Shown here piece by piece: positions 1 through 64,000 of a DNA stretch of 64,000 nucleotides. The stretch is taken from the NCBI GenBank assembly GCA_031180665.1, contig JAPSLP010000030.1:1-64000 (forward strand), read 5' to 3'. Under the pieces are notes generated by a model. The model made no database searches. It was not told the DNA's origin and was given only the letters and a program-made list of their open reading frames with translations. Both the position numbers and the translations under genes were made by a program. The number at the start of each line of letters is the position of its first letter. The stretch's first letter is position 1. The DNA is from Cupriavidus sp. Lineage in GTDB: Bacteria; Pseudomonadota; Gammaproteobacteria; Burkholderiales; Burkholderiaceae.

Positions 1-15
1 GCTTTGTCCGTCCAT
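1..15 (-). CDS. livM: Start of LivM-type ABC permease (partial, cut by window edge)
   Basis: Only the first five codons are present. On the minus strand the ATG at 15..13 shares one base with the TGA stop of livH (TGATG), the classic coupling of adjacent permease genes. Translation begins M-D-G-Q-S. Identification as livM is by position only: LivM is the second permease expected after livG, livF, the binding protein and livH. The length and content of the protein cannot be judged here. Confidence 0.5.
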
Positions 16-899
16 CACTTCTCCCTCCCGAACAGCCCGGCCGGCCGCAGCAGCAATACGATCACCATGATCAGGAACACCACGGTCGACGACGCTTCCG
101 GATAGAACACCTTGGTCAGGCCCTCGATCACGCCCAGCCCGAGGCCGGTGACGATCGAGCCCAGGATCGAGCCCATGCCGCCGATCACCACCACCGCGAA
201 CACCACGATGATCAGGTTCTGGCCCATCAGCGGCGAGATCTGGATCACCGGCGCGGCCAGCACGCCGGCAAAGGCGGCCAGCGCGACGCCGAAGCCGTAG
301 GTCAGCGTGACCATCAGCGGTACGTTGACGCCGAAGGCCTCGACCAGCTTGGGGTTCTCGGTGCCGGCGCGCAGATAGGCGCCGAGCTTGGTCTTCTCGA
401 TCATGTACCAGGTCGCCAGGCACACCACCAGCGAGGCCACCACCACCCAGGCGCGGTAGTTGGGCAGGATCATGAAGCCCAGGTCGGTCGCGCCCGCCAG
501 CAGGTCCGGCGTCGAATACGGCAGGCCCGACACGCCGTAGATCGAGCGGAACACGCCCTCGATCACCAGCGTGATACCCAGCGTCAGCAGCAGGCCGTAG
601 ATGTGGTCTAGCTTGTAGATCCAGCGCAGCATGGTCTTCTCGATGACCACGCCGATCACGGCGACCACCACCGGGGCGAGCAGCAGCATCACCCAGTAGT
701 TGAGCCCGGCGTACTCCATGCCCATCCAGGCCAGCACCGCGCCGAGCATGAAGAGCGCGCCGTGCGCGAAGTTGATGACGTTGAGCAGGCCGAAGATCAC
801 CGCCAGGCCAAGGCTCAACATCGCATAGAAAGCCCCGTTGACCAGCCCGAGCAACAGCTGGGACAACATGGCGGGCAAGGGAATACCGAAGATGTCCAT
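15..899 (-). CDS. livH: Branched-chain amino acid ABC transporter permease LivH
   Basis: A 294-residue inner-membrane permease of the LivH family, which forms half of the membrane channel that imports leucine, isoleucine, valine or related small molecules. Almost the whole protein is hydrophobic, with about eight predicted membrane spans. It has the family's N-terminal hallmark (LLLGLVNGAFYAMLSLGLA, then NFAHGALFMLG) and the cytoplasmic EAA-like segment near the C-terminus (GGMGSILGSIVTGLGLG, about residues 238-256). Length is normal. It lies 156 bp after the binding-protein gene and is translationally coupled to livM. The true substrate is unknown; this family also moves amides, urea and aromatic acids. 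Confidence 0.93.
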   Translation of the reverse strand: MDIFGIPLPAMLSQLLLGLVNGAFYAMLSLGLAVIFGLLNVINFAHGALFMLGAVLAWMGMEYAGLNYWVMLLLAPVVVAVIGVVIEKTMLRWIYKLDHIYGLLLTLGITLVIEGVFRSIYGVSGLPYSTPDLLAGATDLGFMILPNYRAWVVVASLVVCLATWYMIEKTKLGAYLRAGTENPKLVEAFGVNVPLMVTLTYGFGVALAAFAGVLAAPVIQISPLMGQNLIIVVFAVVVIGGMGSILGSIVTGLGLGVIEGLTKVFYPEASSTVVFLIMVIVLLLRPAGLFGREK

Positions 900-1055
900 C
901 GCAGGCGTCAGCTATGCGGCGCCGCGGGCGCGCTGCGCGCCGGCCCGCCATCCATCGAGGGAGGCATGGGCCGGCGGCAGCGAACGCGCACGCGGCGCCG
1001 GTCGTTCATCGGGCCGCGACGATGCGCAAGGCGCGCACCGCCGCGCCGCCATTGC

Positions 1056-2264
1056 TTACTTCTTCAGCAGCGCGCACTTCGACTCGGCGGGCGTGGTGAA
1101 GGCCTGGTCGCCCGGGATCGTCGCCACGACCTTCAGGTAGTCCCAGGGCTTCTTCGACTCGGCCGGGCTCTTGACCTGCATCAGGTACATGTCATGAATG
1201 GCGCGACCGTCGGCGCGGATGTAGCCCTTGGTGTAGAAGTCGTCGATCTTCGCCTTCTTGAGCTCGGCCATCACCTTGTCCGGATCGTCGGTCTTGGCCG
1301 CCTCGACCGCCTTCAGGTAGGTGCGCACCGCGGAGTAGTCGGCCGCCTGCAGGCTGCTCGGCATCTTCTTGTTCTTGGCGAAGAAGCGGTTGGCGAAGTT
1401 GCGGGTCTCGTCGTTCATGTCCCAGTACCAGCTGTCGGTCATCAGCAGGCCTTCGGTGTTCTTCAACCCGAGGCTGTGCACATCGTTGATGAACATCAGC
1501 AGGCCGGCGATCTTCATGTTCTTGGTGATGCCGAACTCCTTGGCCGCCTTGATCGAGTTGATGGTGTCGCCACCGGCGTTGGCCAGGCCCAGGATCTGCG
1601 CCTTCGAGGACTGCGCCTGCAGCAGGAACGACGAGAAGTCCGACGCCGACAGCGGATGGCGCACCGAGCCGACCACCGTGCCGCCGTTGGCCTTGACCAC
1701 CGCCGAGGTGTCGTTCTCCAGCGAATGGCCGAAGGCGTAGTCCGCGGTCAGGAAGAACCACGACTTGCCGCCCTGCTTGACCACCGCGCTGCCGGTGCCC
1801 TTGGCCAGCGCCACCGTGTCATAGGCGTAGTGCACCGTGTACGGCGAGCACTCTTCGTTGGTCAGGCGGGCCGTGCCGGCGCCGATGTTGATGTAGACCT
1901 TCTTCTTTTCCTGCGCGACCTTGTTCATCGCCAGCGCGGTACCGGAGTTGGTGCCGCCCAGCAGCATGTCCAGGCCCTGCTGGTCCATCCATTCGCGCGC
2001 CTTCGACGCGGCGATGTCGGCCTTGTTCTGGTGGTCGGCCGACAGCAGCTCGATCGGCTTGCCGAGCACCTTGCCGCCGGCGTCCTCGATCGCCATCTTG
2101 ACCGCCTCGACGCCCGACTTGCCGTCGATGTCCGCGTACAAGCTGGACATGTCGGTGATGAAGCCGATCTTGACCGAGTCACCCGATACCTGGGCGGAGG
2201 CCGCTCCGGCCGCCATGCCCGTCACCAAGGCCGCCATCGCGGCTGCGAGCCGTTTGATCTTCAT
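1056..2264 (-). CDS. ABC transporter periplasmic binding protein (Leu/Ile/Val-type)
   Basis: A 402-residue periplasmic solute-binding protein of the type I peripheral-binding/LivJK superfamily. The start at 2264 is chosen because AGGAG sits eight bases upstream and because it gives a clean signal peptide (MKIKRLAAAM…, cleavage after Ala-Ser-Ala at residue 24); an upstream in-frame ATG at 2339 lacks both. The mature part opens with VKIGFITDMSSLYADIDG, the ligand-binding fold's first strand and loop. The gene sits inside the liv cluster between livF and livH, so it supplies substrate to that transporter. Which ligand it binds is not visible. In this lineage such proteins range from branched-chain amino acids to aromatic acids. 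Confidence 0.92.
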   Translation of the reverse strand: MKIKRLAAAMAALVTGMAAGAASAQVSGDSVKIGFITDMSSLYADIDGKSGVEAVKMAIEDAGGKVLGKPIELLSADHQNKADIAASKAREWMDQQGLDMLLGGTNSGTALAMNKVAQEKKKVYINIGAGTARLTNEECSPYTVHYAYDTVALAKGTGSAVVKQGGKSWFFLTADYAFGHSLENDTSAVVKANGGTVVGSVRHPLSASDFSSFLLQAQSSKAQILGLANAGGDTINSIKAAKEFGITKNMKIAGLLMFINDVHSLGLKNTEGLLMTDSWYWDMNDETRNFANRFFAKNKKMPSSLQAADYSAVRTYLKAVEAAKTDDPDKVMAELKKAKIDDFYTKGYIRADGRAIHDMYLMQVKSPAESKKPWDYLKVVATIPGDQAFTTPAESKCALLKK

Positions 2265-2312
2265 TGCTTGTCTCCTGTGTTTCGGCGGCCTCGCGCCGCC
2301 CGTTCCTACCAC

Positions 2313-2348
2313 CGTACCTTCGACCGTACCTTCGACCATGCCTGCGAC
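2313..2348. repeat. Three imperfect 12-bp tandem repeats
   Basis: CGTACCTTCGAC occurs twice in tandem (2313-2324, 2325-2336), followed by a diverged third copy (CATGCCTGCGAC). The array fills the short gap between livF and the binding-protein gene. It is one of several unrelated short tandem arrays in the window. Confidence 0.7.
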
Positions 2349-2357
2349 CCCGAAGGA

Positions 2358-3083
2358 TCAGACCCCAAGCAGTTCGTGCAACACCGGCATCTTCTGTTCG
2401 AGCTCGCCGGCGCCGAAGCGCTCGACGATGGTGCCGTGCTCCATCACATAGAAGCGGTCCGCCAGCGGCGCGGCGAAGCGGAAGTTCTGCTCCACCATCA
2501 CTACCGTGTACCCCTTCTGCTTCAGCATCCGGATCATGCGGGCCAGCGCCTGCACGATCACCGGTGCCAATCCTTCCGAAATCTCGTCGAGCAGCAGCAG
2601 GTTGGCGCCGGTGCGCAGGATGCGCCCGACCGCCAGCATCTGTTGCTCACCGCCCGACAGGCGCGTGCCCTGGCTCTGCCGGCGTTCGGCCAGATTCGGG
2701 AACATCTCGTAGATATCGGCCTCGCTCATGCCCTGCTTGGCGCCGGCGCCCTTGAGTTGCGGCGGCAGCAGCAGGTTCTCCTCGCACGACAGGCTGGCGA
2801 AGATGCCGCGTTCCTCGGGGCAGTAGCCGATGCCGTAGTGCGCGATCTTGTGCGTCGGCAGATGGATCGTCTCGTGCCCGTTGATCTTGATCGAGCCCTT
2901 GCGCGTGCCGGTCAGGCCCATGATGGCCCGCAGCGTGGTGGTGCGGCCGGCGCCGTTGCGGCCCAGCAGCGTGACCACTTCGCCGCGGTTCACCGTCAGG
3001 TCGACCCCGTGCAGGATGTGCGATTCGCCGTACCAGGCCTGCAGGTCGCGGATCTCGAGGGCGGGCGTGTTATCAGTCGTCAT
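2358..3083 (-). CDS. livF: ABC transporter ATP-binding protein LivF (non-canonical Walker A)
   Basis: A 241-residue cytoplasmic ATPase, second of the two nucleotide-binding subunits of the liv importer. The ABC signature LSGGEQQ is at residues 142-148 and Walker B LLLLDE at 162-167. Two departures from consensus are clear in the DNA. The Walker A loop reads GRNGAGRTTT (41-50), so the phosphate-binding lysine is an arginine (CGC). The residue after the Walker B glutamate is isoleucine instead of proline (DEIS). I recall a LivF subgroup with this GRT loop, so it may be a lineage trait. The gene starts 19 bp after livG and is surely in the same operon. Confidence 0.93.
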   Translation of the reverse strand: MTTDNTPALEIRDLQAWYGESHILHGVDLTVNRGEVVTLLGRNGAGRTTTLRAIMGLTGTRKGSIKINGHETIHLPTHKIAHYGIGYCPEERGIFASLSCEENLLLPPQLKGAGAKQGMSEADIYEMFPNLAERRQSQGTRLSGGEQQMLAVGRILRTGANLLLLDEISEGLAPVIVQALARMIRMLKQKGYTVVMVEQNFRFAAPLADRFYVMEHGTIVERFGAGELEQKMPVLHELLGV

Positions 3084-3102
3084 GTCGTCGCTCCGCTTGC
3101 TT

Positions 3103-3879
3103 TCAGTGCGCGCCCTGCAGCTCGGCCTCGACCGTGCCCATATAGGCTTCCATCACGCGCGGATCCTTCGAGACCTGCTCGTACGGCCCTTCGGCGAGGA
3201 TCGCGCCCCGCTGCAGCACGGTGATGGTGTCCGCAATCGACGACACCACGTTCATGTTGTGTTCGACCATCAGGATGGTGCGGCCGCTCGATACCTTCTT
3301 GATCAGCTGCGTGACGCGGTCGACGTCCTCGTGACCCATGCCCTGGGTCGGCTCGTCGAGCAGCATCAGCTCGGGTTCCATCGCCAGCGTGGTGGCGATC
3401 TCCAGCGCGCGTTTGCGGCCGTAAGGCAGATTGACGGTCACGGTGTCGGCGAACTCGGTCAGGCCGACCTGTTCGAGCAGCGCCATCGCCTCGTCGTCGA
3501 GCACCGACAGCGTGCGTTCGCTGCGCCAGAAGTGGAAGGCGGTGCCGAGCTTGCGCTGCAGCCCGATCCGTACGTTATCGCGCACGGTCAGGTGCGGAAA
3601 CACCGCCGAGATCTGGAACGAGCGAATCACGCCGCGGCGCGCGATCTGCGCGGGCTTCTCGCCGGTGATGTCGATGCCGTTGAACAGAATGGTGCCGGTG
3701 GTCGGCACCAGAAATTTCGTCAGCAGATTGAAGCAGGTGGTCTTGCCCGCTCCGTTCGGGCCGATCAGCGCGTGGATGGACCCGCGCCTGACCCGCAGAT
3801 TGACGTCGCTGACCGCGGTAAACCCCTTGAACTCCTTGGTGAGGTTGCGCGTCTCCAGGATGGTTTCCTGCTGGTTCAT
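3103..3879 (-). CDS. livG: ABC transporter ATP-binding protein LivG
   Basis: A 258-residue ATPase subunit with a standard Walker A (GPNGAGKT, residues 40-47) and Walker B (LMLLDEP, 171-177). The signature loop is degenerate (LPYGRKR, 151-157, where LSYGxQR is usual). The start at 3879 is preceded by GGCAGGAGAC, a good ribosome site; the frame stays open to 4152 but that extension has no ribosome site and no LivG similarity. It is the first gene of the leftward livG–livF–binding protein–livH–livM cluster. Pairing a normal ATPase with the lysine-less LivF suggests an asymmetric nucleotide-binding dimer, which is inference. Confidence 0.93.
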   Translation of the reverse strand: MNQQETILETRNLTKEFKGFTAVSDVNLRVRRGSIHALIGPNGAGKTTCFNLLTKFLVPTTGTILFNGIDITGEKPAQIARRGVIRSFQISAVFPHLTVRDNVRIGLQRKLGTAFHFWRSERTLSVLDDEAMALLEQVGLTEFADTVTVNLPYGRKRALEIATTLAMEPELMLLDEPTQGMGHEDVDRVTQLIKKVSSGRTILMVEHNMNVVSSIADTITVLQRGAILAEGPYEQVSKDPRVMEAYMGTVEAELQGAH

Positions 3880-4355
3880 GTCTCCTGCCCGTCCTCGTTC
3901 GGCGCGACGCTGGCTTCTGGCCCGTCGTGCCCGGATTCGACCCGCGATCCCGGCCGGCGCTGCGCGAATATCAGCGCGGGTGGGATCGCCTTGTCTGCAA
4001 TGTCTTATTGATTTGTATGGCAGCGCGCTGGGTGGCAGCGGCGGCACGGTCGGATGCAAGCGCCGATGCATGCGCAGATGTGAGCGCGGCATCACGACTG
4101 TCCGGCGTCTATTGTGGGCACCTGTTGCGTCGCAAAACATCCGGGTTTGCACTGAGCCTGAAACATGAACCAGCTGTCATGTTTGTCAGGCAGTGCGGCG
4201 GCGGTGTGCGGGCTTCCTGCGGGAAAGCCGCAAGCAAGGCATGGGCAAGCTCCGGAGAAGCTGCCACAACGCTGCGGGGACGCAGGGAGCGGTGCTGCGC
4301 CGCGGGCGGGCGGCGCCGACGGTGGCGCTGAAACCGTGGCGGAGCGTCTGTCGCC
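3880..4355. other. Gene-free region upstream of the liv cluster
   Basis: About 475 bp with no supportable gene. It must hold the promoter of the leftward livG operon. The only AT-rich stretch on that strand is around 4000-4025 (ATACAAATCAATAAGACATT on the minus strand), a plausible promoter zone, but I cannot assign a -35/-10 pair. Several short open frames cross here; none has coding features. Confidence 0.5.
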
Positions 4356-5975
4356 TCAGCCGCGCGCGCCGCTGCGCCAGTCCTCGCGGATCATGTCGCT
4401 GGCGCGCTCGGCGATCATGATGGTCGGCGAGTTGGTATTGCCAGAGGTGATCAGCGGCATCACCGAGGCATCGACCACGCGCAGGCCCTGCACGCCGATC
4501 ACGCGCAGGCGCTGGTCCACCACCGCCTGCGGATCGTCGGCCTTGCCCATGCGGCAGGTGCCGACCGGATGGAAGATCGTGGTGCCGATATCGCCGGCCG
4601 CGCGCGCCAGCGACTCGTCGTCCTGGACATGCGGCCCCGGCAGCCATTCCTGCGGCCGGTACGGCGCCAGCGCCGGCGCGGCGACGATGCGGCGGGTCAG
4701 GCGAAGCGAGTCCGCCGCGACCTTGCGGTCCTCGTCGGTGGACAGGTAGTTGGGCGCGATCACCGGCGCCTGGCGGAAGTCAGGGCTGTCGATGTGGACG
4801 CTGCCGCGCGAGGTCGGCCGCAGATTGCAGACGCTGGCGGTGAAGGCGTTGAAGGTGTGCAGCGGCTCGCCAAACTTGTCGAGCGACAACGGTTGCACGT
4901 GGTACTCGACATTGGGCCGCGCCTGGTCCGGATCCGAGCGCGCGAACGCGCCCAGCTGCGACGGCGCCATGCTCATCGGTCCGCTCTGGTTCCACGCGTA
5001 CTGCAGCCCGATGCCGAGCTTGCCCCACCAGTTGCCGACCCGCGTGTTGAGCGTGCGCACGCCCTCGACCTTGACGATCATGCGCAGCTGCAGATGATCC
5101 TGCAGGTTCTCGCCGACGCCGGGCAGCGCCTGCCGCACCGGGATACCGAGCGCCTGCAGCCGTTCCGGCTGGCCGATGCCCGAGAGCTCCAGCAATTGCG
5201 GCGTGTTGACCGCGCCCGCGGCGAGGATCACCTCGCGCCGGGCCGCCACCGTGTGCGGCTGGCCGCCGCCGATGTAATGCAGGCCGCTGCAGCGGCGTGC
5301 GTCGAAGGTCAGCTCGCTGACCTGCGCGCCGGTGACGATGGTCAGGTTCGGCCGTTCGGAGGCGCGCCGCAGGAAGGCCTTCGAGGTGTTCCAGCGAATG
5401 CCGCGGCGCTGGTTGACCTCGAAGTAGCCGACGCCGAAGTTGTCGCCGCGATTGAAGTCGTCGGTGCGCGGAATGCCGGTCTGCTCCGCCGCGTCGATGA
5501 AGCGCTCGAGGATGTCCCAGCGCAGACGCTGCGGCTCGACGCGCCATTCGCCGCCGGCGCCGTGATAGTCGTTGGCGCCGCGATGATGGTCCTCGCTGCG
5601 TTTGAACAGCGGCAGCACGTTGTCCCAGCGCCAGCCGTCGTCGCCGGTGATGCGCGCCCACTCGTCGTAGTCCTCGCGCTGCCCGCGCATGTAGATCATG
5701 CCGTTGATCGACGAGCAGCCGCCCAGCACGCGGCCGCGCGGATAGATCAGCGAGCGGCCGTTCAGTCCCGGCTCGGCCACGGTGCGGTACATCCAGTCGG
5801 TGCGCGGATTGCCGATGCAGTACAGATAGCCCACCGGAATATGGATCCAGTGGTAGTCGTCCTTGCCGCCCGCCTCGAGCAGCAGCACGCTGACGTCGGC
5901 GTCCTGCGTCAGCCGGTTGGCCAGCACGCAGCCCGCGGTGCCGCCGCCGACGATGATGTAGTCGTAGGTCTCCAT
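4356..5975 (-). CDS. GMC-family FAD-dependent oxidoreductase (choline/alcohol dehydrogenase-like)
   Basis: A 539-residue flavoprotein of the glucose-methanol-choline family, oxidising an alcohol with FAD. The N-terminus METYDYIIVGGGTAGC holds the dinucleotide-binding GxGxxG (residues 10-15). The first GMC signature is visible (PRGRVLGGCSSINGMIYMRG), and so are the second (GAVNTPQLLELSGIG) and the C-terminal active-site region (FHPVGTCRMG … SGNTNSPTIMIAERASDMI). The start at 5975 has AGAAGAG upstream and places the FAD motif at the right distance; a longer frame to 6038 adds no family sequence. The substrate is not evident. It resembles BetA, but no betaine genes are nearby. Confidence 0.9.
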   Translation of the reverse strand: METYDYIIVGGGTAGCVLANRLTQDADVSVLLLEAGGKDDYHWIHIPVGYLYCIGNPRTDWMYRTVAEPGLNGRSLIYPRGRVLGGCSSINGMIYMRGQREDYDEWARITGDDGWRWDNVLPLFKRSEDHHRGANDYHGAGGEWRVEPQRLRWDILERFIDAAEQTGIPRTDDFNRGDNFGVGYFEVNQRRGIRWNTSKAFLRRASERPNLTIVTGAQVSELTFDARRCSGLHYIGGGQPHTVAARREVILAAGAVNTPQLLELSGIGQPERLQALGIPVRQALPGVGENLQDHLQLRMIVKVEGVRTLNTRVGNWWGKLGIGLQYAWNQSGPMSMAPSQLGAFARSDPDQARPNVEYHVQPLSLDKFGEPLHTFNAFTASVCNLRPTSRGSVHIDSPDFRQAPVIAPNYLSTDEDRKVAADSLRLTRRIVAAPALAPYRPQEWLPGPHVQDDESLARAAGDIGTTIFHPVGTCRMGKADDPQAVVDQRLRVIGVQGLRVVDASVMPLITSGNTNSPTIMIAERASDMIREDWRSGARG

Positions 5976-6112
5976 GCTCTTCTTCTGGGTTGGGTAGTCG
6001 ATCGGGCTGCGGTCGTCCCGCGGGAGGACGGCCGGCAAGCGTGAGGCGTCAGGTGTTCAGTGTCAGGTGTCGCGCGTTGCCTCGATGCCTTGGAATCGCG
6101 TCGGCGCGCGTC

Positions 6113-7003
6113 TCAGCGGTTCGTATCCGTCACCGGCTGCAGATGGCGGCGCAGCCAGTCGCTCAGCGCGTCGAGCACTTCGCCCCGCAGCGCTGGCTGC
6201 TCGTTGAAGATCTCGTGGTAAGCGTGCTCGAACCAGATGCATTCGTGCAGGTCGGTCGGCGCATTGTCGCAGAAGCGACGGCTGCCCGCCGGATCGACCA
6301 CGCGGTCGGCGCCCGCCACCAGCAGCAGCGTCGGCGCCTCGAGCAGCGGCGCATCGGCCTGCGCGCGTTCGATGCCGAGCATCATGCTCTGCAGGATGCC
6401 GGCCGTCAGCGTGCGCTGCACCAGCGGATCGCTGCGATAGCTGGCCACTTCGGCGGGATCGTGGCTGAGGTCGGTCGGACGGATCGGGCTCGGTACGCGC
6501 AGGTTCGGCGCCAGCGTCAGCAACATCCGCTGCAGCGTCAGCATCGGGCCGGTCAGGCGCAGCGCCAGCGCGGGCGAGGACAGCACCAGTGCACGCACCG
6601 GCCGCACGCGCGAAGTCGCCAGCTGCGCCGCGACCAGCCCGCCCATGCTGTGGCCCAGCACGATCGGCAGTTCGGGCCAGCGCTGCACCGCGCCGTCGTA
6701 GATCTCCACCAGATCGTCGAGGAAGACATCGGGCCGCTCGGCCACCATGCGCGCGCCGCCGCTGGCGCCGTGGCCGCGCTGGTCGTAGGCCAGCACGCGC
6801 AGGCCCAATGCGCGCAGCCGCGCGGCCACATGCGCATAGCGTCCGCAGTGCTCGGCCAGCCCGTGTACCAGCAGCAGCGTGCCCGACGGCTCGGGCCACA
6901 GCTGCGGGTCGGGCAGCCAGGTGCGCAGCAGCAGCTCGGTGCCGTCGCGCATGCGCTGGCGGCTTTCGACCGGCGCGATGGCGGCGCTCTGGGATGCATC
7001 CAT
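6113..7003 (-). CDS. Alpha/beta hydrolase, monoacylglycerol lipase-like
   Basis: A 296-residue serine hydrolase of the PldB/monoglyceride-lipase (Hydrolase_4) type. Visible elements are the oxyanion HG (VHGLAEHCGRY, 47-57), the nucleophile elbow GHSMGG (117-122, Ser119), a cap region rich in PxLxLRLTGPML-like helices, the acid loop (LLVAGADRVVDP) and the catalytic histidine (EHAYHEIFNE). The start at 7003 has GAGGAG nine bases upstream. No signal peptide is seen, so it is cytoplasmic. It most likely hydrolyses monoacylglycerols or lysophospholipids. It reads in the same direction as the GMC oxidoreductase but is separated from it by about 137 bp and may be independent. Confidence 0.87.
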   Translation of the reverse strand: MDASQSAAIAPVESRQRMRDGTELLLRTWLPDPQLWPEPSGTLLLVHGLAEHCGRYAHVAARLRALGLRVLAYDQRGHGASGGARMVAERPDVFLDDLVEIYDGAVQRWPELPIVLGHSMGGLVAAQLATSRVRPVRALVLSSPALALRLTGPMLTLQRMLLTLAPNLRVPSPIRPTDLSHDPAEVASYRSDPLVQRTLTAGILQSMMLGIERAQADAPLLEAPTLLLVAGADRVVDPAGSRRFCDNAPTDLHECIWFEHAYHEIFNEQPALRGEVLDALSDWLRRHLQPVTDTNR

Positions 7004-7053
7004 GCGATCGCTCTCCTCGTCGGCGCGCGGCACGGCCGCACGCCGGTCAGCGT

Positions 7054-7518
7054 TCAAGAGTGGCAGGCGTGGCGCGCATTGCCATCGGGTGCATTGTCGT
7101 CGGGAGTTTCCCCGACGGGCGGCGCGCGCCCGGGCTCGGCGAAGTCGGCGAGGATCGGGCAATCCGGCCGCTCGTCGCCGCTGCACGCCTCGGCCAGCGC
7201 GCGCAGCGTGTCGCGCATGGCCGCCAGTTCCGCGATGCGCGTTTCCAGTTCGGCGACATGGCGCAGCGTCAATGCCTTGACGTCGGCGCTGGCGCGCCCG
7301 CGGTCCTGCCACAGCAGCAACAGGTTGCGGATCTCGTCCAGCGAGAACCCGAGATTACGGGCGCGCCGCACGAAGCGCAAGGTATGCAGCGCGCGCTCGT
7401 CGTAGCGGCGATAGCCCCCTTCGCTGCGCGGCGGCTCCGGTAGCAGCCCGATCGATTCGTAGTGCCGGATCATCTTGGCGGACACGCCCGAGGCGGCCGC
7501 CGCTTCGCCGATATTCAT
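7054..7518 (-). CDS. cueR: MerR-family copper-responsive regulator CueR
   Basis: A 154-residue MerR-type activator. The N-terminal winged helix (MNIGEAAAASGVSAKMIRHYESIGLLPEPPR) is followed by a long dimerisation helix and a metal loop with cysteines at positions 112 and 120 (CSGDERPDC), exactly the Cu(I)-coordinating pair of E. coli CueR. A Cys/His/Asp/Ser-rich C-terminal extension ends in HACHS, which could add metal affinity; that is inference. The gene follows copA by 20 bp, so copA and its activator form one operon driven by the CueR-type promoter at 10105-10135, a positive feedback arrangement. Confidence 0.93.
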   Translation of the reverse strand: MNIGEAAAASGVSAKMIRHYESIGLLPEPPRSEGGYRRYDERALHTLRFVRRARNLGFSLDEIRNLLLLWQDRGRASADVKALTLRHVAELETRIAELAAMRDTLRALAEACSGDERPDCPILADFAEPGRAPPVGETPDDNAPDGNARHACHS

Positions 7519-7538
7519 CGCCTTGCTTCCTCCAGGTT

Positions 7539-10067
<2,529 letters not shown>

Positions 10068-10104
10068 GGCGGTTGGCATCCTCGTTGACATTGCCTGTCA
10101 CTGG

Positions 10105-10135
10105 ATGCTGGACCTTACCATGCTAGGAAGGTCAA
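10105..10135 (-). promoter_or_regulatory. CueR-activated copA promoter
   Basis: On the minus strand the sequence TTGACC (-35, 10135-10130), a 19-bp spacer and CAGCAT (-10, 10110-10105) reproduce the over-long spacer typical of MerR-family promoters. The spacer region holds the dyad GACCTT-N11-AAGGTC. This closely matches the E. coli copA promoter layout (TTGACCTTCC … GGAAGGT). Copper-loaded CueR would untwist it. Confidence 0.85.
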
Positions 10136-10178
10136 GGCCGGCGTGCCAGTTTTTTGTGCCCCGGAAAGGGCCTTGCGC

Positions 10179-10203
10179 TTGACATGATGGGAAGGTTCAC
10201 AAT
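10179..10203 (+). promoter_or_regulatory. Apparent damaged CueR promoter of copZ
   Basis: TTGACA (10179-10184), then 13 bp containing GGGAAGGTT, then CACAAT (10198-10203). Inserting six bases (CTTCCC) after TTGAC would recreate a perfect CueR palindrome with a 19-bp spacer, as at copA. What is seen is one good operator half-site and a spacer 6 bp too short. Whether the promoter still works is unknown. Confidence 0.5.
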
Positions 10204-10232
10204 GATGCCATCGTTCCGGACGCCATCCGGCC

Positions 10233-10298
10233 GTTCCCGCGCAGGCGGGAGTCCAGGCTATTTCGACGCCACCGGGTGCCCGCACGCGCGGGAACGAC
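10233..10298. repeat. Dispersed paired-palindrome element, copy 1
   Basis: Two GC-rich hairpins: GTTCCCGCGCAGGCGGGA, followed by CCAG, a short core, then GGTGCCCGCACGCGCGGGAAC ending in GAC. It belongs to the same family as the elements at 10556, 56341 and 63817. It lies in the leader between the copZ promoter and the copZ ATG. Confidence 0.8.
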
Positions 10299-10340
10299 GG
10301 ATATCCGGTCCCCATTTCACCCCTACCGAGGAGTTCAACG

Positions 10341-10535
10341 ATGATGCAGTTTCAAGTGGAAGGCATGTCCTGCAATCACTGCGTGGGCGCGATCACGCGC
10401 GCGGTGAAGGCGGTCGATCCCGATGCGCGCGTGTCGGCCGATATCGCGGCGCAGGCGGTCAGCGTGGAATCGGACGCCGATGCGCAGGAAGTGCGCGAGG
10501 CCATCGAATCGGCCGGCTATCCGGTCAAGGGCTGA
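10341..10535 (+). CDS. copZ: Copper chaperone CopZ (HMA domain)
   Basis: A 64-residue single-domain heavy-metal-associated protein that carries Cu(I) in the cytoplasm and hands it to CopA. The metal site GMSCNHC is at residues 8-14 (Cys11, Cys14). The fold's second half ends in the typical AIESAGYPVKG. CGAGGAG lies nine bases before the ATG-ATG start. It is divergent from copA–cueR. Its own upstream CueR-like promoter appears to have lost one half-site, and a 66-bp palindromic repeat sits in its leader, so copper control may differ from that of copA. Confidence 0.93.
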   Translation: MMQFQVEGMSCNHCVGAITRAVKAVDPDARVSADIAAQAVSVESDADAQEVREAIESAGYPVKG

Positions 10536-10555
10536 CCAAGGCCTCGAATTCCGCC

Positions 10556-10622
10556 GTCCCCGCGAACGCGGGGACCCAGTGGCTTGGAAAGATGCTGGAT
10601 TCCCGCGTGCGCGGGAATGACG
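10556..10622. repeat. Dispersed paired-palindrome element, copy 2
   Basis: GTCCCCGCGAACGCGGGGAC, then CCAGTGG…CTGGA, then TTCCCGCGTGCGCGGGAATGACG. It sits between the convergent copZ and ompW genes, where its two hairpins could also serve as a bidirectional transcription stop. Confidence 0.85.
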
Positions 10623-10637
10623 TCATGGCGGCGACGC

Positions 10638-11363
10638 TCAGAAGCGGTAGCCGACGTTCAGGAAGGTCACGATCGGGTTGATCTTGATCTTGGTGTGCGA
10701 CACCACGGTGGCGCCGCCCAGGGCGCTATTGCGCGTGACCAGGGTCGCGGTCGTGTCCAGCGGCAGATAGGACACCGACAGGCCGACATGCCAGCGGTCG
10801 TTGATCTTGTAGTTCGCGCCGATGTTGAAGACCGGATTCCACGACGACTTGGCGCTGGCGGTCATGGTGGCGTTCGGGCCGAACTCCTGGCGCACGAACT
10901 GCTGGTTGGTAATCGTCTCGTCGCTGAACCAGGTGTAGTTCAGGCCCAGGCCGACATAGGGTCGCAAGCGCGAGGCCGGTTCCAGGAAGTGGTACTTGAC
11001 CAGCACCGCCGGGCTCCACTGGCGCACCGTACCGAGCTTGCCGTACTTGCCGTAGCCCTTGTCGCCCTCGACCTCGTGCTTGGGCGGCACGCCGACCACG
11101 AACTCGGCCGAGATGTTGTCGGTGATGAAATGGTCGATCGACAGTCCCAGCGTATTGGCCGCCTTGATATCGGCGCCGGTATTGGGGCGCTGCGTGCCCA
11201 CCGGGCGTCCGCCGACGCTGTCGATCGTCATCGGATCGGCCGAGCTGTTCGGCATCACGCGGAACCAGCCCGTGCTGACGACGGTGCTGCCGGCCGACTG
11301 TGCCTGGGCGACACCGCCCACTACCATGGCCGCGACAGCCACCAGGATTTTCTTGTGCAACAT
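10638..11363 (-). CDS. ompW: OmpW-family outer membrane protein
   Basis: A 241-residue precursor of an eight-stranded outer-membrane barrel. The signal peptide is MLHKKILVAVAAMVVGGVAQAQ, cleaved after AQA. Alternating amphipathic strands follow, with typical OmpW stretches (VLVKYHFLEPASRLRPYVGLGLNYTWF; WHVGLSVSYLPLD; INPIVTFLNVGYRF) and a terminal aromatic phenylalanine required for barrel assembly. The start at 11363 is preceded by AAGGAGAGAGG. OmpW proteins form hydrophobic channels for small apolar molecules and often respond to oxygen or stress. Nothing nearby identifies its ligand. Confidence 0.92.
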   Translation of the reverse strand: MLHKKILVAVAAMVVGGVAQAQSAGSTVVSTGWFRVMPNSSADPMTIDSVGGRPVGTQRPNTGADIKAANTLGLSIDHFITDNISAEFVVGVPPKHEVEGDKGYGKYGKLGTVRQWSPAVLVKYHFLEPASRLRPYVGLGLNYTWFSDETITNQQFVRQEFGPNATMTASAKSSWNPVFNIGANYKINDRWHVGLSVSYLPLDTTATLVTRNSALGGATVVSHTKIKINPIVTFLNVGYRF

Positions 11364-11610
11364 CCTCTCTCCTTCGTGGTTTTCAACTGCAAGGGCCGCA
11401 TTATCCCGCTGCCGATGCCGGCATCGTTTCAATCTAGATACATTTTGTAGAGGGGCGCCACTAAATTGAGGGTTTACCGCCATCCGCGGTACCCGGAGCG
11501 GCACCGTAGCCGGTAGAGAGGCGGCAGAAGTGTCTCAGGAATGTGACACCGGGCGTGGCTGGACGCCGGCGCCGGTGCCTCCAGCGATGCCGGCGCCGAC
11601 GTCATTCAAC

Positions 11611-11768
11611 GACCTGAATCGCCGACCCGAATCGCCGACCCGAATCCGGACCCGAATCGCCGACCCGAATCGCGACCCGAATCGCCGACCCGGATCGCGG
11701 ACCCGAACCGCCGACCTGAATCGCGGACTCGGTCCGCCGACCTGAATCGCGGACTCGGTCCGCCGACG
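11611..11768. repeat. Imperfect short tandem repeat array
   Basis: About 160 bp built from CCGACCCGAATCG-like words of 12-13 bp, ending in a perfect duplication of a 26-bp unit (11711-11736 and 11737-11762). It fills the gap between ompW and the ornithine-cyclodeaminase-family gene. No gene is seen here. Confidence 0.85.
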
Positions 11769-11820
11769 GAATTCGTCGACATCGTTCGCCGACGTCATGC
11801 GGCGTCGCCAGGCGGCGGCC

Positions 11821-12864
11821 TCAAGCGTCGGCGCTTCGCACCGCCAGCGCGCAGGCGGCCAGATCCCACAGCGCGTAGCCCACGCTCTTGAACACCAGCG
11901 GACTGCCGGTGCGCGCACGGATCGCATCGGCGGCCAGGATCGCGGTCTCGAACGGCTGCACCGCGGCCCAGTCGATGCCGGCCTGCAACAGGTCGCCGGC
12001 CTCGTCCTCGATGCCGAACAGCGTATCGGCCAGCAGCCGGCCCGCCTTCGCCGCGCCGCGGCACAGCGCCGGCGGCAGTTCGCACATGTCAGGCCGGAAC
12101 GCACCCACCGCGGCGATGAAGTGGTCGTCGCGCCAGCAGCCGGCGTCCAGATCCGGCAGCACCGGCGTGCGGCTCGAGGTCACGGTGACCACCATCGACA
12201 CGCGCGCGAGCACCGCTTCGACCTCGCCGGCGGACTCGAGCACCCCGGCCTCCAGTCCGTGCTCCCGCGCGTGCGCGGCCAGCGCATGGGCCTTGTCCGC
12301 CGTGCGCGAATGCAACCAGACCCGCCGCAGCGGCAGCCCCGCGGCAAAGGCCTCGAGGTGCGTGCTGGCCTGCACGCCGGCGCCGACGATCAGCAATTCG
12401 CCGTCGGGCCGCGCGGCGAAGCGCTGCGCCGCCAGCAGCGACACCGCGGCGGTGCGGCGTCCCGTCACCGTGGGACCGTCGAGCAGCGCCAGCCGCACGC
12501 CGGTATGCGCGTTGGCCACCACCACTTCGCCCAGGATATTGGGCAGCCCGCGCGCGGGGTTGCCGGGATGGACCGTGATGTTCTTGGTCATCACCAGGTC
12601 GGCATTGCGCGCCGGCATCACCAGCAGCGTCCCCTCGCCCTCGGGGCTGCCGGCGGCCACGTCGCCGACCGGCAGCGCCAGCCGCGGCGGCGCCATCGCG
12701 GTGCCGGCGCGCAGTTCGCCGAGCATGTCGGCAATGGCAACGGCCAGTTCGGGATACGGCAGCCGCACCGCGGTCTGGGCGGCATCGAGCAGCATCGGCG
12801 AGGCAAGCGGGGAAGCAAGCGGTTCGGTAGGCACGGGATCGAAGCTCCTGGGAACGCTGAACAT
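11821..12864 (-). CDS. Ornithine cyclodeaminase/mu-crystallin family enzyme
   Basis: A 347-residue NAD(P)-dependent enzyme of the OCD/mu-crystallin family. The Rossmann motif is clear (LLIVGAGVQASTHLEAF), followed by VWLHSRT and the VTVTSSRTPVL stretch typical of the family. The substrate-side N-terminal half contains the usual MTKNITVHPGNPARGLP. Bacterial members are ornithine cyclodeaminases, delta-1-pyrroline/piperideine-2-carboxylate reductases or alanine dehydrogenases; I cannot choose between them. The start at 12864 gives a normal length but lacks a good ribosome site, and an in-frame ATG at 12795 is possible. It follows pbpC on the same strand after a 115-bp repeat-filled gap. Confidence 0.85.
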   Translation of the reverse strand: MFSVPRSFDPVPTEPLASPLASPMLLDAAQTAVRLPYPELAVAIADMLGELRAGTAMAPPRLALPVGDVAAGSPEGEGTLLVMPARNADLVMTKNITVHPGNPARGLPNILGEVVVANAHTGVRLALLDGPTVTGRRTAAVSLLAAQRFAARPDGELLIVGAGVQASTHLEAFAAGLPLRRVWLHSRTADKAHALAAHAREHGLEAGVLESAGEVEAVLARVSMVVTVTSSRTPVLPDLDAGCWRDDHFIAAVGAFRPDMCELPPALCRGAAKAGRLLADTLFGIEDEAGDLLQAGIDWAAVQPFETAILAADAIRARTGSPLVFKSVGYALWDLAACALAVRSADA

Positions 12865-12902
12865 GCTGAGAGTAGCGGCCGGCGGCGGCGAGGCGGCGAG
12901 GC

Positions 12903-12979
12903 CGTGAAACGGTGAAACGGTGAAGCACCCAAGCAGCGACACACCGACACAGCGACACAGCGACACAGCGACACAGCGA
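12903..12979. repeat. Two adjacent 8-bp tandem arrays
   Basis: CGTGAAAC/GGTGAAAC is repeated nearly three times (12903-12925). A few bases later AGCGACAC is repeated almost six times (12935-12979), with one variant copy. Both lie between pbpC and the OCD-family gene, and the second array reaches the pbpC stop codon region. Confidence 0.85.
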
Positions 12980-15313
12980 TTATCCGCGTTCGGCCGTGGT
13001 GCCCTGCCGCACCGCCGCCCTGCCCTGCGCCGGCGGCGGACGGTTGCCGTGCTCGCGCACGGTCGCGCCGCGCACCTCGATGCGCACCGTATCGAGCACC
13101 GTGCCGTCGGCATCGACCAGCTCGAGCCGATGCCGTCCGGGCCAGGGCAGCCAGGCCAGCTTGCCGCCGCGGCCGAGCCGCTTGCCGTCGAGCCGCCAGG
13201 CCACCGCCCGCGCGGTACGGCCGGCGACGTCGTCGGCGTGCAGCCAGACGCGTTGCGCCTGCGGCGGAATATCGGGATCGAGCGCGAAGACGGTGCCGTC
13301 GGCCGGGCTGGCGATCGCCGCGCCGCGGCCGGGGTCTGCGTCCATTCGCGATGCGCTCCGCGCCACCGGCATGCCCTGGTGATGGCTGCCGACGGCGACG
13401 ACCGGCACCGCGGTGCCGGACAGGAACACCTCGTCGCGCGCAGGCTCGGGTACGCCTTCGAAGCGCACCGGCACGCGTTCGACGCCGGCAGGCGCGGCCG
13501 GCGGCCGGCTGGCGCGATCGCGATGCAGGAAGGCCATCACCTCGTGCCAGACCGGCGCCGCGCCGGATACGCCCGACACATCGCGCATCGCCGCGCCGCT
13601 GGCGTTGCCGACCCAGACACCGACCGTGTAGTGCTGCGACCAGCCGATGCACCAGTTGTCGCGCATGTCCTTGCTGGTGCCGGTCTTGACCGCGGTCCAG
13701 AAGCGCGTGGTCAGCGGACTGTCGAGGCCGAAAGTCCGCGCGCGCGCATGCCGGTCGGACAGCACGTCCCCGATGACATGCGTCGCGGCCGCCGACATCA
13801 CGGCCACCGGCCGGGGCGCCGGCTCGGCCAGCCGCATCCGCACCGGCGCCTGCCGGCCCTGGTTGGCCAGCGTCCGGTAGGCGTTGGTCAGCGTCAGCAG
13901 CGACACGTCGGCGCTGCCCAGCGCCAGGCTGTAGCCGTAGTAGTCGCCGGCCTCGGTCAGCGGCAACCCGAGCGCGACCAGGCGCCGATGGAAGCGGTGC
14001 GGGGTCACCATCACCAGCGTGCGCACCGCCGGCACATTGAGCGAACCGGCCAGCGCCGCGCGCATGCTGACCCAGCCGCCATAGCGGCCGTCGTAGTTGC
14101 GCGGGATGTAGAGGCCGCCGCCGGTGGGCAGGTTGACGGGCCGGTCGTCCAGCAGCGAGGCCGCGGTTAGGCGCCGCTCCTCCAGCGCCTGCGCATACAG
14201 GAAAGGTTTCAGTGTCGAGCCGGCCTGGCGCAGCGCGGCGGCGTGATCGACCTGCGCCGCGGCCGACAGCGCGCCGGACGAGCCCACATAGGCGAGCACG
14301 TCGCCGCTGGCGTTCTCGAGCACCACCACCGCGCCGTCCTCGACATGCCGTCCGGCCAGCTCGCGCAGGTGCCGCTGCAGGCTGGCCATCGCCAGGCGCT
14401 GCACGCCGGCGTCCAGCGTCGCGTCGATCGCGGCCGGCGGTGTGCGTCCCGCGCCCTGGACGGTGCGCTGGACCAGCAGGCGGCCCAGGTGCGGCGCCAG
14501 TTGCGAGCGGCCCGGTCCAGTGGAGGGCATGGTGGCGCGCGCGAGCGCCAGTTGCGTGACGCCATCCAGACCGTTGCAGGCTTCGGGCTGCGCCATCTCG
14601 CGCAGGATCTGGCAGGCGCGCTGCGCCACGCGTGCCGGCGCGGCATTGGGGGCGCGCACCAGCGCCACCGCCAGCGCGGCCTCGCGCGCATCGAGCCCGC
14701 TCGGCAGCTTGCCAAACAGCGCCTGCGACAGCGCCGACAGGCCGACCAGTTCGCCGCGCAGCGGCACCAGGTTCAGATAGGCCTCGAGGATCTGGCTCTT
14801 GCTCCAGCCGTGTTCGAGCCGGGCCGCGCGCCAGGCCTGGCTCATCTTCTGCGCCGCGCTGCGTCCGCCCGCGCCGCGGCGCAACTCGTCGTCGAGCAAG
14901 GCGGCCAGCTGCATCGTCAGCGTCGACGCGCCGCGCGTGCGCGTGTTCCACAGATTGGCCCAGGCCGCGCCCGCCACGCCCTGCCAGTCGACGCCACTGT
15001 GCCGGTAGAAGCGCCGGTCCTCCGACAGCACGATGGCGGTGCGCACCGCCGGCGAGATCTCGTCGAGCGACACCCATTGCCCGCGCCGCGCGCTGAAATC
15101 GGTCCGCACCGTGGCAACCGGCTCGCCGTGGCGATCGCGCACGATCACGTCGGCGCTGCGGTAGCGCTCGCGCACTTGTTCGAAGCCGGGCAGCGCCTCG
15201 GCGGACGCCGGCGCGGACGGTATCGCGAACAGCAGCATGCACGGCAGCGCGCACAGCAGGGCCGCGACCCTCGCCGCACGCGGGATGCCGGACCCTCCCA
15301 TGGCGCGCTTCAT
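12980..15313 (-). CDS. pbpC: Penicillin-binding protein 1C (bifunctional peptidoglycan synthase)
   Basis: A 777-residue class A penicillin-binding protein, close to the size of E. coli PBP1C. An N-terminal signal/anchor (residues 12-40) leads into a glycosyltransferase domain with SEDRRFY (97-103, catalytic Glu98) and GASTLTMQLA. The transpeptidase domain has SxxK as STLK (366-369), SLN (424-426) and KTGTS (543-547). A C-terminal domain of about 150 residues matches the PBP1C-specific extension. The ATG overlaps the upstream yhhN-like stop (ATGA), and the alpha-2-macroglobulin gene is just before that. This reproduces the E. coli yfhM–pbpC partnership, in which the macroglobulin is thought to trap proteases where PBP1C repairs the wall. 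Confidence 0.94.
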   Translation of the reverse strand: MKRAMGGSGIPRAARVAALLCALPCMLLFAIPSAPASAEALPGFEQVRERYRSADVIVRDRHGEPVATVRTDFSARRGQWVSLDEISPAVRTAIVLSEDRRFYRHSGVDWQGVAGAAWANLWNTRTRGASTLTMQLAALLDDELRRGAGGRSAAQKMSQAWRAARLEHGWSKSQILEAYLNLVPLRGELVGLSALSQALFGKLPSGLDAREAALAVALVRAPNAAPARVAQRACQILREMAQPEACNGLDGVTQLALARATMPSTGPGRSQLAPHLGRLLVQRTVQGAGRTPPAAIDATLDAGVQRLAMASLQRHLRELAGRHVEDGAVVVLENASGDVLAYVGSSGALSAAAQVDHAAALRQAGSTLKPFLYAQALEERRLTAASLLDDRPVNLPTGGGLYIPRNYDGRYGGWVSMRAALAGSLNVPAVRTLVMVTPHRFHRRLVALGLPLTEAGDYYGYSLALGSADVSLLTLTNAYRTLANQGRQAPVRMRLAEPAPRPVAVMSAAATHVIGDVLSDRHARARTFGLDSPLTTRFWTAVKTGTSKDMRDNWCIGWSQHYTVGVWVGNASGAAMRDVSGVSGAAPVWHEVMAFLHRDRASRPPAAPAGVERVPVRFEGVPEPARDEVFLSGTAVPVVAVGSHHQGMPVARSASRMDADPGRGAAIASPADGTVFALDPDIPPQAQRVWLHADDVAGRTARAVAWRLDGKRLGRGGKLAWLPWPGRHRLELVDADGTVLDTVRIEVRGATVREHGNRPPPAQGRAAVRQGTTAERG

Positions 15314-16023
15314 GGCCGCCGCCCCGCGACGATGCCCGCGACCAGCAGCACCTGCGCCGCGGCATAGCTCCACCAGATCCCCAGTTCGAAGCGATCGAAC
15401 GGCGACAGGAAGCGCGCGATGCCGATCAGCGCGTCGGACACCACGAAGCACAGCGCGCCGAGCGCGGCCAGCGGGGTCGGCAGCCGCGCCAGCAACGCTG
15501 CGCAGGCCATCGCCGTCAGCGCGACGACATAGGCGCAGACCTCGACCTGGAGCGCACCGAGATTGGGCCAGAAGCGTCCGAGCAGCGTGCCGGCCGCGCC
15601 GATCACCGCGCCGCAGGCGAGCAGGCGGTGCGGGCGGTCGTCGCCGAAGAGCGGCAGCAGCAGCGCGAGATAGGCCAGATGCGCCAGCAGGAAGAAGCCC
15701 AGTCCGCCAACGAAGGAGAACGGCAGCCACGGCAACGCCAGCAACAGGTCGCCCAGCGCGGAGAACAGCAACGCCGCGAGCAGCCAGCGGCGCTCGCGGC
15801 GCAACGGATGGAACCACGCCGCGCGCGCCAGCAGCAGCGCCATCGCGGTCTTCCACGCCGGCTGCCAGGCGAAGCTGCCTGCCAGCGGCGTGCCGGGCGG
15901 CAGCTCCAGCGCGGCGCTGAGCAGCAGCGCGCCGTAGATGGTGCCGGCGACGGCGCCGGCCATCCACCATTCGCGCACCCGCGGCGGCATCGTCCAGCCG
16001 CGCCGTTCGAGGACGTCGCTCAC
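15310..16023 (-). CDS. YhhN-family integral membrane protein
   Basis: A 237-residue polytopic inner-membrane protein with about seven or eight hydrophobic spans. It shows the LFSALGDLLLALP and LAHLAYLALLLPLF signatures of the YhhN/TMEM86 family, eukaryotic members of which hydrolyse lysoplasmalogens; the bacterial role is unproven. The chosen GTG start at 16023 overlaps the alpha-2-macroglobulin stop (GTGA), and the stop overlaps the pbpC ATG, so the three genes are translationally coupled. An ATG at 15990 is the alternative. The insertion of a lipid-enzyme-like membrane protein into the macroglobulin–PBP1C pair is uncommon as far as I know. Confidence 0.8.
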   Translation of the reverse strand: MSDVLERRGWTMPPRVREWWMAGAVAGTIYGALLLSAALELPPGTPLAGSFAWQPAWKTAMALLLARAAWFHPLRRERRWLLAALLFSALGDLLLALPWLPFSFVGGLGFFLLAHLAYLALLLPLFGDDRPHRLLACGAVIGAAGTLLGRFWPNLGALQVEVCAYVVALTAMACAALLARLPTPLAALGALCFVVSDALIGIARFLSPFDRFELGIWWSYAAAQVLLVAGIVAGRRP

Positions 16024-19000
16024 GAACGCGGCCCCACGGTCAGGCGCGCATTGGGCGCGGCGCCGAACACCTCCGGCGCGTACATCGCCTCCACCCGGGT
16101 CGGCGGCAGTGCGAACTCGCCGGCATTGTTCAGCCGCACGGTGTACTCGATGGTGGCCGTGCCCTTGGGCAGGTGGGCGTAGTACTCGCGATAGGCCTGC
16201 GGGGTGCGCTCGCTGAAGGCCGGCCAGGCGCCGGTGCGGCGCTCGCCCTGCGTGGCGATCTGCGAGTCGCGGCCCAGGCCGCTGCCGAGAATGGTGGCGC
16301 CACCCGGCACCGGATCGCTGACCACCACCCAGGTCATGTCGGCCTGCGCGTCGATCTCCAGCTTGACCCGATAGATGTCGCCCCGCGACCAGCGTCCCGG
16401 CGTGGCCTGCTCGACCGCGCTGACACTGCGGCGGATGCGGTAACCGGCAGCGATCGGTTCGGCCAGCGGCACCGCGGCCAGCGTGCGTACCGTCGCCCAC
16501 GGCCGGCCCGCGCCGTCGTGCTGCAACTGCAACGTGGCCGGGCCGGCGGACGCACCGGGCTGTGGCGGCTGCGCGGGCCATGGCAGCATCAGCGCGCCTG
16601 CCGCCACGCCATCCTTGCCCGTCGCGGCCGAGCGCCAGTCGAAGCTGCGCGAGGCCTCGCCCAGTGTCACGCGCGTCGCGCCGCCGACCGGCTCGCGCTC
16701 GAAGACCTGCGCGAAGCGGCGCACCGCCAGCACGCCCCAGGCATTGGCATTGGTGGTGCTCCACGCGCCGGCGCTCTGGCGGCCCAGCAGGCCGCTGGCG
16801 AGCCGGGGCGCATCCTCGCGCCACTGGGGCAGTTCCAGCGCCAGCGTCAGCAGCCGCGCGGCGTTGATGTCGCCGCCCGCCATCAGCCACCACCAGTGGT
16901 CGTCGCGCTCGGTGGAGAACGCCAGCCGCGTGCCTTGCAGGTCCAGCCGTGCGCGCAGCAGGCGCTGCGCCTCGGCCAGCCGCGCCTCGCGCTGCGGCAC
17001 ATCGGGCAGCCGCTGCAGCAGCGCGGTCCAGTCCAGCAGCGCCGAGGTCGGCCATTGCTGCGGCGCGATCTGGATCGAACCGAGCATGCGGGCCTGCGCC
17101 TTGCCGCCGCGCGACAGCGCCTCGAGCGCGGCCAGCTTGCGGATCTCCAGGTCGGCGGTCGGCGCCCAGGGGCGGCGCTGCAGCCGGCCCTCGACGAAGG
17201 CGGCCAGCGCCTGCTCCATCCGCTCGCGTGCCGGCGCCGGCAGTTGCAGCGGCAGTCCGGCGCGATGCGCCTCGTCGGCCAGCGCCAGCAGATAGGCGGT
17301 CAGCACCTCGCTGCCGCCATCGCGCACCGCCTCACCCTGCATCGGGAAATAGGCCACCAGCCCGTCGTCGTCCTGATAGGCGGGCAACTGCGCCATCAGC
17401 GCCTGCCAGCCGGCGGCGTCGCCCAGGCCCACGGCCTTCGACGCGCGCTGCTCCAGACAGGTATACGGATAGCGCGCGAACCAGTCGCGCACGCCGGGCA
17501 GGCCACCGGCCAGCGAAGATTGCAGGCCGATCTGCAGGCCGCCGCGCGCCGCGCCCGAGGCATCGCGCAGCGCGGTCGCGGGCGCGCGGACCGGCACCGA
17601 AAGCCCCGGTGCGAGCTGGGCCAGCGTGCCCTGCTGCACGGTCAGCGGTACCGCCGCGGCGAGGCGCTGGCCGATGCGGATGCGGTCCGATGCGGGACCG
17701 CCGTCGCTGTCCGTGCCGCCGCCCTTGCCCGCGCCTTTGCTGGTTTCAGTCGCCGCGATCTCCCACTGCATTTCGCTCTCGACGGCGCTGGTCTGTCCGC
17801 TCGCCTGCGCAATCAGCGGCGCGACCACATCCCAGCCGATCTCGCGCGCCTGTCCCGCGGGCACCGACACGGTCTGCGTGGGCAAGGTCGTCGCCGCCGG
17901 ACCGGGGGCCGCCGCGCCGGAGGCAGCGCCGACAGCGCCGACCGCGCCGGCCGGCACGCTGCGCGCGCTGACCTCCACCGTCATCGCGCGCGCCGTGGTA
18001 TTGCGCAGCGTAAACATCGCGCGATAGCGATCGCCCTCGCGCACCAGCGGCGGCAAACCCGAGATCAGCTGCAGATCCTGCGTCGCCGCCACGGTGGCGC
18101 TGCCGGTGCCGAAGCGCGCGACGCCCAGATCGGCGATCGCGACGATGCGAAAGCGCGTCAGCGAATCGTTCAGCGGCACCGTCAACGCGGCCTTGCCGGC
18201 CGCGTCGAGCTGCACGCGCGGGTTCCACAGCAGCAGCGTGTCGAACAGTTCGCGGGTCGGGTTCTTGCCGCCGCCGCCCCCGGCCGGCACCGCCTTGCGG
18301 CCATAGTGGCGCCGCCCGACGATCTCCATCTGCGCGGTCGCGGTCTCGACCCCGTAGCTGCGCCGCTGCAGCATCGCCTCGAGCAGGTTCCAGCTGGTAT
18401 TGGGCATCAGTTCGAGCAGCGCCTCGTCGACCGCGGCCAGCGCCACCTCGCCGTTGGCGGCCGGCTTGCCGTCCGGCAGCGTGACCTGCACCGTCACCCT
18501 GGCCTGCCCGCGCACCGGGTAGCTGGCGCGGTCGGTGGCGACCTTGACGTCGAGCCGGTGCGCGTCGTTGCCGACCCGGATCTCGGCCAGCCCGAGCCGG
18601 AACGCCGGCTTGGACAGATCGACCAGCGGCGTCGGCGCGACGTACTCGCGGCCCTCGCTGCGAAAGGCGCGCCACCATTCGCGCGGCTCGCGCCAGCCCC
18701 AGGTAAAGAAGGAATACCAGGGCACCTCGTGCAGGCGTCCGCGCAGCGCCAGCACCGACACGTAGACATTCGGCCCCCATTCGGGCTTGACCTTGACGCT
18801 GACGGTCGGGTCCTTGCCGGCCAGCGTCACCACGCTGGTCTCGAGGATGCCCTCGCGTTCGACCGCCACCAGCGCGGTGGCCTGGCGGAACGGCATCCGT
18901 ACCTGGAAGCGCGCGGTATCGCCGGGCGCATAGGCCGGCCGCTCGGGCAGCAGGTCGATGCGGTCGTGGTTCTCGCCGCCGAACCACAGCTCGCCCTGGC

Positions 19001-22000
19001 CGGTCACCCAGACGCTGGTGGCGGCTTCCGACACGCGGCCCGCATCGTCGCGGGCACGGGCGATCAGTTCGACTTCGCCGGCCTGCTCGAGCGTCACCGC
19101 GCACTGCATGCGGCCGCGCGCATCGGTCCTCGCCTCGCAGACCTTGCCCAGCTCGCGCACCTCGGTGCGGTTGTCATAGCGATAGAAGCCGCCGACCACG
19201 CGCTTGCGCGCCGAGGTCGTGATGCGGGCACGGGCATGCACCTCCATCGGCACGCCGGCGCGCGGCTTGCCGTCGAGATCGAACGCGATGCCCTGCACCG
19301 TGGCCTGCCGCTTGACCGCGACCCAGTCGTCGGCGCGAATGCCGGCCACCACCGCGGCCGGCCATAGCGGCAGCGTCTGCCGCAGCGTCTGGATCTCGCC
19401 ATTGGGATCGGCGAAGGCCGCCTCGACCAGCAGATCGCGCGGCGCGGTGACCGGCGGCAGCGTGTCGAGCGTCAGGCGGCCGCCGCCGTTGGCGTCCAGC
19501 GTCAGCGCGCGCTTGTCGGCGATCAGCGTCTGGCCGTCCTGCGCCGGTGACCGGTTCGGGTCCGGGTCCTGATCCTCGATCTCGTCGGACTCCTCGCGCT
19601 GCTCCTGCGCCGGGCGCGGCGCATCGAAGCTGTAGCCGGCGGCATCGGCAAAGCGCGGCAGGCGCTCGCGCAGCAAGGCCGATACCCGTACCGGCAACCC
19701 CGCCGCCGCGCCGCCGGACACGTAATGCACCTCGACATCGAGCGGCAGCGACTTCGGCGCGACCAGCGCCTGGGCAGCGCCCGCCGCCGCCGCGCGCACC
19801 GTGCCGGTCAGCACCGGCAGGCGGAAGGCCTCGACGCGGAAGGCGCCGCTGTCGTAGCTGCGTTGGCGGGCGTCGGCCAACTCCACCGTGTAGCGGCCCA
19901 GCTTGGCGGCCGGCGGCAACGCGAAGCGGCTCTCGGCGCTGCGCCCGCCCGAGGCGGTGGTGCGCCATTGCAGCGGCTGCTCGTAGGTCTGGCCGCTGCC
20001 CTCGTGGCGGATCACCAGCTTGTCCGGGAACTGTCCGGACTCGCCGGCGCCGGCCGGTGGCAGCGCGAAGCCGTTCGCGGTTTCCACGCGCAGGTAGTGC
20101 TTCATCGAGACGGTCTCGCCCGAGGACAGCAGCGTGCGATCGAACACGGTATGCGCGCGCACGGTCGGCGTGGGGCTGGTATCGGTCGGCACATGCAAGC
20201 GCCAGCTCTCGATGCCGCGGTTCCAGTCCGACATCACGAAAGCCATGTCGGCCTGGCCGCGCGCCTGTGGATGCGCGGCAACGATGCGCGCCGAGACGAA
20301 GTAGCCCGACAGCCCGGTGTCCTCGCAATAGCGGCTGGACCCGCTGGCGCCATTGCCACCATCGGCGCCATCGCCAAGCCGGCCGAAGCGGGCGATGCCG
20401 GCTTCATCGGTGCGGGCGGTGGCGATCAGCCTGCCGCTGCAATCGCGCACCGCGACGTTGGCCTCGCGCACCGGCTTGCCGCCATCGAGCGTGGTGACCC
20501 AAGCCATCGCGTTGTCGCGCCCGGCCTTGAAATGCACGCCCAGATTGGTGACCAGCGCCGCGGTGCGGACATACATCGGCGCCGGCTTGCCCAGCAGCGC
20601 CGCCCCCAGGTTCGGCGAGGCAATCTCGACCACGTGCAAGCCCGTCTCCGGCAGCGGAATGCCGACCACCTCGAACGGCCGGCTGGCGCCCTCCCCGACC
20701 GAAGCCGGCACCGCGAGCTTGCGCACGCCGGGCACGCCGGCCAGCAGCGGGACGGCGCGCGTCTCCACCTGGGGCGCGTGGCGGGGAATGCGGGCCGCCG
20801 ACGGCGGCTTGCCGGCCAGGATCGCGTCGAGTTCGGCGCGGGTCCAGCTGGTCTCGTGCATGCGTCGCACCAGCCCCAGCCAGCGCAGCACCGCGGCATC
20901 GTCGTCGACCCGTACCCGGCTGACCGTGCCCGCCTCCGCGCGCACGCCGAGCACTTTCAGTTCACGCTCCACATGGCGCAGCGTGACCGGCAGCAGCGGC
21001 GGATAGTCGGCCGGCTTGTCCGACCGGCTTCCGGGCACCTCGCCGAAGCGCTCGATCACGCCGAACGGCGCCGCGGCGAACTTCGCCAGCGGCGGCATCG
21101 GCGCTGTGGCCACCCGCAGCGGAAACAGATCCGCGTTGCCCAGCGGTCGGCCGCTTTCGTCCTTCAGGCCGGACGGCAACTCGAGTGTCAGGTTGGCGTT
21201 CTCGGCGAACGGCGGCTCGAAACGCAGCGAGGTGACCGTGGCATCTGCCGCCAGGTTCGCCTCCAGCTTCGGCGCCACCGCTCCCGACGGCGTGCGCAGC
21301 ACGACCGATTCGGCCGCACGGCGCGCGATCGGCGCCGAGAACTCGAGCGCGATCGGCCGCAGCGGCGTGCAGGGCGCCTGCGCGTTCTCGCGCTCGCAGC
21401 TGAAGCTGGCGGTAAACGGCTCGCGCACCCGATATTCGAAGCGGCGCCCTTCCTTGCTCGCCAGGCCCGACGGCGTCGCGATGCCCGGCGTCAGCAGCAG
21501 CTCCATCCTGGCGCCGGCCGGCAGCCGCTGCTGGCAGGCCAGCAGATGCACGCTGTCGGCGCTACGCGGCTTCCAGCCCAGCGCCTTGAGCACCGCCTCG
21601 CGGTCCGCGCCGGTCACCAGCCGCACCGGAATCCTCTCGCCCACGCCCTGCGCCTGGCACCAGGCATGCTGGCGCACCGAGTCGGGCGTGGCCGGACCGT
21701 TGAAGCGCAGCGCGAAGACCTGATCCTCCTCGATCTCGCCGCCGGCGGGGCGGCTGGACACCACGATCGGACCGCCGGTCTCGAAGCGGTATTCGGACTT
21801 GCCGCGATAGTCCTGGCCGGCCTGGCTCTTCAGGCCCGCGCGCAGCCGGACCGTGCACGACACGCCGGGCGGCAGGTCGCGGACGAAGTCGAACACCCAG
21901 TTGCGGTCGTCGACCCAGCGGCCTTCGCCGCTCAGGTCCGCCGGCGCGGCGCCGGTACATTGGACGGCGGCCGGCGCGGCGGCGCGCAGGTCGCCCAGCG

Positions 22001-22322
22001 GCACCATCGGCTGGTCGAAGCGCAGCGCGATCTGGCGGGCCTTGGACACCTGGCCTCCCGGCGAAATACGCGTCAGTTGCGTCGCCATCGCGGCATGGGC
22101 GGTGACCCCCAGCACGCATGCCGCCACGGCGTGGGCGAACAGGCGCCGGCGATCCGGCTTGCGGGCATCGACGCTTGCCACTTTTGCCGCCACTTCCGCC
22201 GCCACTTCCGCCGCCACTTCCGCCGCCACCTTCGCCGCCGCGTCCGCCCCTACCTCCGCCGCCAAGTCCGTCGCTGCGCCCATTTCGCCTTCCCCGCCAA
22301 CGCCCGTGGCCCGGTCTCGCAT
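16020..22322 (-). CDS. Bacterial alpha-2-macroglobulin, thioester type
   Basis: A very large periplasmic protein (about 2,100 residues from the start chosen). It has the MG-domain series of bacterial alpha-2-macroglobulins, a TCLEQR thioester at about residue 1,622 (codons 17459-17448) and the complement-like helical domain after it. Such proteins covalently trap attacking proteases. Length exceeds the usual 1,500-1,900. Start choice is uncertain. ATG 22322 has GAGGG six bases upstream, and ATG 22283 also has a ribosome site. Both leave a 40-60 residue Ala/Val/Glu/Lys repeat (encoded by 12-bp tandem repeats) in front of the export signal RRRLFAHAVAACVLGVTAHAA. The signal may be Sec type I, or a lipobox at VAAC. 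It is coupled to yhhN-like and pbpC. Confidence 0.9.
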   Translation of the reverse strand: MRDRATGVGGEGEMGAATDLAAEVGADAAAKVAAEVAAEVAAEVAAKVASVDARKPDRRRLFAHAVAACVLGVTAHAAMATQLTRISPGGQVSKARQIALRFDQPMVPLGDLRAAAPAAVQCTGAAPADLSGEGRWVDDRNWVFDFVRDLPPGVSCTVRLRAGLKSQAGQDYRGKSEYRFETGGPIVVSSRPAGGEIEEDQVFALRFNGPATPDSVRQHAWCQAQGVGERIPVRLVTGADREAVLKALGWKPRSADSVHLLACQQRLPAGARMELLLTPGIATPSGLASKEGRRFEYRVREPFTASFSCERENAQAPCTPLRPIALEFSAPIARRAAESVVLRTPSGAVAPKLEANLAADATVTSLRFEPPFAENANLTLELPSGLKDESGRPLGNADLFPLRVATAPMPPLAKFAAAPFGVIERFGEVPGSRSDKPADYPPLLPVTLRHVERELKVLGVRAEAGTVSRVRVDDDAAVLRWLGLVRRMHETSWTRAELDAILAGKPPSAARIPRHAPQVETRAVPLLAGVPGVRKLAVPASVGEGASRPFEVVGIPLPETGLHVVEIASPNLGAALLGKPAPMYVRTAALVTNLGVHFKAGRDNAMAWVTTLDGGKPVREANVAVRDCSGRLIATARTDEAGIARFGRLGDGADGGNGASGSSRYCEDTGLSGYFVSARIVAAHPQARGQADMAFVMSDWNRGIESWRLHVPTDTSPTPTVRAHTVFDRTLLSSGETVSMKHYLRVETANGFALPPAGAGESGQFPDKLVIRHEGSGQTYEQPLQWRTTASGGRSAESRFALPPAAKLGRYTVELADARQRSYDSGAFRVEAFRLPVLTGTVRAAAAGAAQALVAPKSLPLDVEVHYVSGGAAAGLPVRVSALLRERLPRFADAAGYSFDAPRPAQEQREESDEIEDQDPDPNRSPAQDGQTLIADKRALTLDANGGGRLTLDTLPPVTAPRDLLVEAAFADPNGEIQTLRQTLPLWPAAVVAGIRADDWVAVKRQATVQGIAFDLDGKPRAGVPMEVHARARITTSARKRVVGGFYRYDNRTEVRELGKVCEARTDARGRMQCAVTLEQAGEVELIARARDDAGRVSEAATSVWVTGQGELWFGGENHDRIDLLPERPAYAPGDTARFQVRMPFRQATALVAVEREGILETSVVTLAGKDPTVSVKVKPEWGPNVYVSVLALRGRLHEVPWYSFFTWGWREPREWWRAFRSEGREYVAPTPLVDLSKPAFRLGLAEIRVGNDAHRLDVKVATDRASYPVRGQARVTVQVTLPDGKPAANGEVALAAVDEALLELMPNTSWNLLEAMLQRRSYGVETATAQMEIVGRRHYGRKAVPAGGGGGKNPTRELFDTLLLWNPRVQLDAAGKAALTVPLNDSLTRFRIVAIADLGVARFGTGSATVAATQDLQLISGLPPLVREGDRYRAMFTLRNTTARAMTVEVSARSVPAGAVGAVGAASGAAAPGPAATTLPTQTVSVPAGQAREIGWDVVAPLIAQASGQTSAVESEMQWEIAATETSKGAGKGGGTDSDGGPASDRIRIGQRLAAAVPLTVQQGTLAQLAPGLSVPVRAPATALRDASGAARGGLQIGLQSSLAGGLPGVRDWFARYPYTCLEQRASKAVGLGDAAGWQALMAQLPAYQDDDGLVAYFPMQGEAVRDGGSEVLTAYLLALADEAHRAGLPLQLPAPARERMEQALAAFVEGRLQRRPWAPTADLEIRKLAALEALSRGGKAQARMLGSIQIAPQQWPTSALLDWTALLQRLPDVPQREARLAEAQRLLRARLDLQGTRLAFSTERDDHWWWLMAGGDINAARLLTLALELPQWREDAPRLASGLLGRQSAGAWSTTNANAWGVLAVRRFAQVFEREPVGGATRVTLGEASRSFDWRSAATGKDGVAAGALMLPWPAQPPQPGASAGPATLQLQHDGAGRPWATVRTLAAVPLAEPIAAGYRIRRSVSAVEQATPGRWSRGDIYRVKLEIDAQADMTWVVVSDPVPGGATILGSGLGRDSQIATQGERRTGAWPAFSERTPQAYREYYAHLPKGTATIEYTVRLNNAGEFALPPTRVEAMYAPEVFGAAPNARLTVGPRS
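22186..22250. repeat. 12-bp tandem repeat within the 5' end of the macroglobulin gene
   Basis: GCCGCCACTTCC is repeated about five times with decay. On the coding strand it gives (A)EVAAEVAAEVAAKV. The unit length keeps the reading frame, so copy number changes would lengthen or shorten the N-terminus without destroying the gene. Confidence 0.8.
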
Positions 22323-22444
22323 CTGATCCCTCTTTGCATGGTCGGCTCCGCTTCGGTGCATCAGCGGGCACCTGGCGAGAGTGACATGCGAGGCGTCCGC
22401 GCGCAAGCCAACCGGCGGGTCCGGCGCCGCAGGGGCATCGAGCC

Positions 22445-22511
22445 GGTGTCAGCGCCGCGGTGTCAGCGCCGCGGTGTCAGCGCCGCGGTGTCAACGCCGC
22501 AGTGTCAGCGC
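22445..22511. repeat. 14-bp tandem repeat running into the lrp-type stop codon
   Basis: GGTGTCAGCGCCGC is repeated three times perfectly, then once with one change, then a partial copy that includes the stop codon and last codons of the Lrp/AsnC-type gene (22505-22511). It occupies most of the space between the macroglobulin start and that gene. Confidence 0.88.
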
Positions 22512-22978
22512 AGATGCGACAGCGGCAGCGCCCCCTCGCGCTTGAGCGCGGTCAGCACGATATTGGAACGCACGCTCTCGACGCCGGGCACGCGCATCAG
22601 CTTGCGCATGGTGAAATCGGCCAGCGCCGGCAGGTCGGTGACGACGATGCGCAGCAGGTAGTCCGCCTCGCCGGCGACCGAGAAGCACTCCTGCACTTCT
22701 TCCAGCAGCAGGATCTCCTCGCGAAAGCGTTCGATCGCGGTGTCGCCATGGTGGGCCAGCTTGACGCTGGTAAAGACCAGCACGCCCAGCCCCAGCGCCG
22801 GCGGCGACAGTACCACCCGGTAGCCGGCGATGACGCCCTCGGCCTCCAGCCGGGCGATGCGCCGCCCGACCTGGCTGGGGGACAGATGGACCTGCTCGGC
22901 CAGTTGCTGGTGCGTACTGCGCCCGTCGGCCTGCAGCGCGGCCAGCAAGGCCAGATCGAAGTTGTCGAGGCTGAGCAT
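22505..22978 (-). CDS. Lrp/AsnC-family transcriptional regulator
   Basis: A 157-residue regulator. An N-terminal AsnC-type helix-turn-helix ([23 protein letters not shown]…[18 protein letters not shown]) is followed by an RAM/ACT-like effector domain ([16 protein letters not shown]…[11 protein letters not shown]). The start at 22978 has AGGA nearby; an upstream in-frame ATG (22993) is also possible. It is divergent from phhA across 240 bp that holds two matched 16-bp direct repeats, so it most likely controls phhA–phhB and itself in response to phenylalanine or tyrosine. That regulatory link is inferred from arrangement. Confidence 0.9.
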
Positions 22979-23008
22979 ACAAAGATCCTGCATCGGTTGC
23001 GCGTTTTA

Positions 23009-23098
23009 TGCAGATTACCCGCATCGGAACGGCAATCCAAGCCGTTTTTGCGGGCTGTTTGCAGCGCCACCTCGGTAGACTTTGCAGAAATCCCGCAT
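23009..23098. promoter_or_regulatory. Two direct repeats, candidate Lrp-type operator
   Basis: TGCAGATTACCCGCAT (23009-23024) and TGCAGAAATCCCGCAT (23083-23098) differ at three central bases only and are 74 bp apart, close to seven helical turns. They lie in the divergent region between the Lrp/AsnC-type gene and phhA, on the same DNA face, as expected for cooperative binding of an octameric Lrp-family protein. Confidence 0.5.
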
Positions 23099-23221
23099 GC
23101 GCCACCCATCGCGTGCGGCCAACCCGCAGATGCCCGCCCGCGCCGCCGGTCCACCCGAGGGGACACGACAGCGGCCACGACACAAGGCAGCGCCCTCACC
23201 GAATCGCCGGAGACAAGCCAG

Positions 23222-24169
23222 ATGGAAGCGATCCTCGACCAGACCCCAGACCAAAAGGCCGCGTCGGCCCCCGCCTTCAGCGGCACGCTGACCGACAAGC
23301 TGAAGGAACAGTTCGAAGCCGGACTGCTGTCCGACCCGGACCTGAACCCCGACTTCACCATTGCGCAGCCGCTGCACCGCTACACCGACGCCGACCACGC
23401 GGTCTGGCGCCAGCTGTACGCGCGCCAGGCCTCGATGTTGCGCGGCCGGGTCTGCGACGAGTTCCTGCGCGGCCTGGACACGCTGGGCATGGACGCCGAC
23501 CGCGTGCCCGACTTCGCCCGCCTGAACGACAAGCTGATGGCCGCCACCGGCTGGCAGGTGGTGGCGGTGCCGGGGCTGGTGCCGGACGAGGTCTTCTTCG
23601 AGCATCTTGCCAACCGGCGCTTCCCCGCCAGCTGGTGGATGCGCAAGCCCGAGCAACTCGACTACCTGCAGGAGCCGGACTGCTTCCACGACGTGTTCGG
23701 CCATGTGCCGCTGCTGATCAACCCGGTCTTCGCCGACTACATGCAGGCCTACGGCCAGGGCGGCCTGAAGGCGGCCGGCATGGGCGCGCTGGACATGCTG
23801 GCGCGGCTGTACTGGTACACCGTCGAATTCGGCCTGATCCGCACGCCCGAGGGCCTGCGCATCTACGGCGCCGGCATCGTCTCGAGCCAGGGCGAATCGA
23901 TCTACAGCCTGGACTCGGCCAGCCCGAACCGGATCGGCTTCGACGTTCGCCGCATCATGCGCACCCGCTACCGGATCGACACCTTCCAGAAGACCTATTT
24001 CGTGATCGACAGCTTCGAACAGCTGTTCGACGCGACCCGCCCGGACTTCACGCCGCTGTATGCCCAGCTGCGCCAGCAGCCGACGCTGGGCGCGGGCGAC
24101 GTCGCCGATGGCGACCTGGTGCTGCAGGTGGGCAATCGCGAGGGCTGGAGCGACAGCGACGATATCTGA
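23222..24169 (+). CDS. phhA: Phenylalanine 4-monooxygenase
   Basis: A 315-residue, single-domain bacterial phenylalanine hydroxylase that converts phenylalanine to tyrosine with tetrahydrobiopterin (or a related pterin), oxygen and non-haem iron. The iron ligands are visible: His156 and His161 in [10 protein letters not shown], and Glu202 in YWYTVEFGL. The start at 23222 follows GGAGACAAGCCAG. The reading frame is open further upstream, but that sequence is the regulatory region. phhB follows about 108 bp later and recycles the pterin product. An Lrp-type regulator is divergent. Together they open the route from phenylalanine to homogentisate, whose later genes are not in the window. Confidence 0.96.
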
Positions 24170-24276
24170 GGCCGCTGCCATCCGCGCTTTATGAAACAAT
24201 GCCGGCATGCCCGCCCGCCACGGCCGGGCGGCCGGCTCTGGTCTGTTCCGATCCCTCCCTTCTGGACCCTGCCACC

Positions 24277-24594
24277 ATGACGTCTCCGACTATGTCCCCG
24301 TTGTCCGAACAGGAACGCGCGCCGCTGCTGGCGTCGCTGCCGGGCTGGACCCCGGTCGCCGATCGCGACGCGATCCACAAGCGCTTCACCTTCGCCGACT
24401 TCAACGCCGCCTTCGCCTTCATGACCCGCGTGGCGATGCAGGCCGAGAAGGCCGACCACCATCCCGAATGGTTCAACGTTTACAACCGCGTCGACATCAC
24501 GCTGTCGACCCACGACGCCAACGGCCTGACCCAGCGCGATATCGACCTGGCGCGCTTCATCGAGCAGGCCGCGGCCACGCTGGCCAAGCGCTGA
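24277..24594 (+). CDS. phhB: Pterin-4a-carbinolamine dehydratase
   Basis: A 105-residue dehydratase that removes water from 4a-hydroxytetrahydropterin, regenerating the cofactor after each PhhA turnover. The active-site block EKADHHPEW (57-65) followed by [14 protein letters not shown] has the histidines expected for the family (His61, His62, His79). Two in-frame ATGs (24277 and 24292) lack strong ribosome sites; the first is used. It is located just after phhA and read in the same direction, so it is probably co-transcribed. Confidence 0.93.
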
Positions 24595-24787
24595 ACGCCC
24601 GGCGCACACCGATGACATCGGGGGTCGGCCGCGGCCCCCGACCGCAAGCCAATCGAAAGGAAGGCCCGCGCCATGCGCGGTACAATCGGCGGCCAGGCGG
24701 GCGCCCGGCACCCGAAGCGCGACGCCAGGCGCGCTGCCTCCGGCGCGCCCCCAGCATCCCTGCCGAACCCAGCCGAACCTTTCGCCC

Positions 24788-25492
24788 ATGCGCATCCTGT
24801 TGATCGAAGACGACCGCCAGATCGCCAGCGGCGTCGAAGCCGGCCTGTTCCAGGCGGGCCACCAGGTGCGCGTCGTCCATGACGGGGTCTATGCCACCGA
24901 GCATCTGCTCAAGGAGCAGCACGACCTGGTGATCCTCGACCTGGGCCTGCCCGGCATCGACGGCATGACGCTGCTCTCGCGCTACCGCGCGCGCAACCGC
25001 ACCACCCCGGTGCTGATCCTGACCGCGCGCGACGAACTCGAGGACAAGCTGTCCGGCCTGAACGCCGGCGCCGACGACTATCTGGTCAAACCCTTCGCCT
25101 TTCCCGAGCTGGAGGCGCGCGTGCGCGTGCTGCTGCGCCGCAGCCAGCATGGCGAGGCGGCGCCTGACCGCGACGTGCGGCTGGGCCGGCTGCGGCTCTC
25201 GGGCAGCGACCGCCGCATGTTCCTGGACGGCAAGCCGCTGGACCTGTCGCCGCGCGAGTTCGCGGTGCTCGAGCTGCTGCTGCAGCGGCAGGGACGCGTG
25301 GTCAGCAAGGCCCAGCTGCAGGACCACCTGGCGACCTTCGCCCATCCGGCCGGCGACGGCGGCGACACGGTTGGCGACACCGCGATCGAGGTCTACGTCC
25401 ATCGCGTGCGCAAGAAGCTCGAGGACAGCGACGTCGAGATCGTGACGGTGCGCGGCTTCGGCTACCTGCTGCAAAGCCGCGGCCAGGCTTAG
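24788..25492 (+). CDS. OmpR-family response regulator (TctD/QseB-like)
   Basis: A 234-residue two-domain response regulator. The receiver has the acidic pocket (EDD, 7-9), the phosphoacceptor Asp51 (VILDLGLPG) and Lys101 (DYLVKPF). The C-terminal winged helix ends with EVYVHRVRKKLEDSDVEIVTVRGFGYLL. It resembles TctD (tricarboxylate uptake) and QseB, but no tctCBA genes are nearby, so the regulon is unknown. The partner kinase begins 14 bp downstream with a GTG. Confidence 0.92.
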   Translation: MRILLIEDDRQIASGVEAGLFQAGHQVRVVHDGVYATEHLLKEQHDLVILDLGLPGIDGMTLLSRYRARNRTTPVLILTARDELEDKLSGLNAGADDYLVKPFAFPELEARVRVLLRRSQHGEAAPDRDVRLGRLRLSGSDRRMFLDGKPLDLSPREFAVLELLLQRQGRVVSKAQLQDHLATFAHPAGDGGDTVGDTAIEVYVHRVRKKLEDSDVEIVTVRGFGYLLQSRGQA

Positions 25493-25505
25493 CGCGAGGC
25501 CCGGC

Positions 25506-27215
25506 GTGCGGCGGCTCCAGGCGCCTGTGCGGGGCGCGGGCGGCGAGGGCCCATCCGGCGGCCAGGGCGGCGCCGGTGCAGGCGCCCAGCAGGTGCGCCT
25601 GGCCTCGACGCAGAGCCTGCGCGTCCATCTGCTGCGCGCGCTCGCCACGCCGCTGTTCGCGCTGGTGCTGGCCAGCGGCTCGCTGTCCTACTGGCTGGCG
25701 GCCCACTACACCACGCAGGTGTTCGACCGCGCGCTGTACGGCGTCGCCAACAATATCGCGCAGCAGATCCGCATCGCCGGTCCCCGGCTCGAACACGATA
25801 TCCCCGCGATCGCGCAGACCCTGGTCGAGGCCGAGGGCAGTGACCGCATCTACTGGCGCATCCACGGGCCCGACGGCCTGATCGGCGGCATGGACGCCTG
25901 GCTGGGCTACGGCACCGGCCAGACCACGCTGCACGACGCGCGGCTGTTCTACGCCTGGTTCAGCGGGCGGCAGGTACGCGCGGTGCGGCTGCCGGTGCAT
26001 CTCGATCCGGTACAGGCGACGCCCGCCGATGGCGACATCGACGCCGCCGCGGACATCACTGGCGGCGCGGCGGAAGGCATGCCCGATGCGGCGTCGGGCG
26101 CGGCTGGCGTGCCGCAGGCCGCCGGCGCGCCGTCGCGCGGTCCCATCGTCGTGGAGGTCGCCGAACTGCTGGACCGGCGCGAAACGGCCGCCAACGAAAT
26201 CCTGCTGTCGGTGTCGGTGCCGCTGATCCTGCTGCTGCTGGTCGGCAGCCTGATCCTGTCGCACGTGCTCAAGGAAGAGCTGGTGCCGCTGCAGATCCTG
26301 ACCGACAAGCTGAACCGGCAGACGGCGCGCTCGCTGGCCTCGCTGGACGAAACGCAGGTGCCGGCCGAGGTCGAGCCGCTGATCCGCGCGCTCAATGCGC
26401 TGTTGGCGCGGCTGCGCGACGCGCTCGACGCCCAGCGCAAGTTCATCGCGGACGCGGCCCATCAGCTGCGCACGCCGCTGACCGCGGTCAAGCTGCATGC
26501 CGACCGCGCGGTCGAGGCCGAGAACGCGGAGGTGGCCCGGCACGCGCTGCGCGAACTGCAATCGGCGGCGGATCGCGCGGTGCGGCTGTCGAACCAGCTG
26601 CTGTCGCTGGCGCGTGCCGAGCCCGGCCTGTCGCTGGAGCGGCTCGGCCCGATCGAGCATTTCGACCTGGCCACGCTGGCCTTCGAGACCGGTGCCGAAT
26701 GGGTGCCGCAGGCGCTGGCGCGCCATATCGACCTGGGCTTCGAAACGCTGCCCGGGCCCACCTTCACCGGCGCCGCGCCATCGATGGTGCGCGGCAACCG
26801 GCTGCTGCTGCGCGAGGCGCTGAACAACCTGATCGACAACGCGGTCAAGTACGTGCCCGCCGGCGGCCGCATCACCGTGCGCGCCGGCGGCGAGGCGATC
26901 GGCCATCGCGGCATGGCGGTGGTGATGGTCGAGGACAACGGGCCCGGCATTGCACCGGCGCGGCGCGAGGAGGTGTTCAAGCGATTCTTCCGCGGCGACC
27001 ATGTTCCCGGGCGCAGTCCCGAGGCCACGCCGGGCGGCGCCGGGCTGGGACTGGCGATCGTGCACGAGATCATCAGCCTGCATCACGGCAGCATCAGCAT
27101 CGAGGACGTGCCTGAGGTTGAATCGCCGCCCGAATCGCAGCGCCCCGATGGCCAGGCGCGCGCGAACATGCGCTTCGTGATCCGGATTCCGTGCGAGGCG
27201 CCGGGCGCGGGCTAG
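25506..27215 (+). CDS. Sensor histidine kinase (TctE-like)
   Basis: A 569-residue membrane kinase starting at GTG 25506. A Gly/Ala-rich cytoplasmic lead-in is followed by the first membrane span (LLRALATPLFALVLASGSLSYWL), a periplasmic TctE-type sensing domain, and a second span (LLSVSVPLILLLLVGSLIL). Then come the HisKA H-box (FIADAAHQLRTPLTAVKLHAD) and HATPase motifs N (EALNNLIDNAVKYV), G1 (VEDNGPGIA), F (FKRFFRG) and G2 (GGAGLGLAIV). About 30 extra residues sit in the periplasmic domain (Asp/Ala/Gly-rich, near 26030-26130). It is co-transcribed with the preceding regulator. Signal unknown. Confidence 0.92.
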   Translation: MRRLQAPVRGAGGEGPSGGQGGAGAGAQQVRLASTQSLRVHLLRALATPLFALVLASGSLSYWLAAHYTTQVFDRALYGVANNIAQQIRIAGPRLEHDIPAIAQTLVEAEGSDRIYWRIHGPDGLIGGMDAWLGYGTGQTTLHDARLFYAWFSGRQVRAVRLPVHLDPVQATPADGDIDAAADITGGAAEGMPDAASGAAGVPQAAGAPSRGPIVVEVAELLDRRETAANEILLSVSVPLILLLLVGSLILSHVLKEELVPLQILTDKLNRQTARSLASLDETQVPAEVEPLIRALNALLARLRDALDAQRKFIADAAHQLRTPLTAVKLHADRAVEAENAEVARHALRELQSAADRAVRLSNQLLSLARAEPGLSLERLGPIEHFDLATLAFETGAEWVPQALARHIDLGFETLPGPTFTGAAPSMVRGNRLLLREALNNLIDNAVKYVPAGGRITVRAGGEAIGHRGMAVVMVEDNGPGIAPARREEVFKRFFRGDHVPGRSPEATPGGAGLGLAIVHEIISLHHGSISIEDVPEVESPPESQRPDGQARANMRFVIRIPCEAPGAG

Positions 27216-27240
27216 CCCGGGCAGCCCCGGCGGCAAGACG

Positions 27241-27774
27241 TCAGCGCCGGCCCTTGGGCGCCAGCATGGTGCCGCGGCAGTTCGGGCTGCCGCAGCGGCA
27301 CTCGAACTCCTTCTTCAGCTTCTTCGTATAGCGGGCGTCGATCACCAGACCGTAGTCGTAGAACAGCTCCTCGCCCGGTTCGATATCGCGCAGCGCGTGG
27401 ATGAACACGCGGCCCTTCTTCTCGCGCGCCTCGCAGTTCGGTTCGCAGGCATGGTTGATCCAGCGCGAACGGTTGCCGCCGAACTTGGCATCGAGCACGT
27501 CGCCGCCCTCGAGGCTGAAATAGAAGGTGTGGTTGGGGTCGTTCGGATCGTGCGGGTGGCGCTCCAGCGCGGTCTCCCACGAGATCCGCTCGCCCTTGTA
27601 TTCGATGATCCGTTCCCCTGCCGCGATCGGCGCGATCGCATAGACGCCCTTGCCGTGCACGCCGGACTGGCGGACCTCGATGCGGTCCTTGGCGGTCTTG
27701 GGCTTCCTGTCTTTGCCCGCCTTGTCGCTCTTTTCCCCCTTGCTGTCCTGCTTGCGCTTCGACTGTTCGGCCAT
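27241..27774 (-). CDS. SET-domain protein lysine methyltransferase
   Basis: A 177-residue protein. The first 30 residues are Lys/Glu/Asp-rich and look disordered. A SET domain follows: HGKGVYAIAPIAAGERIIEYKG, the pseudoknot core RWINHACEPNCEA (105-117) and the catalytic ELFYDYG (136-142). A post-SET zinc-type motif CRCGSPNCRG (159-168) closes it. Such enzymes transfer a methyl group from S-adenosylmethionine to lysine. Bacterial copies are thought to act on DNA-binding or ribosomal proteins. Start 27774 has AGGA five bases upstream, better than the ATG at 27780. It is divergent from the HU gene across a 1.1-kb array of GTWWAC words, which suggests, but does not prove, that HU is a substrate. 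Confidence 0.92.
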   Translation of the reverse strand: MAEQSKRKQDSKGEKSDKAGKDRKPKTAKDRIEVRQSGVHGKGVYAIAPIAAGERIIEYKGERISWETALERHPHDPNDPNHTFYFSLEGGDVLDAKFGGNRSRWINHACEPNCEAREKKGRVFIHALRDIEPGEELFYDYGLVIDARYTKKLKKEFECRCGSPNCRGTMLAPKGRR

Positions 27775-27783
27775 ATCCATCCT

Positions 27784-28677
27784 GTTTACCGTCGTTCCGT
27801 CTGTCTGCTGGTCGTGTGCCCGATGTCGGCGCTTGCCGCCGGGCGATGCGGGATGATACCCGCGCCGCGTGACGGTGCGTGGCGAGACGTATACCTGCGC
27901 CGCGCCTGACGACCCCTGCCGAGTGAGGGCAATCGGTTAACGCAAGAACTTGCAAGAAGCGGTCCATCGGACGCACGCCGTGCGCCGACGTATACCGCAG
28001 GCCAGGGCAGCGTTGTGGAGCCGCGCTGTGGACAACCCCGCCTTCTTCTGTGGATAAGCAAGCGGGTTTGATGTGGGCTGCCTGGGGCCGGCATGGGGAT
28101 GCCTCAGGCATAAGTCCTAGTACTGTTGGTGGGTCCTCCACCGAACGGCTGAGTCATCCACCTGCCCCGGGATTTCGTCCCGATGGTTCTGCATTCGGTA
28201 AACCATTGATCCACCTGGCGTTTACCGACTTGTCCACAGAAAAGGGGCGGGTTTACCTACTACTACTATCCGTATACATCAAAAGAACTATCTAAACCAA
28301 AGGGACTACGACCCCCTGTCGGCTGCGAAGCGAAACCCGCACAGCGAGGTAAACGTCGCGGGCTGCGTTTACCGACATCGCGGCGTATACGCGTCGCCCA
28401 TGCCTGCAAAACGTCCTTTCCATCCGCTTCGCGTATACCGCCGGCGCGTATACCTCGGGGACGCCCATGGCCGCAGTCCGGTATACGGCCGAACCTTGGA
28501 AGTTGTCCGCGGACAAACCGGCGTATACGCGTGGAACGCCGCAGCGCGCACCAGAGCCCCTCAGAGCCGCGTTAACGCCCTGGACGGCACATGGGACGTG
28601 CTTGCCAGCCTGAGGCCGCCACGAGGCCATACGGCCGCGTATACCGGCCGTACGCCGTCCGCAGGCCGTCCGTAAAC
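27784..28677. repeat. Array of GTATAC/GTTTAC words in gene-free DNA
   Basis: No gene is supportable between 27775 and 28862. The interval instead holds nine GTATAC (27889, 27990, 28272, 28385, 28433, 28448, 28481, 28523, 28639), seven GTTTAC/GTAAAC (27785 within GTTTACC at 27784, 28198, 28220, 28251, 28349, 28367, 28672) and two GTTAAC (27936, 28571). Most carry CG before and C or CG after. GCGTATACGC occurs twice as a full palindrome. A 14-bp palindrome TTGTCCGCGGACAA lies at 28503-28516. A palindromic AT-containing hexamer at this density is highly unusual in GC-rich DNA. Confidence 0.85.
28027..28238. promoter_or_regulatory. Cluster of DnaA-box-like sequences (left of HU)
   Basis: Three nonamers match DnaA-box consensus forms: TGTGGACAA (28027-28035), TGTGGATAA (28049-28057, the reverse of TTATCCACA) and TTGTCCACA (28230-28238). 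They lie inside the GTWWAC array. No dnaA, rpmH or rep gene accompanies them, so they are noted as possible DnaA binding sites, not as an origin. Confidence 0.5.
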
Positions 28678-28862
28678 CGTCCCGGATCCCGCTCCAACCC
28701 CCGCAGGCCTTGTCCAGCCAAGGCTGGCTGTAACAATGTCGCGCGGGGACCGGCCGGCGCGACACGGTATGATGTGGCCCGCAGCGCCTTTTCCGGGGCC
28801 ACGTCCGGCACACCGGGTGGGCGGAAGGCAATGTGTTTTTTCAACTCGATACGGAGTGAAGC

Positions 28863-29141
28863 ATGACGAAAACCGAACTGATCGACGCGATCGCCGCGGG
28901 TGTGGATGGTCTGACCAAGGCCAAGGCTGAGCAGGCGCTGAACGTGACCCTGAACGCCATCATGGACGCCGTCGCCAAGGGCGATACCCTGAGCCTGATC
29001 GGCTTTGGCACGTTCAGCCAGGGCGAGCGTGGCGAGCGCATGGCCCGTAACCCGCGTACCGGCGAAGAAATCAAGGTCGAAGCCGCCAAGACGGTCAAGT
29101 TCAAGGCCGGCCAGAAGTTCAAGGACGCCGTCAATCAGTAA
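28863..29141 (+). CDS. hupB: HU-family nucleoid DNA-binding protein
   Basis: A 92-residue HU-beta-type protein that bends and wraps DNA as a homodimer or heterodimer. It has the N-terminal MTKTELIDAIA helix, the central TLSLIGFGTFSQGERGERMARNPRTGEEI arm with the conserved RNP that intercalates into the minor groove, and the C-terminal helix VKFKAGQKFKDAVN. GGAG lies seven bases before the ATG. A TATGAT at 28768 is a possible -10 element without a clear -35. DnaA-box-like sites lie on both sides, and a SET methyltransferase is divergent upstream. Confidence 0.96.
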   Translation: MTKTELIDAIAAGVDGLTKAKAEQALNVTLNAIMDAVAKGDTLSLIGFGTFSQGERGERMARNPRTGEEIKVEAAKTVKFKAGQKFKDAVNQ

Positions 29142-29236
29142 GCTGTCGGGCGGTACCGACCAGCCCGGTTCTGCATGGTCCCGCCGTGCCGCCGCCTGTC
29201 GCCGCAAGGCGAGCGTGGGGCACTGGGCGGGAAATG

Positions 29237-29506
29237 TTATCCACAACGTAGCCGCAAGGCTTTTCCCCGTTTGTCCACCGGCATCGGCCCCTGGGCCGTG
29301 CGGCGCCCGATGCGGTGTCGCAAAGCCTCGCGCGGCATGCCGGTACCGCGTTCTTTCCCGCGATTTTCCGCCTCTGGCGGGCCTTCCAGCGCCACTGCGC
29401 GCCAATCCCTCGTCGTGGCCCGCCGTGTTCGGATCATGTCGATGCGCGCTTTGCCACCCGGATTTCCACAGCGTTATTCACAGCGTTTCTCACATGATTT
29501 TCCACA
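29237..29506. promoter_or_regulatory. Second group of DnaA-box-like sequences (right of HU)
   Basis: The 390-bp gap between HU and the DUF2272 lipoprotein has no gene but contains TTATCCACA (29237-29245, perfect consensus), TTGTCCACC (29271-29279, one mismatch), TTATTCACA (29474-29482) and TTTTCCACA (29498-29506). Repeated TTTTCC and TTCCACAGCG words surround the last two. Confidence 0.5.
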
Positions 29507-29534
29507 GCGCCCAGCGGGTTTACCGGGGCGTGCG

Positions 29535-30485
29535 ATGAGCGCGCTGCGCAGCCGTCTCGCGGCGCTCGCCGGCACGGTTACCGCCTGCCTGCTGACCGCC
29601 TGCACGACGGCGCCGCCCTCGCAGCCGCCCGCGCCGCCAACCGCGCGGCCGCAGGCGGTTCCCTTGCCGCTGGCCCAGGCACAAGCGCCCGCGGCGATGC
29701 CGGGCGCGACGCCGCGCCAGCGCATCGTGCGGATCGCGCTGCAGGAATGGCAGCGCTGGGGCGGGCAGACCATCCGCATCGGGCGCGACGACACCGCCTG
29801 CGTGGTCAGCAGTCCGCTGCCGCCGCCACCGCCGCCGCTGGTGCTGCCCGATACCATGGAAGAGATCCTGCAGAACGGCTCGCTGCAGTCCTCGTCGGCC
29901 GATACCGACGAGAGCTTCGGTACCACCGCCGCGCCCGGCTGCGCCGGTTTTCCGGATGGCACCGGCATGGAGGCGACCCCGCAGGGCTGCGCGCTGGCGC
30001 AGCGCTATTGGGCCATCGTCGGCAAGGAAGTCGATTGCCAGCAGATCACCGAGGGACGTTGGGCCTGGTCGGCGGTGTTCATTTCGTGGGTGCTGCGCCA
30101 GGCCGGGCTGAACGAGCGCCAGTTCCTGACCGGCCAATCGCATTCGATGTATGTGGTGGACGCGCGCGACGGCATCCTGCCGGCGCCCGCTTTCCGCCTC
30201 GAGCCGTTGCCGGCCATGCCGCGCCCCGGCGACATCCTGTGCGCCGGCCGCGGCCGCGACAAATACCTGACCGGGGTCGACGAGATCGGCTTCGGCACCA
30301 CCCCGATGCACTGCGACATCGTGGTCGAGATCGATGCCACCGCCCGCGTGGTCAAGACCATCGGCGGCAATCTGCAGCAGTCGGTGTCGATGGAGCTGGT
30401 CGAGCTGGGCGATTCGGGGCTGGTCGACGGCTTCACCAATTCGCACGCGCCGTGGCTGGTGCTGATGCGCAACCAGTTGCCGTAA
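29535..30485 (+). CDS. DUF2272 lipoprotein
   Basis: A 316-residue predicted lipoprotein. The signal MSALRSRLAALAGTVTACLLTAC has a lipobox LTAC with Cys23, followed by a Pro/Ala-rich tether. The folded part fits the DUF2272 family (RIVRIALQEWQRWGGQTI … EGRWAWSAVFISWVLRQAGL … PRPGDILCAGRG … HCDIVVEI), which shows an NlpC/P60-like order of a tryptophan/serine block, a glycine-rich segment and a histidine. An amidase-type role in the envelope is therefore possible but unproven. A Pro/Leu-rich insert (PLPPPPPPLVLP) interrupts the domain near residue 95. It lies downstream of HU and reads in the same direction. Confidence 0.82.
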   Translation: MSALRSRLAALAGTVTACLLTACTTAPPSQPPAPPTARPQAVPLPLAQAQAPAAMPGATPRQRIVRIALQEWQRWGGQTIRIGRDDTACVVSSPLPPPPPPLVLPDTMEEILQNGSLQSSSADTDESFGTTAAPGCAGFPDGTGMEATPQGCALAQRYWAIVGKEVDCQQITEGRWAWSAVFISWVLRQAGLNERQFLTGQSHSMYVVDARDGILPAPAFRLEPLPAMPRPGDILCAGRGRDKYLTGVDEIGFGTTPMHCDIVVEIDATARVVKTIGGNLQQSVSMELVELGDSGLVDGFTNSHAPWLVLMRNQLP

Positions 30486-30503
30486 GGATCGGGGCGGCGG
30501 GGG

Positions 30504-31661
30504 TCAGGCGCCTTCGTCCCAATCGTCGTCCTCACCTCCGTCGCCCTCACCCCCGTCGTCCTCACTCCGGCCGTCGTCCACGTCGGCCAGATCGCGGAAC
30601 AGGTCCAGCTGCGCGGTGTCCGGATCGCTGGTCGCCACGCCGACGCCCAGCAGCCGCACCGGCAGCCGCCGCCGCGCATGGCCCTCGGCCAGCAGCCGCG
30701 CGTAGACCGCGCGGTCCGGCATCTGTCCGCGGCATTCGACCGTGGTCTGGCGAAAATCCGAGAAGCGCAGCTTGACCGTGAGCTTGTGGATCGCGTGCTG
30801 GGCACCGGCGCGCGCGATGCGCGCCTCCAGTTGCGCGATCAGCGGTTCGAGCTCGGCCAGGCACGCCGGCAGGTCGGGCAGATCGTCGGCATAGGTCTCC
30901 TCGACGCTGATCGACTTGCGCTCGCGCTGCGGCGACACCCGCCGCTCGTCGATGCCGCGGCACAGGTTGTAGAGCCGGCCGCCAAAGCTGCCGAAGTGCC
31001 GATGAAACAGGTCCGGCGTCCAGGCCCGCAGATCCCCGCACGTTTTCACGCCGAGGCGGTTGAGCTTGGCCGCGGTGACACGGCCGACACCGTGGATCCG
31101 TTCGACCGGCAAGGCGGCGACGAAGGCGTCGACCGCTTCGGGCCGCACCACGAACAGCCCGTCGGGCTTGTTCCAGTCGCTGGCGATCTTGGCGATGAAC
31201 TTGCTGGGACCGACGCCGGCCGAGACCGTGACGCCGACCTCCTCGCGCACGCGCCGGCGGATCTCCTCGGCGATGCGTGTCGCACTGCCCTGGTGCTGGC
31301 GGCATGCGCTGACGTCCAGATAGGCCTCGTCCAGCGACAGCGGCTCGACCAGTTCGGTGTATTCGCGGTAGATGCCGAAGATCCGGCGCGACGCTTCCTT
31401 GTACTTGTCCATCGCCGGCCGCAGGATCAGCAGCTCGGGACAGCGCTTGACCGCCTGTGCCGACGACATGGCCGAGCGCACGCCATAGGCCCGCGCCTCG
31501 TAGTTGCAGGTCGCGATCACGCCGCGCCGGTCCGGCGAGCCGCCGACCGCCATCGGGCGGCCGCGCAGCGACGGGTCGTCGCGCATCTCGACCGAGGCGT
31601 AGAAGGCGTCGCAGTCGCAATGGATGATCTTGCGCAGCGGCGGGACCGGCGTGCTCGACAT
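30504..31661 (-). CDS. dinB: DNA polymerase IV (Y-family)
   Basis: A 385-residue translesion polymerase. The catalytic core begins IIHCDCDAFYASVEMRDDP with the metal-binding Asp, and the second carboxylates are in SLDEAYLDVS. Thumb and little-finger regions follow. A beta-clamp-binding motif QLDLF lies near the C-terminus. After it comes an unusual acidic/Gly tail (EDDGGEGDGGEDDDWDEG) encoded by decayed 15-bp DNA repeats. I see no LexA box of the CTGT-N8-ACAG type upstream, so SOS control is not supported here. The gene lies 206 bp after rarD on the same strand. Confidence 0.95.
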   Translation of the reverse strand: MSSTPVPPLRKIIHCDCDAFYASVEMRDDPSLRGRPMAVGGSPDRRGVIATCNYEARAYGVRSAMSSAQAVKRCPELLILRPAMDKYKEASRRIFGIYREYTELVEPLSLDEAYLDVSACRQHQGSATRIAEEIRRRVREEVGVTVSAGVGPSKFIAKIASDWNKPDGLFVVRPEAVDAFVAALPVERIHGVGRVTAAKLNRLGVKTCGDLRAWTPDLFHRHFGSFGGRLYNLCRGIDERRVSPQRERKSISVEETYADDLPDLPACLAELEPLIAQLEARIARAGAQHAIHKLTVKLRFSDFRQTTVECRGQMPDRAVYARLLAEGHARRRLPVRLLGVGVATSDPDTAQLDLFRDLADVDDGRSEDDGGEGDGGEDDDWDEGA

Positions 31662-31867
31662 GGCGTTCCGCGTTCGATTATTCTTGCCAGTAATCAAACA
31701 CGGCAGATGCGACCACAGTGTCATCCATTGCATCGATGAAATCGCCATGACCGACCCGGCACGGCTGCATGGCACCCACCACTGTCGCGCACGCGGTGGG
31801 CAAAATCATGCTGGTGATGAATGGCCGCGCGCCGATGAAAAGGCAGTTCATCGATACCGCCGATGAT

Positions 31868-32758
31868 TCAGTCCACCGCCACTGCCGGCGGACGGCGCCG
31901 CGACATCCAGAATCCTTCCAGCGCATACAGCGCCAGCGATACCCAGATCATCGCGTAGCCCAGCTGCTTGTCGGCGGGGAACGGCTCGCGATAGAGCCAG
32001 ACGCCCAGCAGCAGCTGCAGCGTCGGGCCGGTGTACTGCAGCAGCCCGAGCAGGGACAGCGGGATGCGCCGCGCTGCCGCGGCGAAGAACAGCAGCGGCA
32101 CCGCGGTCACGGGCCCCGCCATCGCGACCAGCAACTGCACGCCCAGGCTCGCATGGGCGAAGCCGGCCTCGCCGGTGGAGAACAGCCAGGCCAGCGCGGC
32201 GGCGGCGAAGGGGAACAGCAGCAACGTCTCCAGCGACAGCCCCTCGAGCGCACCCAGTGCTGCGGTCTTGCGCAGCAGGCCGTAGCCGCCGAAGGTGCCG
32301 GCCAGCGCCAGCGCAATCCATGGCAGCTGCCCGGCGGCGAAGGTCAGCCACACCACGCCGGCGGCCGCCAGCGCGATCGCGGCCCATTGCGCCGGCCGCA
32401 GCCGTTCGCGCAGGAACACCACGCCGAGCAGCACGCTGAACAGCGGATTGATGAAGTACCCCAGGCTCGCGTCGACCACGCGGTCGTTGGACACGGCCCA
32501 GATATAGAGGAACCAGTTGCCGCACAGCAGCGCCGCGCTGGCGACGAAGCCCAGCAGCAGGCGGCGATCGGACCAGACCGTGCGCAGCCAGCTCCAATGC
32601 CGGCGCACGGTCAGGATGGCGCCGAGGAAGACCAGCGACCACACCATCCGGTGCAGCAGGATCTCGAGGGGCGCGATGCCGTGGAGCGCTTTGATGTACA
32701 GGGGCAGCAGCCCCCAGATGACGTACGCCAGCAGGGCGTAGAGTATGCCGGTCTGCAT
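31868..32758 (-). CDS. rarD: RarD/EamA-family transporter
   Basis: A 296-residue membrane protein with ten predicted spans and the RarD signatures YVIWGLLPLYIKAL, RMVWSLVFL and FLYIWAVSNDRVVDASLGYFINPL. EamA proteins export small metabolites. RarD was named for chloramphenicol sensitivity, and its natural substrate is unknown. It sits between the TRAP binding protein and dinB, all on the minus strand, each with its own gap of 100-200 bp, so it is probably a separate transcription unit. Confidence 0.92.
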   Translation of the reverse strand: MQTGILYALLAYVIWGLLPLYIKALHGIAPLEILLHRMVWSLVFLGAILTVRRHWSWLRTVWSDRRLLLGFVASAALLCGNWFLYIWAVSNDRVVDASLGYFINPLFSVLLGVVFLRERLRPAQWAAIALAAAGVVWLTFAAGQLPWIALALAGTFGGYGLLRKTAALGALEGLSLETLLLFPFAAAALAWLFSTGEAGFAHASLGVQLLVAMAGPVTAVPLLFFAAAARRIPLSLLGLLQYTGPTLQLLLGVWLYREPFPADKQLGYAMIWVSLALYALEGFWMSRRRPPAVAVD

Positions 32759-32860
32759 CGGAGAATCCTCTCAGAAGCAGGGGATTCTACCGGTGCGGAC
32801 CGAGGCTTGCAGGCGGCGTGAAGCCGCCCGCCAGCCAGGACGAAGACAGCGGAACCTCGA

Positions 32861-34006
32861 TTACAGCTTGCGGGCGAAGCTGAACTGCGCAAAGCCCTGC
32901 TCGGCGACGTTGAACCACGCGGCCTGGTTGTTGCGGAACACGCGCCAGTCGTCGTAGATCTTCTTGAACGACGGATTCTTGCCGTTCTCCTCGGCGTAGG
33001 CGTCCTGGGTCGCCTTGAAGCATGCCTCCATGATCTCGCGCGAGAACGGACGCAGCTTGACGCCGTTCTCCAGCAGGCGCGCCAGCGCTTGCGGGTTGAC
33101 GGTGTCGTACTTGGCCATCATCGTGGTGTGTGCTTCGAAGGTCGCGGTCTCCAGCGCGCGCTTGTACAGCGCCGGCAGCTTCTCGAACTCGCTGGCCGAG
33201 GCGTAGAACGACAGCTGCGCGCTGCCTTCCCACCAGCCCGGGTAGTAGTAGAACGGCGCGACCTTGAAGAAGCCCAGCTTCTCGTCGTCATACGGGCCGA
33301 CCCATTCGGCGGCGTCGATGGTGCCCTTCTCCAGCGCCGGGTAGATGTCGCCACCGGCGATCTGCTGCGGCACCACGCCCAGGCGCGACAGCACCACGCC
33401 GGCAAAACCGGCGACGCGGTACTTCAGGCCCTGCAGGTCGGCGACGGTGCGGATCTCCTTGCGGAACCAGCCGCCCATCTGCGCGTTGGTGTTGCCGCCG
33501 AGGAAGTTGACGACGTTGTATTCCTTGAAGAACTCGCGCATCAGCTTCATGCCGTTGCCCTGCACCATCCACGCGGTCTGCTGGCGCGCGGTCAGGCCGA
33601 ACGGGATGGTGGTGTCGAAGCACAGCGTCGGGTTCTTGCCGAAGTAGTAGTAGCCGGCGGTGTGGCCGATCTGCACGGTGTTGTTCTGCACGGCGTCGAG
33701 CACCTGCAGGCCCGGCACGATTTCGCCGGCGGCGAACACCTTGATGTTGAACTTGCCGTCGGTCAGTTCCTTGACGCGGTTGGACAGTGTCTCCGCGCCG
33801 CCGTAGATGGTGTCGAGCGATTTCGGAAAGCTCGACGCCAGGCGCCATTCGACGGCCGGATTGCTGCCGACCACGGCCGGCGCGGCGGGCGTTCCGGGCG
33901 CGCTGGCCGGGGCCGGGGCGGCGGCCTGCTCTTGCTTGCCGCAGGCGGCCAGGGCACCGGTGGCGGCCACGGCCGACGCTTTCAACAGAAAGGAACGACG
34001 TTCCAT
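32861..34006 (-). CDS. TRAP transporter solute-binding protein (DctP/TakP-type), orphan
   Basis: A 381-residue periplasmic receptor. The N-terminus MERRSFLLKASAVAATGALAAC carries a twin-arginine motif (Arg3-Arg4) and a lipobox (LAAC, Cys22), so it is likely a Tat-exported lipoprotein. A Pro/Ala linker leads to the DctP fold: EWRLASSFPKSLDTIYGGAETL…, QIGHTAGYYYFGKNP and IDAAEWVGPYDDEKLGF, which match the TakP group that binds 2-oxo acids or lactate with a cation. No dctQ/dctM membrane subunits are in the window. The nearby dctBD pair (about 5 kb away) may regulate C4-dicarboxylate uptake elsewhere. Confidence 0.9.
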   Translation of the reverse strand: MERRSFLLKASAVAATGALAACGKQEQAAAPAPASAPGTPAAPAVVGSNPAVEWRLASSFPKSLDTIYGGAETLSNRVKELTDGKFNIKVFAAGEIVPGLQVLDAVQNNTVQIGHTAGYYYFGKNPTLCFDTTIPFGLTARQQTAWMVQGNGMKLMREFFKEYNVVNFLGGNTNAQMGGWFRKEIRTVADLQGLKYRVAGFAGVVLSRLGVVPQQIAGGDIYPALEKGTIDAAEWVGPYDDEKLGFFKVAPFYYYPGWWEGSAQLSFYASASEFEKLPALYKRALETATFEAHTTMMAKYDTVNPQALARLLENGVKLRPFSREIMEACFKATQDAYAEENGKNPSFKKIYDDWRVFRNNQAAWFNVAEQGFAQFSFARKL

Positions 34007-34117
34007 CGACTACTCTCCTCGTTTTCGAATTTTGATCCGGCCGAGGGCGAGGGAGTGCGTCGACTCCAGCGCTGGCCGGGAACGCGCGGCAAGCCGTGGT
34101 ACGACAGCGCGCAATAA

Positions 34118-34173
34118 CGGGCCTGTTACCGGCGCACCCGCCGACGTGGCAGCTTGCGCCGATAACAGGCCCG
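34118..34173. repeat. 19-bp inverted repeat with 18-nt loop
   Basis: CGGGCCTGTTACCGGCGCA (34118-34136) is answered by TGCGCCGATAACAGGCCCG (34155-34173) with a single G:A difference (a G·U pair in RNA). As RNA on the minus strand it would form a very stable stem in the TRAP-receptor leader region, about 110-165 nt upstream of the ATG, followed by TTATT. Confidence 0.85.
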
Positions 34174-34421
34174 GATTCACCCCTTGGTTGCCCGCTCATA
34201 CCCGTTCCAGCAGGCTGATCGATTATAGCGGTGCCCAATTCGCCACGGGGCCGCGCCTGTGTCCGGGTTTTCGCTAGGAAAGTGCGGTATGACGCGCCCT
34301 GGCGGGGAGCGATGCGCGGCCGCCCGGACACCGTCCCGGGCGGTCCACCGTGCCGGTATCCGTGGGCAAACGTACGCGCTCGTCCTCTACAGGGCACAGC
34401 CGATGGATTTTGTAACCTCTC

Positions 34422-34451
34422 TTGCTGTCCAATCAGGCCGGCTGATAAAAC
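34422..34451 (+). promoter_or_regulatory. Candidate promoter of the LamB-like porin gene
   Basis: TTGCTG (34422-34427), an 18-bp spacer and TAAAAC (34446-34451). It would start transcription near 34458, about 60 nt before the ATG at 34517. This supports a start at or after that codon rather than the longer open frame. Confidence 0.4.
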
Positions 34452-34516
34452 CGTCGGTCCGGCACGGCCTGGCCCGTGCTCGCCGTTGCACTTCGTCGCT
34501 GTCCTGTTGTCACCGC

Positions 34517-36247
34517 ATGCCGTTGTCCGCGTCGCCCTTCTCTCGCCGTCGTTCGCTGAACCGGACCGCCCGCCGTTCGTCCGTCCGTGCGCCCGTACCG
34601 CCGCGTCCGCGCTGCATGTACCTGGCCGGCCTGGCGGCCTGGGGCATCGCCGCCTGCGCGCAGACGCCGCCGGCGCCGGAGCCGATCGCACCGCCGGTGT
34701 TCGCGCCGGCCGCCCCGGTGCCTGCGGTCGCGCAGCTCTCCAGTTGGCCGTCGAATCGACAACCGCTGAGCCTGCCGGCACCGGCTGCCGAGGCGGCAAG
34801 TGCCCCGGCGCAGCAGCCGGCGGCTGAGGCGGATCCGCTTGCCGGCCTGATTCAGCGGGACGCGCAGGTCGCCGCCCCGGCCGATGCCGCCACCGAAACC
34901 CTGAACCTGCCGCCCGCCGATACCCCCGAACAGACCGCGCTGGCCGAGCTCGACCCGGGTCTGGTGGGCCCGCCGGAGCCGCTGCCGCCTGCCCCACCCC
35001 CGGTGGTGCTGTTCCCCAACCGGCTCGGCGAGTTCATGCCCGAGGCGCTGGCGGCCGGCGGCGATGCCGCGGCGCCCGGCGATGCCCCGCCGGTGTTCGC
35101 CTCCAACCTGCCGGGCACCGAGCCGGCCGAGCAGACCGTCTGGAGCCTGTCGTACAGCGGACGCGCGGCCTACGAGGACAGCACCCATGCGATGCGCGCC
35201 TGTCCTGGGGGCAGCCTGTCGACCGGCATCGGCCATGGCGTCGCATGCGAGAGCAGCGGCGAGGTCAAGCTGCGCGAGCAGTTGTATACGCTCGACGGTG
35301 GCGGTGCGATCGAGGTCGTCGCGCAGGCGCGCGGCACCAACACCACCACCATCGACGGGCGCCCCGCCCCGGTCGATCCCTATCAGCTGATTCCGCAGTT
35401 CTATACCGCGGTCAAGGGCGTGGCCGCGCTCGACGGCGCCACCATGTGGGCCGGGCGGCGCGATACCTCGCCGTTCCTGATGTCGTCGGGCCTGCTGCCG
35501 CCGACCTCCAGCGCGCTGCGCTTCGGCGTCGACGACGCCAAGCTCGCCGGCGTGGGGTTGAGCTACCAGTACACCGCCCGCAACGACACCAATGGGCAGC
35601 ATCTGCCCAGCTATCACTCGGTCCGCACCGCGCCGATCGGCGTGAACGACAAGGGCACGCTGCAGCTGGGTTTCACGCGCGTCGAGGCCGATGCGCTGGC
35701 CGACGACGCCGGCAATGCCTGGTGGGCGTCGGCCATGCACGAGCAGAAGGGCGTGCTGGCCGGCACCAACCGCTTCGGCTTGCAGTACGGCACCGGCAGC
35801 CGTACCGCGATGACCGGCTACACCGGCATGGGCGCCACGCTCTCGCGCGTGCGGGTCGCCGAATCGATGGAATGGAAGGGCCGCGCGGGCCTGATCGGCT
35901 CGGTCGAATCGAGCCTGCAATACGACCGCTCGGCGCTGGGCACGCTGCAATGGATGACCGCGCGCGTGCGCCCGGCCTATGCGCCCACCGAGCGCTTCCG
36001 CCTGAGCTTCGAGGTCGCCCACGACCAGATCTCGTCGGGCTTCGGCGTCAGCGGCCAGCGCACCGCCCTGACGGTGGCGCCGACGCTGACGCTGGGCAAG
36101 GCCGCCGGCAACGCCAATCTGCGGGCGTTCTACACCTACAGCCGCGCCAACGACGTCGACGGCATCAGCTTCGCGGCCCCGGCCGACGCCTGGGCCTCGC
36201 AGGCCTCGGGTTCGATCTTCGGGATCCAGCTCAATCGGCGCTGGTAG
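34517..36247 (+). CDS. LamB/maltoporin-like outer membrane barrel with Pro/Ala-rich N-terminal region
   Basis: About 576 residues from ATG 34517; an ATG at 34616 (MYLAGLAAWGIAAC) is an alternative and yields a compact lipoprotein-like signal. About 150 residues of Pro/Ala-rich, low-complexity sequence follow. A beta-barrel-like region starts at SLSYSGRAAYEDS and contains WAGRRDTSPF (compare the LamB WLGKR motif), many alternating aromatic/polar strands and a terminal aromatic (FGIQLNRRW). It is probably a carbohydrate-type porin. If Cys in GIAAC is lipidated, a lipoprotein porin would be unusual. The last 17 bp overlap the convergent aquaporin gene. The assignment rests on short motifs. Confidence 0.6.
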   Translation: MPLSASPFSRRRSLNRTARRSSVRAPVPPRPRCMYLAGLAAWGIAACAQTPPAPEPIAPPVFAPAAPVPAVAQLSSWPSNRQPLSLPAPAAEAASAPAQQPAAEADPLAGLIQRDAQVAAPADAATETLNLPPADTPEQTALAELDPGLVGPPEPLPPAPPPVVLFPNRLGEFMPEALAAGGDAAAPGDAPPVFASNLPGTEPAEQTVWSLSYSGRAAYEDSTHAMRACPGGSLSTGIGHGVACESSGEVKLREQLYTLDGGGAIEVVAQARGTNTTTIDGRPAPVDPYQLIPQFYTAVKGVAALDGATMWAGRRDTSPFLMSSGLLPPTSSALRFGVDDAKLAGVGLSYQYTARNDTNGQHLPSYHSVRTAPIGVNDKGTLQLGFTRVEADALADDAGNAWWASAMHEQKGVLAGTNRFGLQYGTGSRTAMTGYTGMGATLSRVRVAESMEWKGRAGLIGSVESSLQYDRSALGTLQWMTARVRPAYAPTERFRLSFEVAHDQISSGFGVSGQRTALTVAPTLTLGKAAGNANLRAFYTYSRANDVDGISFAAPADAWASQASGSIFGIQLNRRW

Positions 36248-37049
36248 GGGCGCTTCCAACGGCAGTGCAGCCGCTGGTTCGGGCCGCGCTGCCGCGCGGT
36301 ACCGGCCGCAGCAGCCAGTGGAACACCAGCGTCGCCGTCAGCGCACCGGCGCATTGGGCCAGCACGAAGCCCGGTACGTCGATCGCACGGATACCGGTGA
36401 AGGTCGCCGTCAGCGCGCACGCCAACGTCAGCGCCGGATTGGCGAACGAGGTCGAGGCGGTGAACCAGTAGCCCGCGGCGATGTAGCCCGCCACCGCGAA
36501 CGGCAGCAGCGCGGGCCGGGTGTGCGCGGTGCCCATCGCCACGCCAATCAGGCCGAAGGTCGCCAGGAATTCGCTCCACCACAGCGGCGCGCCGGTGCGC
36601 GCCTGCGCCGACCAGGCCAGCAGCGGCTCGCCGAACATCAGGTGGACCGCGACCACGCCGGCAATCGCGCCCAGCCATTGCACGACGACATAGCGCAGCG
36701 CCTCGCGCGCCGGCAGCATGCCCTGCAGCCAGGCCGACAGCGTCACCGCCGGATTCAGATGGCCGCCCGAGAGACCGCCGAAGGCCAGCAGCAGCGCGGC
36801 CAGGCCCGCGCCGCTCGCCAGCGAGTTGGCCAGCAGGGCCAGCGCGACATTGCCGGCGGCGAGCCGCTCGGCGCGCAGCCCGGAGCCGATCACCACCGCG
36901 ATCAGCAGCGCCGTGCCGAGCGCTTCGGCGACGAGCCGGCGCGCGAGCGGGACGGGCGCTTGGATGCAGGCCTGGATGGAGGCTTGGATGGACGCTTCAA
37001 CGCCGGCGGCATCGGCCGGGGACGTGGCATCAGGACGGCGGGTGGACAT
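36231..37049 (-). CDS. MIP-family channel, AqpS-like aquaglyceroporin
   Basis: A 272-residue membrane channel with both NPA boxes intact (HLNPAVT and FANPALT) and six predicted spans. The YWFTASTSFANPALTLACALTATFTGI block resembles the AqpS group found in arsenic-resistance operons, which conducts arsenite or methylarsenic species. No ars genes are nearby. The N-terminus has a repeat (ASIQASIQACIQAP) encoded by 12-bp tandem DNA repeats. The start at ATG 37049 is uncertain; a GTG at 37073 has a partial ribosome site. The 3' end overlaps the convergent porin gene by 17 bp. Confidence 0.87.
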   Translation of the reverse strand: MSTRRPDATSPADAAGVEASIQASIQACIQAPVPLARRLVAEALGTALLIAVVIGSGLRAERLAAGNVALALLANSLASGAGLAALLLAFGGLSGGHLNPAVTLSAWLQGMLPAREALRYVVVQWLGAIAGVVAVHLMFGEPLLAWSAQARTGAPLWWSEFLATFGLIGVAMGTAHTRPALLPFAVAGYIAAGYWFTASTSFANPALTLACALTATFTGIRAIDVPGFVLAQCAGALTATLVFHWLLRPVPRGSAARTSGCTAVGSAPTSAD

Positions 37050-37224
37050 CGAACGCGCAGCGAAGGTGGACACGGACCTGCGCGCGGCGCGGTGCTCTCC
37101 GGCGCAGAGCGCGCAGTGTTCCGTTCGACCCGCCCGCCGTCAATGCGCGCTGGCGCAGTTGTGTCCTGACTCGCGGTATCGAATGCGCGGCCGGCCGTCT
37201 TGTGCGGTGCGTTCCGCGGACGCG

Positions 37225-38349
37225 CTAGCCGAAGCGCACGCAATAGACCGGCGGCAGATGCGCCGACACGCAGGTCCACCGTTCGCCGCCGTTCTCCGAG
37301 ACCCACAGCCCGCCGGTGGTCGAGCCCATCGCCAGCCGTTCGCCGCTGTCGTCGACCGCCAGGCCGTGGCGATAGATCAGGTCGTAGGCCGGCGGCGCCG
37401 GCAGGCCTTCATCGAACACCTCGAAGCTGCGGCCGCCGTCGCGCGTGCGGGACACCACCAGCTTGCCGTCGACCGGCACGCGGCATTCGTCCTTGGTGGC
37501 CGGCGCGAACCACGCGGTCTCGGGATCGCGCGGATGCACCGCGACCGCGAAGCCGAACTTCGACGGCCGGCCTTCGACGCGCCGCCAGCTGGCACCGCCA
37601 TCCTCGGAACGGAAGACGCCGTCGTGATGCTGCACCCACAGCGCATCGGGCCGCGCCGGACATTGCACCATGTAGTGCGGGTCCTGGATGTTGGGATCCT
37701 CGCTGCGCTCGGGCGGCATATAGCCTGCCTTCATGCCGCGCGTGGTGGCCTCCCAGCTGTCACCGCCGTTGCGGGTCTGCCAGACGCCGCCGCAAGAGAT
37801 CGCAATCGACACATGGCGGCTGTCGCGCGGATCGACGCAGATCGAATGGATGCCGGGATAGTCGTAGCCGCCGCCGAACCACTCCGCGCGCTCGGGCCGG
37901 TCCCACAGCGGCCGGTTCAGCGCCCAGCTCGCGCCGCCATCGCCGGAACGGAACAAGCCACCGGGAATGGTGCCGGCCCACAGCACGCCTGGCTCGTCGG
38001 CGCCGCCGGCCTCGAGCACCCACAGTTGCTGCAGCGACCAGGGCGCAGGCTTGGGCGCGTCGGGGTTGTCAGGGGCGCTGGCGGCGGCGGCCTGCTCTGG
38101 CGGCTGCGGCGGATAGACCGGCACCGCACAGGCAGACCACTGGGCCTCGCCGCGCGCGCGGCGCCACAGCTTGACGCCGAAGTGGCCCAGATTCAATGCG
38201 GCATAGAGGGTGCCGTCGCGCGGGTCGGACAGCACCATGCTGACCGGCTCGCCGAGAAAATGCGCCTGGGTTTGCTGCCACTGTCCCTGGGGCTGGCGTT
38301 CGATCTCGAACAAGCCCTTGCGTGTTGCCACGAGAAGTCGGTCGTTCAT
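37225..38349 (-). CDS. BNR-repeat beta-propeller protein (sialidase-like fold)
   Basis: A 374-residue protein with repeated Asp-box/BNR units (RSGDGGASWALN, TRNGGDSWEATT, RSEDGGASWRRVEG, SRTRDGGRSFEV, SENGGERWTCV) forming a six- or seven-bladed propeller. There is no signal peptide, so it is cytoplasmic. None of the catalytic arginine-triad or nucleophile context of true sialidases is evident, so 'exo-alpha-sialidase' labels are probably misleading. It has GGAG before its ATG and is preceded, on the same strand, by a MoaD/ThiS-like gene ending in Gly-Gly. I recall this pairing in other bacteria, suggesting the propeller works with or is modified by the small protein. Confidence 0.85.
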   Translation of the reverse strand: MNDRLLVATRKGLFEIERQPQGQWQQTQAHFLGEPVSMVLSDPRDGTLYAALNLGHFGVKLWRRARGEAQWSACAVPVYPPQPPEQAAAASAPDNPDAPKPAPWSLQQLWVLEAGGADEPGVLWAGTIPGGLFRSGDGGASWALNRPLWDRPERAEWFGGGYDYPGIHSICVDPRDSRHVSIAISCGGVWQTRNGGDSWEATTRGMKAGYMPPERSEDPNIQDPHYMVQCPARPDALWVQHHDGVFRSEDGGASWRRVEGRPSKFGFAVAVHPRDPETAWFAPATKDECRVPVDGKLVVSRTRDGGRSFEVFDEGLPAPPAYDLIYRHGLAVDDSGERLAMGSTTGGLWVSENGGERWTCVSAHLPPVYCVRFG

Positions 38350-38390
38350 CGTTCGGGTCTCCTGGTATCGATCGGCCGCCGGTCGCGTGG

Positions 38391-38460
38391 CCGTCGGTGC
38401 GTTGGCTGTCGAAGCGCGAAGCGTCGGTGCGGCAAGTGTCGATGCGTGAAGCGTCGATGC
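38391..38460. repeat. Decayed short tandem repeats between the propeller and MoaD-like genes
   Basis: GTCGGTGC/GTCGATGC and GAAGC words alternate (CGTCGGTGCG, TGTCGAAGCGC, GCGTCGGTGCG, TGTCGATGCGTGAAGCGTCGATGC). The array occupies most of the 134-bp gap between the two genes of the pair. Confidence 0.7.
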
Positions 38461-38483
38461 CCTTGTGCTCGCGCGCCCTCGTG

Positions 38484-38753
38484 CTATCCGCCGGACAGCG
38501 CCTGCACCACGTAGACCTTGCTGTCCTCGCGCAATGCATCGCTGAGCCGTTGCCGGTCGCGGATCATGGTGCCGTCGATGAAGACGGTCACATGGCGGCG
38601 CAACTGGTTCTGGTCATCGAGGATGTAGCCGCGCAACTCGGGCTGCTCGGCGAACACCGCGTCAAGCGCGGCGCGCACCGAAGCGGCGGGAAGGTGGCGG
38701 TCCGGCGTGGGGACATGGCGCTGGATCGCCGGCGCGAAGGTGATATGGGCCAT
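38484..38753 (-). CDS. MoaD/ThiS-family ubiquitin-like protein ending in Gly-Gly
   Basis: An 89-residue beta-grasp protein (start MAHITFAPAIQRHV) with the internal ILDDQNQLRRHVTVFIDG stretch of MoaD/ThiS small sulphur carriers or ubiquitin-like modifiers. It ends …VVQALSGG, the C-terminal di-glycine needed for adenylation. No E1-like MoeB/ThiF, MoaE or thiazole gene is nearby. Instead its neighbour is the BNR propeller gene downstream. A minus-strand TACACT at 38798-38793 may be its -10 element. No good ribosome site is seen; an upstream in-frame start (38789) would add 12 residues without family similarity. Confidence 0.83.
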   Translation of the reverse strand: MAHITFAPAIQRHVPTPDRHLPAASVRAALDAVFAEQPELRGYILDDQNQLRRHVTVFIDGTMIRDRQRLSDALREDSKVYVVQALSGG

Positions 38754-39071
38754 GGTGCAGCGACGGTGGGGAGCGCAAAAAACGGTCACTACAGTGTAGG
38801 CGCTCGGCGCTGCGCGAGAAGGAAGAATGCTGGAAAATGCGGCCCGATCGAATGTGGACAGCGCGGTCAGGACCGGCGTCCTTGCCGCTCTCGCGACAAA
38901 GACGCCGCCTGGCAGTCCTGTCTTTTTTTCACGTCGTGTTACCGCTGCGACGGCGCCGGCAAACAGCCAGGCCCGGTGCCGAAGTGCGCATGGCTTTTCA
39001 GCCTTCCATCCCCGCGACCCATGCGCGCACGCAGTCTAGCAAGACTGGCTCGAACTGGCGACAGGCGGGCC

Positions 39072-39207
39072 GATATGTGGACGGGGCGGATGTGGACACC
39101 ACCGATGTGGACACCATCGATGTGGACACCATCGATGTGGACGAGGCCAATGTGTACAGCCCGATGTGGAAAGCACCGATGTGGAAAGCACCGATGTGGA
39201 CAGCATC
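39072..39207. repeat. 15-bp tandem repeat (minisatellite)
   Basis: GATGTGGACACCATC and close variants are repeated about eight times (perfect neighbours at 39104 and 39119; GATGTGGAAAGCACC twice at 39163 and 39178), with one unit shortened to 14 bp. It lies in the 478-bp gap between the MoaD-like gene and dctD. The rest of that gap (38754-39071) shows no gene. The 15-bp unit keeps three frames open, which creates spurious open frames. Confidence 0.9.
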
Positions 39208-39231
39208 GCCACGGACCGGCCATGCTGCGTA

Positions 39232-40617
39232 TCAGTCGGTCGCCGCGGTGGAGCGGAATGCCTCGAGATTGACGCCCAGCCGCTTGATCTTGTCGTACAG
39301 CGTTTTCTTCGGCACGCGCAGCAGATCGCTCGCCGCGGCGGTGCGCCCTGACGCGGCGCGCAGCGCTTGCTCGATCAGATGCCTCTCGAACACCGCGACC
39401 TGCTCGTCGAGCGAACGCGCCTCGCTGCCATTGCCGTTGCCATTGCTGCTGCCAGCGGGCGCTCCCGTGCTGCCACCGGGCAGCCCCAGCACGAAGCGAT
39501 CGGCGGCATTGCGCAGCTCGCGCACATTGCCCGGCCACGGATGCATCATCAGCTCGCGCATATGCTGCGGCGACACATCGGGCACCGGCCGTTCGTAGCG
39601 CAGCGCGGCCTGCAGCATGAAGTGCGAGAACAGCAGCGGAATGTCCTCGCGCCGTTCGCGCAGCGGCGGGATGTCGATCACCGCGACGCTGAGGCGATAG
39701 TACAGATCGGCGCGGAAGCGCTGCTCCGCGGACAGGGCCAGCAGATCGACCTTGGTGGCGGCGATCACGCGGCAATCCATCGGCAGCAGCGTGTTCGAGC
39801 CCAACCGTTCGAACTGCCGCTCCTGCAGCGTGCGCAGCAGCTTGATCTGCAGCGACATCGGCATGGTCTCGATCTCGTCCAGAAACAGCGAGCCGCGCTG
39901 CGCGTATTCGATCTTGCCGACGCGCCGCCGTGCGGCCCCGGTAAACGCGCCCGACTCGTGCCCGAACACTTCGCTCTCGAACAGCGATTCGGGGACGCCC
40001 CCGCAATTGAGCGCGGCAAAGTTGCCCTGCCGGCGCGAACCGTACTCGTGCAGGCAGCGCGCCACCAGTTCCTTGCCGGTGCCGGTCTCGCCCAGGATCA
40101 GCACATCGGCGTCGGTGCAGGCCAGATCCAGAATCAGCTTGCGCAGCCGTTCGACGGCCGCCGAGCGGCCGATGACCTTTGCCTCGATCGCCTGCGTGTC
40201 GGCCAGCTGCCGGCGCAGCGCCTGGACCTCGAGCGTCAGCGCGCGCTTTTCCATCGCGCGTTGCACCACCTCGGTCAGCTCGCCGGGCGAATACGGCTTC
40301 TCGATGAAATCGTAGGCGCCGCGGCGCATCGCCTGCACCGCCATCGAGATGTCGCCGTGGCCGGTGACGAGAATCACCGGCAGCGCGGCATCGATTTCCA
40401 GCGCCTTGTCGAGCAGCGCCAGGCCATTGATGCCGGGCAGGCGCACATCGGTGACGAGCACGCCGGCAAAGCCGGGCGTGAGTCGATGCAGCACCTGTTC
40501 GGCCGAGCCGAACGCTTCCACCGACAGGCCGGCGATCTGCAGCGACTGCGTGCTGCCCAGCCGCACCGCGGCATCGTCTTCGACATAGAGGACCGACAGA
40601 TCAGTTCGCATCGGCAT
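39232..40617 (-). CDS. dctD: C4-dicarboxylate transport response regulator, sigma-54 activator
   Basis: A 461-residue NtrC-family activator. The receiver has VLYVEDD, phosphoacceptor Asp (LVTDVRLPG) and EKPYSPGEL. The AAA+ domain has Walker A GETGTGKE, the sigma-54-contacting GAFTGA loop (HESGAFTGAARRR), Walker B SLFLDEI and the arginine finger region. A Gly/Asn-rich linker leads to a Fis-type helix-turn-helix (TAAASDLLRVPKKTLYDKIKRLGV). The start at 40617 has AGGAG four bases upstream and overlaps dctB by 17 bp. With DctB it should activate dicarboxylate (succinate, malate, fumarate) uptake genes through RpoN. No such transporter gene is adjacent. Confidence 0.94.
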   Translation of the reverse strand: MPMRTDLSVLYVEDDAAVRLGSTQSLQIAGLSVEAFGSAEQVLHRLTPGFAGVLVTDVRLPGINGLALLDKALEIDAALPVILVTGHGDISMAVQAMRRGAYDFIEKPYSPGELTEVVQRAMEKRALTLEVQALRRQLADTQAIEAKVIGRSAAVERLRKLILDLACTDADVLILGETGTGKELVARCLHEYGSRRQGNFAALNCGGVPESLFESEVFGHESGAFTGAARRRVGKIEYAQRGSLFLDEIETMPMSLQIKLLRTLQERQFERLGSNTLLPMDCRVIAATKVDLLALSAEQRFRADLYYRLSVAVIDIPPLRERREDIPLLFSHFMLQAALRYERPVPDVSPQHMRELMMHPWPGNVRELRNAADRFVLGLPGGSTGAPAGSSNGNGNGSEARSLDEQVAVFERHLIEQALRAASGRTAAASDLLRVPKKTLYDKIKRLGVNLEAFRSTAATD

Positions 40618-42583
40618 GGGTCTCCTGTGCGGCGGGCAGATCGATGATGAAGCGCGCGCCGGCGTTCTCGTTGCGCCCGGCCGCGCCGCTCGACGGATCG
40701 AGGGTGCGGCGATTCTCCGCGCGCAGCGTGCCGCCGAATTCGCGCACGATGCCGGCGGAGATCGCCAGCCCGAGGCCAAGGCCCACGCCCTGCTCCTTGG
40801 TGGTGAAGAACGGTTCGAACAGCCGCGGCATCACGTCGTCGTCGATGCCGCAGCCGCGATCGGCCACCTCGATCGTGACCCACTGCGGGTCGGCGTGCAC
40901 GCGGATCTCGAGCACACGCGCCGTGGCGTCGTCGGTGGCGTCCTCGGTAGCATCCTCGGCTGCGTCCGCGTTCGCCTCCTTCATCGCGTCGAGCGCGTTC
41001 GACAGCAGGTTGACCAGCACCTGCTCGAGCCGGTTGCCTTCGCACAGCGCGAGCGGCGACGGCTCAGGCACCGACACCACCAGCTCCGCGCCGTCGGCGC
41101 GAATGCGCGAGTCCAGCAGGAACAGCGCGTCGGCGATCACTGTGCCGACCGGCGTGGGCACCGACTGCACCGGCGTCTTGCGCGCGAACTTCTTGAGCTG
41201 CGCGGTGATCTTGCCCATCCGTTCGACCATCTGGCAGATCACGTTCAGGTTGGTCTCCACCGCATCGGTCTGGCCGCGGCGGAAGAACACGATGGTGTTG
41301 GCCGAGAGCGTGCGCAGCGCCGCCAGCGGCTGGTTCAGCTCGTGCGTGATGCCCGCCGACATCTGGCCGAGCGCCGCCATCTTGCTCGCCTGCACCAGCT
41401 CGTCCATTGCCGCCTTCAGCACCTGCTCGGCGCGCTTGCGCTCGGCGATCTCCTTCTGCAGCTTCAGGTTCGAGCCCGACAGCGCCTGCGTGCGCATGGC
41501 GACCTTGCGTTCGAGCTCGTCGTGCGCGCGCTGCAGGGCCTCCTTGGCGGCACGGTTCTGCGCGGCGGCGCGGCGGCGCTGCAGCACGTAGAGGATCAGC
41601 AGCAGCAGAAAGCCGAGCGCGAAGGCGCCGATCACCGCGCTGTTGCGCGCCAGCGTGCGGATCGGCTCCATGTCGGACAGCACGATCAGCCGCCAGTCGG
41701 TATCGGGAATGCGCCGGCTCTGCGCCAGGAATTCGTCGCCGTCCGGCATCCGCACCACGCTGATGTCGGCAGCGAAGCGGCGCTGTTCGCGAAAGCCGAT
41801 CGGGTCGAGCGAATCGACGGTCGAGTACTGCCGCGTCGAGGCGAGCTGCCAGCGCGTCTCGCTGGGCAGCTCGCGCAGCGACTTGAAGCGCCAGTCGGGC
41901 TGCGAGCTGAGGAACACGATGCCGTTGGCGTCGACCACCAGGATGCGGTCATCGTTGGCGAGCCAGGGCTCGTCGATCTTGTCGAGATTGACCTTGACCG
42001 CGGCCACGCCGAGCATCGCGCCCTCGCGCACGATCGGCTGCGAGAAGTAGTAGCCCGGTTCGCGGCTGACGGTGCCGATGCCATAGAAGCGGCCGGGCTT
42101 GCCCTGCATCGCGTCACGGAAATACGGCCGGTACGAGAAGTTGATGCCGACGAAGCTGGCAGCCTCGTTCCAGTTGCTCGCGGCGAGCGTCAGGCCGTGG
42201 GCGTCCATCACATAGATTGCGGTCGACTTGGCCGCGGCGTTGACCTCGGCCAGGAAGCGGTTGGCCGCCATCGGCAGGCCCGGTGTCGCCGGTTCGCGCA
42301 GCAGGCGCTGCACGTCGTGGTTCAGCGCGACGACCGCGGGCAGATATTCGTAGCGGCGCATCTCGCTGCGCAGTCCGCCGATATAGGCCTCGATGCGGTG
42401 CGCGGTGCCATCGCGCTGCGCGCGGATGCCGACGCGCTCGCCCCACAGATAGGCGATGGAGACACCGGCCCCCATCACCGCGCAGACCGCCGCGATCACG
42501 GCCGCGCGACGCGCCCGTCCACGCGGCCATGCCGAGGGCGGCATCGCCTGCGTCGCGGGAGAAGTCGCGGAGGAGTCCGTCAT
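40601..42583 (-). CDS. dctB: C4-dicarboxylate sensor histidine kinase
   Basis: A 660-residue kinase: N-terminal span (AAVIAAVCAVMGAGVSIAYLW), a periplasmic tandem-PAS dCache sensor (SYRPYFRDAMQGKPGRFYGIGTVSREPGYYFSQPI is the typical dicarboxylate-binding stretch), a second span, a coiled coil, the H-box (ITHELNQPLAALRTLSANT) and HATPase motifs (LVNLLSNALDAM, DRGCGI, GLGLGLAISAGIV). A short acidic repeat (ADAAEDATEDATDDATAR), absent from typical DctB as far as I know, interrupts the ATP-binding domain just after the N-box and is encoded by decayed 12-bp repeats. It is overlapped by dctD and co-expressed with it. Confidence 0.94.
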   Translation of the reverse strand: MTDSSATSPATQAMPPSAWPRGRARRAAVIAAVCAVMGAGVSIAYLWGERVGIRAQRDGTAHRIEAYIGGLRSEMRRYEYLPAVVALNHDVQRLLREPATPGLPMAANRFLAEVNAAAKSTAIYVMDAHGLTLAASNWNEAASFVGINFSYRPYFRDAMQGKPGRFYGIGTVSREPGYYFSQPIVREGAMLGVAAVKVNLDKIDEPWLANDDRILVVDANGIVFLSSQPDWRFKSLRELPSETRWQLASTRQYSTVDSLDPIGFREQRRFAADISVVRMPDGDEFLAQSRRIPDTDWRLIVLSDMEPIRTLARNSAVIGAFALGFLLLLILYVLQRRRAAAQNRAAKEALQRAHDELERKVAMRTQALSGSNLKLQKEIAERKRAEQVLKAAMDELVQASKMAALGQMSAGITHELNQPLAALRTLSANTIVFFRRGQTDAVETNLNVICQMVERMGKITAQLKKFARKTPVQSVPTPVGTVIADALFLLDSRIRADGAELVVSVPEPSPLALCEGNRLEQVLVNLLSNALDAMKEANADAAEDATEDATDDATARVLEIRVHADPQWVTIEVADRGCGIDDDVMPRLFEPFFTTKEQGVGLGLGLAISAGIVREFGGTLRAENRRTLDPSSGAAGRNENAGARFIIDLPAAQETHADAN

Positions 42584-42670
42584 ATCGATGCGGAAGGAAT
42601 ACCGGCGACGTGCGCCAACGACCGGCCATTAGGCAAAGCCGCGCCCCGCTGCGTCAATCGGCGTAAACAT

Positions 42671-42710
42671 CAGGCGCCGATGCATCGACGATCCGATGCA
42701 TCGGCGCCTG
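42671..42710 (-). terminator. Perfect 17-bp hairpin between DUF6351 gene and dctB
   Basis: CAGGCGCCGATGCATCG (42671-42687), six-base loop, CGATGCATCGGCGCCTG (42694-42710). It lies 48 bp after the DUF6351 stop on the minus strand and is followed there by ATGTTTACG, a weak U-tract. It is the best candidate terminator of that gene. It could also be a DNA-level operator. Confidence 0.55.
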
Positions 42711-42758
42711 TCCCGTCAAGGGGCAGCCCGGCCCGTCAGGTGGCCAGGGCCATGCCGA

Positions 42759-44972
42759 TCAAGGCCGGGTCACGTCGAACAGCAGGTTGACCGGCGACGG
42801 TCCGAACGACAGCCAGGTGCCCTTCAACGGCTGCTGCTCCACGCCGGGCCGCGACCAGTCGCAGACCCCGGTCGTGAAGATCGATTGCAGCCGCGCCAGC
42901 TGCGCGGGCGTCATCATCACCTTGTAGTCGGCGGGATCGATCGGCTTGAGCTGGCACTTGACGACATCGTCGGCCAGCGGGCCACCGGCGACCATGCGCG
43001 GCGTGGTGCCGGCCGGATACAAGGTGTTGCACTGGCCCGGACCGTGCGCGGTCTGCGGCTCGACGATCTTGTTGCCGCCCGCATCCCAGCACGCATCGAC
43101 GAGGTCCGCCGGTTTGTTGCGCACCACCTTCTCGGCCTTGCTGCCCGGGCCGGTGTCGCGCAGCATCGCCGTCAGCCAACGGTCCATCTGGTCGAAGTTG
43201 TCGTCGCGGATGGTGCCCGGTCCGACGATGACCTGGTTGTCCGCGTGCCCGTTCGCCGCGATCAGACGCGCGCGCACCGAATAGCTGTGGATCTTGTTGT
43301 GGATGTCGCCGTTGACGCGGTCGTCGAAGTAGTCGCGCTGGTCGATGATCGGCGTGGTCGCCAGGCCCCCGCCGGTCGAAGTGATGCGGCCCGACTGGTA
43401 GGCGCGTGCGATCGCGTCGAGGTCGCCCACGGTACGCTGCGCGATGCGCTTGAAGTCGACGTCGACGCCGCCGATCTTCTCGTTCAGGTCGATGAACTGG
43501 TCCGGCGTGATCATGCCGTCGTTCAGCGCCTTCAGGCCGTACTGCACGCCGACATTGTCGATCGGCCGCTTGGCGAAGCCGCGTGCATCCTTGCCGTAGA
43601 CGTTGACGGTGTGGTCGTAAACGGTGGCGCGCACGCCGGTCGGGTTGTTGACCGGATGGTATTTCTGGTCGGCCGGGAAGCCGGCAGGGAACGACACCAC
43701 CGGATCGAGACGGCCCGCGCTGCTGCTCATCGCGGCGATATTGCCCGGCTTCAGATAGCCCGAGATCGCCGAGCGCTGCGCATCGCTGTATTGCCCCGGC
43801 GCGGTCTGCGTGAAGTACAGATGCAGCAGCCGCGAATCGTGCAGCTTGAAGATCGTCGACGAGGTGACGTCCGGGAACACCGAGGTCACGATGATGCCGT
43901 CGAACAGGCCCGGATAGTTGTCGCCGGTCTGGTGGCTCTGATAGGCGCCGCCGGAGCCGCCGGTGCCGATCGTGAAGAACGGCGTGCCGTAGTTTTCGAT
44001 CAGCCGCTCCTTGACCATCGCGATGGTCTCGGACGACAGCAGGTCGTTGCAGTTGTTGCCGAAGGTATTGAGCGAGGCGCTGGCCACCGCGTAGCCCTTG
44101 CGCAGATAGTTGTGGTTCAGCACCGCCACCGGCGTGCCCTGCATGTACCAGCCGCCCTGGCAGCCGCCGCCGAGCGGATAGATGACCTTGCGGTTCCAGC
44201 CCGAGGGCGGCGCCAGCGGCGTCGGCTCGGCGTCCTTCAACGGATCGTGCAGGATCGCGGTCTGATAGATCGCGCGATTGATCGTGCCGGTCTCGACGCG
44301 GACGATGTAGGGCACGGTCGCGCCGGCGTTGTTGGTGGTGCTGGCCAGGTCCGCGGGATAGGCGGCCACCGGTGTCGGCAACGGCTTGAAGCTGTTGGCG
44401 GTCGAGCGGTAGACGTAGTGCACGCGGCGTTCGACCGAGCAGTTCTCGTCGAGCGGTGCGCCCAGCTTGCTGCCGTCCGGCAGCGTGAAGTTCTGCGTCG
44501 CGCAGATGTAGGGACGCTCGTGCGGGCCGGAGAAGACGGGGCCGGTGATCGGATAGTTGGTCAGCGTCAGCGTGGTGCGCGCGGGGCCATGCTTGACCTC
44601 CATGGTGTTCTCGCCGAGCTTGAGTCCGCTGACGATGCCCAGCGCCTCGCCGTCGGCGGTCGGCGTGAAGGCGTCGCTGACATCGACGCCGTTGACGCTG
44701 ACCTTGAACTTGTTGCCTGGCGCGCGTTCGCTGGCGCTCAGGCGGATCAGCGCATCGCCGCCCGTCACGCGCTCGGGCGCGGACGACAGCACCGTCGCCT
44801 CGACCGTCGCGCGGTGTCCCAGGCCCAGGCCGGGCGCGTTCTCGGCGCTCTGCGGCTGCAGGTTGCCCCCACCGCCATCGTCACCGCCGCCGCATCCGGC
44901 GACCAGCAATGCCGCCACCATCGCGCCAGTCCCCAAGGACGGCCGCTTCCACCGAGCTGCTGTTTGCCGCAT
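42759..44972 (-). CDS. DUF6351-family extracytoplasmic lipoprotein
   Basis: A 737-residue predicted lipoprotein. Signal MRQTAARWKR… with lipobox LVAGC (Cys27), then a Gly/Asp spacer. The start at 44972 has AGGAG eight bases upstream; longer frames do not. The body contains a hydrolase-like segment, VIYPLGGGCQGGWYMQG and TIGTGGSGGAYQSHQTGDNYPGLFDGIIV, reminiscent of an alpha/beta-hydrolase nucleophile elbow (GGSGG), and a late DFDQMDRWL. I assign it to the uncharacterised DUF6351 family. An esterase or tannase-like role is only a guess. It has a monocistronic setting with long leader. Confidence 0.8.
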   Translation of the reverse strand: MRQTAARWKRPSLGTGAMVAALLVAGCGGGDDGGGGNLQPQSAENAPGLGLGHRATVEATVLSSAPERVTGGDALIRLSASERAPGNKFKVSVNGVDVSDAFTPTADGEALGIVSGLKLGENTMEVKHGPARTTLTLTNYPITGPVFSGPHERPYICATQNFTLPDGSKLGAPLDENCSVERRVHYVYRSTANSFKPLPTPVAAYPADLASTTNNAGATVPYIVRVETGTINRAIYQTAILHDPLKDAEPTPLAPPSGWNRKVIYPLGGGCQGGWYMQGTPVAVLNHNYLRKGYAVASASLNTFGNNCNDLLSSETIAMVKERLIENYGTPFFTIGTGGSGGAYQSHQTGDNYPGLFDGIIVTSVFPDVTSSTIFKLHDSRLLHLYFTQTAPGQYSDAQRSAISGYLKPGNIAAMSSSAGRLDPVVSFPAGFPADQKYHPVNNPTGVRATVYDHTVNVYGKDARGFAKRPIDNVGVQYGLKALNDGMITPDQFIDLNEKIGGVDVDFKRIAQRTVGDLDAIARAYQSGRITSTGGGLATTPIIDQRDYFDDRVNGDIHNKIHSYSVRARLIAANGHADNQVIVGPGTIRDDNFDQMDRWLTAMLRDTGPGSKAEKVVRNKPADLVDACWDAGGNKIVEPQTAHGPGQCNTLYPAGTTPRMVAGGPLADDVVKCQLKPIDPADYKVMMTPAQLARLQSIFTTGVCDWSRPGVEQQPLKGTWLSFGPSPVNLLFDVTRP

Positions 44973-45241
44973 CGTTGTCTCCTGTTTGGCCGGCGTCGCC
45001 GGCATTGCCTTTTCCACGCTCCGCGCGGGAGCGGTCAGCGCGTCTGCCATCTGTCGCGGCAGCTTGCGAGGCGCCAGCGTTGCAATGGGCGTGCCATTGC
45101 GGGCGGGGTGGGGCGGCGGAGACTAAGCCTCTGAAACAGAAGCGTTTTTGCGCGGAGGCAATGTCTGCATGACGGCAGACATGGATGGAAATCCGCACGG
45201 GCCCGAGCGGGTGGCGTGCGGAAAGTCGCGTCGGTGAAGGC

Positions 45242-45568
45242 TCAGAAGTCCAGCTGCTGCGCCTGAATGCCAAGCGCCGCGGCGATCTTTGCACGCGTGG
45301 ATTTGCGCAGACCCTCGCTGCGCTCCTGCTGTGCGTAGGCCGACTGAGAGATGCCGAGGCGGCCCGCGACTTCAGCCTGGGTCAGCCCAAGATGTTCGCG
45401 CCAGGCTCGCACAGGTGTCGCACCCTCGACGGTGCGATGAACGACGGCATGCGGAATCAGACCCCGCTCTTCGGCATGGCGGGCGATGTAGTCCTGATAG
45501 GGGATGACGACAAACGCGGGCTTGCCATCGGGATTGAGCAGGACCTGGATGCTAGTAGGTGCGTTCAT
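45242..45568 (-). CDS. XRE-type antitoxin (HigA-like)
   Basis: A 108-residue protein. An N-terminal antitoxin strand-helix (VLLNPDGKPAFVVIPYQDYIARH) is followed by an HTH_3 domain (LGLTQAEVAGRLGISQSAYAQQERSE). It starts 17 bp before the end of the preceding RelE-like reading frame, so the pair has the toxin-first order of HigBA loci. The antitoxin itself is intact. It probably represses the AT-rich promoter at 45830-45860. With the toxin frame interrupted by an amber codon it may survive as an orphan regulator. Confidence 0.88.
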   Translation of the reverse strand: MNAPTSIQVLLNPDGKPAFVVIPYQDYIARHAEERGLIPHAVVHRTVEGATPVRAWREHLGLTQAEVAGRLGISQSAYAQQERSEGLRKSTRAKIAAALGIQAQQLDF

Positions 45569-45806
45569 CGCGCTTCCTCACTTCTTGAATCTCGACGATC
45601 CTGATACGACCATCCCAATCGAATAGCACGCGATAGTTGCCCACGCGCAGTCTGTAGCCGTACGTATGATTGTTCAGTGCTTTGACGTTCTGGCATTGGG
45701 GCATCGCGTGCAGTTCGCCGACCGCGTCCACAATGGCCCGTTGCTAGGGCTTGTCCATCTTGCGGAGCTGTTTGGCCGCCTTGCAGGTCCAGTTGGTCGC
45801 GTTCAT
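45552..45806 (-). pseudogene. RelE/HigB-type toxin gene with in-frame amber stop
   Basis: Read from ATG 45806 the frame gives MNATNWTCKAAKQLRKMDKP, then TAG at codon 21 (45746..45744). It continues without other stops as QRAIVDAVGELHAMPQC…LRVGNYRVLFDWDGRIRIVEIQEVRKRDERTY to TAG at 45552. The post-stop part has the RelE-fold signature (GYRLRVGNYRVLFDWDG … I-x-V-x-R). A single CAG-to-TAG change would explain it. The frame overlaps the antitoxin start by 17 bp as in intact loci. Sequencing error or amber readthrough are the alternatives. Confidence 0.85.
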
Positions 45807-45829
45807 TCACGCGATTCTTCGTATCCTGC

Positions 45830-45860
45830 ATTATAAGTCGATTATAAGTTTTAAGCGACT
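45830..45860 (-). promoter_or_regulatory. AT-rich promoter/operator of the toxin–antitoxin locus
   Basis: On the plus strand ATTATAAGTCG and ATTATAAGTTT form a direct repeat, and AGTCG (45836-45840) pairs with CGACT (45856-45860) as an inverted repeat. On the minus strand this gives two TATAAT hexamers (45835-45830 and 45846-45841) 20-40 bp upstream of the toxin ATG. This fits an autoregulated TA promoter. Confidence 0.5.
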
Positions 45861-45914
45861 ATAGGTTTCCGGACTGTCATCTGGCTTTCGGACGCAACTG
45901 GAGGTCCGATGGCG

Positions 45915-46748
45915 CTAATGGACCCAGGCCGAACACCCTGCAGGCGCGACCGTCCCGCTGACGTACATCGCGCCATGCCGGTACAAGCGCAGGCGGTCGA
46001 CCGTCTCGGCGTCGCTGAGCACCCAGACGCCGCCGCGCTGGTCGGTCCAGACGATGCGGGCATCGGTGCCTTCGAGCGCGGTGAACAGATGCGAAGGCGC
46101 GACGCCGGGGCGCATCACGACGGTGGTGGCGTCGATCGGTGCCGCCCGTACCGGGAACAGGTTCAGCGCGGCGCCGAGCAGCGAGCCGCCGACCAGCATG
46201 GCCGCGACCCAGCTCGCCGCCATGCCGGGGCCGCGTGGGCCTGCGCCAGTGCTCGGCCCGACTCCCGTGAGCGTCTTTCGCATCCGGATGCCGACGAGCA
46301 GCGGGATGATGCCGAACAGGAACAGCCACAGCAGATCCCACAGCAAGGGATTGGGCGAGTCCATGCGGATGCGGTGGATGCCGGTGATCCAGTGCGACAG
46401 CACGGCGTCGACCACGTGCCAGACGCCGAAGCCGATCCAGAAGTTGGCCAGCAGACGCCGATTCGCATGCGGGACGGCGAAGGTCTCGCGCGATCGATAC
46501 AGCAGCCACAGCCCGACTGCCGCAATCACGTACATCAGCACGTGGAACAAGCCATCGGCCATCACCTGCACGCGCAGGTCGCCGAGCGCGCCGCGTTCGA
46601 TGCCGGACAGCAGGTGGTGCCACTGCAGGACTTGATGCAGCAGGATGCCGTCGAAGAAGCCGCTCATCGCGAAGCCGAGCGTATAGCCGGCCCATTCGAA
46701 CGCGCGGGGATGGACGGCATCGGTGGGGGAGACGTGGGCGGTCGGCAT
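45915..46748 (-). CDS. DUF2243 integral membrane protein
   Basis: A 277-residue membrane protein with the DUF2243 signature GFFDGILLHQVLQWHHLLS near the N-terminus, histidine-containing helices (LFHVLMYVI, GFGVWHVVDAVLSHWITGIHRIR) and about six spans. Conserved membrane histidines resemble those of haem or metal-binding electron-transfer proteins, but the family has no known function. A C-terminal periplasmic extension of about 90 residues (…VVMRPGVAPSHLF…GAMYVSGTVAPAGCSAWVH) is present. AGGAG lies eight bases before the ATG. Confidence 0.87.
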   Translation of the reverse strand: MPTAHVSPTDAVHPRAFEWAGYTLGFAMSGFFDGILLHQVLQWHHLLSGIERGALGDLRVQVMADGLFHVLMYVIAAVGLWLLYRSRETFAVPHANRRLLANFWIGFGVWHVVDAVLSHWITGIHRIRMDSPNPLLWDLLWLFLFGIIPLLVGIRMRKTLTGVGPSTGAGPRGPGMAASWVAAMLVGGSLLGAALNLFPVRAAPIDATTVVMRPGVAPSHLFTALEGTDARIVWTDQRGGVWVLSDAETVDRLRLYRHGAMYVSGTVAPAGCSAWVH

Positions 46749-46794
46749 GGCAACGCTCCTTCGAATCGAGTCGGAAGCAGTGGCTGCTCAAAGC

Positions 46795-46834
46795 CAAGCG
46801 GGCCGCACCGACATCGGTCGATGAGGCCCGCTTG
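46795..46834 (-). terminator. Hairpin after the small lipoprotein gene
   Basis: CAAGCGGGCC (46795-46804) pairs with GGCCCGCTTG (46825-46834), and a second small stem (ACCGA/TCGGT) fills the loop. It lies 33 bp past the lipoprotein stop on the minus strand. The following bases, GCTTTGAGC, give only a weak U-tract. Confidence 0.45.
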
Positions 46835-46867
46835 AAGCGACTTGCAGTCGCGGATGGACAGCGGCGC

Positions 46868-47098
46868 TCAGCGGGTGCCGCTCGTGCCCGTGGCCGATCC
46901 GCTCGAGGTGCCGGACGAGCTGCCGCTCGTTCCGGTGCTTGTGCCGGTGCCGGACCGGGAGCTGTCGGTCGGCGTTACGGCGCCCGAGCCCGAAACGGAG
47001 CCGGACCCCGACCCCGTGCCGCTGCCGGCCGCGGTACAGCCAGCGAGTCCGCATGCCATGGCAACGGCCATGGCTGCGATAGATGCCATCGTCTTCAT
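46868..47098 (-). CDS. Small Ser/Gly/Thr-rich lipoprotein
   Basis: A 76-residue predicted lipoprotein. Signal MKTMASIAAMAVAMACGLAGC with lipobox LAGC (Cys21), then an almost pure Ser-Gly-Thr tail (GSGTGSGSGSVSGSG … SGTSTGTSGSSSGTSSGSATG) with no fold expected. GGAGG lies eight bases before the ATG. Such tails may act as surface tethers. It resembles many short hypothetical lipoproteins of this lineage. No partner gene is apparent. The lipoprotein signal and ribosome site make it a real gene. Confidence 0.75.
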   Translation of the reverse strand: MKTMASIAAMAVAMACGLAGCTAAGSGTGSGSGSVSGSGAVTPTDSSRSGTGTSTGTSGSSSGTSSGSATGTSGTR

Positions 47099-47454
47099 AT
47101 TGTTTTCCTCCAGCGGTGCGCTAAGTCCCCGTAGCGCTGACATGAACCCCGCGATTGGGGGCCGCCCGTCAATATGCAATCGGCGTTCCAATCCACGGCT
47201 GCCAGCGCAGCGATGGTACGGGTCTGCCGCTGTCGCGGGAGCAAACCATGCCGGCAGGGTAAGACATACCAAGGCTTGTAAGCTTTGCCAGCGGACGTGG
47301 TAATCGCGATGCACTTGGTTGCGAGCAGGAAGCGGCAGCCTGGGCGTAGCGGTGCGGCCGGGATGGTGGCCGGCGGGCAGGCAGCTTGATGTGGGAACGC
47401 CGCGGCCACATTGCATGGCCTGCCGAAAACGTAGAAGCAAAGCGCCAAAGAAAA
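47099..47454. other. Gene-free region left of tRNA-Phe
   Basis: About 355 bp between the small lipoprotein start and the tRNA terminator. I see no gene, repeat or clear promoter in it. The lipoprotein promoter should lie within its left 150 bp. Confidence 0.4.
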
Positions 47455-47478
47455 ACGGACGCCGAAGCGTCCGTTTTT
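47455..47478 (-). terminator. Rho-independent terminator of tRNA-Phe
   Basis: ACGGACGC, loop CGAA, GCGTCCGT (47455-47474) with a T run on one side and an A run on the other, so it is a bidirectional-looking hairpin. On the minus strand it begins 11 bases after the tRNA 3' end and is followed by TTTTTC. Confidence 0.88.
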
Positions 47479-47488
47479 CCTTTCAACC

Positions 47489-47564
47489 TGGTGGCCTGGG
47501 ACGGAATCGAACCGCCGACACAAGGATTTTCAATCCTCTGCTCTACCGACTGAGCTACCGGGCC
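47489..47564 (-). tRNA. tRNA-Phe (anticodon GAA)
   Basis: A 76-nt tRNA on the minus strand, GGCCCGG…GGCCACCA with the CCA encoded. The D-arm GCTCAGTCGGTAGAGC, the anticodon loop GATTGAAAATC with GAA, and the T-arm GGTTCGATTCC are all present. One C:A mismatch sits in the acceptor stem. It has its own strong promoter and terminator and lies 66 bp downstream of the ntrX stop. Confidence 0.97.
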
Positions 47565-47575
47565 AAAGAAGCGAA

Positions 47576-47604
47576 ACTATAACAGCGGGCATGGGACTGG
47601 TCAA
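47576..47604 (-). promoter_or_regulatory. Promoter of tRNA-Phe
   Basis: On the minus strand TTGACC (47604-47599), a 17-bp spacer and TATAGT (47581-47576), ending 12 bp before the mature tRNA 5' end. A near-consensus sigma-70 promoter. Confidence 0.88.
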
Positions 47605-47630
47605 CCCCCTGCCGGCTCGAATCGTCATCG

Positions 47631-48323
47631 TTACTGCTCGGCCGGCTCTGGCTTGTTGCGGCTCAGCTCGACGCCGAGCTGCTTGAGCTTGCGATACAGG
47701 TGGGTACGCTCCAGGCCGGTCTTCTCGGCCACGCGCGTCATGCTGCCGTGCTCGCGCAGCAGGTGGTATTCGAAGTAGGCGCGCTCGAACATGTCGCGCG
47801 CCTCGCGCAGCGGCATGTCGAAGGAGAACTGCATTTCGGCTTCCGGTACGCGCTGCGGCGTGCCGTTGGCCGCGGCCTCCGTCGGCGATGTCTCGGCGGC
47901 ACGGACCGCAGGCTCGGCAGCCGGTGTCGCCGGCGCAGCAGCGGCGCGCGGACGTTCCTGGCCGCGTGCCAGGCCCTGCTCCACGGCGGACAGCAGCTTC
48001 TGCAGCGCGATCGGTTTTTCCAGGAAATTGAGTGCGCCGATCTTGGTCGCTTCCACCGCGGTATCGATGGTCGCGTGCCCGGACATCATGATCACGGGCA
48101 TCGTCAGCTGGCCTTGCGAGGACCATTCCTTGAGCAGCGTCACACCGTCGGTGTCCGGCATCCAGATATCGAGCAGCACCAGGTCGGGCGTATTGCCGGC
48201 ACGGTATTCACGGGCTTGTTGCGCGTTTTCGGCTACTTCGACTACATGGCCTTCGTCGCTGAGGATTTCCGAGAGCAGTTCACGGATACCCATTTCGTCG
48301 TCGACTACGAGGATGGTTGCCAT
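47631..48323 (-). CDS. ntrX: NtrX-like response regulator without AAA+ domain
   Basis: A 230-residue regulator: receiver (ILVVDDEMGIREL, phosphoacceptor in LVLLDIWMPDTDG, EKPIALQKLL), an Ala/Pro/Glu-rich linker of about 45 residues, then a Fis-type helix-turn-helix (SMTRVAEKTGLERTHLYRKLKQLGVELS). Classical NtrX has a sigma-54 AAA+ module of about 240 residues between these parts. Here it is absent, and no GAFTGA or Walker motifs occur. So it cannot open RpoN promoters itself and more likely works as a repressor or a sigma-70 regulator. It is co-transcribed with ntrY, 56 bp upstream. Confidence 0.9.
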   Translation of the reverse strand: MATILVVDDEMGIRELLSEILSDEGHVVEVAENAQQAREYRAGNTPDLVLLDIWMPDTDGVTLLKEWSSQGQLTMPVIMMSGHATIDTAVEATKIGALNFLEKPIALQKLLSAVEQGLARGQERPRAAAAPATPAAEPAVRAAETSPTEAAANGTPQRVPEAEMQFSFDMPLREARDMFERAYFEYHLLREHGSMTRVAEKTGLERTHLYRKLKQLGVELSRNKPEPAEQ

Positions 48324-48379
48324 ACTTTCCTCTTAACCCCTCCGCGGCGTTCCGGGTCGGACCGCATCATCATGCATCA

Positions 48380-50839
48380 CTATGCCAGCTTGGCGAACAG
48401 GATGGATATCTGGGCGCCGGCGACTTCGGTGCCCTCCATGCGGTTGCGCAGTTCGATGCGCGCCCCATGTTCGTCAATGATCTTCTTCACCATCGCAAGA
48501 CCCAGACCCGTCCCCTTGGCCTTGGTCGTCACGTATGGCTCGAACGCGCGGCTGAGGATGCGCGGGGCGAACCCCGGACCATTGTCAGCGATGGTCAGCT
48601 TGACAGCCTGGCGGCTTTCGCCGGCAGGATCTTTGTATTCTACAGTCTCGGTGTGCAGAGCGATACAAGGCGCCGGACGGCCCGCTGCCACGTTCTCCGC
48701 GACCGCATCCTGCGCATTCTGCAGCAGATTGTGTATCACCTGCCGAAGCTGGGTCGGATCGCCCTTGATGTCGGGCAGGTCATCAGCCAGCGCCGGATGA
48801 ATCACGGGATGCTCGTGCAGGCCGGGATCGTCGATCCCGTACAGATGCAGGACCTCGGCGACCAGCGCATTGAGCTGCAGCGTCTGCAGCATCGCCGGCG
48901 GCGTGCGGGCGTAGTCGCGGAAATCGTCGACCATGCGCTTCATCGCCGCCACCTGGTTAACGATCGTGGTGGCCCCGCGCTTTAGCACGTCGGCGTCATT
49001 GCCTTCGAGCTTGGGCGCGAGCTTCATCTGCAGCCGCTCCGCCGACAGCTGGATGGGCGTCAGCGGGTTCTTGATTTCGTGCGCGAGGCGCCGGGCCACT
49101 TCGCCCCATGCGACCGACCGTTGAGCCGAAATCACATCGGAAATATCGTCGAACACGACCACGTAGCCCGGTTCGGCATGATCGCTGATATGGTCGCCGC
49201 CCGGCAGCCGCGCGCCGCGCACCAGCAGTGTCAGCGGTTGCTCCTCGTCGCCGTGCGGCAGCTCGATCTGCTTCTGCCAGTGCGCGGCGCCGCCGAGCAC
49301 CTCGCTGGTGCTCTGCTCGGAGAAGGCCTGCCGCACGATTTCGCCGAACGCGGCCATGCCCGGAATGGCCTCGACGGGATGGCCGATGGTCGGCCCCAGC
49401 GGCTGCCCGAAGATGCGTTCGGCACCGGGATTGGCGGTCACCAGCGAGAAGCGCCGGTCCATCACCAGCACCCCTGCGGTCAGGTTCTGCAGCACGCTTT
49501 CGAGGAAGGCCTTGGATTGCTCGAGCGCCGCGCGATTCTGCTCGACCGCCAGGCGCGCGTCCGCCAGCTGGCGCGTCATCATGTTGAACTGCTGGGTCAG
49601 CATGCCCAGTTCATCGCGGCTCTTGAGCTCGCGCTTAGGCGACAGATCGCCTTCGGCGACTTCCTTGGTTCCCTGCAGCAGCATCAGCAACGGCCGCGCC
49701 AGCTGGCCGCCCAGCAGCAGCGCCAGCATCACGGCGATGAACACCGCGAGGAACAGCGTCAGCGTCAGCGTGCCGATATACATCTTGCGCAGGCCGGTGC
49801 GGCCCAGCGCCTTTTCCTGGTAGTCCTGATAGGCGCGCTGGACTTCGTCGGCATTGCGTGCAAGCACGGCGGGGACCGGATGCACGATCTGCAGATAGCG
49901 TTCCTCGCGCACCGTATCGCCGATCAGCCCGAAGCCCGACGACGGATAGTCCTCGGCGCGCCGCTCCAGCGACAGGCCCGAGCCCGCCCAGCGGTCCTTG
50001 CCCGCGGGACGTGGCGGCGCGCCCAGCGACGACTCGTCGGCCGGTGCCGCGGGGCCGAGCGGAATGATCACGCGCAGCCGGTACAGGTGATTGGCATCGG
50101 CGCGCTCGGTTTGCGGATGACCGTCGCTGCCGCCGTCCGTGCCCGGATCGGTGCCGCCCTCCACCGCTGCATAGCCGCCCGCGAGCCGCGCCTGCTCGAC
50201 CAGCACGCCGGACGGCAGGCTCGGCACCAGCATCGCGTAATTGCTCGACGCGGAGGCGATCACGCGCCCGCCGCCGGTGAAGATCGAGGCCTCCTGCACG
50301 CCGTATTGCTCGCGCAGCCGGTTCAGTTGCAGCGAGTTGGTGGGTTCGCTGGCGCTGATGATCTGGTCGCTCATCTGCCGCGCCTTGGCTTGCAGATCGG
50401 CCAGCGCGCTGTCGATGGTGGAGCGGCCCAGATTGAGGCCCGCCTCGAGCGCGGTCTCGACACGCACGTCGAACCACGATTCGATGCTGCGCGAGACGAA
50501 TTGCAGCGACACCAGGTAGATCAACACGCCGGGCAGCACGCCGACGATGCCGAAGAACAGCGCCAGCTTGGTCATCAGCCGCGTGCCGAACTTGCCGCGG
50601 CGATAGCGGACCCACAGCGCCACCGCGAGTGCGCCGATGATCAGCACCATCAGCACGCCGATCACCAGATTGATCTTGTACAGCAGTGTGAAATAGCGGT
50701 CGAAGAATTCGGTGTTGGCCGAGGCCGCCGCCAACAGCACCACCAGCACCAGCGCCAGGAAGACGATGGTGCCGGCGACCACGCGGCTCAGTACCCGGCG
50801 AAGCCGGCTGTCGAGCACGCTGTTCAGCGGGGAGATCAT
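48380..50839 (-). CDS. ntrY: NtrY-like membrane sensor histidine kinase
   Basis: An 819-residue kinase. Three N-terminal spans, a periplasmic region of about 260 residues, a further span (LTLTLFLAVFIAVMLALLLGGQL), HAMP, PAS, then H-box RLAHEIKNPLTPIQLSAERL and ATP-binding motifs (HNLLQNAQDAV, DNGPGF, GTGLGLAMVKKI). NtrYX systems sense nitrogen or redox/envelope cues. The ATG overlaps the DUF4390 stop (ATGA), and rsmB lies upstream, an arrangement I recall as conserved in beta-proteobacteria. Confidence 0.94.
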   Translation of the reverse strand: MISPLNSVLDSRLRRVLSRVVAGTIVFLALVLVVLLAAASANTEFFDRYFTLLYKINLVIGVLMVLIIGALAVALWVRYRRGKFGTRLMTKLALFFGIVGVLPGVLIYLVSLQFVSRSIESWFDVRVETALEAGLNLGRSTIDSALADLQAKARQMSDQIISASEPTNSLQLNRLREQYGVQEASIFTGGGRVIASASSNYAMLVPSLPSGVLVEQARLAGGYAAVEGGTDPGTDGGSDGHPQTERADANHLYRLRVIIPLGPAAPADESSLGAPPRPAGKDRWAGSGLSLERRAEDYPSSGFGLIGDTVREERYLQIVHPVPAVLARNADEVQRAYQDYQEKALGRTGLRKMYIGTLTLTLFLAVFIAVMLALLLGGQLARPLLMLLQGTKEVAEGDLSPKRELKSRDELGMLTQQFNMMTRQLADARLAVEQNRAALEQSKAFLESVLQNLTAGVLVMDRRFSLVTANPGAERIFGQPLGPTIGHPVEAIPGMAAFGEIVRQAFSEQSTSEVLGGAAHWQKQIELPHGDEEQPLTLLVRGARLPGGDHISDHAEPGYVVVFDDISDVISAQRSVAWGEVARRLAHEIKNPLTPIQLSAERLQMKLAPKLEGNDADVLKRGATTIVNQVAAMKRMVDDFRDYARTPPAMLQTLQLNALVAEVLHLYGIDDPGLHEHPVIHPALADDLPDIKGDPTQLRQVIHNLLQNAQDAVAENVAAGRPAPCIALHTETVEYKDPAGESRQAVKLTIADNGPGFAPRILSRAFEPYVTTKAKGTGLGLAMVKKIIDEHGARIELRNRMEGTEVAGAQISILFAKLA

Positions 50840-51849
50840 GGTTTGGCGACCAGCGACGACAGCGACATCGGTGCCAGCATGCCGGCGACCGGGCGCCCGA
50901 AGGCCGGCGATGGCGGACGGGCGTTGCCGATACCCGGGGCGGAGGCAGGCGAGGTATTGGGCGCGGAGGCAGGGGCAGGTGCGCTACCCGGAGCGCTGCC
51001 CGGGGCGGACGGCGGCATCGACGCCGGAGCCGGGCTCTGTCCCGGTGCGGCCGCGGCCGGCGAAGCGTTCGCGGGCGAGGCGGCATGTCCGTTCGCCGGT
51101 CCGGGCGTTGGCGCGGGCGGCGAAGCCGGGGCGGCGGGTGCAACTGGTGCAGCGGGCGCCGGCGCTGCGGGGGGCGGCGCCGGCGCAGCTTCGGCTACCG
51201 GCGTATAGGCGAAGCGGCGCCAGTCGGACGACAGATTCCAGTCGCGCGTATTGACCGCATTGATCTGGAATGGCTTGGGCAGTTGCGACAGGTCCAGCCG
51301 CATGCGGACCTCGGCCTGGTATGGCACGCCGAGCTTGACGTCGCCGCGCTCGAACACGCGCCAGCCACGCACCTGCTTGATGAAATCGAGCGCGCCTTTC
51401 AGGCGCATGAAGGGCAATTGCAGTCCGCCGGTCGAGACCCGGTACTGCCGCGTCAGCGGATGGAAGGTCAGCCTGACGCTGCGGCTGGTGCTGACCGGCT
51501 TTTCGTCGAACCAGTACCAGCGCGGGCGGCTCAGCTGGAAATCCACCGCGAAATACAAGGGGATGCCCTTGTGCAAGGCGTCCTCCAGTGCCGGCGACAA
51601 TTCGAAGTCGAAGCCGGCATTCAGCTCGAAGCCGCCGTCCTGATATTCGACGCGCGCCTCGCGTATTTCGATGTTCTGTGCCTGCCCGACGCGCGGCGAT
51701 AACGCGCCCGCGCAAAGGACCAGCACCATCAGAAGCAGCCACGCGAGCCGGCGCAACGCGGCCACGCCGATACCGGCCTGGTCTGCTGCGGATCCGCACG
51801 CCTTGTCGTCATGGGCACGGAGGACGGACAAGCGAAGCGGTGCGAGCAT
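50836..51849 (-). CDS. DUF4390 exported protein with long Pro/Ala tail
   Basis: A 337-residue protein from ATG 51849. A hydrophobic export signal (LRRLAWLLLMVLVLCAGALSPRVGQAQ) is followed by the DUF4390 domain (IEIREARVEYQDGGFELNAGFDFELSP … PRWYWFDEK … GVPYQAEVRMRLDLSQLPKPFQINAVN … WNLSSDWRRF). After that come about 150 residues of Pro/Ala/Ser low-complexity sequence (PGSAPGSAPAPASAP-like), whereas I expect the family to end near 190-200 residues. It is four bases after the rsmB stop and overlaps ntrY, so it is part of the rsmB–DUF4390–ntrY–ntrX unit. Function unknown; the constant linkage suggests an NtrY-associated periplasmic role. Confidence 0.87.
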   Translation of the reverse strand: MLAPLRLSVLRAHDDKACGSAADQAGIGVAALRRLAWLLLMVLVLCAGALSPRVGQAQNIEIREARVEYQDGGFELNAGFDFELSPALEDALHKGIPLYFAVDFQLSRPRWYWFDEKPVSTSRSVRLTFHPLTRQYRVSTGGLQLPFMRLKGALDFIKQVRGWRVFERGDVKLGVPYQAEVRMRLDLSQLPKPFQINAVNTRDWNLSSDWRRFAYTPVAEAAPAPPPAAPAPAAPVAPAAPASPPAPTPGPANGHAASPANASPAAAAPGQSPAPASMPPSAPGSAPGSAPAPASAPNTSPASAPGIGNARPPSPAFGRPVAGMLAPMSLSSLVAKP

Positions 51850-51853
51850 CGGA

Positions 51854-53227
51854 TCAGAGGCGTTTCTGGAAGCGGGCGTAGAAGAAACCGTCGTGGTCCG
51901 ACGGCAGGCCATCGTGGCTGCCGTTCCCGCCATCAGCCACGCCATTTGGGATGCTGCCGGGCAGCAGCTGGCCGGGCGCCTGCAATCGTATCGCATCTGG
52001 TAGCTGGGCACCAAACCAGCGCGCCTGCTCCTCGCCCTCCGTTGGGAAAATAGAACAAGTCACATACACCAGAATGCCGCCCGGTTTGAGCAGCGGCCAC
52101 AGCTGCGAGACGATGCGGCGCTGCTCGTTGACGAGCTTGCCCAGATCGCTTTCGCGGCGCAGCCAGCGGATATCGGGATGGCGGCGCACGATCCCCGAGG
52201 CCGAGCAGGGAACGTCGGCAAGGATGCGGTCGTATTGCCTGCCGTCCCACCAGGCTTGCGGCCGGCTGGCATCGCCGATCACGACTTGCGCGCGCTGCTG
52301 CAGCCGCGCGAGATTCTCGTCGATGCGCTGGGCGCGCGCGGCATCGCTCTCGACCGCAGTCAGCTCCACATCGGCCAGTTCGAGCAGATGGCCGGTCTTG
52401 CCGCCGGGCGCGGCGCAGGCATCGAGCACGCGCTGGCCATCGGCAATCTCGAGCAGCGGCGCGGCAAGCTGCGCGCCGGCGTCCTGCACGGAGACCTCGC
52501 CATTGTCGAAGCCGGGCACCTGCGCCACCGGCAGCGCGCGCGCCAGGCGCACGGCCTGCGGGCCGACGCGTTCGGCGGCGATGCCGGCGGCGGCGAGCCG
52601 GGCCAGATAGTCGTCGAGCGACACGCGCGCGGTATTGACCCGCAGCGTCATCGGCGGCCGCTCGCTGGCGCTGCCCGCGAGCGCCTGCCAGCGGTCGGGA
52701 TAGGCCTCGCGCAGCAGGCGCAGCCACCATGCCGGCAGGTTCCAGCGTGCCTCCTCGTCGCGGCGCACTTCGGCCAGCAGGGCCTCGCGCTCGCGCAGGA
52801 AGCGCCGCAGTACCGCATTGACCATGCCGCGCGCATGCGCCGACTTCGGATCGGAAGCGGCGGCGTTGACGGCCTGGTCCACCACGGTGAAGGCCGCATA
52901 GCCGCCCTGCCCGCCGTCTTGTCCCTGTTCCTTGTCGCCCTCGATCAGCAGCGTCAGCGCGACCGCGAGCAGCGAATCGACCAGCGCGCCCGGCGGGCGC
53001 GACACCATGCGCGTGACCAGCGCCCGCACCGTGCCGAACTGGCGCATGGTGCGATAGGCGAGGTCCTGCAGCGCGCCGCGCGCGCTGGCGTCACGCGTAC
53101 GCTCGAGCCGGTACTGCGCGCAGGCGGCATCGATGGCCTGCGGCAGCGCGCTGCCCTCGTTGACGCCGCGCACCGCGGCCGCGGCGGCGAGCATCTGGAA
53201 GGCAAGGGAATCGGGAGGCAAACGCAT
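51854..53227 (-). CDS. rsmB: 16S rRNA (cytosine-967 C5) methyltransferase
   Basis: A 457-residue rRNA methyltransferase. The N-terminal NusB-like RNA-binding domain (about residues 1-170) is followed by a SAM-dependent domain with VLDACAAPGGKTGHLLEL, the DVPCSASG catalytic loop and the VTCSIFPTEGEEQ cysteine motif. It methylates C967 of 16S rRNA. A Gly/Gln-rich insert (EGDKEQGQDGGQGGYAAF) interrupts the NusB-like part. The start at 53227 lacks a strong ribosome site but matches the family N-terminus (MRLPPDSLAFQML). It lies between htpX and DUF4390. Confidence 0.94.
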   Translation of the reverse strand: MRLPPDSLAFQMLAAAAAVRGVNEGSALPQAIDAACAQYRLERTRDASARGALQDLAYRTMRQFGTVRALVTRMVSRPPGALVDSLLAVALTLLIEGDKEQGQDGGQGGYAAFTVVDQAVNAAASDPKSAHARGMVNAVLRRFLREREALLAEVRRDEEARWNLPAWWLRLLREAYPDRWQALAGSASERPPMTLRVNTARVSLDDYLARLAAAGIAAERVGPQAVRLARALPVAQVPGFDNGEVSVQDAGAQLAAPLLEIADGQRVLDACAAPGGKTGHLLELADVELTAVESDAARAQRIDENLARLQQRAQVVIGDASRPQAWWDGRQYDRILADVPCSASGIVRRHPDIRWLRRESDLGKLVNEQRRIVSQLWPLLKPGGILVYVTCSIFPTEGEEQARWFGAQLPDAIRLQAPGQLLPGSIPNGVADGGNGSHDGLPSDHDGFFYARFQKRL

Positions 53228-53455
53228 GGATCGGACACCGTGAGGAAACGAACAAGGAAGACGCGTCAAAGCGCGCGGTAATGCAGTCGGAGCGCGCCGC
53301 GGACGAACATCGCGCAGCGCGTGCGGGCATCGCGCGGGCATCAAAAAGCCCGCCGGCTCGCAGGGAGCACGGCGGGCAGTTTACCCTGTCGGCACCAGGC
53401 GACCGCGGTGGCGGCGGGCGCGCGGCGCCAATCAAACCGTCGATCGGCGCTTCAT

Positions 53456-54316
53456 TCAGACCGGATACGTGCCGGTCTGCGCCATCTGCATCAGCCGCGC
53501 GACCCGCTCCTCGGTGGACGGGTGCGTCGAGAACAGATTGGCGATGCCGCCGCCCGACAGCGGGTTCAGGATCATCATCTGCGCGGTGGCCGGATGCTGT
53601 TCGGCCGCCTGGAACGGAATGCCGCGCGCGTAGCGGTCGATCTTGTCCAGCGCCATCGCCAGCGCCTGCGGATCGCCGCTGATCTCGGCGCCGCCGCGAT
53701 CGGCCTCGAATTCGCGGGCGCGCGAAATCGCCATCTGGATCAGCGAGGCGGCCAGCGGGGCCAGGATCGCCATCGCGATGCTGGCGATCGCGTTGGCCGG
53801 GCGCCCTTCCTCGTCGCGTCCGCCGAAGAACATCGCGAAGTTGGCCAGCGCCGCGATCGCACCGGCCATGGTGGCCGCGATCGTGGAGATCAGGATGTCG
53901 CGATGTTTGACGTGCGCAAGCTCGTGCGCCATCACGCCGCGCAGTTCGCGGTTGCTCAGCACGCGCAGGATGCCGGTGGTCGCCGCGACCGCGGCGTTCT
54001 CGGGATTGCGGCCGGTGGCAAAGGCGTTGGGCGCGTCCTCGTCGATCAGGTAGACGCGCGGCATCGGCAAGCCGGCGCGCTGCGCCAGTTCCTGCACCAT
54101 GCCGTAGAACTGCGGGGCACTGGCCGCATCGACTTCCCGCGCGTTGTACATGCGCAGGACCATCTTGTCCGAGAACCAGTACGAGAAGAAATTCATGCCG
54201 AGCGCCATCAGCAGCGCGAACATCATGCCGCTGCGGCCGCCGATCATGCCCCCGATGACGATGAACAGCGCCGTGATGGCCGCCATCAGCATGAAGGTCT
54301 TGACCCAGTTGAACAT
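53456..54316 (-). CDS. htpX: Membrane zinc protease HtpX
   Basis: A 286-residue M48-family membrane metalloprotease involved in inner-membrane protein quality control. Two N-terminal spans (residues 7-25 and 31-47) precede the zinc site HELAH (131-135), with the third ligand in [10 protein letters not shown]. Two more hydrophobic segments lie between. GGAG is found ten bases before the ATG. The start at 54316 gives the standard [11 protein letters not shown] beginning. It lies between the LysE-family gene and rsmB on the same strand. Confidence 0.95.
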
Positions 54317-54478
54317 TGCCGTGGTCTCCGTGGTAACGCCGTCGCCCGCCTGGCGCGCCGTGCTTGCGCCGCTGTGTTGCCGCCGCATCCGGCGCCCGCG
54401 TGCGATCGTGCGGTGACGGTTAGATAGGGCCCGGGCCGCTAAATTCAATGCCGGCAAGGGTTTTTGCCGGCCGCGGCG

Positions 54479-55129
54479 CTAGCGCTGCGTCATCGCCAGG
54501 CGCGCGCCCAGGCCGATGAAGGCGGCGCCGATCACGCGGTCGAGCCAGCACTTCAGGCGCGGCGCTTCGCTGGCCCGGCGCGTCAGCGTGCCGGCCATCC
54601 ACGCGACCATCGAGTTCCAGACCGTCGACATCGCCACCATGATCGCGCCCAGCGCAAGGAAGGCCAGCGCCTGCCGGCCGGCGCGCGGATCGACGAACTG
54701 CGGGAAGAACGACACGAAGAACAGGATCACCTTCGGATTGAGCACGTTGGTCAGAAACCCCTGCATGAACAGCGCGCGCAGGCTGCGGCGGTCGGTGGCG
54801 ATGGCGCGAGCGGGAGCCCCGGCGCCAGGCGCCGGCGTGCGCCAGCTCGCCCACAGCAGCCGCAGGCCCAGCCAGGCCAGATAGGCGCCGCCCGCATACT
54901 TGATCGCGGTAAAGGCCACCGGCGAGGCGGCCAGCACCGCGGTCAGCCCGAACGCGGTCGCCAGCGCATGCACACAGCAGCCGGCGCTGACGCCGAGTGA
55001 CGACATCACGCCCGCGGCGCGGCCCTGTGCCACGCTGCGCCCGACGATGTAGGCGGTATCGGGTCCGGGCGTCACGTTCAGCAGAAACACGGCGCCGATG
55101 AACAACGGCAGGTCGACAATGCCCAGCAT
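54479..55129 (-). CDS. LysE/RhtB-family amino acid exporter
   Basis: A 216-residue inner-membrane exporter with the family hallmark near the N-terminus (LLNVTPGPDTAYIVGRSVAQG) and LTNVLNPKVILFFVSFFPQFV in the middle. About six spans. The exported amino acid cannot be read from sequence. It lies between fmt and htpX on the same strand. Confidence 0.9.
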   Translation of the reverse strand: MLGIVDLPLFIGAVFLLNVTPGPDTAYIVGRSVAQGRAAGVMSSLGVSAGCCVHALATAFGLTAVLAASPVAFTAIKYAGGAYLAWLGLRLLWASWRTPAPGAGAPARAIATDRRSLRALFMQGFLTNVLNPKVILFFVSFFPQFVDPRAGRQALAFLALGAIMVAMSTVWNSMVAWMAGTLTRRASEAPRLKCWLDRVIGAAFIGLGARLAMTQR

Positions 55130-55193
55130 GATGGTCGGTCCTCGCGGAAATGGTTCGCCCGAATTATGTCGCGCTATGCGGCGCTATGCCCGG

Positions 55194-56198
55194 TTACGCC
55201 GCGCCCTCGGGCAGCGCGCAGCGCGTGCCGGCCGGCAGCGGCGTGCCCTGCAGGAAGGCCTGCGCGAGCAGGCGCCGGCCGCCGGCCTTCTGCAGTTCCG
55301 TGACGCGCAGCGCGCCTTCGCCGCAGGCGATCACCACGCCGTGCGCGTCGGCGGCCAGCACCGTACCCGGTGCCGCGTCGCCATGCTCTGGCGCGCGCGC
55401 CAGCGGCTCGGCCTGCCAGCACTTGATCGCCGCCTCGCCGACCTGCACGCTCGCACCGGGGAAGGGATTGAAGGCGCGGATCTGCCGGTCCAGTGCCGCC
55501 GCCGGGCGGCGCAGATCGAGCCTCGCCTCGTCCTTGCCGATCTTCTCGGCATAGGTGATGCCCTGCTCCGGCTGCGGCTCGGCCGCCAGCGTGCCGTCGG
55601 CCGCCAGCCGCTGCAGCGCCTGCACGATCATGCGGCCGCCCAGCGCCGCCAGCGTGTCGTGCAGCGTGCCGGTGGTGGTGTCCGCGCCGATCGGCACCGC
55701 TTCGCGCGCGATCATCGCGCCCGTATCGAGGCCCTCGTCCATCTGCATCAACGTGATGCCGGTCTGCGCGTCGCCCGCTTCGATGGCCCGGTGAATCGGC
55801 GCCGCACCGCGCCAGCGCGGCAGCAGCGAGGCGTGGATGTTCAGGCAGCCATGGCGCGGCAGCGTCAGCACCTCGCCCGGCAGGATCAGGCCGTAGGCAG
55901 CGACGACCATCACGTCGGGCGCCTGCGCGGCCAGCGCGTCGATGGCGGCGACCGCTTCCTCGGGATACTTGCCCTGGCGGCGCAGCGAGCGCGGCTGCAG
56001 GATCGGGCCGAGCCCCTGCGCCAGCGCATGCTGCTTGACGGGACTGGCCTGCAGCTGCATGCCGCGTCCCGCGGGCCGGTCCGGCTGCGTCAGCACCGCG
56101 ACGACCGGAAAGCCGGCCTCCACGATGGCCGCAAGCGCGACACGCGCGAATTCGGGCGTGCCGGCAAAGGCGACGCGCAAGGGGGCGGGGCTGGTCAT
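55194..56198 (-). CDS. fmt: Methionyl-tRNA formyltransferase
   Basis: A 334-residue enzyme that formylates initiator Met-tRNA with 10-formyltetrahydrofolate. Visible: [15 protein letters not shown] at the N-terminus, the active-site asparagine and histidine ([18 protein letters not shown], residues 118-134, with the SLLP folate motif), and the C-terminal tRNA-binding domain. GGAG lies seven bases before the ATG at 56198. It follows def on the same strand, but a palindromic repeat element and a 10-bp-stem hairpin separate them. Confidence 0.96.
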
Positions 56199-56236
56199 CG
56201 AACGCTCCGGCTGAACGGTTGGGCTCTGAAAGGCAA

Positions 56237-56260
56237 CACCGGCCGCGAGGGCGGCCGGTG
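56237..56260 (-). terminator. Hairpin in the fmt leader
   Basis: CACCGGCCGC, loop GAGG, GCGGCCGGTG, a perfect 10-bp stem 38 bases before the fmt ATG. On the minus strand it is followed by TTGCCTTTC. It could stop part of the def transcript or act as an attenuator. Confidence 0.45.
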
Positions 56261-56340
56261 CGGGGACTGCGAGGGAGGCATCAGCATAGCAAACCTGCTG
56301 CCGCGGGGCAGTGTGCTGACAAAGTTCCAACGACCATCAT

Positions 56341-56409
56341 GTCGTTCCCGCGAAAGCGGGAATCCAGCGTCTCGAAAAGCCACTGGGTCTCCGCATTCGC
56401 GGGGACGAC
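56341..56409. repeat. Dispersed paired-palindrome element, copy 3
   Basis: GTCGTTCCCGCGAAAGCGGG, AATCCAG, a 15-bp core, CTGGG and TCTCCGCATTCGCGGGGACGAC. It lies between def and fmt and matches the copies at 10233, 10556 and 63817. Confidence 0.88.
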
Positions 56410-56447
56410 AGCTTTGTCGGCAAACTGCGCCGCCGCAGCGCGGCCGC

Positions 56448-56954
56448 TTACATCCGGGTGCGCGCGCGCTTCTGCAGCTTGGACTTGATGCGGTTCAGCT
56501 TCAGCGGCGACAGGTATTCGACGAAGACCTTGCCCTTCAGGTGATCCATCTCATGCTGGATGCAGACCGCCAGCAGATCGTCGGCTTCGAGTTCGAACGT
56601 CTCGCCGTTCTCGTCGAGGGCGCGCACACGCACGCGGTCGGGGCGCTCGACGCGGTCGTACACCTCGGGCACCGACAGGCAGCCCTCTTCCCAGACCTTG
56701 CGGTTGTCGCTGGCCCAGACGATCTCGGGATTGATGAACACGCGCAGCTCGTCGCGGGTCTCCGAGATGTCGATCACGATGACCTGCTCGTGCACGTCGA
56801 CCTGGGTCGCCGCCAGGCCGATGCCGGGGGCTTCGTACATGGTTTCCGCCATGTCCTTGACCAGTTGGCGGATGCGGTCGTCCACCTGCGCGACGGGCTT
56901 GGCCACGATGTGCAGGCGAGGATCCGGATAGGTGAGGATGTCGAGTTTGGCCAT
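56448..56954 (-). CDS. def: Peptide deformylase
   Basis: A 168-residue iron/zinc enzyme that removes the N-terminal formyl group from new proteins. All three motifs are intact: GIGLAATQV (44-52), EEGCLSVP (89-96, metal ligand Cys92) and HEMDH (134-138). The start at 56954 gives the standard [14 protein letters not shown]; a longer TTG start is unnecessary. It pairs functionally with fmt downstream. Confidence 0.97.
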
Positions 56955-57149
56955 GGTGCTGGTGCGCAACGCCGTTGCCGCCGCTGCTTTCGAATGGGCC
57001 GTTGTCGCATTGTCGCGGCAGGGCCCATGTCAGCAAAATCGGGGCGCGAATGGAAAAAATCAAGGCGCGCCGGCGGTCGCTGCGCGCTGTTGGGGTACCC
57101 GCTGTCGGGTACCGTCAATCCGGCCAGGACATCCAACCGGCTCAACAAA

Positions 57150-57614
57150 GTGCGCGATCTTACCAAAGAACCTCAGGCAACGCCGCCATGGCGGCCAGGA
57201 CGGCTACGGCAACTATGGCGGCTGTGGCGCCGGCTGGCGCTGGCCATGGCAGGGCTGATGGCCCCTCTGCCATCCAGCGCCGGTCCCACCATCGTGGCGC
57301 TGCCCGACGGCCGGCAGTTCGGCGCCGCGGGCGATTTTGCTTATGTGCTCGATATGCCTCTTGATGCCGTCGTGGGCAGCCGTTGGCAGCTGTATGCGCC
57401 ACCCGGCCCGAAAACGACAGACCGGCAGGGCAGCGAAGCACTGGCGCGGCTGCCGCCCGATGCGCTGACGCAGAACCTGGGTACGGTCGAACTGGTGTCG
57501 GGGCCTGCCGGGCCGGGGGGTATCGCCGTCGTCAGCGTCGTCTCGTCGGTCCGTGAGGTGACGCCCGGCAGCCTGCTGGCGCCCTTGCCGGCCGGGCGGC
57601 TCGAAGTGAAATAG
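57150..57614 (+). CDS. Short secreted protein, resembling the C-terminal module of LysM proteins found before dprA
   Basis: About 154 residues if the GTG at 57150 is the start; ATG 57246 is an alternative that would spoil the signal. A basic, hydrophobic export signal (RLWRRLALAMAGLMAPLPSSAG) is followed by ALPDGRQFGAAGDFAYVLDM, SRWQLYAPP and NLGTVELVSG. In Burkholderiales a LysM protein usually occupies this place, and these phrases resemble its C-terminal domain (GNGNIAYAVG, WQVYRPG as I recall them). The LysM domain itself is missing here, and no ribosome site is obvious. It ends 21 bp before dprA. Confidence 0.6.
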   Translation: MRDLTKEPQATPPWRPGRLRQLWRLWRRLALAMAGLMAPLPSSAGPTIVALPDGRQFGAAGDFAYVLDMPLDAVVGSRWQLYAPPGPKTTDRQGSEALARLPPDALTQNLGTVELVSGPAGPGGIAVVSVVSSVREVTPGSLLAPLPAGRLEVK

Positions 57615-57635
57615 ACAGCATATTGAAGTGGCTCC

Positions 57636-58781
57636 ATGCCCGAACCGCGCTCTTTCGCCGATGCCAGCGCCGCTGCTGTCGACCGGGACGAGGTCGCGGC
57701 CTGGCTGCGCCTGGACGCGGTGCCGGGCCTCGGTCGCCGCGCCGCGCGGCTGCTGCTGGACAAGTTCGGCCTGCCGCAACAGGTGCAGGCAGCCGGCGAG
57801 GCGCAACTGGCGCGGTGGCTGCCGGCCCCCGTGGCCCGGGCTGTCCTGGCGCGGCCCGATGCGGCCCTGTCGTCCCGGATCGATCGCACCGTGGCGTGGC
57901 TGCGCGAACCCGGCCACCACCTGCTGACGCTGGCGGACCCGGCCTACCCTCGCGCCTTGCTGGACCTGAGCGACCCGCCGCTGCTGCTGTACGCCTGCGG
58001 GCGGCTGGAACGCCTGCACGGCATGGCCCTGGCGGTGGTCGGCGCACGCAGCGCCACCGTGCAGGGCGGGCGGGACGCCGAGCGGTTCGCCTCGGCGTTT
58101 TCGAATGCCGGAATCACGGTGGTGTCCGGCCTTGCGCTAGGTATCGACGCGTCGGCGCATGCCGGTGGGCTGAACGGCCCGGGCGGGACCGTTGCCGTGG
58201 TGGGGACCGGGCTGGACCGCTGCTATCCGGCCTGCCATCGGGCGCTGGCCCGGCGCATTGCCGCCGAAGGACTGGTGCTCAGTGAACTGCCGCTGGGTAC
58301 GCCGGCGCGCAGCCAGCATTTCCCGCAGCGCAATCGCCTGATCGCGGCGCTGGCCCGCGGCGTGCTGGTGGTCGAGGCGGCGCTGCGTTCGGGCTCGTTG
58401 ATCACCGCGCGGCTGGCGGCCGAGCTGGGCCGCGATGTGTTTGCGGTGCCGGGATCGATCCACGCGCCACTGGCGGCGGGCTGCCATCGGCTGATCCAGC
58501 AGGGTGCCAAGCTGGTGGAGTGCCCGCAAGATGTGTTCGACGAAGTGGGTTTGAGTGCGGGCCCGCCAGCCGTCGGCAAGCCGCAGGACCAGATGTCGGC
58601 AAGGCTGTCCGGCAGCGCCGATGCGCTGGGCACCGCGCTGGCGTACGATCCGGTCGGTCCCGACGCGCTGTGCGCCCGGACCGGGCTGCCGCCGCAAGCC
58701 GTTACCGCCGCGCTGCTGGAACTGGAATTCGCCGGTGCGGTCGAGCGAATGCCGGGCAATCTGTACCGGCGTCTGGCCTAG
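57636..58781 (+). CDS. dprA: DNA-processing protein DprA
   Basis: A 381-residue single-strand DNA-binding protein that loads RecA during natural transformation. An N-terminal SAM-like region (residues 15-90) precedes the Rossmann core with VVGARSAT, SGLALGIDASAHAGGL, FPQRNRLIAALARGVLVVEA, SGSLITARLAAELGRDVFAVPG and the DprA-typical HRLIQQGAKLV. A winged-helix C-terminal domain follows (ALCARTGLPPQAVTAALLELE…G). Divergent from def and placed as in related genomes. Confidence 0.95.
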   Translation: MPEPRSFADASAAAVDRDEVAAWLRLDAVPGLGRRAARLLLDKFGLPQQVQAAGEAQLARWLPAPVARAVLARPDAALSSRIDRTVAWLREPGHHLLTLADPAYPRALLDLSDPPLLLYACGRLERLHGMALAVVGARSATVQGGRDAERFASAFSNAGITVVSGLALGIDASAHAGGLNGPGGTVAVVGTGLDRCYPACHRALARRIAAEGLVLSELPLGTPARSQHFPQRNRLIAALARGVLVVEAALRSGSLITARLAAELGRDVFAVPGSIHAPLAAGCHRLIQQGAKLVECPQDVFDEVGLSAGPPAVGKPQDQMSARLSGSADALGTALAYDPVGPDALCARTGLPPQAVTAALLELEFAGAVERMPGNLYRRLA

Positions 58782-58911
58782 GCGCCAGCGCCTCGCGGCA
58801 CGGTTGGCGGCTGGAGTCGCTACAATCGCCGTTCCTCGTGCCTGATCAGACGCTGCCGGGCGCTTCGTCAAGCGCTCGATCGAGCGCGCAAGGCTCATGT
58901 TTGGAAGACCG

Positions 58912-59337
58912 ATGGCCGTTTACTTTCCCGAACGCGATGCGGCCGCGATAGCGGCGGCGCTGCGGGCACACCCCGAAACTCGCCTGGTAGCATGCCTGTG
59001 CGCCGAGTGGTGCGGCACGTGCCGCGACTATCTGACGGTCTGGCGCGAGCAGGCGGCGCGCCATCCGGACGATTGCTTCGTCTGGATCGATATCGAGACG
59101 CATGCCGACGCGCTGGGCGACATCGACATCGAGAACTTCCCGACCGTGCTGGTGCAGGATGCCGGCGGCGGTGCGCCGCAGTTCTATGGCACATTGCTGC
59201 CCCACGCCGACACGCTGGCCCGGCTGCTGAGCCGCGGCGCGACCATGCCGGCCGGCGGGGAGCGCCCGCCGGACCTGCTCGGCTGGTTGAATCCTGATGG
59301 GTGCGGCCGGTCACAGCAGGGAGAAAGCGGCGGTTGA
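58912..59337 (+). CDS. Thioredoxin-fold protein with CGTC motif
   Basis: A 141-residue cytoplasmic protein with a redox motif WCGTC (Cys34, Cys37; CAEWCGTCRDY) and the cis-proline of the thioredoxin fold (ENFPTVLVQDAG). The Cys-Gly-Thr-Cys dipeptide is unlike standard thioredoxin CGPC, so its redox potential or partner should differ. GGAAG precedes ATG 58912. An in-frame ATG at 58897 also has AAGG upstream and would add five residues. It sits between dprA and topB on the same strand. Partner unknown. Confidence 0.82.
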   Translation: MAVYFPERDAAAIAAALRAHPETRLVACLCAEWCGTCRDYLTVWREQAARHPDDCFVWIDIETHADALGDIDIENFPTVLVQDAGGGAPQFYGTLLPHADTLARLLSRGATMPAGGERPPDLLGWLNPDGCGRSQQGESGG

Positions 59338-59408
59338 AGCCCTCAGCCGGCGGGTCTGGACGCAGTCCGGGCCAAGGATGAGGCGCGACGGCGGGGATGG
59401 AACTCGCC

Positions 59409-59438
59409 TTGCACCGTTGTCAATACCCCGCTTATTAT
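59409..59438 (+). promoter_or_regulatory. Candidate topB promoter
   Basis: TTGCAC (59409-59414), 18-bp spacer, TATTAT (59433-59438), about 100 bp before the topB ATG in a 200-bp gene-free gap. A 14-bp palindrome (GGCCCCCCGGGGGCC-like) follows at about 59450. Confidence 0.45.
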
Positions 59439-59539
59439 TGGCGCCTCATGGCCCCCCGGGGGCCGCAAGTGTGCTGTTTACATATTAGTGCTGTGCCAAA
59501 CGCGGTCCGCCAAGGGGCGGCCGGCAAGGATTCCCACCC

Positions 59540-62239
<2,700 letters not shown>

Positions 62240-62247
62240 GGCCGAAC

Positions 62248-62277
62248 GACCGAGGCGGGCACAGGCCGGCCTCGGTC
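62248..62277. terminator. Hairpin between convergent topB and LysR genes
   Basis: GACCGAGGC (62248-62256) pairs with GCCTCGGTC (62269-62277) around a 12-base loop, eight bases after the topB stop. It is followed by CTTGCGCGTTGTT, a weak U-tract. Confidence 0.5.
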
Positions 62278-62293
62278 CTTGCGCGTTGTTCGC

Positions 62294-63265
62294 TCAGTGC
62301 GCCGCCTGGTTGCTGGCGCCGGTCGCCGCAGCCGCGTCCGCTGGCGCCGTGCCCGCCCCACCCGCGCCGTCCGCGCTTTTCTTCTTCCCCTCTTCCAGCA
62401 GGAAGTCGATAAAGGCCCGCGCCTTGGTCGGCAGGAACTTGCGGCTCGGATAGACCACGCTGATATCGCGGCGCGGCAACTGGTATTGCGGCAGGATGTG
62501 CTCCAGCAGGCCGGCTTCGATACTGGGCCGGGCCAGATACGACGACAGCATCGCGATCCCGAGATTGGCCAGCGCCGCCTGGTGTGCCAGTTCTGCATTG
62601 CTGCAGACCATGCCGGGCCGGATCGGCACGGTCACCTCGCCTTCCGGACCGGACAGCGTCCAGGCGTGCTCGGCATTGGCCAGGCGCATGGCGATGCAGC
62701 GATGCTGCGTCAGCTCATGGGCATGGCGCAGCGGCGCGTGGGCGCGCAGATAGCCGGGCGAGGCGCACAGGATCACTTCGGCGGACAGCAGTGGCCGCGC
62801 CACCAGATGCGAGCCCAGACCCAGGTCGGACAGCACGATGCCGACGTCGCGGCCTTCCTCGACGATATCGATGCTGCGGTCCGACAGCAGCACATCGAAC
62901 ACCACGTCGGGATACATCTGCTGGAAGCGCGCCAGCATGTCGGGCAGTAGATGTAACCCAAACATCACTGGCGTGACGATCCGCAGCGTGCCTGACAGCG
63001 ACTGGCTGCGCGCGGTCACCACCGATTCGGCTTCCTCGACGTCCTCCAGGATCTGCTGGCAGCGCTGCAGATACGTCTCGCCGGCATCGGTCAGCGACAG
63101 GCTTCGCGTGGTCCGGTTCAGCAGCCGCGTGCCCAGATGGCTCTCCAGGTCCGCGACATAGCGTGTCACCACCGCGTTGGACATTTCCAGTTGCTGCGCC
63201 GCACGGGCGAAGCTGCCAAGCTCGACGACCTTGGCGAACACGCGCATCGATTGCAGCCGATCCAT
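62294..63265 (-). CDS. LysR-family transcriptional regulator
   Basis: A 323-residue regulator. N-terminal winged helix (MRVFAKVVELGSFARAAQQLEMSNAVVTRYVADLESHLGTRLL) and a periplasmic-binding-like effector domain (GTLRIVTPVMFGLHLLPDMLARF … DVVFDVLLSDRSIDIVEEGRDVGIVL). An Ala/Gly-rich 30-residue tail follows. GGGAG lies eight bases before ATG 63265. It is divergent from the small secreted repeat protein across 192 bp with a GTTCT-N4-AGAAC dyad, so that gene is its likely target. The effector is unknown. Confidence 0.92.
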   Translation of the reverse strand: MDRLQSMRVFAKVVELGSFARAAQQLEMSNAVVTRYVADLESHLGTRLLNRTTRSLSLTDAGETYLQRCQQILEDVEEAESVVTARSQSLSGTLRIVTPVMFGLHLLPDMLARFQQMYPDVVFDVLLSDRSIDIVEEGRDVGIVLSDLGLGSHLVARPLLSAEVILCASPGYLRAHAPLRHAHELTQHRCIAMRLANAEHAWTLSGPEGEVTVPIRPGMVCSNAELAHQAALANLGIAMLSSYLARPSIEAGLLEHILPQYQLPRRDISVVYPSRKFLPTKARAFIDFLLEEGKKKSADGAGGAGTAPADAAAATGASNQAAH

Positions 63266-63318
63266 TGCACAGTCTCCCTTTTTTCTTCCCCATTTTTCCA
63301 CAGCTTGGGGGTTTTGTT

Positions 63319-63332
63319 GTTCTTTATAGAAC
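63319..63332. promoter_or_regulatory. Inverted repeat, candidate LysR-type operator
   Basis: GTTCT-TTAT-AGAAC, a perfect 5-bp-arm dyad in an AT-rich island between the divergent LysR gene and the repeat-protein gene, 54 bp from the LysR ATG. Confidence 0.4.
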
Positions 63333-63457
63333 TAATCATTGTGTGCGGTAATGTTTATTCATATAAGGGAAATGCCTAATATGCAGTCATCGGATGCCGC
63401 ACTGCAGCGAAACCACGCCGCTACGGACGTCCTCCCAAACAGAAAAAAGGACACATC

Positions 63458-63724
63458 ATGACGATCTCCCGCTTTGCCCTGACCGCTGCCGCCACCGCCC
63501 TCGTGGCCACCCTGACCGCCGCTCCCGCGTTCGCCAAGGCCGGCAAGTTCGACCCGTACACCGACGGCGCCAAGGCCGGCCAATTCGACGTGTTCAGCGA
63601 AGGCGCCCGCCAGGGCAAGTTCGACGTGTTCACCGAGGGTGCCCGCCAAGGCAAGTTCGACGTCTTCACGGAAGGCGCCCGCCAAGGCAAGTTCGATGTC
63701 TTCACCGAAGGCGCCGCGAAGTAA
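63458..63724 (+). CDS. Small secreted protein of five 12-residue repeats
   Basis: An 88-residue protein. Signal peptide MTISRFALTAAATALVATL…APAFA, cleaved after residue 26. The mature part is nothing but five tandem units of the form [AQ]-G-[KQ]-F-D-[PV]-[YF]-[TS]-[DE]-G-A-[KR], the last three nearly identical. The 36-bp DNA units run from 63539 to 63718. AGGA is eight bases before the ATG, and a strong terminator follows. The alternation of Lys/Arg, Phe-Asp and Glu-Gly suggests a metal- or polymer-binding repeat, but no function is known to me. A LysR-type regulator is divergent. Confidence 0.85.
   Translation: MTISRFALTAAATALVATLTAAPAFAKAGKFDPYTDGAKAGQFDVFSEGARQGKFDVFTEGARQGKFDVFTEGARQGKFDVFTEGAAK
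63539..63718 (+). repeat. Five 36-bp in-frame tandem repeats
   Basis: Units at 63539, 63575, 63611, 63647 and 63683. Units 3 to 5 differ mainly at synonymous sites, indicating recent duplication plus purifying selection on the encoded 12-residue repeat. The first two units are more diverged. Confidence 0.92.
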
Positions 63725-63767
63725 CCACGCCGCCTGCCGGACCGCTTCGGCGGTCCGCCCATGTTTC

Positions 63768-63800
63768 GATGCCCGTGCTCCCCGCACGGGCATCTTCGTT
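63768..63800 (+). terminator. Strong terminator of the repeat-protein gene
   Basis: GATGCCCGTGC, five-base loop, GCACGGGCATC, then TTCGTTT. An 11-bp perfect stem 43 bases after the stop. A second GGACCGC…GCGGTCC hairpin (about 63739-63756) precedes it. Confidence 0.82.
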
Positions 63801-63816
63801 TACGCCGGTCGAACCG

Positions 63817-63896
63817 GTCGCCCCGCGCGAAGGCGGGGGCCCAGCGTCTTACGGTCGTGCCGAACGCCACTGGGTCCCCGCTTTTGCGGGGACGAC
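63817..63896. repeat. Dispersed paired-palindrome element, copy 4
   Basis: GTCGCCCCGCGCGAAGGCGGGG, GCCCAGCGTCTTACGG, a longer core than in the other copies, CACTGGG, TCCCCGCTTTTGCGGGGACGAC. It lies between the convergent repeat-protein gene and the gene at the right edge. Confidence 0.86.
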
Positions 63897-63912
63897 GGCA
63901 ACTCGCCGGCCA

Positions 63913-63944
63913 CGAAAACAAAACGGGCCGCTTGCGCGGCCCGT
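63913..63944 (-). terminator. Terminator of the gene entering from the right edge
   Basis: ACGGGCCGC, loop TTGC, GCGGCCCGT (63923-63944). On the minus strand it is followed by TTTTGTTTTC. It lies just past the stop codon at 63965. Confidence 0.82.
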
Positions 63945-63964
63945 CGAACTTGCTGTCGCTGCGA

Positions 63965-64000
63965 TCAATCGTCCCAATCACGATGGCCGCGGCGGTGGTG
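63965..64000 (-). CDS. C-terminal end of an unidentified protein (partial)
   Basis: Eleven codons and a TGA on the minus strand give …HHRRGHRDWDD. A strong terminator directly downstream supports this being a real gene end. His/Arg-rich endings of this kind occur in small exported proteins, but nothing can be identified from this fragment. Confidence 0.5.
   Translation of the reverse strand, partial: HHRRGHRDWDD

Follow-up and report, generated by a model that had tools for sequence, protein, structure and literature searches.

The intergenic region between a SET-domain protein gene and an HU gene of Cupriavidus sp. (27781–28862 of the window, as we call the whole 64,000-nt stretch of DNA that was analysed) is very probably the replication origin (oriC) of chromosome 1, a prediction made from its DnaA boxes, DnaA-trio, AT-rich stretch and conserved geometry, and from the location of the homologous region at the GC-skew switch of a CH34-like genome. 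The dense array of GTWWAC words within it is best explained as a site cluster of an orphan methyltransferase, through which initiation would come under Dam-like methylation control without SeqA, and this reading as a whole was assigned a probability of about 0.68. The region is flanked by the SET gene (27241–27780, minus strand; Pfam PF00856, 82.2 bits), which falls outside the proposed mechanism, and by the HU gene (28863–29141, plus strand; Pfam PF00216, 101.7 bits).

Site array, origin anatomy and conservation

Exact counting over 27784–28677 gave 18 GTWWAC words, comprising nine GTATAC (27889, 27990, 28272, 28385, 28433, 28448, 28481, 28523 and 28639), seven GTTTAC/GTAAAC (GTTTAC at 27784, 28220, 28251 and 28367; GTAAAC at 28198, 28349 and 28672) and two GTTAAC (27936 and 28571), the same numbers as reported in the first-pass annotation. 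C directly preceded eight of the nine GTATAC. In 2000 dinucleotide-preserving shuffles of 27781–28862, GTWWAC occurred 1.02 times on average (maximum 5, observed 18) and GTATAC 0.24 times (maximum 4, observed 9), in agreement with the earlier estimate of far more GTATAC than base composition would give. The 62,918 bp of the window outside the intergenic region contained 16 GTWWAC, with two in the densest other 894 bp. Genome-wide word counts, covering GTATAC and GTTTAC/GTAAAC over 5,474,079 bp, gave 85 and 286 occurrences, respectively, and 9 of the 85 GTATAC fell inside the SET–HU intergenic region. A repeat search of the region returned short families built mostly around the GTWWAC motif, and the description of the array as something other than a simple tandem repeat was borne out; a replication factor, one of the binding proteins guessed at the time, fits the present reading. 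The proposed origin shares with Dam/SeqA-type sequestration an over-representation of methylation sites. As a separate observation, GTATAC was outnumbered roughly fourfold by its reversed word in the window's own genome (85 versus 349), and GTTTAC was less frequent than its own reversed word in all 20 genomes compared, as if selection acts against stray sites.

The interval had been described as gene-free and occupied by the array; the array is real, and the interval is not featureless. Three DnaA boxes were located at positions common to most relatives: TGTGGACAA (28027–28035, minus strand, one mismatch to TTATCCACA), TGTGGATAA (28049–28057, minus strand, perfect) and TTGTCCACA (28230–28238, plus strand, one mismatch), the last adjoining the presumed DNA-unwinding element, an AT-rich stretch at 28260–28299 (68% AT, versus 69% GC for the window). 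A DnaA-trio-like run, CTACTACTACTAT, lies at 28257–28269 on the plus strand. The region therefore has the DnaA-box cluster of a bacterial DnaA-type oriC, with three boxes, not all of which are matched in every relative, and an AT-rich unwinding element with a DnaA-trio adjoining a DnaA box. The DnaA-trio motif takes the form of a repeat; the DnaA-trio concept is that of PMC5043019 (in part). Plasmid relatives of the region were searched for and none was found, a 40-nt core giving weak short matches (E 6).

For the conservation analysis, 28 relatives drawn from 80 fetched loci were aligned with the window and grouped by sequence into 19 Cupriavidus, two of which are named otherwise (L011, Burkholderiaceae bacterium 16; L020, Ralstonia sp.), and 9 Ralstonia, two of which are unclassified Burkholderiaceae (L027 and L030). 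C. pampae (L024), in which HU was not within 2.6 kb, was left out of the alignment. The origin geometry was common to the Cupriavidus and Ralstonia relatives. Among the 23 sequences in which the trio matched exactly, the position of the outer DnaA box relative to the trio was −234 in 19, −233 in the window, and −230, −231 and −231 in the three others, in which the trio match starts three bases earlier, L025 being off by one base more; the remaining six sequences had variant trio strings and DnaA box spacings of 22 and 203–204. All 28 aligned relatives carried the trio or a variant of it (CTATCACTACTAT, CTACTACCACTAT and CTATTACCACTAT among them), and in some of them one or two of the three DnaA boxes deviated from the consensus. 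The trio is bracketed by two conserved sites, a GTWWAC directly to its left (28251–28256; 16/19 Cupriavidus, 0/9 of the aligned Ralstonia group) and a GTATAC directly to its right, within the presumed unwinding element (28272–28277; 19/19 and 9/9), so that every one of the 28 relatives had a GTATAC adjacent to the trio.

Hexamer conservation, which the first-pass annotation had proposed to look for in related strains, held for part of the array. Six of the 18 positions were kept in 15–19 of the 19 Cupriavidus, namely the two bracketing sites, three further core sites (28198–28203 in 15, 28220–28225 in 17 and 28349–28354 in 16) and the first of three SET-side sites spanning 27889–27995 (27889 in 15); the other two SET-side sites were kept in 7 (27936) and 10 (27990). 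The remaining ten positions were kept in 0–6, comprising the outermost GTTTAC (27784–27789; 2/19) and the nine HU-side sites (28367–28677; starts at 28367, 28385, 28433, 28448, 28481, 28523, 28571, 28639 and 28672). The total per intergenic region stayed at 10–18 in the 19 Cupriavidus though HU-side positions shifted, and three control words (CAWWTG, GAWWTC and CTWWAG) occurred 0–2 times per intergenic region. At site 28220, GTTTAC, GTATAC and GTTAAC interchanged between species (9, 8 and 1 of 20, window included), as did GTATAC and GTAAAC at 28349 (10 and 7 of 20, window included). Conservation of the exact hexamer at the sites was modestly above that at random positions (permutation values of 0.019 in three gilardii relatives and 0.029 in the remainder). 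From these sequence comparisons, the core looks like it is under selection for position and the outer zone for density, and the cross-species conservation of core positions sits poorly with the idea of a decayed word-amplification. The Ralstonia group kept the origin geometry with only 2–3 GTWWAC sites, so the dense array is not required for it.

Methyltransferase and GTWWAC clusters at other loci

In relatives, orphan methyltransferases place m6A on both strands of GTWWAC: BCAM0992 does so in Burkholderia cenocepacia (PMC7364216, in part) and RS_RS09960 in R. solanacearum (PMC5390034, in part), and in C. necator H16, 95.3% of motifs were detected as methylated, the orphan methyltransferase of that strain being E6A55_RS13360 (PMC12645576). 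By analogy, the array sites are probably methylated in the present strain. A profile search of its genome identified one strong PF01555 gene (C84:26442–27581, L136; domain at C84:26592–27248), and such a gene was found in 14/14 genus genomes (own included), 13/13 Ralstonia-type genomes and 112/150 family genomes; from its single copy and family-wide conservation, the C84 gene is the apparent GTWWAC methyltransferase. Read by eye, it sits between apparent trpB and trpA genes, an odd place for a cell-cycle enzyme. In 20 Cupriavidus intergenic regions (window included, 22,469 bp), 301 of 332 GTNNAC words had a WW centre, and the next palindromic-outer WW family numbered 44. These centres (AT, TT, AA and TA), together with the interchange at conserved sites, indicate that the origin words follow the specificity of the methyltransferase. 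None of the 40 genus genomes searched, the window's own among them, had a SeqA homologue, and the search did recover the E. coli control.

The same words were also clustered at loci other than SET–HU. An oriC-like module beside tag (PF03352), consisting of a DnaA-box-like site (TTATCCAC), a trio and 5–9 GTWWAC, was present in 12 of 13 Cupriavidus-group genomes, own included (C31:90769–90945; L237, L276; others L233–L236 and L238–L244), and absent in G098. It lies 142 kb from SET–HU in G145 and 152 kb in G276, and on a separate contig in the window's own genome; it may be a second origin, a relict or a DnaA-titration site. Chromosome-2 origins were sought in 11 genomes, 8 from the window's genus and 3 of Ralstonia type, on the basis of iteron pattern and location; the gene next to the iterons and to ParA/ParB-like ORFs was taken to be repA. 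Four such repA origins could be placed, and all four had clusters (G276:C4:20–900; L280:804–1212; ends of L301 and L303), with 11 GTWWAC in 900 bp in G276, 9 in G291, 7 in G261 and 5 in G231, including a conserved quartet with 7/11/19 bp spacing upstream of the inferred repA. Three conserved GTWWAC sites have been described for the R. solanacearum megaplasmid repA (PMC5390034, in part). PF10134 was tried as a marker of chromosome-2 RepA and rejected, with matches in 3 of 16 genomes and none at a usable chromosome-2 origin; a candidate chromosome-2 origin at 2.36–2.48 Mb was likewise dropped, there being no iterons there.

The expectation that a comparable density would not be met elsewhere held for the rest of the window and failed for the genome, where a second cluster of seven GTATAC in 72 bp was found at C48:2291–2362 (L005), with strong hairpins (fold z −5.5). 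The surrounding 12 kb contained no DnaA box and no exact trio, so not every cluster marks an origin. By eye, this cluster is downstream of a gene resembling a DegP-type protease. Further observations were made in other genomes. Two matches to the trio + GTATAC core (at most one mismatch) were present in 14 of 16 Ralstonia-type genomes; where the two lie on a single contig (11 genomes), they are 18–34 kb apart. In G024, the matches lie at C1:3180162–3180430 and 3203484–3203750, with a third, degenerate copy near 3038720–3038945. Close to the beginning of a 2.46-Mb contig (L282:3058–3145, G255:C2), six GTWWAC fall within 88 bp, and five of these recur every 12 bp exactly.

These data bear on an unlikely alternative in which the region is oriC and the GTWWAC words are sites of a sequence-specific protein, a nucleoid or replication regulator, with methylation incidental. 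Such a protein would account for core sites at exact positions, and the C before eight of nine GTATAC hints at a longer site; there is also no known reader of the methylation, SeqA being absent. It is harder to reconcile with centres that match the methyltransferase specificity (AT, TT, AA and TA all being tolerated), with the recurrence of clusters both at DnaA origins and at origins whose inferred initiator is RepA, and with HU-side sites that move while the total per intergenic region stays at 10–18.

Position relative to SET, HU and dnaA

SET, HU and the array had been proposed as a single system combining a chromatin-type methyltransferase with a nucleoid protein. In C. pampae (L024), the DnaA boxes, the trio and 9 sites remain beside HU, and SET is ~4 kb away. 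HU was present near SET in 29 of the 80 SET loci, all named Cupriavidus, Ralstonia or unclassified Burkholderiaceae. For the 51 SET loci without HU in the stretch examined (some of which was ended by contig ends), 49 had at most two GTWWAC per any 1 kb. The exceptions, L082 (Paraburkholderia ribeironis) and L084 (Burkholderia sp.), had 4–5 GTWWAC 3–4 kb from SET, inside another DnaA-box/trio module whose trio is bracketed by GTTAAC and GTATACGTAAAC. Of the four Paraburkholderia/Burkholderia loci examined, two (L070 and L075, both Paraburkholderia) lacked an exact trio as well as a cluster. The array goes with the proposed origin rather than with SET, and neither the L024 arrangement nor the HU-less SET loci without an array lend support to a SET–HU chromatin-type system. 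GTWWAC sites on either side of the trio may predate Cupriavidus, which would then have elaborated them into the large array.

The same arrangement disfavours a reading in which GTWWAC methylation tunes divergent SET/HU transcription and not replication, as Erill et al. (2017) proposed for R. solanacearum, where three sites overlap predicted −35 elements of both genes (PMC5390034, in part). We consider this very unlikely for the Cupriavidus array, which stays at HU in L024 with SET 4 kb off, places a site directly beside the trio in every aligned relative, and has its counterparts at tag and repA, away from this gene pair; 18 sites over ~890 bp would also exceed what promoter overlap explains.

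The location of the chromosome-1 origin was assessed by GC skew. In the CH34-like genome G276 (chromosome 1 of 3,928,089 bp, dnaA at 104), SET–HU lies at 3,835,542–3,836,433, 92 kb from dnaA, and contains three perfect DnaA boxes spanning 213 nt from 3,835,710. Skew in 10-kb bins went from −233 to +17 in the bin next to SET–HU and remained positive past dnaA until one bin at ~60 kb; the cumulative skew minimum was at 3,849,995, and a two-line fit broke at 3,864,001. For C. metallidurans CH34, a skew switch has been reported near 3,837,500, beside 213 nt with three perfect DnaA boxes and ~90 kb from dnaA (coordinate 104), in passages of PMC2864759 that do not name the genes flanking the box region. 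Outside G276, GC skew by itself did not decide the matter: the window's own minimum was at 38,023, ~10 kb from SET–HU, the skew of G145 was flat over hundreds of kb and ambiguous, and the minimum in Ralstonia-type G024 was 95 kb from SET–HU. In G145, the point opposite the inferred terminus (~2.05 Mb, sampled every 180 kb) falls at ~0.24 Mb, nearer to SET–HU (0.30 Mb) than to dnaA (0). The distance from SET to dnaA was ~84–120 kb in five other genus genomes and ~298 kb in G145.

The remaining contender for the working origin is the dnaA-proximal region, with SET–HU as a DnaA-titration (datA-like) site or inactive copy, a reading that we regard as at least as improbable as transcriptional tuning. 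Three DnaA-box-like 9-mers upstream of dnaA, found likewise in G276, are compatible with it, as are the extra similar modules in Ralstonia-type and Cupriavidus genomes and a Ralstonia-type skew not centred on SET–HU; yet the 19,001 bp surrounding dnaA contained no GTWWAC and no exact CTACTACTA (exact trio only searched), the G276 skew runs positive through dnaA and switches at SET–HU, and the terminus-opposite point of G145 is closer to SET–HU. Site clustering at the dnaA promoter, a feature of Dam/SeqA-type sequestration, was accordingly absent. Neutral word amplification or slippage without function, with which the poor conservation of HU-side positions would agree, deserves almost no credence against 10–18 sites in 19 relatives, 0–2 occurrences of the control words and six sites kept in 15–19 of 19.

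Proposed mechanism and relation to known systems

In the preferred reading, Dam-like methylation control at oriC of chromosome 1, DnaA would bind the boxes at 28027, 28049 and 28230 and open the DNA through the trio at 28257–28269. After replication the 18 sites would be hemimethylated, and as the dense cluster would be remethylated slowly, the origin would stay marked as just fired. Since SeqA is absent, the delay of re-initiation until methylation is restored would have to come from some other reader, or from m6A acting directly on melting and DnaA filament growth at the two trio-bracketing sites. In B. cenocepacia, a mutant without this methyltransferase had larger nucleoids, linked by its authors to origin methylation, and methyltransferase mutants grew no differently during exponential phase (PMC7364216, in part), so any effect there is modest.

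One of the closest precedents is B. cenocepacia, whose origins are methylated at GTWWAC and CACAG near DnaA boxes on all replicons (PMC7364216, in part). The orphan-methyltransferase motif and its placement near DnaA boxes are the same, and the two differ in that the number stated for B. cenocepacia is two or more GTWWAC lying between methylated DnaA boxes, whereas Cupriavidus has 10–18 sites per intergenic region and a second module; our counts of CACAG cover four loci only. Because GTWWAC at B. cenocepacia origins was already reported, the Cupriavidus array is an amplified variant, and this amplified version is what is new; in the literature surveyed on GTWWAC, Cupriavidus/Ralstonia origins, the DnaA-trio and origin methylation, we found no report tying a GTWWAC array to a Cupriavidus origin. 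The R. solanacearum SET/HU upstream region has the same divergent gene pair and three methylated GTWWAC, was read as promoter control and, in the available sections of PMC5390034, was not called an origin; the Ralstonia-group relatives analysed here have 2–3 sites. E. coli oriC, with GATC, Dam and SeqA (PMC4285127, in part), also has over-represented adenine-methylation sites and a methyltransferase without a restriction partner, but Cupriavidus has another motif, a PF01555 enzyme, no SeqA and no cluster near dnaA, whereas in E. coli SeqA also controls the transcription of dnaA (same source, in part). In Vibrio cholerae, Dam sites occur at ori1 and ori2 (PMC6090056, in part), so that there, too, a single motif is found at one origin driven by DnaA and at another, of the iteron type, on a chromid; SeqA acts there, whereas Cupriavidus has GTWWAC and a different iteron set.

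A tentative extension, which we think rather doubtful, is SeqA-free origin licensing on a genome-wide scale, in which one orphan methyltransferase would mark the chromosome-1 origin, the oriC-like module ~140–150 kb away and the chromosome-2 RepA/iteron origin. The replicons would be kept in step by a reader, as yet undescribed, that recognises hemimethylated GTWWAC, or by m6A acting directly on the trio. If so, the tag-side module would be either another origin of chromosome 1 or a clock based on DnaA titration.

What began as an odd word cluster is recast as a replication-control element that can be put to the test, in a genus used as an industrial chassis (C. necator H16), with a likely location for oriC of chromosome 1 and a candidate methyltransferase. 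It provides a system for seeking the missing counterpart of SeqA outside Dam bacteria, suggests that a single mark may tie together two chromosomes that use different initiators, and offers a replication reading for the SET/HU promoter methylation of R. solanacearum. By analogy, the array suggests that DNA methylation helps time replication in these bacteria, as it does in E. coli with different parts.
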